Source: Agathobacter sp. (GTDB lineage: Bacteria; Bacillota; Clostridia; Lachnospirales; Lachnospiraceae). Taken from it: 32,166 bases of DNA. Location of the stretch: the NCBI GenBank assembly GCA_022775045.1, contig JALFLB010000009.1, positions 1 through 32,166 of the forward strand, in the 5' to 3' direction. A program made the position numbers and the translations under genes. Below are positions 1 through 32,166 of the stretch, piece after piece. The notes under the pieces are model-generated. The model was not told the origin of the DNA. It was given only the letters and a program-made list of their open reading frames with translations, and did no database searches. Numbering within the stretch: position 1 is the stretch's first letter; each line of letters starts with the position of its first letter.

Positions 1-1
1 A

Positions 2-136
2 TTATATGATAAATTCGCAAGAATTAACCGCATTGACCAGGCTATCTACGAATCCGAGCAGGAAATTGCAAACGGAGCAGAAGCGGTCGATGCAGAGATC
101 GTTTTTGCAGAATTGGAGAAAAAGCATTTTGGATAA
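2..136 (+). CDS. Type II antitoxin, C-terminal part (RelB/Phd-like), cut by window edge
   Basis: An open frame enters from the left edge and codes for 44 residues ending in AELEKKHFG. The segment is acidic and helical (IDQAIYESEQEIANGAEAVD), which resembles the C-terminal toxin-binding tail of small RelB/Phd-type antitoxins in Clostridia. Its stop codon overlaps the apparent TTG start of a RelE/ParE-like toxin remnant, the usual antitoxin-toxin overlap. The N-terminal DNA-binding part lies outside the window, so its completeness cannot be judged. The family call rests mainly on the downstream toxin fragment. The protein may be an orphan antitoxin, since its partner is broken. Confidence 0.5.
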   Translation, partial: LYDKFARINRIDQAIYESEQEIANGAEAVDAEIVFAELEKKHFG

Positions 137-256
137 ATACAAGGTAAGGGTTACAGACAGTTGTTGATTGATAACTATATCGCCATCTTCCGTATTGACG
201 AACCGCACAAAACGGTTTATGTGGTAACGATACAGTATCAGGGAAGAAATCTATAA
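129..256 (+). pseudogene. RelE/ParE-family toxin with internal out-of-frame deletion
   Basis: Reading from TTG 129 gives LDKYKVRVTD, a typical RelE/ParE-like N-terminus, but a stop follows at once (tga at 165). From about 149, a different frame (that of the antitoxin) gives GYRQLLIDNYIAIFRIDEPH and then KTVYVVTIQYQGRNL to the stop at 254-256. This is the normal end of such toxins, which fold the last strands around the RNA- or gyrase-binding core. Intact family members are about 90-110 residues, so roughly 50-60 central residues are missing and the two ends are joined out of frame near 147-158. The gene should not make a working toxin. The identification is by eye; both ends fit the family. 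Confidence 0.6.
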
Positions 257-260
257 GATG

Positions 261-298
261 AGCACCAAATGGCAAAGTGAATCATTTGGTGCTTTCTT
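261..298 (+). terminator. Rho-independent terminator after the toxin-antitoxin remnant
   Basis: A perfect 11-bp stem pairs 261-271 (AGCACCAAATG) with 283-293, with an 11-nt loop, followed by the T-rich run TTTCTT. It ends transcription of the broken toxin-antitoxin locus. A second small hairpin lies just behind it (CAATCATT at 299-306 with AGTGATTG at 311-318). Confidence 0.7.
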
Positions 299-358
299 CA
301 ATCATTAGAAAGTGATTGAATGCAGTCAGAAAATGTTTTATTGGAAGGGAGGCTGGAG

Positions 359-1096
359 ATGGCAAAACAAAATATTTATGACAACGAAACCTTTTTTGAG
401 GGCTATAAAAAGCTCAGAGACAACGAAATCAATGCGAACAATCTCTTTGAGAAGCCCGCTTTGTTTTCCCTGCTGCCGGAGCTGAAGGGGAAAAAGGTGA
501 TTGATCTGGGATGCGGATTTGGCGAGCACTGTATGCAGTATGTCAGGGATGGGGCTGCCCGTGTAGTGGGGGTAGATATTTCCCAGAAAATGCTGGAGGT
601 GGCCAGAGCGGAAAATAGCCATCCGAACATCACGTACCTCAATCTTCCCATGGAGAATATTTCGGAAATAGGGGAGACCTTTGATGTGGCGGTGAGTTCG
701 CTGGCACTTCATTATGTAGAGGATTTTGATGGTCTTGTCCGGAATGTGTATGAGATGCTGACGGAGGGCGGCGTGTTCGTCTTTTCCCAGGAGAATCCGC
801 TGAATACCTGCTTTTCCGGAGGAGACAGATGGACCAGGGATGAAACGGGGCAAAAGCTGTATGCGCATTTGTCCGATTACAGCGTGGAGGGAGAGCGAGA
901 ATCCGTATGGTTTGTGGATAACGTGAAAAAGTACCATAGAACCTTCTCGAAGATTGTTAATACCTTGATCGAAGCAGGGTTTACTATCGAAAAGATGATC
1001 GAGCCGGTGCCGGACCAAAAGATGCTGGAAACGTATCCGGAGTATGGCGACCTTTTACATAAACCGGATTTTTTGTTGGTAAAGGCAAAGAAATAG
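359..1096 (+). CDS. Class I SAM-dependent methyltransferase
   Basis: Predicted soluble methyltransferase of 245 residues. The SAM-binding motif I is VIDLGCGFGEH (residues 47-57), followed by the acidic ribose ligand in GVDIS (D73) and a motif III/IV region, FDVAVSSLALHY. This is the small Rossmann-fold group often annotated as UbiE/Methyltransf_11-like. An earlier ATG at 320 exists, but the start at 359 is preceded by a strong site (GGAAGGGAGG), so 359 is preferred. The acceptor substrate cannot be read from the sequence. The gene lies 12 bp upstream of the kinase-phosphatase gene and is probably co-transcribed with it. No clear promoter is seen between the upstream terminator and the start. 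Confidence 0.85.
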   Translation: MAKQNIYDNETFFEGYKKLRDNEINANNLFEKPALFSLLPELKGKKVIDLGCGFGEHCMQYVRDGAARVVGVDISQKMLEVARAENSHPNITYLNLPMENISEIGETFDVAVSSLALHYVEDFDGLVRNVYEMLTEGGVFVFSQENPLNTCFSGGDRWTRDETGQKLYAHLSDYSVEGERESVWFVDNVKKYHRTFSKIVNTLIEAGFTIEKMIEPVPDQKMLETYPEYGDLLHKPDFLLVKAKK

Positions 1097-1108
1097 CAGG
1101 AGAAATCT

Positions 1109-2773
1109 ATGGATACAGAAGAAATTTATTTGCCCCAGGGCACGATCTTACAAAACAGATACGAACTGATTTCCGTCATTGGAAACGGCGGGTTCGGCAT
1201 CACATACCGGGCAGTGGATCAGCTGCTGAACTGCTATGTGGCGGTGAAGGAGTTCTTTCCACGGAAATGGGCATCCCGGTATGCCCACATGTCCTGCGAG
1301 GTGAAATTTCTGGAGGATGAGGAGAGCGAAAGAATTGTGGAGGAATGCCGCCGTAATTTCCGGCATGAGGCGAAGATTCTTGAGGCGGTTAAGGATGTGC
1401 CGTACATTGCGCGGCTGAAGGATTATTTCGAGGAAAACTCAACGGAATATATTGTCATTAGGCTGATTCAGGGGGAAACTCTGTCGGAATATGCGAAAAG
1501 GCGGTGCGGAAAGCTTCCGGCAACGGAGGTGCTTTCGTTACTGCAGTACACCTTCGATACGCTGTCGCATCTGCACCGCATGGGAATCATTCACCGGGAT
1601 ATCAGTCCCGGAAATTTGATGCTTTCGGAGGACCAGGTACTTTATTTGATTGACTTTGGCTCGGCTACCTCTTATGATGGTAAGGAAGAGCTTTTGAGTG
1701 GACAGGTTTTTGAACACAAGGGGTTTGAGGCACCGGAAAGTTCAGAGCTCCAGAGGCAGGGACCGTGGACCGATATTTTTTCTCTGTGCGCCACGATGAT
1801 TTATCTGATCACCGGTGAGGGAATCGCAGAGGCAAAGGGTGGTCAGTATATGGATGCACTGCCGCAGCTTCTGATGCGGACGGCGCTTTCCTCCAGGCAG
1901 CAGAATGCCCTGATGAAGGGACTGCATCCGGATATTAACTGCCGTTTTTCTGATATCGAGGTACTGCATACAGAGCTTTACGGGGAGGTGTTGACGGCGG
2001 ACAATCTTCCGGAGGAGTGGGAAGTCTTCTACCATGCAAAGACAGATATCGGGACGAGGCAGATCAATCAGGATAATTTTATGGTGGATACGGTGTTTTA
2101 TTACAAGGGCGAGGACTGTGAGCAGACAGGAACCTTGATCTGCCATCCGGAGGAGATTCATGTGGCTGCGGTGTGCGACGGGGTCGGGGGCTCCAATTAT
2201 GGTGAGTTGGCGTCCAAGGCGGCAATCCAGGCGGTGATTCATTTTGTGGAGCAGCAGCCAAGGCGGGATGTCCTTCCGGACCGGATGTTGGAGGATCTTC
2301 TGGATCAGATCAACGAGAAAATCCTGCAGCTGTGTGAAAAAATCGGACAGACAGCCACAACCTTGTCGTTGCTCTTGTGGCAGGGGAACCGTTACTATGC
2401 CGTGAACATCGGAGACAGCCCGATCTTTCTACTGAGGAAAGGAAAGCTGAAGCGTATCAGTACGCCCCAGACGAAGGCGGACTTGAACATGATGACCCAG
2501 CGGCCGTTGCAGAAGGAAGACTGGAATACGCTGACGCAGTTTCTGGGGAAAAGAGGTGTGTCGGGCAGTCAGATGGCGGCATTCCGTTACGGGAAACTGC
2601 AGAAGGGGGACACTTTTCTGGTTTGCTCGGATGGTGTGTCTAAGAAAATTGAGGAGAGCCGGCTGAAACGGTATCTTTCCAGACGGGGAGAGAAGTCGGT
2701 TCCGGCGATGTATAAAACCATAGCAAGAAATACACGAAACGATAATTGCACGGCAATCGTATTAAAATTTTAG
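1109..2773 (+). CDS. Fused Ser/Thr protein kinase - PP2C phosphatase
   Basis: A 554-residue cytosolic protein joins opposing signalling enzymes. Residues 17-290 form a Hanks-type kinase: glycine loop GNGGFG (25-30), ATP-lysine K47 in VAVKEFF, alpha-C glutamate E87, catalytic loop HRDISPGN (162-169), metal motif DFGS (182-185) and APE (208-210). Residues 305-554 form a PP2C/PPM phosphatase: the entry motif with QINQDNF (318-324), metal aspartate in VCDGVGG (355-361), TATTLS, GDSPIFLL, CSDGV (507-510) and the final metal motif NDNCT (544-548). Both halves look catalytically complete. There is no membrane segment, PASTA or FHA domain. The catalytic loop has Ser where most kinases have Lys (HRDxK). 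The start has a good site (AGGAG) in the 12-bp gap after the methyltransferase. Substrates are unknown. Confidence 0.9.
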   Translation: MDTEEIYLPQGTILQNRYELISVIGNGGFGITYRAVDQLLNCYVAVKEFFPRKWASRYAHMSCEVKFLEDEESERIVEECRRNFRHEAKILEAVKDVPYIARLKDYFEENSTEYIVIRLIQGETLSEYAKRRCGKLPATEVLSLLQYTFDTLSHLHRMGIIHRDISPGNLMLSEDQVLYLIDFGSATSYDGKEELLSGQVFEHKGFEAPESSELQRQGPWTDIFSLCATMIYLITGEGIAEAKGGQYMDALPQLLMRTALSSRQQNALMKGLHPDINCRFSDIEVLHTELYGEVLTADNLPEEWEVFYHAKTDIGTRQINQDNFMVDTVFYYKGEDCEQTGTLICHPEEIHVAAVCDGVGGSNYGELASKAAIQAVIHFVEQQPRRDVLPDRMLEDLLDQINEKILQLCEKIGQTATTLSLLLWQGNRYYAVNIGDSPIFLLRKGKLKRISTPQTKADLNMMTQRPLQKEDWNTLTQFLGKRGVSGSQMAAFRYGKLQKGDTFLVCSDGVSKKIEESRLKRYLSRRGEKSVPAMYKTIARNTRNDNCTAIVLKF

Positions 2774-2817
2774 AGATGTGGGATTAGAAACGTTAAGATG
2801 TAAGAAAGGAAAAACAA

Positions 2818-4227
2818 ATGGGTGGATTTTTTGGTGTAGCTGCTAAAGAGGATTGTTTATTTGATTTATTTTTCGGAGTTGATTATCACTCCCATCTGGG
2901 AACCAGACGCGGTGGTATGGCGGTGTATGATGATGACAAGGGCTTTGACCGGTCCATTCACAATATTGAGAATGCGCCGTTTCGGACAAAGTTTGATGGT
3001 GATATGCAGGATATGAAGGGTCGGCTTGGAATCGGCTGCATCTCGGATTTTGAGCCGCAGCCCCTCATTGTCCGTTCCCATCACGGGACCTACGCGCTGA
3101 CCACGGTCAGCAAGATTAACAATACTGAGGAATTAGAGCAGATGCTGTTGGATAGCGGACATTCCCATTTCCTGGAGATGAGCGGTGGAGAGATTAACGC
3201 CACAGAGATGGTGGCGGCGCTCATTAACCAGAAGGAGAATCTCATTGAGGGAATCAACTATGCGTTAGAGGTAATCGATGGATCACTGTCGCTGTTGTTG
3301 ATGAATTCCAATGGAATTTATGCGGCCAGAGACAAAATGGGCCGCACGCCGATCATGATCGGGAAAAAGGATGGAGCTTTTTGTGCTTCCTTTGAGAGCT
3401 TTGCATACAAAAATCTAGGTTACCGGGATTACAAAATCTTAGGCCCGGGCGAGATTGTGGTGCTGACGGATACCAACTGTGTGACGCTGATGCAGCCGGG
3501 AGAGAAGATGAAAATCTGTACTTTCCTCTGGATCTATTACGGCTATCCTGCCAGCTCCTACGAAGGGGTCAGCGTGGAGCAGATGCGCTACAACTGCGGA
3601 GCCAAGATGGCGCAACGGGACAATGTGAAGCCGGATATTGTTGCCGGTGTTCCGGATTCCGGCACGGCGCACGCAGTGGGTTATGCAAACGAGTCGGGGG
3701 TGCCGTTTTCCAGACCATTCATTAAGTATACGCCGACCTGGCCGCGTTCCTTTATGCCGACGATTCAGAGTAAGCGGAATCTGATTGCCAAGATGAAGAT
3801 GCTTGCGGTAGAGGAATTGATTAAAGATAAAAGTCTTCTTTTGATCGATGATTCGATTGTCCGCGGCACGCAGCTTCGTGAAACCACGGAGTTTCTGTAT
3901 CAGTGCGGTGCGAAAGAGGTACATATCCGGCCGGCATGTCCACCACTGGTGTACGGCTGTAAGTATTTGAATTTTTCGAGATCAAGTTCTGAGATGGATC
4001 TGATTACCCGGCGCGTGATTGCCCGCCTGGAAAACGGCAATGTGACAGATGAAGTTCTGCAGGAGTATACGGATCCGAATTCAGAGAAGTATGCAAAGAT
4101 GGTGGATGAGATCTGCGTGGAACTGCATTTTACTTCTTTGCAGTTCAACCGATTGGATGATATGCTGGATGCGGTGGGAATCGACCCATGTAAATTGTGT
4201 ACATACTGTTGGAATGGAGCGGAATAA
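2818..4227 (+). CDS. PurF-like amidophosphoribosyltransferase homologue lacking glutaminase residues
   Basis: A 469-residue protein with the two-domain PurF architecture. The C-terminal phosphoribosyltransferase half is well kept: PVPDSG-like GVPDSGTAHAVGYA (278-291) and the PRPP loop LLLIDDSIVRGT (340-351). The iron-sulfur cysteines of Bacillus-type PurF also appear present (C234, C381, C461, C464). The N-terminal glutaminase half is altered. The protein starts MGGFFGV with no Cys at position 2, and the oxyanion-hole Asn-Gly expected after ALxH is replaced (ALTTVSKINN, 93-102). The Arg-Tyr-Ser-Thr strip is replaced by GCISDFE. It should therefore bind PRPP but not hydrolyse glutamine. A strong site (AAGAAAGGA) precedes the ATG. 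It follows the kinase-phosphatase by 44 bp and ends at a terminator. It is probably not the housekeeping PurF. Confidence 0.8.
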   Translation: MGGFFGVAAKEDCLFDLFFGVDYHSHLGTRRGGMAVYDDDKGFDRSIHNIENAPFRTKFDGDMQDMKGRLGIGCISDFEPQPLIVRSHHGTYALTTVSKINNTEELEQMLLDSGHSHFLEMSGGEINATEMVAALINQKENLIEGINYALEVIDGSLSLLLMNSNGIYAARDKMGRTPIMIGKKDGAFCASFESFAYKNLGYRDYKILGPGEIVVLTDTNCVTLMQPGEKMKICTFLWIYYGYPASSYEGVSVEQMRYNCGAKMAQRDNVKPDIVAGVPDSGTAHAVGYANESGVPFSRPFIKYTPTWPRSFMPTIQSKRNLIAKMKMLAVEELIKDKSLLLIDDSIVRGTQLRETTEFLYQCGAKEVHIRPACPPLVYGCKYLNFSRSSSEMDLITRRVIARLENGNVTDEVLQEYTDPNSEKYAKMVDEICVELHFTSLQFNRLDDMLDAVGIDPCKLCTYCWNGAE

Positions 4228-4232
4228 AGAAA

Positions 4233-4255
4233 CGGCGGGGACTTGTTCCCCGCCG
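4233..4255. terminator. Bidirectional terminator between convergent genes
   Basis: A perfect 9-bp GC-rich stem (CGGCGGGGA at 4233-4241 with 4247-4255, 5-nt loop) lies in the 36-bp gap between the PurF-like gene and the convergent trmB. On the minus strand it is followed by a T-rich run (TTTCTTTA), so it should terminate trmB well. The plus-strand tail (GATTTGTATT) is weaker. Confidence 0.75.
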
Positions 4256-4263
4256 GATTTGTA

Positions 4264-4908
4264 TTAAGAACGGGATGCAATCAGTTTACAGATGGGATTG
4301 CCCTGAGAGGAGAATTTCTCCTCGTATTCCGTCATAATGTTGCCCTGGTTCATCACCGGATCGTGGTGCAGATCACGGGTGGAGGCATCTACGTGCCAGA
4401 TGTCAGAGTTTCCAATCTCTTCTAAAGAGAAGGTAAAGAGATCCTGATTGTCGGTCTTGAATTCCAGATGTCCGCTTGGTGCCAGGAACTGGTCATAGCG
4501 CTCTAAAAACTGATGTGAGGTCAGGCGTCGCTTGGCATGGCGGTCCTTCGGCCATGGATCCGAGAAATTCAGGTAGATGCGATCTATTTCCGCCTGTGCA
4601 AAAACCTCTGGAAGTGTGGCGGCATCCTCGCAGATAAAGTGAACATTCGGAAGCTGTAGCTCATCCATTTTCTGGACCGCGCGCAGCAGGACACTGGTGT
4701 AGCGTTCGACACCGATATACTGGATATCCGGGTTAAGAGCGGCAAGATCCATAAGAAAACGGCCTTTTCCCATACCAATCTCAAGGTGGATTGGGTTCGG
4801 GCTGCGAAGCAGTGCTTTCCATTGTCCACGGTGTTCCGTTGGATTTTGTATACAATAAGGGCTGGCGGCAACAATCTCATCCGCGCCCGGAATATTGCGT
4901 AGTCTCAT
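4264..4908 (-). CDS. trmB: tRNA (guanine-N7-)-methyltransferase
   Basis: A 214-residue enzyme that methylates N7 of G46 in the tRNA variable loop using SAM. It shows the TrmB signature set: HLEIGMGKGRF (SAM motif I), YIGVERY (motif II, ribose contact), the catalytic block YLNFSDPWPKDRHAKRRLT and the C-terminal TEYEEKF that contacts tRNA. The length is normal for the family. The start is supported by a site read on the minus strand (AGAGGAG, about 4916-4922). It is transcribed alone, opposite to its neighbours, and ends at the shared terminator. Confidence 0.97.
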   Translation of the reverse strand: MRLRNIPGADEIVAASPYCIQNPTEHRGQWKALLRSPNPIHLEIGMGKGRFLMDLAALNPDIQYIGVERYTSVLLRAVQKMDELQLPNVHFICEDAATLPEVFAQAEIDRIYLNFSDPWPKDRHAKRRLTSHQFLERYDQFLAPSGHLEFKTDNQDLFTFSLEEIGNSDIWHVDASTRDLHHDPVMNQGNIMTEYEEKFSSQGNPICKLIASRS

Positions 4909-5223
4909 AGGGGGATTCTCCTCTAACTTTTGCTAAATTGTAGTTAAGATTCAAATATTATCTTATTTTATCATACTTTGAGTATGTGTGCCAATCATAA
5001 TGTGTATTATTATTTTTTTATTTGGACTTAATTGAGCTGAGAGGAATAAAAATTCTACATATACCTCAGTGTCAAAGGCGATTTTAAATCTGTAAGGAAT
5101 GTTCAAAAATTTCCTTGCAGGAAATTTGTATAGTGTTTATACTTTAAGAGAAGCTATTTTGTAACTGTTCAGAACAGATTCTATGGGGATAATGAACAGA
5201 TACGCGCAATGAGGTAAATATAA
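4909..5223. promoter_or_regulatory. 315-bp AT-rich divergent regulatory gap with several inverted repeats
   Basis: This gap separates trmB (minus) from the carboxypeptidase gene (plus) and holds no convincing ORF or RNA gene. It contains CATACT-ttg-AGTATG (4972-4986), a 9-bp-arm palindrome AAATTTCCT-tgc-AGGAAATTT (5107-5127), GTATA-gtgtt-TATAC (5128-5142), and a palindrome CTGTTC-a-GAACAG (5165-5177) with a further half-site GAACAG at 5194-5199. A TTGTAA box (5159) with weak -10 candidates overlaps the last palindrome. The site GAGGT at about 5211 serves the carboxypeptidase start. No T-run follows the 5107 hairpin, so an operator or leader element fits better than a terminator. Confidence 0.45.
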
Positions 5224-6627
5224 ATGAGGAAAAATAGATGGAAGCGGGCACTTGCAGCAGTGCTGGCAGTTGTGTTGGCATTACCGGCAGTCCCACATAG
5301 CGTCCGCGCAGACGAGTATTGGCCGGAGGGGCCGAAGACGCAGTCGAAGAGTGCGATTGTTATGGAGGTTAATACAGGGACAATTCTTTATGAGAAGAAA
5401 AGCCATGTAGAACATTATCCGGCAAGTATTACGAAAATTATGACAACGCTTTTGGCTATCGAGAATTGTGAGATGGATGAGATTGTCACTTTTTCGGAGG
5501 ATGCCGTATTTAAAAACGAGGGGGATACCTCACATATTGCAAGAGATTTGGGTGAGAAGCTGACCGTTGAACAATGTTTATATGCGGTCATGCTGGAATC
5601 GGCAAATGAATGCGCGTATGCCGTTGCGGAGCATGTGGGAGAGAAGCTTGGCGGAGACTATCAGACATTTATTGATCTGATGAACGAGCGCGCAAAAGAA
5701 CTTGGTTGCAAAAATACACATTTTAATAACTGTAACGGACTCCCGGATGAGGAACATTGGGTGAGTGCGTATGACATGGCGCTGATTTCGGCGGAGGCAT
5801 ATAAGAACGAAGAGTTTCGCAGGATTACGGGATCTGCCAATTATACAATTCCCAAAACGAACAAATGTAAAGAAGAATATCCGTGCCATAATCATCACAA
5901 GATGATATATCCATTTCGTGGAGACAGTTCCCATCTGTACGAATACTGTACTGGAGGAAAGACCGGATATACGGTTGCTGCGAATAATACGCTGGTTTCT
6001 TTTGCAGAGAAGGATGGTATTACATTAGTCTGTGTTGTGATGAATGTGGATTCACCAGGACACTATACGGATACTCGTAAGCTTTTTGATTATTGTTTTG
6101 AGAATTTTCAGGCACTTAATATTGCTGAAAATGATACAAGCCTGACAGATCGCGCACAAAAGAATTATGGATTGATGAACAATAATGAGCCATATGCAAA
6201 GCTCGATGAAAATGCATACATTATCATGCCAAAAGCTTCGAAGTTTTCTGATGCAAGTTATGAGGAAGATAAGGGTAAAGCAGAGGAGGGGATTATTGCA
6301 AAGCTTAAGTACACGTATGCAGGGCGCGTGGTTGGACGCGCAAATATCGTAGAAACCGGAGTGAAGATTGAGGATAGTTATTTTGAGCAGGAAAAGCCGG
6401 AAAAAACAGATGGAAGCGTTCGGACGATCTGGATTAAGCCGGCGATGTTTGGGGTGGCATTTATTGTAATTCTAATTCTGGTTGTTTTGATTTATCTGGG
6501 GAAAAAGCTGTATGACAATTATTATCTGATACGACACCGGAGGCAGATGAGAAAGATTGATAGGGCACGTTTTAAAGTGTATAAGCGACGAAAGCGGTAC
6601 CACAGAAGAGATCGAATGTTCAAATAG
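5224..6627 (+). CDS. D-alanyl-D-alanine carboxypeptidase (DacF/PBP5-type)
   Basis: A 467-residue secreted, membrane-anchored low-molecular-weight penicillin-binding protein (peptidase family S11) that removes the terminal D-Ala from peptidoglycan stem peptides. An N-terminal signal peptide (about 1-29, ending SVRA) is followed by the catalytic motifs SITK (68-71, Ser nucleophile), SAN (126-128) and KTG (246-248). A C-terminal hydrophobic segment (about 411-432) anchors it, followed by a very basic tail of about 35 residues (YKRRKRYHRRDR). A true membrane span with a cytosolic basic tail differs from the amphipathic helix of Escherichia coli PBP5. It is transcribed alone between a regulatory gap and a terminator. 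Confidence 0.93.
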   Translation: MRKNRWKRALAAVLAVVLALPAVPHSVRADEYWPEGPKTQSKSAIVMEVNTGTILYEKKSHVEHYPASITKIMTTLLAIENCEMDEIVTFSEDAVFKNEGDTSHIARDLGEKLTVEQCLYAVMLESANECAYAVAEHVGEKLGGDYQTFIDLMNERAKELGCKNTHFNNCNGLPDEEHWVSAYDMALISAEAYKNEEFRRITGSANYTIPKTNKCKEEYPCHNHHKMIYPFRGDSSHLYEYCTGGKTGYTVAANNTLVSFAEKDGITLVCVVMNVDSPGHYTDTRKLFDYCFENFQALNIAENDTSLTDRAQKNYGLMNNNEPYAKLDENAYIIMPKASKFSDASYEEDKGKAEEGIIAKLKYTYAGRVVGRANIVETGVKIEDSYFEQEKPEKTDGSVRTIWIKPAMFGVAFIVILILVVLIYLGKKLYDNYYLIRHRRQMRKIDRARFKVYKRRKRYHRRDRMFK

Positions 6628-6668
6628 ACAAAGAACATAGAAAACGACAAAATCAAAGACAATTATAT

Positions 6669-6710
6669 AAAAAACGACAAACTATTTTGGAAATGGTCTG
6701 TCGTTTTTTT
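6669..6710. terminator. Terminator, probably bidirectional
   Basis: An 11-bp stem pairs AAAAAACGACA (6669-6679) with 6699-6709, leaving T7 on the plus strand and a T-run on the minus strand as well. It lies between the convergent carboxypeptidase and ArgR-like genes. A near copy of the left arm (AAAACGACAAAA) also occurs around 6640-6651. Confidence 0.8.
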
Positions 6711-6729
6711 ATATATAGACAATTGGAAA

Positions 6730-7239
6730 TCAACCCCTATTTATCAGACTATTAAGGAGAATCAACAGCTGTTTTTTGTTTTTAGTATAAATTAACAGAC
6801 CGTTTGACGTTTCGACGATGGTAAGAAACTTTCCTTGAAACGTGAGAGATTCCTCCAGCATATGAATCAGGCAGGAGCGCATGTGTGGTGCGGCAGATAA
6901 AAATACGGTCTCGATGTGCTCCATCGGATCGAGGCTCACGGCCGCCAGCTCAAACATGTGGGAGAGCTCCTTCTCCTGATCGAACTGGTCAATGGTTTTG
7001 TTGACAATGAAGTATCCCTTCTCATCTTTTGGCATGTCGAGAGCTTTGACTGCCCGCTGTACCTGTTTGGTAAGTGCATCGGAGGCCGGATAGAGGGATT
7101 CAAAGTAACTTAAAAAGTCAGATGCGCTCTTGAAATGCCGGTTGGTTCCGTGCTGTAGAACTTCTGTCATCAGAATCCGTTTGATTATGCCCTCGCAGGT
7201 TTCCCGGGAAGGATTTTTGCGTAACTTGCCCTGTTCCAT
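6730..7239 (-). CDS. Diverged ArgR-like transcriptional regulator (putative)
   Basis: A 169-residue protein. Residues 36-82 resemble the winged helix of ArgR: SASDFLSYFESLYP, then LTKQVQRAVKALDM in the recognition-helix position (compare VTQATVSRDIKEL), then the wing strand KGYFIVN. Residues 108-166 resemble the ArgR C-terminal oligomerisation domain (IETVFLSAAPHMRSCLIHML, FLTIVETSNGLLIYT). The GDDT arginine-binding aspartates of ArgR appear as ETSN, so arginine sensing is doubtful. A longer frame starts at 7329, but ATG 7239 has a clear site (AAAAGGAG, 7247-7254). It is monocistronic. The fold call is by eye and tentative; another winged-helix family is possible. Confidence 0.5.
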   Translation of the reverse strand: MEQGKLRKNPSRETCEGIIKRILMTEVLQHGTNRHFKSASDFLSYFESLYPASDALTKQVQRAVKALDMPKDEKGYFIVNKTIDQFDQEKELSHMFELAAVSLDPMEHIETVFLSAAPHMRSCLIHMLEESLTFQGKFLTIVETSNGLLIYTKNKKQLLILLNSLINRG

Positions 7240-7319
7240 AATTGTGCTCCTTTTTAGTGCTTGCGCTATTAACCCCACTGGAATGCATACTCGGTCCCAT
7301 CTTGGAGTCCTGTGAAAAT

Positions 7320-7328
7320 AGTATAACA
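7320..7328 (-). promoter_or_regulatory. Possible extended -10 promoter for the ArgR-like gene
   Basis: The minus strand reads TGTTATACT, an extended -10 element (TGnTATACT) about 80 bp upstream of the start codon at 7239. No good -35 box is visible, which is common for extended -10 promoters. Confidence 0.35.
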
Positions 7329-7439
7329 TAGATAGAAGAGGATGTTATATTAATAATTTAGGAATGTCGGCTTATGAGGAACGAAAATCCCGCCTGATTT
7401 AACGCAGGGGTATGGTCTGCAACTTCAGAAAGAATTAAG

Positions 7440-7468
7440 TTGAACTTGTGGACTGGGAGTTATAAAAT
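7440..7468 (+). promoter_or_regulatory. Promoter for the diguanylate cyclase gene
   Basis: TTGAAC (7440-7445) and TAAAAT (7463-7468) are separated by 17 bp. Transcription would start near 7475, just at the ribosome site for the alternative TTG start, which favours the ATG at 7506. Confidence 0.45.
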
Positions 7469-7505
7469 AAAAAGGAGATGATTTTTGAACGTGGAGGTAC
7501 AAAAG

Positions 7506-8567
7506 ATGAACGCTATCGCAAATTGGATTTTGAAGGATACAAAAAATAAGAACGAGAGAAACACAGTAGCAGTAATTCTGCGTACAAGTGCGTTGCTTTT
7601 TTGCTTGTACTTCCTTTGTCTTATGATTGTGTTTTGTACACTTGTAGACTGGGAGAATGCGCTTGTCTGCCTGTTTTGCCTGGGGTGTTATGGAATTTCA
7701 TTTTATACGACATATTTGAATCGAACCAAGCTTTCTGTAGGGATTTCACAGAGCCTGATGGTTTTTTGGATCTTGGTTTTTATAGTGAAATTTGGCTGGG
7801 ATTGTGGTGTACAGCATTATCTGTTTGCATTGCTTGTATTGAATTTTACAGTCAGTACAGCGGAATGGAAAAGCAAAATTGCGGTTGCGGTTGGAGCCTG
7901 TGCCTACCGTCTTGGATTGTATGCCTACACCCGCAGCTTTGCACCATATACGCAGCTTAATCCGAAGGTCAGTGTACTGATGCAGGTTTTGAATACGATT
8001 TTTATTTTTTCACAGATTTCGGCAATTATGATTATTTTTGCAAAGGACTCGCAGAAAATGGAGAAGAAGCTGCAGAAGATGGCTGCGGAGGATCCGTTGA
8101 CCGGGCTTTGGAATCGTTGGAGCATGTGGGAATACATTCGGGGTGTGGAACATCAGTATCTGTCCGGTACCGTAGGATCTATTGCAATCGCAATTGCAGA
8201 TATTGATTTCTTTAAGAAAATTAATGATACCTATGGTCACAATGCAGGTGATCAGGTACTGACTGCGCTCGCAGAGCTATTTCAAAATAAAATGACAGAC
8301 TATGGGAAGGTATGTCGCTGGGGCGGAGAGGAATTTTTGTTTGTCTTTTATGGAAGAACAGGGGATGAGGCATATACAGTGCTCACAGATCTTGTCGGTG
8401 AGATTCATAATATGACCGTTCCGTATGGAGAACAGAAAATACAAATTACGTTGACATTTGGTCTTGAGGAATACGATAAGAACAATAGTATGGAAGAGAT
8501 TATTGGGAAAGCGGATCAAAAACTGTACTGTGGAAAAGAAGCCGGAAGAGACAGAATTGTGTATTGA
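7506..8567 (+). CDS. Membrane-bound GGDEF diguanylate cyclase
   Basis: A 353-residue protein that should make cyclic di-GMP from two GTP. Roughly six hydrophobic segments fill residues 20-180, followed by a short helical linker and a C-terminal GGDEF domain. The GGDEF domain has DPLTGLWNR, the metal/substrate motif ADIDFFKKINDTYGH and the active site GGEEF (273-277). The inhibitory I-site position reads KMTD rather than RxxD, so product inhibition may be weak. The N-terminal membrane domain is a 5-6 TM sensor without a recognised ligand domain. There are two start candidates: TTG 7485 (site AAGGAG) and ATG 7506 (site GGAGGT, 7-nt spacing). The ATG is preferred. It is monocistronic, followed by a gap and the promoter of the next operon. 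Confidence 0.9.
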   Translation: MNAIANWILKDTKNKNERNTVAVILRTSALLFCLYFLCLMIVFCTLVDWENALVCLFCLGCYGISFYTTYLNRTKLSVGISQSLMVFWILVFIVKFGWDCGVQHYLFALLVLNFTVSTAEWKSKIAVAVGACAYRLGLYAYTRSFAPYTQLNPKVSVLMQVLNTIFIFSQISAIMIIFAKDSQKMEKKLQKMAAEDPLTGLWNRWSMWEYIRGVEHQYLSGTVGSIAIAIADIDFFKKINDTYGHNAGDQVLTALAELFQNKMTDYGKVCRWGGEEFLFVFYGRTGDEAYTVLTDLVGEIHNMTVPYGEQKIQITLTFGLEEYDKNNSMEEIIGKADQKLYCGKEAGRDRIVY

Positions 8568-8617
8568 TCCAGCAATTGGCGGTATGGTTTGAAAGGATAA
8601 AAAGACGGCTGCAGACA

Positions 8618-8646
8618 TTGACGCGCTCTCTCAAATAGCGTAAAAT
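8618..8646 (+). promoter_or_regulatory. Strong sigma-A promoter for the abiEi-to-trmN6 operon
   Basis: TTGACG (8618-8623) and TAAAAT (8641-8646) are separated by exactly 17 bp. The predicted transcript starts near 8653, 32 bp upstream of the AbiEi-like start. No comparable promoter was seen in the short gaps further down the operon. Confidence 0.7.
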
Positions 8647-8684
8647 ATGAAATAAATACCACTATTATTTTTATGGAGCGGAAA

Positions 8685-9296
8685 ATGTCGACGAATAAAC
8701 AAGAAACGTTAGAGAAATTATACGCTTTTATTGAGAAAAAGGGCGGGATTGTAAAGAAGGAAGAGTTTGCAGAACTTGGGGTGGACTACCGGAAAATCCT
8801 TCAGTTTGTGGAGGATGGTTCACTGGTACGGGTTAAGAACGGGTATTACACAGACAGGATGGATCGTTTTTCAGAGGACGAATTGATTGCCCGGCTGTTT
8901 CCGGATGCGCGTTTGTGCATGGAGAGTGCGTTGTATGCATATGGCTATCTGAAGGAGAAACCATATGGCTGGCATCTGGCAGTGGACAAGAATACATCCA
9001 AATCGCGGTTTAAAATGGATTACCCGAAGGTGATTCCCTATTATACCGAGCCGGAGGCGCTGGAGCTTGGGTCGACAAAGATTGAGATGAATGGGCTGAC
9101 TTTTCAGATTTATGACAAGGAGCGAATGATCTGTGATTGCTTAAAGTATGAGGACAAGCTGGATCATACGGTATTTCGTGAGGCAGTTCAGGCTTACATC
9201 CGCGATCGTGATAAGGACATCTCCACGCTGATGGAATATGCGAGGGCACGCAAGGTAACAGGGCGTGTCCAGAGCCTGATCGGAGTGTGGCTGTAA
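8685..9296 (+). CDS. AbiEi-family antitoxin/transcriptional regulator
   Basis: A 203-residue protein matching the type IV antitoxin AbiEi layout. It opens with a winged helix (about residues 8-60: GGIVKKEEFAELGVDYRKIL, SLVRVKNGYY). The AbiEi C-terminal domain follows with LFPDARLCMESALYAYGYL, WHLAVDKNTS, YYTEPEALELG, the YDKERMICDCLKYE block (compare YxxERTICDxI) and ISTLMEYARARKV. AbiEi proteins bind the promoter of their operon and repress it, and usually pair with an AbiEii nucleotidyltransferase. ATG 8685 has a site (GGAG, 8675) whereas ATG 8673 has none. The stop overlaps the next start (TAATG). It is the first gene of a long operon containing holB and ricT, an unusual place for an abortive-infection module. 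Confidence 0.85.
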   Translation: MSTNKQETLEKLYAFIEKKGGIVKKEEFAELGVDYRKILQFVEDGSLVRVKNGYYTDRMDRFSEDELIARLFPDARLCMESALYAYGYLKEKPYGWHLAVDKNTSKSRFKMDYPKVIPYYTEPEALELGSTKIEMNGLTFQIYDKERMICDCLKYEDKLDHTVFREAVQAYIRDRDKDISTLMEYARARKVTGRVQSLIGVWL

Positions 9297-10207
9297 TGAA
9301 GGTCGGAGTATGTGAGTCTACAGAACTGAAGGAACGCAGCGAGGCGCTTGCAGTGTCATTTGCAGATCTGCTCTGGGGCTATGTGGTGGAGGACATGATG
9401 CTGCGGGTCAGTACGTCAGCTTATAAAGAAGTGTTGTGGCTCATGACGCTTCCTCTTCTTGGAATCGACGCATACAGGGAGCGTGCGAAGAAGCATATTC
9501 GCTTTTTTTACCAGGAGAGTGAGAGGGCACTGCCGCCAGAAAAGCTGAGACCGGGGCAGAAGCTGTCCCTTGCTATGGGAAACCACATCTGTAAAGAAGT
9601 GTTTGATGGGGAGAATGCGCAGAAAATCATATGGGAAAGCAGCGTTTCCGCGATTGCAGGAGGCGTTGTGCTAAATATGATTGCAAATTATCAGGATATG
9701 AAGGTCCCACTGACATTGGAAATCTACAGCTTCGGGGCAGTTACACAGATTCCCGGGAAAAAGGAGGAGGAACTGCCGGCAATCGGAGGGAAAAAGATTA
9801 CCTATCTTGTGTATTCGCCGGAAAGCGAACTGAGTTATGACTTATTTGCCATTATGGATAAGCTGGAATTGATCGCAAGCATGGGCAGTTACTATGATGC
9901 GTATCGTCTGCTCAAGAGCCAGTCTCTCAGTGGCCGCTATGTGTTGGAAGAACTGACCCTTTTGGCCAAGTCTTCTCCCAAGATAAAAAAAGAGCAGCGG
10001 CTGAAGCAGCTGGAAGGCTATCGCACATATGCTTATATGCGCAAACGCTGGGATAAGTATCTTCGCAACCATGGAGTGAAAGCTGTGGCATGGGAGGAAG
10101 CTCTGGATATCATACTGGCCTTTGTCGGACCAATCTGGAAGAGCCTCTGCCGCAACGAGATTTTCTTTGATGACTGGATGCCGGAACTTGGCAGATTTCT
10201 TGGGTAA
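9296..10207 (+). CDS. AbiEii-like protein with degenerate nucleotidyltransferase motifs
   Basis: A 303-residue protein with no obvious family at first sight. By eye it lines up with AbiEii toxins: MMLRVSTSAYKEVLWL (34-49) against LxRLSxSxYKDxFxLKGG, PLLGIDAYRER (53-63) against the GxxxRxTxDxD region, and KVPLTLEIYSFGAVTQI (136-152) against the KxPlxlDIxxGD strand. LFAIMDKLELIAS with YYDAYRLL (183-206) matches the AEKLExI / DxYDIYLL block, and RWDKYLRNH with VAWEEALDIILAF (251-276) matches the C-terminus. The catalytic KGG reads LMTL and the DxD metal pair reads KKHIRF, so nucleotide transfer seems unlikely. ATG 9296 overlaps the AbiEi stop, indicating translational coupling; GTG 9287 is an alternative. 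Function unknown; a structural partner or evolved regulator is possible. Confidence 0.55.
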   Translation: MKVGVCESTELKERSEALAVSFADLLWGYVVEDMMLRVSTSAYKEVLWLMTLPLLGIDAYRERAKKHIRFFYQESERALPPEKLRPGQKLSLAMGNHICKEVFDGENAQKIIWESSVSAIAGGVVLNMIANYQDMKVPLTLEIYSFGAVTQIPGKKEEELPAIGGKKITYLVYSPESELSYDLFAIMDKLELIASMGSYYDAYRLLKSQSLSGRYVLEELTLLAKSSPKIKKEQRLKQLEGYRTYAYMRKRWDKYLRNHGVKAVAWEEALDIILAFVGPIWKSLCRNEIFFDDWMPELGRFLG

Positions 10208-10219
10208 AAGGAACATATC

Positions 10220-11623
10220 ATGATAGAAGAACGACTGAACAAACTGGCACTATCCAATATTTATCCTTTTCATATGCCGGGGCACAAGCGCAGAGAACTG
10301 GAGTTTCCCAATCCTTATGCCATTGATATCACGGAGATTGAGGGATTTGACAATCTTCATCATGCTGAGGGAATTTTGCGAGAGGCACAGGAAAAGGCGG
10401 CGAGGCTGTATGATGCGAAGCAGACATACTATCTGGTTAACGGGAGCACCTGTGGCATTTTGGCAGCAATCAGTGCAACTGTGCCGAGGGGTGGGCGCAT
10501 TTTGGTAGCACGTAACAGCCACAAGGCAGTGTACAATGCGGTTTATCTGCGGCAACTTTCCCCGGAATATGTGTATCCGGCAGACACACGCTGTGGCATT
10601 CAGGGGCAGATTATACCGAAGCAGGTAGAACAGAAGCTGATCGAATTCCCGGATATCAAGGCGGTTGTCATCACCTCGCCGACTTATGACGGGATTGTGT
10701 CGGATGTCGCGGGGATTGCCGAGGTTGCGCACAATTTCGGCATTCCACTCATTGTAGATGAGGCGCATGGCGCACATTTTGGATTTCATCCGGCGTTTCC
10801 GGAAAATGCAGTAAAGCTAGGGGCGGATGCTGTGATTATGAGTGTTCACAAAACGCTTCCTGCATTTACACAAACGGCGCTTTTACATTTGTGTTCCGAC
10901 AGGATTGATCATACGTGCATTGAGAGATTTCTTGGTATCTATGAGACAAGTTCTCCATCGTATGTGCTGATGGCAGGGATTGAAAAAAGCCTTGTCCTGG
11001 TTGAGAGACAGGGACAGGAACTGTTTGCACAATACGCAGGTATTTTGGCTGAGTTTCGGAACTCTGTTCAGGATCTAAAGCATTTATGGGTGCCGGGAGC
11101 AGAGGATTTTTCTCAGGATGAGGCATGGGCTTTCGATGCGGGAAAGCTTCTGATTATCAGCCGCGGGAGAATGAGCGGGCAGCAGCTGCAGGAACGGCTG
11201 TTTAAAGAATATGGACTGCAGACGGAGATGTCCAGTGGCAACTATGTGCTTGCCATGACATCTCTCATGGACCGGCAGGAGGGATTTGACAGACTTTCGA
11301 GGGCGCTCCATGCGATTGATGCGGGGCTGCATGAGGAGGAAATAACATCTTTTTCCCCACGGGAAATCTACTGTCAGCCGGAAAAGGTGATGGAGATTTA
11401 TGAGGCGGATGAGGCGCCACACGGATGTGTTCCCCTTGCCAAAGCTGCCGACAGGGTGTCGGCAGATACAATTTGCCTGTATCCTCCCGGAATTCCTCTG
11501 CTTGTACCGGGGGAGCGGATAGACAGGAAGATGGTGGAAACAATACGAAGGTGTCTGGAGCTGGGGCTGGATGTCGAGGGATTGTTGGAGAATCATGGCA
11601 TAAACATTGTACAAATCGGCTGA
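10220..11623 (+). CDS. Orn/Lys/Arg decarboxylase family PLP enzyme (YaaO type)
   Basis: A 467-residue fold-type I PLP enzyme. It starts with FHMPGHKR (17-24) and shows the substrate/PLP loop VNGSTCGI (73-80), the stacking region ARNSHKA, DEAHGAH (180-186, with the Asp that pairs with the PLP ring nitrogen) and the Schiff-base lysine in SVHKTLPAFTQ (K211). A C-terminal decarboxylase domain ends with YPPGIPLLVPGE. Length and motifs match the short, wing-less Bacillus YaaO/SpeA group, which decarboxylates a basic amino acid; lysine, arginine or ornithine cannot be told apart here. Its place just before a nucleotide kinase, yaaR, holB and ricT reproduces the Bacillus yaaO-tmk-yaaQ-yaaR-holB-yaaT order. 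There is a 12-bp gap after the AbiEii-like gene. Confidence 0.9.
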   Translation: MIEERLNKLALSNIYPFHMPGHKRRELEFPNPYAIDITEIEGFDNLHHAEGILREAQEKAARLYDAKQTYYLVNGSTCGILAAISATVPRGGRILVARNSHKAVYNAVYLRQLSPEYVYPADTRCGIQGQIIPKQVEQKLIEFPDIKAVVITSPTYDGIVSDVAGIAEVAHNFGIPLIVDEAHGAHFGFHPAFPENAVKLGADAVIMSVHKTLPAFTQTALLHLCSDRIDHTCIERFLGIYETSSPSYVLMAGIEKSLVLVERQGQELFAQYAGILAEFRNSVQDLKHLWVPGAEDFSQDEAWAFDAGKLLIISRGRMSGQQLQERLFKEYGLQTEMSSGNYVLAMTSLMDRQEGFDRLSRALHAIDAGLHEEEITSFSPREIYCQPEKVMEIYEADEAPHGCVPLAKAADRVSADTICLYPPGIPLLVPGERIDRKMVETIRRCLELGLDVEGLLENHGINIVQIG

Positions 11624-11649
11624 ATAGATTATACTAGAGGAAGAGATAA

Positions 11650-12246
11650 ATGGGAAAAATATATTGTGTCATGGGGAAAAGCTCCTCGGGCAAGGACAGT
11701 ATTTATCAGCAGATCATGCAGCAGAGAAAGCTGCCGCTCGAGCGGATTATTCCTTACACTACCCGCCCGATCCGGGAAGGGGAGGAGGATGGCCGAGAGT
11801 ATCATTTCTGTAGCGAGGAAACCGTGCAGCAGTTGGAAAACGCGGGCGCGATTGTGGAACTTCGTGTGTACCATACGGTTTACGGAATCTGGAAGTACTT
11901 TACGGTGGATGATGGTCAGATTGATTTGGAGAATCACAGTTATCTGTATATTGTGACGCTGGAAGGCTATCTGAAAATACAAAAATACTTTGGAAAAGAT
12001 CGGGTTGTGCCGATTTATATAGAAGTAGAGGATGGGCAGAGGCTGCTTCGGGCAATTGCCAGAGAACAGCGGCAGGGGAAGCCGGGATACGAGGAAATGT
12101 GCCGACGATTTCTGGCGGATGCGGCAGATTTTTCTGAGGAAAAGCTTACCGGGGCAGGCATAAAAAAGCGTTTTATGAACCAGCAACTGGATGAAACGAT
12201 CTGCGAAATTATGGAATATATTAGAAACAATATGAATGAAGATTGA
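11650..12246 (+). CDS. Guanylate kinase-like protein
   Basis: A 198-residue P-loop kinase. The P-loop is GKSSSGKDS (9-17), unlike the usual GPSGVGKxT. The GMP-binding lid region [10 protein letters not shown] with DGREYHF (36-53) is typical of guanylate kinases. Later segments ([34 protein letters not shown]) follow the guanylate kinase fold. In Bacillus the thymidylate kinase gene tmk occupies this operon position, so the local slot is filled by a different nucleotide kinase. The altered P-loop (Lys-Asp-Ser) and diverged second half suggest a paralogue rather than the main gmk. The activity is plausible but the substrate is uncertain. Confidence 0.8.
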
Positions 12247-12284
12247 TTAGGCTCTGCAGAATGGAGCCTGAGGAGATTTTTCTT

Positions 12285-12725
12285 ATGAGTGTGAAGATTA
12301 ATGATATTACTCAGATCAATCAAATACCGGAAGCGGCTAAGAACGTGGAGGGAGATGGCTCCTTCAAGTTTACGCTGGCAAGTGCCATCACAGATGCGGA
12401 TCTGCAGGCGAAAGTTGATGCGCTGCTGAACGATATCACTGCACAGGGGAACCGGCTTGCGGAGCATATGGATATCCGTGATATGAAAAAGTACCGCGGA
12501 CTGGTGAAAGAGTTTTTGAACGAGGTGGTTTATCGCTCCCATAAGTTTTCCAGAGAGAATTTTCTGGATCGGAGAGGTCGTCACCGTGTATATGGAATCA
12601 TCCGTCTGATTGATAAAAATCTGGATGAACTGGCCAGTGAGCTGGTGGCGGATGAGAAAGATCATATTTCCATTCTTGACAGGATTGGGGAGATCAAAGG
12701 ATTGCTTTTGGATATACTGACATAA
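12285..12725 (+). CDS. yaaR: YaaR family protein (DUF327)
   Basis: A 146-residue helical protein of the YaaR/DUF327 family, conserved in Firmicutes between a nucleotide kinase gene and holB. Recognisable features are [20 protein letters not shown] near the N-terminus, [20 protein letters not shown] in the middle and the end [15 protein letters not shown]. Its molecular role is not established. An upstream in-frame ATG at 12243 exists, but ATG 12285 has the better site (GAGGAG, 9-nt spacing). A small hairpin (AGGCTC/GAGCCT, 12249-12269) lies in the gap just upstream. Confidence 0.85.
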
Positions 12726-12758
12726 CCGGATGTGGAAGAGTAAGAGAGGGGGAGAATT

Positions 12759-13748
12759 ATGGCAGGTTTTAAAGATATTGTTGGACATGAACAGATTATA
12801 GAACATTTACGAAATGCAATTACCCTCGATAAAGTTTCACATGCATACATTCTGAACGGACCGGAGGCATCTGGTAAGATGATGCTGGCAGAGGCGTTTG
12901 CCATGGCGCTGCAGTGTGAGAGCGAGGGAGAGAGACCTTGCCTGTCCTGCCGTTCCTGTAGACAGGCGATGGATCATAATCAGCCGGATATCATTTATGT
13001 GTCCCATGAGAAGCCGAATACCATCGGAGTTGATGACATTCGGACTCAGGTGAATAATGATATCGGCATCAAGCCTTACAGCAGTCGATACAAGGTCTAC
13101 ATTATCGATGAGGCACAGAAGATGAACCAGCAGGCGCAGAATGCACTTCTTAAGACCATTGAGGAGCCGCCGGCTTATGGGGTGATCATGCTTTTGACCA
13201 CAAATGCGGACAGCTTTTTACCGACGATTTTGTCGCGGTGTATTCGTCTGGATTTAAAGACAGTGAAGGAAGATGTCATTCGCAATTATCTGATGCAGAA
13301 ATTTCAGGTTCCGGATTATCAGGCGGATATCTGCGCAGCCTTTGCACAGGGTAATGTAGGGAAAGCGGTTCAGCTGGTTTCTTCGGAAGACTTTGTAGAA
13401 CTAAAGGCATCTGTACTGCAACTGGTGAAGCGATTGGACGATATTGATGTCTATGAGATGACGGCGGCGGTTAAGCAGATTGCAGAATATAAACTCTCAG
13501 TCAATGATTATTTTGACTTGATGATGATCTGGTTTCGGGATGTGTTGTATCTGAAAGCAACAAACGATGTGAACAGACTCATTTTCAAAGATGAGGTCTA
13601 TGATATAAAAAAACAGGCAGCGAAGAGATCCTATCATGGACTTGAGACGATTCTTCGGGCGCTCGAGACTGCGAAGGTGCGTGTGTCGGCGAATGTGAAT
13701 TTCGATCTTGTAATTGAATTGCTGCTTTTGACAATTAAGGAGAACTGA
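12759..13748 (+). CDS. holB: DNA polymerase III subunit delta-prime
   Basis: A 329-residue AAA+ clamp-loader subunit that, with the delta and tau/gamma subunits, loads the sliding clamp. Visible motifs are the degenerate P-loop GPEASGKMM (34-42), the zinc site C53-x7-C61-x2-C64-x2-C67, Walker B IIDEA (115-119), NALLKTIEEPP (128-138) and the sensor-1/arginine-finger SRC (159-161). The collar domain fills the C-terminus. It starts with a good site (GAGAGGGGGAG) 33 bp after yaaR and is followed after one base by ricT, matching the Bacillus holB-yaaT order. Confidence 0.93.
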   Translation: MAGFKDIVGHEQIIEHLRNAITLDKVSHAYILNGPEASGKMMLAEAFAMALQCESEGERPCLSCRSCRQAMDHNQPDIIYVSHEKPNTIGVDDIRTQVNNDIGIKPYSSRYKVYIIDEAQKMNQQAQNALLKTIEEPPAYGVIMLLTTNADSFLPTILSRCIRLDLKTVKEDVIRNYLMQKFQVPDYQADICAAFAQGNVGKAVQLVSSEDFVELKASVLQLVKRLDDIDVYEMTAAVKQIAEYKLSVNDYFDLMMIWFRDVLYLKATNDVNRLIFKDEVYDIKKQAAKRSYHGLETILRALETAKVRVSANVNFDLVIELLLLTIKEN

Positions 13749-13749
13749 C

Positions 13750-14934
13750 ATGACAAAAATTGTAGGAATACGTTTTCAGCGGGCGGGAAAAATCTATTAT
13801 TTTGATCCGCTGGACTATGAGCTGGAAACAGGCATGCACGTGATTGTTGAGACCGCACGAGGCGTGGAGATGGGAACCGTTCTGATTCCGCCGAAGGAGG
13901 TGGAGGATGATAAAGTAGTCCAGCCGTTAAAGCCGGTGATTCGGGTGGCAACGGACGAAGACGAAAAAGTGATGGAGCACAATCGCGAAAAAGAAGCGGA
14001 GGCTTTTGTCATCTGTAAAGAGAAGATTGCCAAGCACGGGCTTGAGATGAAGCTGGTTGCGGCAGAGTATACTTTTGACAACAATAAGCTTCTGTTCTAT
14101 TTTACTGCGGATGGACGGATTGATTTCCGTGAGCTGGTGAAGGATCTTGCTTCTGTATTTCGTACCAGAATCGAGTTGCGTCAGATTGGAGTGAGGGATG
14201 AGACAAAAATGCTCGGCGGTATCGGTATCTGTGGGCGGGAACTGTGCTGTAAGGCATATTTGACGGATTTTATTCCGGTGTCGATCAAGATGGCGAAGGA
14301 GCAGAATCTTTCGCTTAATCCTACCAAAATATCCGGTGTGTGTGGAAGACTGATGTGCTGTCTGAAAAATGAGCAGGAAACCTATGAGTATCTCAACGGT
14401 CGTCTGCCATCTGTTGGAGATACCGTGACCACACCGAATGGTATGAGGGGAGAAGTGACGGGAATCAATGTGCTGCGACAGCTGGTTAAGATTGTTGTGG
14501 ACAATGGTGAGGAGAAGGAGTTGCAGGAGTATTCTGTGGATGATCTTCGTTTCACACCACGCCGTCGCAAGGATGTCAAGCTGACGGAGGAAGAACTGAA
14601 GGAACTCGAAGGATTAGAAGACAACGGGGAGGCTGAGGAGGAGAAGCCCGAGCGTGAAAACCGCCGTGATAACAATCGTTTCCAGCGTGACAATCGTGGT
14701 GATCATGAGCGGAATGAAAGAAACAGGGATCACTGGGATAATCGTGGTAAAGAAGGCCGCAGAGATAACAACCGGGAGAACCAGGGAGAAAATAACAGAG
14801 GTAACAGAGAACGTTCCAACGAGCGCAGGGATTACAACAGGCGGAACGGACGGGGGCACCGAAATTTTAATAAAAACAATCAGGATGGATCAAACCGTGG
14901 AGAACGTAGCGGAGACAATCATACACAGTCATGA
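13750..14934 (+). CDS. ricT: RicT/YaaT PSP1-domain protein with long Arg/Asn-rich tail
   Basis: A 394-residue protein. Residues 1-270 match YaaT/RicT, a PSP1-domain subunit of the Y-complex that in Bacillus works with RNase Y in mRNA processing and binds iron-sulfur clusters. The conserved cysteines occur in GICGRELCCKAYL (C161, C166, C167) and GVCGRLMCCL (C198, C203, C204). LRQIGVRDETKMLGG and LPSVGDTVTTPNGMRGEV are also family hallmarks. From about 295 the protein changes to a charged, low-complexity tail of about 100 residues made mostly of Arg, Asn, Asp, Glu and Gly (RRDNN, RGNRE, NRRNGRG). Bacillus YaaT (about 275 residues) has no such tail. The gene starts 1 bp after holB and its last 50 bp overlap the next gene. 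Confidence 0.92.
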   Translation: MTKIVGIRFQRAGKIYYFDPLDYELETGMHVIVETARGVEMGTVLIPPKEVEDDKVVQPLKPVIRVATDEDEKVMEHNREKEAEAFVICKEKIAKHGLEMKLVAAEYTFDNNKLLFYFTADGRIDFRELVKDLASVFRTRIELRQIGVRDETKMLGGIGICGRELCCKAYLTDFIPVSIKMAKEQNLSLNPTKISGVCGRLMCCLKNEQETYEYLNGRLPSVGDTVTTPNGMRGEVTGINVLRQLVKIVVDNGEEKELQEYSVDDLRFTPRRRKDVKLTEEELKELEGLEDNGEAEEEKPERENRRDNNRFQRDNRGDHERNERNRDHWDNRGKEGRRDNNRENQGENNRGNRERSNERRDYNRRNGRGHRNFNKNNQDGSNRGERSGDNHTQS

Positions 14935-15646
14935 GAGGCTGGATGAACTTCATAGAAATGGTTACAGGATCATCCAGGACAAGGGGCGTTTTTGCTTTGG
15001 CATGGACGCAGTCCTGTTGTCCGGCTTTGCAAAGGTAAAGCCGGACGAGCAGGCGTTGGATTTGGGAACAGGAACCGGAATTATTCCGATTCTGCTGGAA
15101 GCAAAGACCGATGGAAGGCATTTTGTAGGCCTGGAGATTCAGGAGGAGAGTGCGGATATGGCTTCGCGCAGCGTTGCTTACAACGGACTTGAAGAAAAGA
15201 TTGAAATTGTGACCGGAGACATCAAGGATGCTTCAAATATTTTTGGAGCATCTTCTTTTGATGTGATTACGACCAATCCTCCTTACATGATCGGACAGCA
15301 CGGACTTAAGAATGAGGAGGATGCAAAGGCGATTGCACGCCATGAGATTTTGTGCACCCTGGATGATGTTTTGCGTGAGAGCGCAAAAATTTTAAAACCG
15401 GGAGGCCGTTTTTACATGGTGCATCGTCCTTTCCGCCTGGCGGAAATCTTAAGTGCAATGGTGCAGTATCGGATTGAACCCAAGCGGATGCGTCTGGTTT
15501 ATCCCTTTGTGGATAAGGAACCGAACATGGTACTTATTGAGGGGTTGCGAGGTGGAAGATCGCGGATGACAGTGGAAAAGCCGCTCATCGTCTACAGGGA
15601 GCCGGGGGTATATACAGACGAGATTTATGATATTTACGGGTATTAA
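14885..15646 (+). CDS. trmN6: tRNA1(Val) adenine-N6 methyltransferase-like protein (YabB/TrmN6)
   Basis: A 253-residue SAM methyltransferase of the TrmN6/YabB group, which methylates an adenine in tRNA(Val). It has ERLDELHRNGYRIIQ and FGMDAVLLSGFAK near the N-terminus, SAM motif I LDLGTGTGIIPILL (58-71), VGLEIQEESADMA (81-93) and the N6-adenine methylation motif NPPY (131-134). The frame stays open upstream to 14654 inside ricT, but that extra part is only the out-of-frame reading of the repetitive ricT tail. The start is uncertain: ATG 14885 or GTG 14897, both with weak ribosome sites, implying translation coupled to ricT. It follows ricT as yabB closely follows yaaT in Bacillus. Confidence 0.9.
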   Translation: MDQTVENVAETIIHSHERLDELHRNGYRIIQDKGRFCFGMDAVLLSGFAKVKPDEQALDLGTGTGIIPILLEAKTDGRHFVGLEIQEESADMASRSVAYNGLEEKIEIVTGDIKDASNIFGASSFDVITTNPPYMIGQHGLKNEEDAKAIARHEILCTLDDVLRESAKILKPGGRFYMVHRPFRLAEILSAMVQYRIEPKRMRLVYPFVDKEPNMVLIEGLRGGRSRMTVEKPLIVYREPGVYTDEIYDIYGY

Positions 15647-15737
15647 ACGGTTCATTTCAGAAAATGGTACATTTGGGTAATTGTTTTAAGGGACATTTCA
15701 TGATAAAGTCATAGTAAATTTATATGAAATAGGCAAA

Positions 15738-15768
15738 GAAGCATCTCTACAGAGGGATGCTTTTTTTT
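15738..15768 (+). terminator. Terminator of the abiEi-to-trmN6 operon
   Basis: The stem AAGCATC (15739-15745) pairs with GATGCTT (15756-15762), with a 10-nt loop, followed by a run of eight T. It lies about 90 bp after trmN6 and only 6 bp before the ribosome site of the next small gene, so that gene must be read through it or be attenuated by it. Confidence 0.8.
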
Positions 15769-15784
15769 GTTTTTGGAGGGAAAT

Positions 15785-16111
15785 ATGGACGCGGATATCA
15801 TCATATTATGCGATGACATTTTTCTGCCGGAAAGTAAGAAGGAAATTGATGGGGGAGTTGCTATTGCAGACGGACAGATTTTACAAATTGGAGAGAGAAG
15901 GAGTCTGTCAGAATATCTTGGAATGGACACACAGGTGATGGAATATTATAATTCCACACTGTTTACTTTTGGGGAAAAGCACAGTGGGCAGGGAGCCAAC
16001 ATTGCTGTGGTAGCAGGAAACAAAAAGCGCAAACAGGGAAAGATTGGGAAAGCAGTGGCACTTCGATTTTTGATGTACCGGGGAGATGTTGTATTTCAGA
16101 AAGAAGTGTGA
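15785..16111 (+). CDS. Small amidohydrolase-like protein, probably a truncated remnant
   Basis: A 108-residue reading frame with a strong site (GGAGGG, 15775-15780). Residues 1-45 resemble the N-terminal beta-sandwich of amidohydrolases: DADIIILCDDIF, then IDGGVAIADGQILQIGER, matching the usual xxGxxxIxDGxIxxIG pattern. The metal-binding PGFIDxHxH motif that should follow at about residue 60 is absent. The rest (KHSGQGANIAVVAGNKKRKQ) is basic and unrecognised, ending FLMYRGDVVFQKEV, which could be the C-terminal strand of the same domain. An in-frame loss of the TIM barrel would give this layout. It may be a pseudogene, or a small protein with another role. No clear promoter lies between it and the terminator just upstream. 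Confidence 0.45.
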   Translation: MDADIIILCDDIFLPESKKEIDGGVAIADGQILQIGERRSLSEYLGMDTQVMEYYNSTLFTFGEKHSGQGANIAVVAGNKKRKQGKIGKAVALRFLMYRGDVVFQKEV

Positions 16112-16158
16112 TTGGTTTTCACAATTCTAAAGAAAGTCTGAAATAAAAGGCAGATGCC

Positions 16159-16187
16159 TTGACGGAGAGGTATTCTCGACTTAGAGT
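16159..16187 (+). promoter_or_regulatory. Promoter for the DnaK-like gene
   Basis: TTGACG (16159-16164) and TAGAGT (16182-16187) are separated by 17 bp, about 90 bp upstream of the start. No CIRCE operator accompanies it, in contrast to the Hsp20 gene in this window. Confidence 0.5.
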
Positions 16188-16278
16188 ATAAGCATAATAG
16201 TTTGCACATAATCTGATTGATGACAGAAATCAATGGTTTGTGAATGTGTGTAGAATTGTGAAAGTTGAGGATTCTTCG

Positions 16279-18036
16279 ATGGGTAAGGTAATCGGAATTG
16301 ATTTAGGAACCACAAACAGCTGTGTTGCAGTACTGGAAAATGACCAGCCGGTTGTTATTACAAATGCAGAGGGCTCACGGACCACACCGTCTGTTGTGGC
16401 CTTCACGAAAAACGGGGAACGTCTTGTGGGTGAGGCGGCCAGAAGACAGGCAGCGGTCAATGTAGACCGGACGTTTTTCTCAATTAAGAGGGAAATGGGA
16501 ACTGCTTTCCGGGTGAAGATTGACGGCAAGCAATATACGCCTCAGGAAATCTCCTCCATGGTACTGCGGAAACTGAAAAAAGATGCAGAAGAGTATCTTG
16601 GAGAGACGGTAACGGATGCGGTCATTACCGTTCCGGCTTATTTCAGTGATGCGCAGAGGCAGGCCACCAAAGATGCCGGGCGTATTGCAGGATTGAATGT
16701 GCTTCGTATCATCAACGAGCCGACTTCGGCGGCATTGGCTTATGGATTAGATCATGGGCAGGCCCAGAAGATTCTTGTGTATGATCTGGGTGGTGGAACA
16801 TTTGACGTGTCGGTTATTGAGATTGGCGATAACCTGATTGAGGTGCTGGCCACTGCCGGTGACAACCATCTGGGGGGTGACGATTTTGATGCGAGGGTTA
16901 CTGATTATCTGGTGACAGAATTTTTGCGGACGGAGCGTGTGGATCTGCGCAAGGATGCCACGGCGATGCAGCGAGTGCGGGAGGAGGCGGAAAAGGCAAA
17001 AAAGGTTCTCTCGTCTTCTTCCTCTACCAGCATTAATCTTCCATTTATCACAACAGTCAAGGGTGAGCCAAAGCATATGGAGATGACCCTGACCCGGGCG
17101 AAATTCGACGAACTGACCAAGGATCTGGTGGCACGGACTGCAGGACCGGTGCAGCAGGCGCTGAGCGATGCGGGAATCACAGCAGCAGATCTTGGAATGG
17201 TGCTTTTGGTGGGCGGTTCTACCCGTGTCCCGGCGGTGTACGAGGAAGTCCGCCGCCTGACCGGAAAGGAGCCATCCCGGAATTTAAACCCGGATGAGTG
17301 TGTGGCACTGGGTGCGGCTGTGCAGGGAGGAAAGCTGGGCGGCGCACTTGTTGCGGGATCTCAGGCAGCAGAAATCATTCTGATGGATGTCACTCCGCTG
17401 TCTCTGTCCATCGAGACGGTTGGAGGTATTTCTACAAAGCTGATTGAGCGTAACACCACGATTCCGACCCGCTACAGCAAAGTGTTTTCCACGGCATCCA
17501 ATTTCCAGACTTCTGTAGACATTAAGGTGCTGCAGGGCGAGCGGCAGTTTGCCAAGGACAACAAGCTTCTGGGAAGGTTCCAGCTTCGTGGAATTAAGGC
17601 CGCGCCTGCAGGTGTTCCGCAGATCGAGGTAACCTTCGACATTGATGCCAACGGTATCGTGCAGGTATCGGCGAAGGATCTCGGCACCGGCCGCCATCAG
17701 GAAATCACCATCACGGCAAGTTCCAACCTCTCCGATGCGGAAATCGAGAGGGCTATCCGGGAGGCGGCAGAGTATGAGGCCTCCGACGGACAGCGCAAGG
17801 CATACATTGATGCCCGCAGTGAGGCGGATACCTTGATCCGTCAGGTGGAGAATGCATACAGGGACAAAAAGAAGACTTTGGACAGCAGTGCCAAGCATCA
17901 GATCAAATCCAGCCTCTCCTATGTAAAGAAGCTGGTCAGTCGAACCAAACCGGGCAATGTTACGGAAAAACAGGCAGCGGAGCTACAGCGGGCAACACAG
18001 GAGCTGCGAAGTTCGGCGGGAGTGCTGGGAATTTAA
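16279..18036 (+). CDS. Hsp70 family chaperone, DnaK paralogue with short lid
   Basis: A 585-residue Hsp70. The ATPase domain is complete: phosphate-1 [13 protein letters not shown], phosphate-2 [13 protein letters not shown] and adenosine motif [11 protein letters not shown]. The interdomain linker ([14 protein letters not shown]) and the beta substrate-binding domain ([30 protein letters not shown]) are also kept. The helical lid is shortened: the protein ends RSSAGVLGI without the Gly-rich acidic tail of housekeeping DnaK (about 610-640 residues). No hrcA, grpE or dnaJ lies nearby, so this is likely a second, stand-alone DnaK. ATG 16279 has a site (TTGAGG, 8-nt spacing); an in-frame ATG at 16240 lacks one. 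It probably works with the chromosomal GrpE/DnaJ or a specialised J protein. Confidence 0.88.
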
Positions 18037-18054
18037 AAATAAACTGCAAAAACT

Positions 18055-18082
18055 CTGCGATTCAGTAGATCAGGAATCGTAG
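18055..18082. terminator. Hairpin between convergent genes, likely terminator
   Basis: A 9-bp stem with one G-T pair (CTGCGATTC, 18055-18063, with 18074-18082) sits in the 60-bp gap between the DnaK-like gene and the convergent M56 gene. The minus-strand side is followed by T-rich sequence (CAGAGTTTTTG), while the plus side lacks a T-run. It mainly fits termination of the M56 transcript. Confidence 0.45.
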
Positions 18083-18096
18083 ATATCAAGGGACGG

Positions 18097-20022
18097 TTAT
18101 AAAGTTATGGTGACAGATTTTGCCCACTGAAGCGTCTCTTCTCTGGTAAAATAATCGCTGTTAAGGTATAGGACATACACTGGTTCGCCCGGTCCTGCCG
18201 ATAAGTATGCCACCCAGTACTGCGAATTGGTCTGCAGATTTGAATCAGAGGTTTCGTCCAGGTCTGCAGCTGTGTACAGATCGAAATCATACTGGTAGAG
18301 TAATCCGTAAAAGGAATCGGAACGAAAAGAGGCTATTTCTTCCTGGCTCATGTGGTTTCCCCAGAGTGTGGCGGAGGAAAGTTCTTCCCCATTGTAGGTA
18401 AAGGCCCATTCTTCCGGTTCCTTCCATTCTCCGATACCGCCCAGAGAATAGCTCGCCGGGGAAGCACTATCGCCGTGCTGTGGTTCCTGGTATTGGTCAC
18501 ACACCAGAGGACTTCCGGAAAAGCCATTGAACAAGTCGGTTGTATAGTCCCCTAAAGTGATAGTTCCACTCAATTCTGTGCTTCGGATTTCATCGAAGGA
18601 AATGCTTTTGGTAATATCATAGGTTCTTGTCAGAAATTCATCGATATCGGTCACAATCGGACCGGACTCGTTGGTATATAACCGAATCGAATCACCATTG
18701 TTCCCATTACAGAGAAAGATACTGTCGATACAATCAGGAACTTCATCGTATTGCCGGGCGGTGGATTCCGGCCAGTAGTATACCTGCAGTTCATAGGGGA
18801 TTCCGCCATGGGACAGCCGGCACCGATAAAGCCCGGTCAGGGAATCCTCGTGAAATTCTTTGTCTTCAGTAACGTTGTCAAAGGCAGCCCAGTAATCAAT
18901 TTTTCCGTCTGAAACCTTTGATTTCCAATCATCTGCGCGGACCAGCTGTTGAAGCAGTTCCATCGTCAGGGTGTGGTCGGCCGGTTCGCTTTGTTCGATT
19001 TCACTGCTTTCTGTTGCAATCTTAGAATTCGCATCCGGTGCCGTTTCCTTTCGGGAGGTCAGGCAGGTGACTGCAATCGCGACAATAGCAAGAATGGCAA
19101 CGACTGCTGCCCATGTGTGCGGCTTTTTAAAGTTCAAAACGTGTTTGATCCGCTTTGCCGCATCTGATTCTCCAAATGCCAGAGGAACAAACATATGCTG
19201 ACGTTTCCCGGTGGCGAAGGAGAGAAGGGAAGTGCTGTATGCCTGCTTGATGCCATTTCCAAAGGTCAGTAGTACGGCCTCATCACAACTCATTTCCTGA
19301 TCCCGCACAAAGCAGAAATATGCAATCCACACAAGCGGGTTGATCCAATAAATGATCAGTAAAAGAAACGCCAGCAGTTTGAAAAAGTGATCTTTCCGCT
19401 TCAAGTGGTAAGCTTCGTGTGCAAGGATATATCGCTGCTCTTCCTCCTCGAGCCTGAATGGGATATATATTTTCGGGGAGAGGAATCCAAGGATAAACGG
19501 GGTTGTGATAGCATCGCATTCATAGATATTGTTCCGCAGCAGCACGGCATTTCGAACCTGTTTTTTTAGGTGAATATAGGAGCGCATATGGTATAGAAGA
19601 AGCGCTGCCATCCCAGCAATCCAGATAAGTCCCAGTATTATCATGGTGGAGTCCGTGACATTTCCAGAGGCAGACATGTTGGCAGTATTTAATCCGGAAG
19701 CACCGGTATTCCCCGCAATCCAGCCGGCACCGGTGCTTCCTGTGGCGGGAGGAGTCACCATTTCATTGGAAGAATTGATGGCTGCAGCCGCTTGGTTTGT
19801 TGTGGATGTCACGTCAATCGGGAAGAAGTTGAACAGACTGAACACAGACTGGATGTTGAACTGAAACAGCATGCGCAGTCCAATGATACACCACAAAAAA
19901 TATGAATATTTTTTTGGAAGTTTCCTAAGAAGAAAACGGACGACAAGCACTGCGAGGATTACAACAGCGACGACCATGTTGTTCTGTAGGAAATCTATAA
20001 ATTTTTCTTGAAATACGGACAT
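18097..20022 (-). CDS. M56 family metallopeptidase, BlaR1/MecR1-like sensor
   Basis: A 641-residue membrane protease. Its N-terminal part has several membrane segments (about 16-33, 41-57, 126-144, 213-236) around a cytosolic zinc protease with HEAYH (202-206) and the third ligand in DQEMSCDEA (E243). A further membrane span (about 307-323) leads to a large extracytoplasmic domain of about 310 residues. That domain lacks the SxxK penicillin-binding motif of BlaR1, so the sensed signal is probably not a beta-lactam acylating it. BlaR1 relatives cleave a BlaI-type repressor, but no blaI lies next to it here. A strong promoter with a repeated operator-like sequence precedes it, and AAAGGAG supports the start. 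It is divergent from the Hsp20 gene. Confidence 0.88.
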   Translation of the reverse strand: MSVFQEKFIDFLQNNMVVAVVILAVLVVRFLLRKLPKKYSYFLWCIIGLRMLFQFNIQSVFSLFNFFPIDVTSTTNQAAAAINSSNEMVTPPATGSTGAGWIAGNTGASGLNTANMSASGNVTDSTMIILGLIWIAGMAALLLYHMRSYIHLKKQVRNAVLLRNNIYECDAITTPFILGFLSPKIYIPFRLEEEEQRYILAHEAYHLKRKDHFFKLLAFLLLIIYWINPLVWIAYFCFVRDQEMSCDEAVLLTFGNGIKQAYSTSLLSFATGKRQHMFVPLAFGESDAAKRIKHVLNFKKPHTWAAVVAILAIVAIAVTCLTSRKETAPDANSKIATESSEIEQSEPADHTLTMELLQQLVRADDWKSKVSDGKIDYWAAFDNVTEDKEFHEDSLTGLYRCRLSHGGIPYELQVYYWPESTARQYDEVPDCIDSIFLCNGNNGDSIRLYTNESGPIVTDIDEFLTRTYDITKSISFDEIRSTELSGTITLGDYTTDLFNGFSGSPLVCDQYQEPQHGDSASPASYSLGGIGEWKEPEEWAFTYNGEELSSATLWGNHMSQEEIASFRSDSFYGLLYQYDFDLYTAADLDETSDSNLQTNSQYWVAYLSAGPGEPVYVLYLNSDYFTREETLQWAKSVTITL

Positions 20023-20040
20023 ATGCTTTTCTCCTTTGAT

Positions 20041-20080
20041 TTACAACTATAGACCATGCGATAGTTTATAACAATAGACC
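20041..20080 (-). promoter_or_regulatory. Direct-repeat operator in the M56 gene promoter
   Basis: Two 15-bp copies, TTACAACTATAGACC (20041-20055) and TTATAACAATAGACC (20066-20080), match at 13 of 15 positions and start 25 bp apart. One lies between the -35 and -10 boxes and overlaps the -10; the other lies just downstream of the expected transcript start. On the minus strand the core CTATAGTTGTA resembles BlaI/MecI dyads (CTACANNTGTAG-like). This placement fits repressor binding. Confidence 0.55.
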
Positions 20081-20091
20081 TCATTTGTCAA
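20063..20091 (-). promoter_or_regulatory. Sigma-A promoter of the M56 gene
   Basis: On the minus strand TTGACA (20086-20091) and TAAACT (20063-20068) are separated by 17 bp. The -35 box is a perfect consensus. Confidence 0.7.
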
Positions 20092-20142
20092 GATGCATGA
20101 TCTATCTGCTGTCATGAGTTTATAAAAAATTTAGAATTTTTA

Positions 20143-20169
20143 TTAGCACTCTCTATTGACGAGTGCTAA
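20143..20169 (+). promoter_or_regulatory. CIRCE operator (HrcA binding site)
   Basis: A perfect CIRCE element: TTAGCACTC (20143-20151), a 9-bp spacer, GAGTGCTAA (20161-20169). HrcA binds this sequence and represses heat-shock operons at normal temperature. It overlaps the -35 box of the Hsp20 promoter, so Hsp20 should be under HrcA control. Confidence 0.95.
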
Positions 20170-20183
20170 TAACGTGCTATAAT
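20156..20183 (+). promoter_or_regulatory. Promoter of the Hsp20 gene
   Basis: TTGACG (20156-20161) and the perfect -10 TATAAT (20178-20183) are separated by 16 bp. The -35 box is embedded in the CIRCE spacer and right arm. Confidence 0.8.
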
Positions 20184-20227
20184 ACAATTATCAACAAAAA
20201 CAAAAACGTTTACAGGAGGAATGACAT

Positions 20228-20656
20228 ATGTTCGACTTATTTGATACATTTTTTACAGATCCGTGGTTTGATAATCGTGACAGAGGCGCAGAGAAGAAGG
20301 CAGAGAATCCTGCTAAGAATTTGATGCAGGCAGACGTAAAGGAATTCGAGGACGGATATGAGTTGATTATGGATCTGCCGGGCTTTGATAAGAATGACAT
20401 TCAGGCCGCTTTGCAGAACGGTTATCTTACCATTTCGGCGACCAGAAATGTTACGAAGGATGATCAGAATGAGACAAATGGCAAGTATATCCGCCGCGAG
20501 CGCTTCGCAGGCAGCTGCCAGAGAAGCTTCTATGTTGGAGATTATCTGAGACAGGAGGATATTAAAGCAAGCTTCAGGGATGGTATCCTGACATTGAATA
20601 TTCCGAAGGAAAACAAGCGTCAGATTGAAGAAAGCAAATACATTGCAATTGAGTAA
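20228..20656 (+). CDS. Small heat-shock protein, Hsp20/alpha-crystallin family
   Basis: A 142-residue ATP-independent holdase that binds unfolding proteins. A short N-terminal arm (MFDLFDTFFTDPW) precedes the alpha-crystallin domain. Its hallmarks are YELIMDLPGFDKNDIQ, the ERFAGSCQRSFYV block, and the closing motif IKASFRDGILTLNIPK (family pattern AxxxnGvLxixiPK). Length and motifs match Hsp18-type proteins of Clostridia. The site AGGAGG (20215-20220) with ATG 20228 fits. It is monocistronic, CIRCE-controlled and ends before a terminator. Confidence 0.95.
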   Translation: MFDLFDTFFTDPWFDNRDRGAEKKAENPAKNLMQADVKEFEDGYELIMDLPGFDKNDIQAALQNGYLTISATRNVTKDDQNETNGKYIRRERFAGSCQRSFYVGDYLRQEDIKASFRDGILTLNIPKENKRQIEESKYIAIE

Positions 20657-20737
20657 GGAACTGTTGCATTTTGGCTCAAAGGAATTGGGGACAGTCAGTT
20701 CCATCAAAAATAATTCGCCATAGGCGATTCATATAGG

Positions 20738-20784
20738 AAATGCTGCTGTACAAAAGAGAGGAATTTGTGTGGCAGCATTTTTTT
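20738..20784 (+). terminator. Rho-independent terminator after the Hsp20 gene
   Basis: A perfect 9-bp stem AAATGCTGC (20738-20746) pairs with 20772-20780, with partial extension into the loop, followed by a run of seven T (20778-20784). Upstream, GGAACTG (20657-20663) and CAGTTCC (20696-20702) form a second inverted repeat. Confidence 0.8.
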
Positions 20785-20810
20785 ATTATATCCATAGCAA
20801 TTCTGAATGG

Positions 20811-20839
20811 TTGCACTTCTTTTCTGCATTGGATATAAT
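20811..20839 (+). promoter_or_regulatory. Promoter of the coiled-coil/two-component operon
   Basis: TTGCAC (20811-20816) and a perfect TATAAT (20834-20839) are separated by 17 bp, about 50 bp upstream of the coiled-coil gene. Confidence 0.75.
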
Positions 20840-20888
20840 AGTGTGATACAAGGATTAAAAGCTAGAATTTTGAATATAGGAGTACACA

Positions 20889-21725
20889 ATGGGAGCACAG
20901 GACAATACCGAGAAGGTGCTGCGCAGTCTTCATGTTTTGCTGTCGAAGAGTGAGCCGTATCCGAAGGAACCAAGTAAGGTAATTGTGGATAAGCAGCAGA
21001 TGCTGGATCTGCTGGCTAATTTGAACAGCTGCATTTATCAGATCATGGATGAGTATGAATTGACGAAACGCAGCCGTGATAAGGCAGAACGCGAATTTCA
21101 CAAGCAGGGGGATCAGATTATCCGGGATGCTAACCGCAAGGCGGAGGATATCTATGCGGCATCTGTGATGTATATGGATGAGGCGCTGGGGCGGATGCAG
21201 GAAATCATGAAAGATGCGCAGAAGAAGGTCGCAGAAATCTACACAAATGTGGATGAACAGATGAAGAAAGAAGAGCGTGTAGTCAAGACCAACCAGTTGG
21301 AACTGAAGAGTCAGATGCAGGATCTGGTTGACACGGAAAAATATTTAAAGTTGATCGAGGAACGCAATCGGGAAATCGAGAAACAGAAAAATGAAGGGAA
21401 ACCTGCTCCGGAAAAGGAACGGTCAATCTATGCGGATCGTAAAACAGAGATCCGTGTGAATCAGGAGTATCTGGATAAGCTCGGGATGTCGGTTGTGGAT
21501 GAGACAGAAAAGGAAATACAAAACGACGGAGACCGGGATGAGGAAGACCGGGAATTAAAGAAGCTTGAGGCAGAAATCCGTGTGAATCTGGATGCTGATT
21601 ATTTTCAGTGGAGAGAGGAACAAAACGGTGGAAATAAGGATAAAAGTAAGGAAAGACCGGAAGGTTTCCAGCATAAGATAAAGAATCTGTTAGGAGGACA
21701 CCAGCATGACGATTCTGGTATGTGA
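20889..21725 (+). CDS. Coiled-coil protein of unknown function, coupled to a two-component system
   Basis: A 278-residue highly charged protein without signal peptide or membrane span. Residues 30-175 look like one long helix with heptads (KQQMLDLLANLNSCIYQIMD, DANRKAEDIYAASVMYMDEA, MQEIMKDAQKKVAEIY), resembling DivIVA-like or F0-b-like stalks in general character only. The C-terminal third is acidic/basic and probably disordered (DRDEEDRELKKLEAEIR, NGGNKDKSKERPEGF). It starts with ATATAGGAG before ATG 20889 and ends 20 bp inside the response regulator gene, implying coupled translation. I do not recognise a named family. A scaffold or polar-organisation role is conceivable, but only inferred from shape. 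Confidence 0.75.
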   Translation: MGAQDNTEKVLRSLHVLLSKSEPYPKEPSKVIVDKQQMLDLLANLNSCIYQIMDEYELTKRSRDKAEREFHKQGDQIIRDANRKAEDIYAASVMYMDEALGRMQEIMKDAQKKVAEIYTNVDEQMKKEERVVKTNQLELKSQMQDLVDTEKYLKLIEERNREIEKQKNEGKPAPEKERSIYADRKTEIRVNQEYLDKLGMSVVDETEKEIQNDGDRDEEDRELKKLEAEIRVNLDADYFQWREEQNGGNKDKSKERPEGFQHKIKNLLGGHQHDDSGM

Positions 21726-22395
21726 TGACGATAGGGAAATTGTAGATGCGATTGAGATTTATCTCCTTCAGGAGGGATTTGCCGTGGAGAAAGCGTATGA
21801 TGGAGAGCAGGCACTTGAAGCATTGCGCACGAAATCCATTGATCTGATGGTGATTGATGTCATGATGCCTAAGCTCGACGGAATCCGGGCAACCTTTCAG
21901 GCGCGCAAGACCAGCAGCATTCCGATTATCATTCTCTCTGCCAAGACAGAGGATGCAGACAAGATTCTCGGGCTTAATGTAGGTGCGGATGATTATGTTA
22001 CCAAACCGTTTAATCCGCTGGAGCTGGTTGCACGTGTAAAATCACAGCTGCGAAGGTATACAACACTGTCGAGTCCGATTTCTGGAGAGACTGTTTATGA
22101 GACGGGCGGACTGGTTGTGAACGATGATCTGAAGAAAGTGACGGTGGACGGGGAGGAAGTGAAGCTGACACCTATTGAATATAATATCCTGCTTCTTCTC
22201 ATGAAAAACATGGGTAAGGTGTTTTCTATCAGTAAGATCTATGAGGAAATCTGGAATGAGGAGGCAATCGGAGCAGACAATACGGTTGCTGTTCACATTC
22301 GGCATATCCGTGAGAAAATTGAGATTAATCCCAAGGAGCCGCGGTATCTCAAGGTTGTCTGGGGTGTTGGATACAAAATCGAGCCGGGAGTATAG
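21706..22395 (+). CDS. OmpR/PhoB-family response regulator
   Basis: A 229-residue regulator. The receiver domain has the acidic pocket D7/D8, phosphoacceptor D51 in MVIDVMMPKLDG, and K100 in VTKPFNPLEL. The C-terminal OmpR-type winged helix spans about 130-227 (VKLTPIEYNILLLLMKN, TVAVHIRHIREKIE, VWGVGYKIE). It overlaps the coiled-coil gene by 20 bp and has its own site (TTAGGAGGA) inside that gene. The cognate kinase gene starts 6 bp after its stop. Overall it resembles VanR-like regulators of Firmicutes; targets cannot be read here. Confidence 0.95.
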   Translation: MTILVCDDDREIVDAIEIYLLQEGFAVEKAYDGEQALEALRTKSIDLMVIDVMMPKLDGIRATFQARKTSSIPIIILSAKTEDADKILGLNVGADDYVTKPFNPLELVARVKSQLRRYTTLSSPISGETVYETGGLVVNDDLKKVTVDGEEVKLTPIEYNILLLLMKNMGKVFSISKIYEEIWNEEAIGADNTVAVHIRHIREKIEINPKEPRYLKVVWGVGYKIEPGV

Positions 22396-22401
22396 CCGCA
22401 T

Positions 22402-23781
22402 ATGAAAGAATATACACTTGGGAAAAAAGGTGCAGCAGTTGTCATTCATCAGATGTTTCTTGTGATGATGGTATGCAGCCTGTTTGGCGCGGGATACAAT
22501 ATGAGGCATCATGTAGGTGGACTCGGAATGTTAAGCTTTCTGTCGATTACCGGGCTTGTGGGCAGTTTCGTGATGCTTGCCTATCTGACCGGGATCAGCG
22601 GACGTAAAGAAGCGGATGATCCGAAGATTTATCTGCTGGGAATGGACCGGATTTACACAGATCTTGAACTGCTTTTGTTCGCTGGCTTTCTTTATCTGGT
22701 CATCTATCTGTGCCGGGATCTGCGGCGACTGGATTTTGGATTCTCCGGACTTTTGGTTGCGGCTGGAACGATTGCGTATCTGTCGGATGCCATATTTTTG
22801 TTGTTTTATCTGAGCATTGTGCGCCGGTCGAAGGATAACAGTCTATTGACCCATAGCCTGATCTATCAGGCAGTCAGCTTTTTCCAAAGAGTGCAGACGA
22901 CAGGTGCGCATCCGGTACGCTGTACCCGCAAGGCGCGGGAGCGCTATGAAATTCAGAATGCCATTGAGGCAATTTCGGCGGGAGCATTGGATACAAAGCT
23001 GAATGTAGAGGAGTTTCATGGACAGGAACGGGAACTGGCAGAGGCTGTCAATAATATCCGTGCCGGTTTGAGTGATGCCGTTATGGAGAAACTCCGCAAT
23101 GAGCGTATGAAAGCAGACCTCATCACCAATGTTTCCCACGATATCAAGACACCACTCACATCCATTGTCAATTATGTGGACCTTTTGAAGCGTGAGAATC
23201 TAGAGAATGAGAATGCACGCAATTACATAAGAATTCTAGATGAAAAGTCGCAGCGCCTGAAGCAGTTGACAGAGGATCTGGTGGAGGCATCGAAGATCAG
23301 CTCTGGTAACATAAAGCTGGACATGCAACCGATTGATATGGTCGAGCTTCTTTATCAGACAGGTGGGGAATTCAACGAACGTTTTGAAGCGCGGGGGTTG
23401 ACAATCGTGACGAAAATACCGCACCGGTCTGTGATGGTCCGGGCAGACGGTCGTCAACTCTACCGGGCAATCGAGAATCTCTACACAAATGCGGCAAAGT
23501 ACGCATTGGAAAACACCCGTGTCTATGTAGAACTTGTTGTGGAGAACGGGAAGGCTGTTTTTTCCATCAAAAATATTTCCAAGACACCATTGCCGGAAAA
23601 TGCCGAGGGGGAAAAGGATCTGACCGCACGTTTTGTCAGGGGAGAGGATTCTCGTACGACAGAAGGAAGCGGGCTGGGACTTTCCATAGCAAAAAATCTG
23701 ACCATACTCATGGGTGGTGATTTTCGGATCAAAGTGGATGGGGATTTATTTGTGGCTGCAATTACGTTTGCAGTGGAATAA
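22402..23781 (+). CDS. Membrane sensor histidine kinase
   Basis: A 459-residue kinase, partner of the regulator just upstream. Four hydrophobic segments (about 12-31, 42-63, 87-105, 115-140) with short loops form the sensor, so a membrane-embedded or intramembrane signal is more likely than a large external domain. A linker (EAISAGALDTKLNVEEFHG, HAMP-like) precedes the dimerisation/phosphoacceptor box NVSHDIKTPLTSI (H246). The ATPase domain has an N-box (IENLYTNAAKYA) and G-box (GSGLGLSIAKNL). The family resembles VanS-type kinases. It is the last gene of the three-gene operon. Confidence 0.93.
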   Translation: MKEYTLGKKGAAVVIHQMFLVMMVCSLFGAGYNMRHHVGGLGMLSFLSITGLVGSFVMLAYLTGISGRKEADDPKIYLLGMDRIYTDLELLLFAGFLYLVIYLCRDLRRLDFGFSGLLVAAGTIAYLSDAIFLLFYLSIVRRSKDNSLLTHSLIYQAVSFFQRVQTTGAHPVRCTRKARERYEIQNAIEAISAGALDTKLNVEEFHGQERELAEAVNNIRAGLSDAVMEKLRNERMKADLITNVSHDIKTPLTSIVNYVDLLKRENLENENARNYIRILDEKSQRLKQLTEDLVEASKISSGNIKLDMQPIDMVELLYQTGGEFNERFEARGLTIVTKIPHRSVMVRADGRQLYRAIENLYTNAAKYALENTRVYVELVVENGKAVFSIKNISKTPLPENAEGEKDLTARFVRGEDSRTTEGSGLGLSIAKNLTILMGGDFRIKVDGDLFVAAITFAVE

Positions 23782-23834
23782 GGAATGTTGCTGTGCCTGC
23801 TTATTTGGGAGAGCAGTAACGATTTAAAGGCATA

Positions 23835-23879
23835 AAATCAAGTGCAAAGCTTGATTTCAGCAACTATAATAGATATAAT
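23835..23879 (+). promoter_or_regulatory. Promoter with overlapping inverted repeat, hydratase gene
   Basis: TTGATT (23851-23856) and a perfect TATAAT (23874-23879) are separated by 17 bp. An 8-bp inverted repeat AAATCAAG (23835-23842) / CTTGATTT (23850-23857) covers the -35 box, and no T-run follows it, so an operator is more likely than a terminator. Confidence 0.6.
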
Positions 23880-23924
23880 TCAAACAAACAGTTTCATAGA
23901 ATGCACAAGGAGGATACTGACAAT

Positions 23925-26210
23925 ATGAAATTATACGAGAACGGCGCATATCTGTTGAACGGCAGGGAAGTTATCATTAACTCTCCGGAGGCAGCAGCAG
24001 CGGTAGCCAGCAAGACAGGTAAGAATATTACGCCGGAGGACGCAAAAAAGGAGACCATCGCATACGGAATCCTGAAAGAGCATAATACATCCGGAAATAT
24101 GGATAAGCTTCAGATTAAGTTTGATAAATTAACTTCTCATGATATCACATTTGTTGGTATCATTCAGACGGCAAGAGCATCAGGACTTGAAAAATTCCCG
24201 ATTCCTTATGTCCTGACCAACTGCCACAACAGTTTGTGTGCAGTCGGCGGAACCATCAACGAGGATGATCATATGTTTGGACTGACTTGTGCCAAGAAGT
24301 ACGGTGGGATTTATGTTCCACCACATCAGGCAGTTATCCATCAGTTCGCAAGAGAAATGTTAGCAGGCGGCGGCAAGATGATCTTAGGTTCTGATTCCCA
24401 CACAAGATATGGTGCACTGGGAACCATGGCAGTTGGAGAGGGCGGACCGGAGCTTGTTAAGCAGCTTTTGAATAAGACATATGACATTGATATGCCGGGT
24501 GTTGTAGGAATTTACCTGACCGGAGAGCCAATGAAGGGCGTTGGTCCGCAGGATATTGCTCTTGCAATCATTGGAGAAGTGTTTGGTAATGGATTTGTAA
24601 AAAATAAAGTTATGGAGTTTGTCGGACCGGGCGTGTCCAATTTGAGCGTGGATTATCGTATTGGTGTGGATGTTATGACGACAGAGACTACTTGTCTGTC
24701 CTCTATCTGGAGAACCGATGATAAGGTTAAGGAATTTTATGAGATCCATGGAAGAGAAGAAGAGTATGCAGAACTGAATCCGGGTGAGGTGGCATTTTAT
24801 GATAGCTTTATCGAGATTGACTTAAGTACGATTAAGCCGATGATTGCAATGCCGTTCCATCCAAGCAATACTTACACTATTGAGGAGCTGAATGCGAACC
24901 TGATGGATATTCTCGATGACTGCGAGAAGCGAGCACAGGTAAGCTTTGACGGTAAGGTAGACCTCGATCTTAAGAGCAAGGTTAAGAATGGAAAGCTTTA
25001 TGTGGACCAGGGTATTATTGCAGGATGTGCCGGCGGTGGATTTGAAAATATTTGCGATGCGGCAGATATCTTAAAGGGAACTTCCATCGGAGCTGATGAG
25101 TTTACCTTAAGTGTGTATCCGGCATCTACCCCGATTTATATGGAGCTGGTTAAGAACGGAGCTGTTGCAAATCTTCTTGCGACAGGTGCGATTGTTAAGA
25201 CGGCATTCTGCGGACCTTGCTTTGGCGCCGGCGATACTCCGGCGAACAACGCTTTTTCCATCCGCCACTCCACTCGTAATTTCCCGAACCGTGAGGGATC
25301 GAAGGTACAGAACGGACAGGTTGCTTCCGTAGCACTGATGGATGCTCGTTCTATTGCGGCAACTGCTGCTAACAAGGGTTATCTGACGGCGGCGACAGAT
25401 ATTGATGTAAATTACAGCAAGCCAAAATATTTCTTCGATAAGACGATTTATGAAAACCGCGTATTTGACAGCAAGGGTGTGGCAGATCCAAGCATCGAGA
25501 TTCAGTTTGGACCGAACATTAAGGACTGGCCGGCTATGAGTCCGCTTCCGGAGAATCTGGTACTTAAGGTTGTTTCCGAGATTCATGATCCGGTTACAAC
25601 AACAGATGAGCTGATCCCATCTGGTGAGACTTCCTCATTCCGTTCCAATCCGCTTGGACTTGCAGAGTTTGCACTTTCAAGAAAGGATCCGGAGTATGTT
25701 GGCCGGGCGAAGGAAATCCAGAAAGCGCAGAAGGCGCTTGAGGCAGATACCTGTCCGGTTGAAGCTGTTTCCGAGCTTAAACCGGTAATGGATGCAATCA
25801 AGGCACAGTTCAGCGGCGTAAACCATGAAAATATTGGATTCGGAAGCACGATTTTTGCGGTAAAACCGGGTGATGGTTCTGCGCGTGAGCAAGCGGCTTC
25901 CTGTCAGAAAGTGCTTGGTGGATGGGCAAATATTGCCAACGAATATGCAACAAAGAGATATCGTTCCAACCTGATTAACTGGGGAATGCTTCCGTTTATT
26001 ATTGATGCAGGAGAACTTCCGTTCCGGAATCTGGATTATCTGTTCCTGCCGGGGATCCGTGAGGCAGTTGCAGAGGGGAAAACGGAGTTTGAGGCATATG
26101 TGGTTAAGGATGGTGCCATGAAGCCATTCACGCTGCGAATGGGTGAATTGACACCGGATGAGAAGGATATTATCTTAAAAGGCTGCCTGATTAACTACTA
26201 TCGTGGATAG
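23925..26210 (+). CDS. Aconitase-superfamily hydratase, substrate uncertain (YbhJ-like)
   Basis: A 761-residue iron-sulfur hydratase with the aconitase plan. It has GSDSHT (155-160, family GTDSHT), the cluster cysteines C368 in [13 protein letters not shown] and C429/C432 in AFCGPCFG, and the mobile C-terminal swivel domain ([32 protein letters not shown]). The usual GSCTNS around the first cysteine is replaced by AGCAGGG, which points away from citrate aconitase and toward the unnamed YbhJ-type hydratases common in Clostridia. No citrate synthase or isocitrate dehydrogenase gene is adjacent. The upstream ATG 23901 lacks a site; ATG 23925 follows AAGGAGG. A promoter with an inverted repeat lies upstream. 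It is followed after 10 bp by the AI-2E-type gene. Confidence 0.85.
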
Positions 26211-26220
26211 GGGGCAGAAC

Positions 26221-27567
26221 ATGAGTGAGGTAGAAAAGGAGAATCTGACACAGGCAGAAAGACAGAAGAGTGAGCATAAGAGACAGAATACTTATCTGGC
26301 AAAAATCGGACTGATGATTTTCATCACGTTTGTCTGCTGTATCCTGTTTTTCTTCTGTGTATTGCGCTATAAGGGGTTTGCAGATGGATGGAATAAGATT
26401 GTGTCGGCGGGACAGTCGATCATTATCGGTCTTGTGCTTGCCTATCTGCTCAACCCGATTGTAAAGAATCTGGAAGGATTTCTTTATAAGCATCTCCAAA
26501 AGAAAATAAAAACAGATAAGAAGGCCAAAAAGCTTTCCAGAGGATTGGGTATCGCGGGTGCGATTTTGTTTCTGCTGGTAATCCTTGTGCTTTTGATTGC
26601 GATGATTGTTCCGGCCACAATTTCAAGTATCGCAGGTCTGGTGGATACGCTGCCGGGAAATGTAGCGCATCTTATTTCTACCATCCAGAATGGAAAGCTG
26701 GGTGATTTCGAGCTGACGGACACCATCAGCAGTATTCTTACAAAGCTGACCGACACATTGGAGAAGTGGGCGACGAATACTCTTCTGCCACAGGCACAGG
26801 CGTATTTGCTGCAGATTACCTCTGGTGTAATTACGATATTTAAGGCGGTTATGAATTTTGTGGTAGGTATTATCGTTGCCGCTTATGTGCTGATGATCAA
26901 GGAGCGCCTCATCGGGCAGAGCAAAAAGGTAATCTTTTCTGTTTTTAAGCCGAAGCAGGGCAATGTCATTGTCGAGCTTATGCATAAGGCAAATGAAATC
27001 TTTGGTGGATTTATTGGCGGAAAACTGATTGACTCTGCCATCATTGGTGTGATCTGCTATTTGGGATGTTGTATTCTCCGGATTCCGGATGCAATGCTGG
27101 TGGCGGTCATTGTGGGTGTTACCAATATTATTCCGGTATTCGGTCCGTTTATCGGTGCAGTTCCATCCCTTTTGCTGGTTGTGATCCAGAGTCCGTGGCA
27201 TGCGCTGTATCTGTTGATTTTTATCATTATTCTGCAGCAGGTGGACGGCAACATTATCGGACCAAAGATTCTCGGAAGCTCCACAGGACTTTCCTCCTTC
27301 TGGGTGATGTTTTCCATTCTGATTGGAGGCGGTCTGTTCGGATTTCTCGGTATGCTCCTTGGAGTTCCTGTTTTTGCAATGATCTATTATATTTTGCGGA
27401 GACTTGTCAATTACGGCATCGAGAAGAAACATCTTCCTCTTGCAACAGATGATTATGTAGAGATTGCGGGAGTGGATGAGACGAAAGGTTCCTTCCGATA
27501 TTATAACGAACAGAAAAAGGAAAAACATTCATCCAAGAAAAAAACGGAGGAGTCCAAAGAAGAGTAG
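26221..27567 (+). CDS. AI-2E/PerM (YdbI) family membrane protein
   Basis: A 448-residue polytopic membrane protein of the AI-2E transporter/PerM superfamily, which includes proteins for autoinducer export and Na+/H+ antiport. About eight hydrophobic segments are visible: an N-terminal pair (30-50, 66-85), a third at about 112-135, and the conserved C-terminal core with IIPVFGPFIGAVPSLLLVV and the QQVDGNIIGPKILGSSTGLS signature. The Lys/Glu-rich tail (KKEKHSSKKKTEESKEE) is cytosolic. ATG 26221 has a site (AGGGGG). It probably shares the transcript of the hydratase and ends at a strong terminator. The substrate is not predictable. Confidence 0.92.
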   Translation: MSEVEKENLTQAERQKSEHKRQNTYLAKIGLMIFITFVCCILFFFCVLRYKGFADGWNKIVSAGQSIIIGLVLAYLLNPIVKNLEGFLYKHLQKKIKTDKKAKKLSRGLGIAGAILFLLVILVLLIAMIVPATISSIAGLVDTLPGNVAHLISTIQNGKLGDFELTDTISSILTKLTDTLEKWATNTLLPQAQAYLLQITSGVITIFKAVMNFVVGIIVAAYVLMIKERLIGQSKKVIFSVFKPKQGNVIVELMHKANEIFGGFIGGKLIDSAIIGVICYLGCCILRIPDAMLVAVIVGVTNIIPVFGPFIGAVPSLLLVVIQSPWHALYLLIFIIILQQVDGNIIGPKILGSSTGLSSFWVMFSILIGGGLFGFLGMLLGVPVFAMIYYILRRLVNYGIEKKHLPLATDDYVEIAGVDETKGSFRYYNEQKKEKHSSKKKTEESKEE

Positions 27568-27577
27568 TAAAGTAAGG

Positions 27578-27619
27578 GCTGGGGAAGTGTTGATAAAGCA
27601 TTTTTCCAGCGCTTTTTTT
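27578..27619 (+). terminator. Strong Rho-independent terminator
   Basis: A 12-bp stem with a few G-T pairs (27578-27589 with 27599-27610, 9-nt loop) is followed by GC and a run of seven T (27613-27619). Confidence 0.85.
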
Positions 27620-27629
27620 GCCTATTTTT

Positions 27630-27658
27630 TTGACACCATATTACGCCTATGGTATACT
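27630..27658 (+). promoter_or_regulatory. Near-consensus sigma-A promoter
   Basis: A perfect TTGACA (27630-27635) and TATACT (27653-27658) are separated by 17 bp. It sits only 11 bp after the preceding T-run and about 40 bp before the TPR/AAA-like gene, and likely also serves glgB. Confidence 0.85.
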
Positions 27659-27697
27659 TAACACTAGGATATAGGGCATAATTTGAGGTGACGATCG

Positions 27698-30238
27698 TTG
27701 GATAAATACGAATATAGCTTGAAGCTGGATCAGATGAAATCCCTCTATGCAGAGGAAAAATATGAGGATGCAGCGGATATTGCAGATACGATTAACTGGA
27801 ATAAAGTAAAAAATGTGAATGCGCTGGTGAAAGCCGGGGAAATTTATGAGAAGACGCAGCGGTACGAGGACAGCCGTGATATACTTCTGATGGCATATGA
27901 CCGTTCTCCAATCGGCAGGATGATCATCTACCGTCTTGCGGAGGTGGCTGTTAAGATGCAGGATTTTCAGGCCGCGGAAGATTATTATCAGGAATTTGTA
28001 GAGATTGCCCCCCATGACAGTTTGAAGTATGTACTCCGTTACGACATTAAGAAGGCGCAGGGAGTACCCTTTTCAGAGTTGATTCCGATTCTTGAGGAGT
28101 TGAAGGATCAGGAGTACACCGAGGAGTGGGCATATGAACTGGCATATCTCTATCACAAGGCGGGTATGAGCGAGAAATGTATCGATGCCTGTGATGAGTT
28201 AATCCTCTGGTTTGGGGATGGACCGTATGTAGAGCGTGCATTGGAGTTAAAGATGCTTTATCAGCCACTTACAAAGGTGCAGGAGGAAAAGTACCGGACA
28301 TTTCGTCAGGCGCGGGAGTCAAAGGCAGGTATTACCCACATTGATATCGAAGAGATGCAGCGCGCCGGAGAATATGCACATGATCCGGTTACAATCCCGC
28401 AGGTGAAAGTGAATGCAGAGAGATTTAATACTATCAACCTGCAAAAAGAGATCGCCAAGGGCATGCAGCAGATCATCGAGGCGACAGAGAAAGAGACGGT
28501 ATCGGATACGATGGATAACATCAATAAGATGGTAGAAGAGATCCCGTATCTGAAGCTTCCACAGGGAGAAGCAGTGCCAAAGAATACAGATACGCATATC
28601 GAGACCGATGAGGAAATAGATGGCTCTCTTAAGATTAACTTTCAGGAAATGCTTGGGGAGGATTCGGATGGGCAGATGAGCCTGATGATGGATGATAAGA
28701 CGATGGTTGAGCGTCAGATCACCGGTCAGATTACAATTGAAGAAGTGTTAGAGGAATGGGAAAAGACCAAGCGTGCAGCAGAGGCAGCATTGGAGGATGC
28801 CAAGCAGCGTAAGCTTGAATCAGCCAAGGCGCGTGCTCTTCAGGAGGCGGGCAGCATCATGGACCGGCTGACAGATGTGATTCCGAAGCTGGATGCGGGG
28901 GTGACGCCGAAGGAGCTTCTTGAAGAAGAGTATCTGCAGGGAACATCACAGGAGACAGGCGACGGCGCGCCAGCTGTTTCTCAGGCAATGGTTCCGGAAT
29001 TGGAACCGGCTCAGGAACTTCCACAAGAAGAACCGGAGGACGAAGAATTGAAGGAGGAGGAACCGGTAGAAGAGCCTGCAGAGGAAGAACTCTGGCCGGA
29101 GGGGGTATCCCTGGAGGAGATGGTTCAGGCACATCAGTCTGAGATTGCAGCAGGGGAAGAATTTGATTTGGAACAAGAGCCGGAAAAAGAAGCGGCAGAA
29201 GAGGAGTCGCAGGCATTGATAGAAGAGACAGAGGCAGCAATGGAGGAGGCAGAAGAGATGGTTGAACCGGAGACGAAGGAGCTGGAGGAAGTTCCAATCG
29301 TGGAGCTGCCAGAGAAACCGACCCTGGAGCAGGAGAAGGAAGAAGAATTTGCGTTTATAAAAAAGAAACCGCAGTTTGAGCGCTCATCATGGAAAGGAAA
29401 GACAGTGCGAATACCACAGATTCCGGTACCAGAAGATTTGGGCAGTGATGAGGCGGATGGTAAAACAAAACCAATCGTTGCACTGACAGATGAGCAGAAG
29501 GCAATTTTTTCTTATTTCATGCCGGTGAAAGGGATGGAAAGTCAGCTGTGCAAAGCACTGACCGGAGTGGCAGGACATTTGCAGTCCGATGAAACAGCCC
29601 GGACAGGAAATCTGATTATTCAGGGTGGTCAGGGATGTGGAAAGACGACACTTGCAACGAGTATTATTAAAGTACTGCAGCAGGAGACCGGCTGTCCGAA
29701 CGGTAAGATTGGCAAGATTCATGCAGAGGCATTGAATCAGCGGGATGTAGGAAAAGTGCTGGAAAAAGTGGCAGGCGGATGTCTGATTATCGAGCAGGCG
29801 GGAGAGCTTGACAGGCAGACAATTGTGAAATTATCGCTCCTTTTAGAGCAGGATAGCAGCGGACTTTTTGTCATCCTGGAAGATACATCGAAAGGAATTA
29901 AAAAACTTTTTGCCCAGGATGAAAATTTCGCAAAGAAGTTTACCGAGAGTATCTCGGTACCAATCTTTACCAACGATGAACTGGTGACATTTGCCCGATC
30001 GTACTCAAGAGAGCTTGGCTACAAGATAGATGATATGGCAGTATTAGCTCTGTATAACCGGATCAGCAACATTCAGCGTCTGGATCAGGCAACCACGTTG
30101 ACAGAGGTAAAAGAGATTGTAGATGAGGCGATTGAGCGTGAAGCACACGGGGGCCTGAAAAAGGCAATCAGCATTTTGACGGCAAGCCGTTACACAGATG
30201 ATGACAGAATAGTGCTAAGAGAAAAAGATTTTGAATAA
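27698..30238 (+). CDS. TPR - acidic linker - AAA-like ATPase protein (SpoVK/CbbX-like C-domain)
   Basis: An 846-residue three-part cytosolic protein. Residues 1-210 form TPR-like helical repeats (LYAEEKYEDAADIADTI, AGEIYEKTQRYEDSRDILLM, LAYLYHKAGMSEKCIDACDE). Residues about 400-590 are a Glu/Pro-rich acidic linker. Residues about 600-846 form a P-loop domain with Walker A GGQGCGKT (643-650). Its later layout resembles SpoVK/CbbX-type AAA+ proteins (VGKVLEKVAGGCLIIEQAGEL, LFVILEDTSKGIKKL, FTNDELVTFARSYSRELGYK). The Walker B region reads LIIEQAG instead of FIDEA, and the arginine-finger SRF reads KKF, so ATP turnover may be weak or absent. Translation probably starts at TTG 27698, 7 nt after GAGGTG. 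It has its own near-consensus promoter. I do not recognise a characterised homologue. Confidence 0.7.
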   Translation: MDKYEYSLKLDQMKSLYAEEKYEDAADIADTINWNKVKNVNALVKAGEIYEKTQRYEDSRDILLMAYDRSPIGRMIIYRLAEVAVKMQDFQAAEDYYQEFVEIAPHDSLKYVLRYDIKKAQGVPFSELIPILEELKDQEYTEEWAYELAYLYHKAGMSEKCIDACDELILWFGDGPYVERALELKMLYQPLTKVQEEKYRTFRQARESKAGITHIDIEEMQRAGEYAHDPVTIPQVKVNAERFNTINLQKEIAKGMQQIIEATEKETVSDTMDNINKMVEEIPYLKLPQGEAVPKNTDTHIETDEEIDGSLKINFQEMLGEDSDGQMSLMMDDKTMVERQITGQITIEEVLEEWEKTKRAAEAALEDAKQRKLESAKARALQEAGSIMDRLTDVIPKLDAGVTPKELLEEEYLQGTSQETGDGAPAVSQAMVPELEPAQELPQEEPEDEELKEEEPVEEPAEEELWPEGVSLEEMVQAHQSEIAAGEEFDLEQEPEKEAAEEESQALIEETEAAMEEAEEMVEPETKELEEVPIVELPEKPTLEQEKEEEFAFIKKKPQFERSSWKGKTVRIPQIPVPEDLGSDEADGKTKPIVALTDEQKAIFSYFMPVKGMESQLCKALTGVAGHLQSDETARTGNLIIQGGQGCGKTTLATSIIKVLQQETGCPNGKIGKIHAEALNQRDVGKVLEKVAGGCLIIEQAGELDRQTIVKLSLLLEQDSSGLFVILEDTSKGIKKLFAQDENFAKKFTESISVPIFTNDELVTFARSYSRELGYKIDDMAVLALYNRISNIQRLDQATTLTEVKEIVDEAIEREAHGGLKKAISILTASRYTDDDRIVLREKDFE

Positions 30239-30261
30239 AATAAAAATGTGGAGGGGTTTGT

Positions 30262-32166
30262 ATGAGTAATTTTACAGAGATGGATTGCTATCTGTTTGGA
30301 CAGGCAACACATTATGATATTTACCGGAAGATGGGCGCACATGTAATGACTGTTGACGGGGAAACGGGAGTTTGCTTTGATGTGTGGGCGCCACATGCAG
30401 ATAAGGTATATGTGTTTGGAGAATTCAACAACTGGAGTGAGTATTCCCACGAAATGAAGCGGGTAAAGCCGGAGACCATGGGGGTGTATGAGCTATTTGT
30501 GCCGGGGGTTGAGATCGGCACCATGTACAAATTTTTGATTGTAGCAAGAGATGGGCGTCGATTGTACAAGGCAGATCCTTATGCGAATTATGCGCAGCTT
30601 CGTCCGGAGACGGCATCTATTGTAACGGACATTTCCAACTTTAGGTGGTCCGATCAACTATGGATGGAGAATCGTTCCAAGTTGACGGAAGAGACCATGT
30701 ACGAGCAGCCAATGGCTATTTATGAAGTGCATCCGGGTTCGTGGATGCGCCACCCGGGACGCGAGGACGAAGGATTTTATACATACCGTGAGCTTGCGAA
30801 GAGCTTGATTCCATATGTCAAGGATATGGGATACACGCACATTGAGCTGATGGGAATCTCCGAGTACCCATACGACGGTTCCTGGGGATATCAGGTGACC
30901 GGATATTATGCACCAACCTCACGTTATGGAACGCCGGAGGATTTTGCGTATCTGGTCAACGAGTGTCACAGAAATAAGATTGGAGTCATTCTGGATTGGG
31001 TACCGGCGCATTTCCCGAGAGATGCGCATGGACTTGCAGAGTTTGACGGTACTGCTACTTATGAGTATGCCGACTCACGCAAGGGTGAACATCCGGACTG
31101 GGGAACAAAGATCTTTGATTATGGAAAGAATGAAGTCAAGAACTTCCTGATCGGAAGTGCTCTGATGTGGGTAGAAAATTATCATGTTGATGGTCTGCGC
31201 GTTGATGCGGTGGCATCTATGCTCTATCTGGATTATGGTAAACAGAATGGTCAGTGGATTCCGAACATCTACGGCGGCAATAAAAATCTGGAGGCAATTG
31301 AGTTTTTTAAACACATTAATACCTTGATTCTGGGCAGAAATCCGGGTGTTGTCATGATTGCGGAGGAGTCTACCGCGTGGCCGAAGGTGACGGGCAGTGT
31401 TGAGGAGGATGGACTCAACTTTAGTTATAAGTGGAATATGGGCTGGATGCATGATTTTCTGGATTACATGAAGCTCGATCCGCTTTTCCGTAAGGATAAC
31501 CACAATAAAATGACTTTTGCCATGAGCTACAATGAGAGTGAGAAATATATTCTGGTACTCTCCCATGATGAGGTTGTTCATCTGAAGTGCTCCATGCTCA
31601 ATAAGATGCCGGGACTCGAGGGCGATAAGTTTAAGAATCTGATGGCGGGCTATGCATTTATGATGGGGCACGCCGGCAAAAAGCTTCTGTTTATGGGACA
31701 GGAATTTGCACAGTCCCGGGAGTGGAGCGAGGAGCGTGAACTTGACTGGTTCCTTCTTGAGGATCCAAATCATAAGAAGATTCAGGATTGGGTAAAGGAG
31801 CTGCTCCACATTTACCGTAATAATCGCTGCATGTATGAGCTCGACAATAGCTGGAAAGGATTTGAGTGGATCAATGCCAACGATAATGAGCGCAGCATTT
31901 TCAGCTTTATCCGCAAGAGCAAGGATGGCAAGAACAATCTGCTCTTCGTCATCAACTTTACGCCTGTAGCCAGAGAGGATTACCGTGTTGGAGTGCCGAA
32001 GCGCAAGACATACAAGCTGATTTTGAACAGTGAGGATGTTAAATTTAACGGTACAGAAAGTGACCGACCGACCTCCTATAAGGCAGTCAAGAAAGCCAGC
32101 GATGGAAGGGATTATTCTATTGCGTATCCGCTTCCGGCTTATGGAGTCGCCGTATTCAAATTCTAA
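30262..32166 (+). CDS. glgB: 1,4-alpha-glucan branching enzyme
   Basis: A 634-residue GH13 enzyme that cuts alpha-1,4-glucan and rejoins it as alpha-1,6 branches in glycogen synthesis. An N-terminal CBM48 domain (about 30-125: VCFDVWAPHADKVYVFGEFN) precedes the GH13 barrel. The barrel shows region I DWVPAHFP, region II GLRVDAVASM (nucleophile D315), region III MIAEESTAWP (acid/base E368) and region IV LSHDEVVH (D436). The length is normal. It starts with a strong site (GGAGGGG) 23 bp after the AAA-like gene and finishes exactly at the window's right edge. No other glg genes are in the window. Confidence 0.96.
   Translation: MSNFTEMDCYLFGQATHYDIYRKMGAHVMTVDGETGVCFDVWAPHADKVYVFGEFNNWSEYSHEMKRVKPETMGVYELFVPGVEIGTMYKFLIVARDGRRLYKADPYANYAQLRPETASIVTDISNFRWSDQLWMENRSKLTEETMYEQPMAIYEVHPGSWMRHPGREDEGFYTYRELAKSLIPYVKDMGYTHIELMGISEYPYDGSWGYQVTGYYAPTSRYGTPEDFAYLVNECHRNKIGVILDWVPAHFPRDAHGLAEFDGTATYEYADSRKGEHPDWGTKIFDYGKNEVKNFLIGSALMWVENYHVDGLRVDAVASMLYLDYGKQNGQWIPNIYGGNKNLEAIEFFKHINTLILGRNPGVVMIAEESTAWPKVTGSVEEDGLNFSYKWNMGWMHDFLDYMKLDPLFRKDNHNKMTFAMSYNESEKYILVLSHDEVVHLKCSMLNKMPGLEGDKFKNLMAGYAFMMGHAGKKLLFMGQEFAQSREWSEERELDWFLLEDPNHKKIQDWVKELLHIYRNNRCMYELDNSWKGFEWINANDNERSIFSFIRKSKDGKNNLLFVINFTPVAREDYRVGVPKRKTYKLILNSEDVKFNGTESDRPTSYKAVKKASDGRDYSIAYPLPAYGVAVFKF

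Follow-up and report, generated by a model that had tools for sequence, protein, structure and literature searches.

The window, a stretch of 32,166 nucleotides that constitutes contig C54 of a 2.45-Mb Agathobacter sp. genome, carries an AbiEi-type regulator gene and an AbiEii-derived partner gene at the head of a run of genes on the same strand. The features relevant to the pair are the following.

6733..7236, minus strand: small conserved protein, possibly an ArgR-like regulator (no Pfam family; weak ArgR fold match, E 8e-3)
8618..8646, plus strand: promoter of the pair, -35 TTGACG, 17-bp spacer, -10 TAAAAT (10 of 12; the arrangement recurs in many relatives)
8656..8684, plus strand: probable AbiEi operator, inverted repeat ACCAC (8658-8662)-N15-GCGG (8678-8681) (conservation, shuffle test)
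8685..9296, plus strand: AbiEi-type regulator, open frame from 8673 (PADLOC AbiEi, 213 bits; phmmer)
9296..10207, plus strand: AbiEii-derived pseudo-nucleotidyltransferase from ATG 9296, 303 aa, with conserved C-terminal tail DEIFFDDWMPELGRFL (hhalign, AF2 model, motif table)
10220..11623, plus strand: Orn/Lys/Arg decarboxylase-family protein of yaaO/odc type, next after the partner (Pfam OKR_DC_1, 187.7 bits)
11650..12246, plus strand: guanylate-kinase-like protein, gmk-like (Pfam Guanylate_kin, 53.8 bits; under the NCBIfam guanylate kinase cut-off)
12285..12725, plus strand: YaaR (DUF327), from ATG 12285 (Pfam, 159.7 bits)
12759..13748, plus strand: HolB, DNA polymerase III delta prime (Pfam and NCBIfam searches; NCBIfam matches under cut-offs)
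13750..14934, plus strand: RicT (YaaT/PSP1) (NCBIfam RicT, 316.8 bits)
14936..15646, plus strand: TrmN6-like methyltransferase (top NCBIfam match TrmN, 66.4 bits, under the cut-off of 350)
15735..15766, plus strand: terminator-like hairpin ending the gene run (sequence scan)

The open reading frames, strand, gaps and terminator listed in a sequence-only reading of this DNA were all present as described, and the promoter it placed at 8618-8646 was found and is conserved in relatives. From abiEi to trmN6, the genes are spaced by gaps of 1-38 bp with a single 1-base overlap, and a sequence scan of the interval between the pair and odc in the window found no credible terminator. An internal promoter near 10210, which would have separated the pair from the genes that follow, has no room, as the gap between the partner and odc (10208-10219) measures 12 bp and is too short for any promoter. 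The interior of the partner gene holds two weak candidates for a promoter (9869 and 10085, each matching 9 of 12 positions); such sites numbered 28 in a 10-kb scan, versus a shuffle mean of 15.1. A GGDEF protein is encoded at 7485-8567 (+), between the divergent gene and abiEi, and no GGDEF gene was found at that position in the relatives tabulated.

The AbiEi regulator and its predicted operator

The regulator has the architecture of AbiEi, an N-terminal wHTH followed by a C-terminal domain, as indicated by a full-length PADLOC match and by the structures retrieved with phmmer, namely AbiGI 9hlo (E 5.9e-16) and 6y8q, titled abortive phage infection protein (E 6.5e-16); its Pfam AbiEi_4 score of 25.8 bits is barely above the cut-off of 25. 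The true start is probably 8685: in several relatives the ATG at 8673 reads ACG, and a likely Shine-Dalgarno sequence, GGAG, comes immediately after it. Motifs common to this protein and 20 canonical AbiEi, including C-terminal ones, were recognised by eye, and conservation is higher in the antitoxin-type C-terminal domain (0.72) than in the DNA-binding part (0.65). The nearest canonical antitoxins are ~40% identical. In a tree built from every second row of the locus AbiEi and from the top BLAST matches as the canonical set, 37 AbiEi from the holB locus formed one clade against the 20 canonical sequences (support 100/99), a picture that wider sampling of canonical AbiEi could alter. In contrast to the fixed site of the locus pair, the canonical AbiEi L202 and L214 share an identical sequence although they come from different families.

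The putative operator follows the -10 box and precedes the start codon, and it overlaps the Shine-Dalgarno sequence. The common layout upstream of abiEi is TTGAC[AG]-N17-TAWAAT followed by TACCAC-N15-G[CT]GG, in which the spacer letters vary and the length is fixed. Of 78 thinned upstream regions, 43 had the operator core at spacing 15 (shuffle mean 0.02), and four matches in total came from the remaining 24 spacings between 5 and 29. The strict pattern was missing from 35/78 regions, in some of which abiEi lies directly behind dac or has a misplaced start. The genome of the window contains a single perfect match, at the abiEi promoter, and therefore no visible AbiEi regulon to explain retention of the module. 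With a slightly stricter pattern, the 1.30 Mb made up of the named-genome loci (best 80 of 123) and the window yielded 50 matches at abiEi promoters and six elsewhere. The operator described for S. agalactiae contains ACCAC-N15-GTAGT, one base short of a perfect half-site repeat (PMC3985639). The closest canonical AbiEi by tree position, L204, is preceded by a perfect TTTTGCCGC-N15-GCGGCAAAA repeat with equal spacing but farther upstream, and a comparable repeat was absent from the upstream regions of the other 19 canonical AbiEi. Genome G014, on its contig L151, has lost abiEi along with the repeat and retains the partner with a promoter-like sequence before it. Autoregulation by AbiEi, suggested in the sequence-only reading, is made probable by this conserved predicted operator.

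The AbiEii-derived partner

The partner aligns with canonical AbiEii over its full length (hhalign, 99.9%) and has a PADLOC AbiEii score of 322 bits, the PADLOC model PDLC02311 matching 29/29 aligned partners. MenT3 was the top fold match of its AF2 model (pLDDT 89.8), with weak matches to MiD49 and NF45/NF90, and hhalign, the model and the fold search agree on a DUF1814/MenT nucleotidyltransferase fold over the full length. Searches of the window partner against Pfam and NCBIfam matched no family, and Pfam AbiEii (PF08843) was above its curated cut-off in 0/29 aligned partners. The NTase motifs I-IV, the defining feature of AbiEii, were lost in a comparison of 102 partners with 15 canonical AbiEii, chosen by hand as the closest subfamily among 30 control loci. 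The first G of motif I is kept in 1/102 partners versus 14/15 canonical proteins, the D residues of motif II in 2 and 9 of 102 versus 15 and 15 of 15, the third D in 1/102 versus 15/15, the K of motif III in 8/102 versus 15/15, and the first D of motif IV in 2/102 versus 15/15; the motif I-II columns align poorly to the partners, which leaves single counts uncertain and the overall loss plain. Toxicity of S. agalactiae AbiEii was eliminated by single substitutions in every one of motifs I-IV, although G50A by itself had no such effect (PMC3985639). Given the motif loss and these published mutants, toxicity of the known AbiEii/MenT type is not expected of the partner, and a working AbiEii toxin in the pair is not supported. 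Since the defining motifs are missing, the pair is not filed as a type IV toxin-antitoxin system, and by its sequence the regulatory half is AbiE-like.

The loss of catalytic motifs and the absence of the partner from 5/36 own-plus-same-genus genomes could point to a decaying AbiE remnant on its way out. However, dN/dS (NG86) was far under 1 in the 12 most similar of 40 pairs listed, with values of 0.04-0.21 in the partner and of 0.007-0.040 in AbiEi, in a set where members recur between pairs and many more distant pairs are saturated. No stop codons occur in the partner matches listed among the 36 genomes, the operator is conserved at one spacing, and the C-terminal tail of the partner is strongly conserved with invariant residues. 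Decay was rejected on these grounds as hardly credible.

The partner diverges fast, with a median pairwise identity of 31% versus 55% for AbiEi, a trait also of toxins and defence proteins. This divergence would suit a live toxin-antitoxin or abortive-infection system, in which AbiEi would be the antitoxin of a partner whose toxicity came from a different chemistry or simply from binding; the PADLOC AbiEii label of all 29 aligned partners, the retention of the AbiEi antitoxin-type domain and its canonical C-terminal motifs point the same way. Nevertheless, such a system is unlikely, as the motifs required for toxicity are absent, the partner is kept without abiEi in G014, which a free toxin should not permit, and the pair is inherited vertically at a fixed site, unlike the accessory AbiE of the same genomes.

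Distribution of the pair and its relation to holB and ricT

The pair is not a recent insertion in a single strain, an outcome that the sequence-only reading had considered. Strong matches to the partner (E <= 1.2e-29) were found at a fixed site in 31/36 own-plus-same-genus genomes, the exceptions being G010, G020, G021, G025 and G027, and AbiEi was found in 30/36 (E <= 1e-76), G014 carrying the partner and no AbiEi. Across the family, 29/397 genomes had partner matches at E <= 3.6e-18. AbiEi adjoins the partner in 27 of the 28 loci besides the window (L031-L058), with L031 at a contig edge. Named genomes supplied 123 relatives, of which the best 80 loci were kept, and counts use the loci with enough flank. 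In these best 80 of 123, AbiEi stands beside the partner in 75/76 testable loci; upstream are a homologue of the divergent 6733-7236 gene (56/70 testable loci) and dac (54/57), and downstream, in 65 testable loci, odc (61), gmk-like (63), yaaR (64), holB (63), ricT (63) and trmN (60). The pair has thus long been present at this site upstream of holB in Lachnospiraceae. AbiEi comes first in a bicistronic order, with a median gap of -1 across 78 loci. Among named relatives (best 80 of 123), the partner is closest to that of an Agathobacter sp. MAG (79%), followed by that of Roseburia faecis (75%). L115, a contig labelled Muribaculaceae (Bacteroidota), carries a Lachnospiraceae pair locus and is probably a mislabelled or mixed MAG.

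In the 49 loci holding all eight compared genes, pairwise AbiEi and partner distances track those of dac, trmB, yaaR, holB, ricT and trmN (Spearman 0.49-0.74; holB versus ricT, 0.71). The sporadic, varied locations expected of a mobile or accessory defence unit were not seen, the site of the pair being fixed, and the best reading is a single-origin, vertically inherited module. Genes matching PF08843 occupied 37 places in 23/60 genomes, none of them at the holB locus. The pair could serve as an anti-addiction module, in which AbiEi would counter AbiE toxins arriving on mobile elements and the inactive AbiEii would do no more than set the AbiEi level. The presence of AbiEii genes elsewhere in 23/60 genomes and the strong selection on the AbiEi antitoxin domain would agree with this proposal, but it leaves unexplained both the strongly conserved C-terminal tail and the survival of the partner without AbiEi in G014, and it is also weakened by the distance of AbiEi from canonical antitoxins, the nearest of which share only ~40% identity with it. 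This proposal is very improbable. Two AbiE-like pairs with PF08843 AbiEii lie in the same genome as the window (G000:C40:56873-58259 and 21089-22395), and these are useful as internal controls.

A further proposal of the sequence-only reading was that the pair could tune the expression of the clamp loader and RicT. In favour of a dedicated regulator of the holB-ricT operon are the shared strand, small gaps and lack of a credible terminator in the window, and the presence of odc to ricT downstream in 61-64/65 loci (best 80 of 123). However, a convergent mobA lies directly after the partner and separates the pair from odc in 17/80 named loci (best 80 of 123); the pair persists in all 17 and the operator is retained in 16/17. 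The identity of mobA was supported by Pfam NTP_transf_3 in four of four tested. Twelve of the 17 loci are titled Pseudobutyrivibrio, the rest including Roseburia hominis, and they therefore represent few events, not 17; in Roseburia inulinivorans (L143), mobA is also found between the pair and odc, farther away. Moreover, G010, G025 and G027 have no pair and no 6733-7236 homologue, yet keep gmk-like, yaaR, holB, ricT and trmN, with odc or gmk-like immediately after dac. The pair is absent from G021 too, but a contig end is close by. None of the six off-promoter operator matches lies upstream of odc. Eight sequences sampled from further families of the order contained no pair; all eight have holB-ricT-trmN and seven have yaaR. 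A dedicated regulator is accordingly quite unlikely, and of the earlier interpretation the AbiE-derived pair, its probable autoregulation and the old site stand, whereas the tuning of holB and ricT is not supported. In the window, odc-holB-ricT-trmN are probably partly under the promoter of the pair through readthrough; across the clade, such coupling is not necessarily present.

The downstream genes themselves show some variation. In L110, the closest named relative, an AAA-ATPase-like/PD-(D/E)XK gene (6338-7918) is inserted between odc and gmk-like, and L173 and L189 have yaaR-holB insertions of ~4.8 and ~5.3 kb. At the gmk-like position (11650-12246 in the window), several other families of the order (L100-L104, L106) have unlabelled ORFs of ~205 and ~109 aa, which by the B. 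subtilis gene order may be tmk and yaaQ/darA.

Proposed domestication and comparison with known systems

The pair is likely a domesticated AbiE module, fixed once and vertically inherited, with its catalytic motifs lost and its autoregulation apparently live. An AbiE toxin-antitoxin pair would have been fixed once in the Roseburia/Agathobacter/Pseudobutyrivibrio ancestor, upstream of odc-yaaR-holB-ricT-trmN, and vertically inherited ever since. The conservation, the fixed spacing and the match in geometry to a proven operator are observed, and from these we infer that AbiEi, still complete, would repress its own promoter, two subunits binding the inverted repeat ACCAC-N15-GYGG that lies behind the -10 box and ahead of the start codon. 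AbiEii would have become a pseudo-enzyme that kept the nucleotidyltransferase fold and lost the catalytic motifs, most likely acting as a non-catalytic binding protein via its conserved C-terminal tail, either together with AbiEi, as a partner that responds to a signal, or on a different target. The coupling of odc-holB-ricT-trmN by readthrough would be a by-product of position and not a conserved function.

The AbiE type IV toxin-antitoxin system of S. agalactiae resembles the pair in gene order and overlap, in a full-length AbiEi, in a promoter inverted repeat with ACCAC-N15 geometry, and in the profile match over the full length of the partner. In contrast, the window partner has neither NTase motifs I-IV nor a Pfam AbiEii match, and the pair occupies a fixed chromosomal site with vertical inheritance. 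MiD49 and NF45/NF90 are pseudo-nucleotidyltransferases in which the NTase fold is reused for binding; they are eukaryotic and unrelated in sequence to the partner, and the weak fold matches make them an analogy only. MenT toxins of M. tuberculosis are described as modifying tRNA, whereas the partner has ~10% identity to MenT3/TglT (Rv1045) and MenT4 (Rv2826c) and has lost the catalytic residues. AbiEi is presented as a regulator beyond defence in Mesorhizobium huakuii, on the evidence of a mutant transcriptome, and its partner there slows E. coli growth on induction (PMC8436566); the window pair differs in its pseudo-enzyme partner and in the one operator seen. Limited searches of literature titles and abstract openings returned no AbiE-type pair at holB and no dead AbiEii in Lachnospiraceae.

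If domesticated, the pair would seem to be a clear example of a host retaining a toxin-antitoxin unit after disarming it, apparently from a single origin, and would show that AbiEi autoregulation is able to outlive toxicity. Natural experiments are on hand in the mobA insertions, the loss of AbiEi and the loss of the whole module, along with canonical AbiE relatives in the same genomes. As PADLOC scores the partners as AbiEii, AbiE counts in common gut Roseburia/Agathobacter may be inflated.

A more specific reading, tentative and somewhat short of probable, is that a phage-defence toxin-antitoxin module became, in one event, a core regulatory unit of the lineage, in which the pseudo-NTase senses a cellular signal or relays it to AbiEi, AbiEi responds at a single operator, and the 6733-7236 gene is a third part of the switch. 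The model of this small protein (pLDDT 91.6, pTM 0.57) weakly resembles ArgR, and its N-terminal half is strongly conserved. The gene was found in 25/60 genomes, every one of the same genus as the window and partner-positive; five same-genus genomes have neither gene and six have the partner alone (Fisher p 0.0012, relatedness uncorrected). A homologue also flanks the pair in other genera. The gene is not always needed, since 14/70 pair loci (best 80 of 123) have no homologue nearby. In L111-L128, the interval between the divergent gene and abiEi contains another inverted repeat that is also conserved, TGTCCTAAT...ATTATAGGACA, recognised by eye close to CAACGACAAAA; this repeat is perhaps a control site of the divergent gene.
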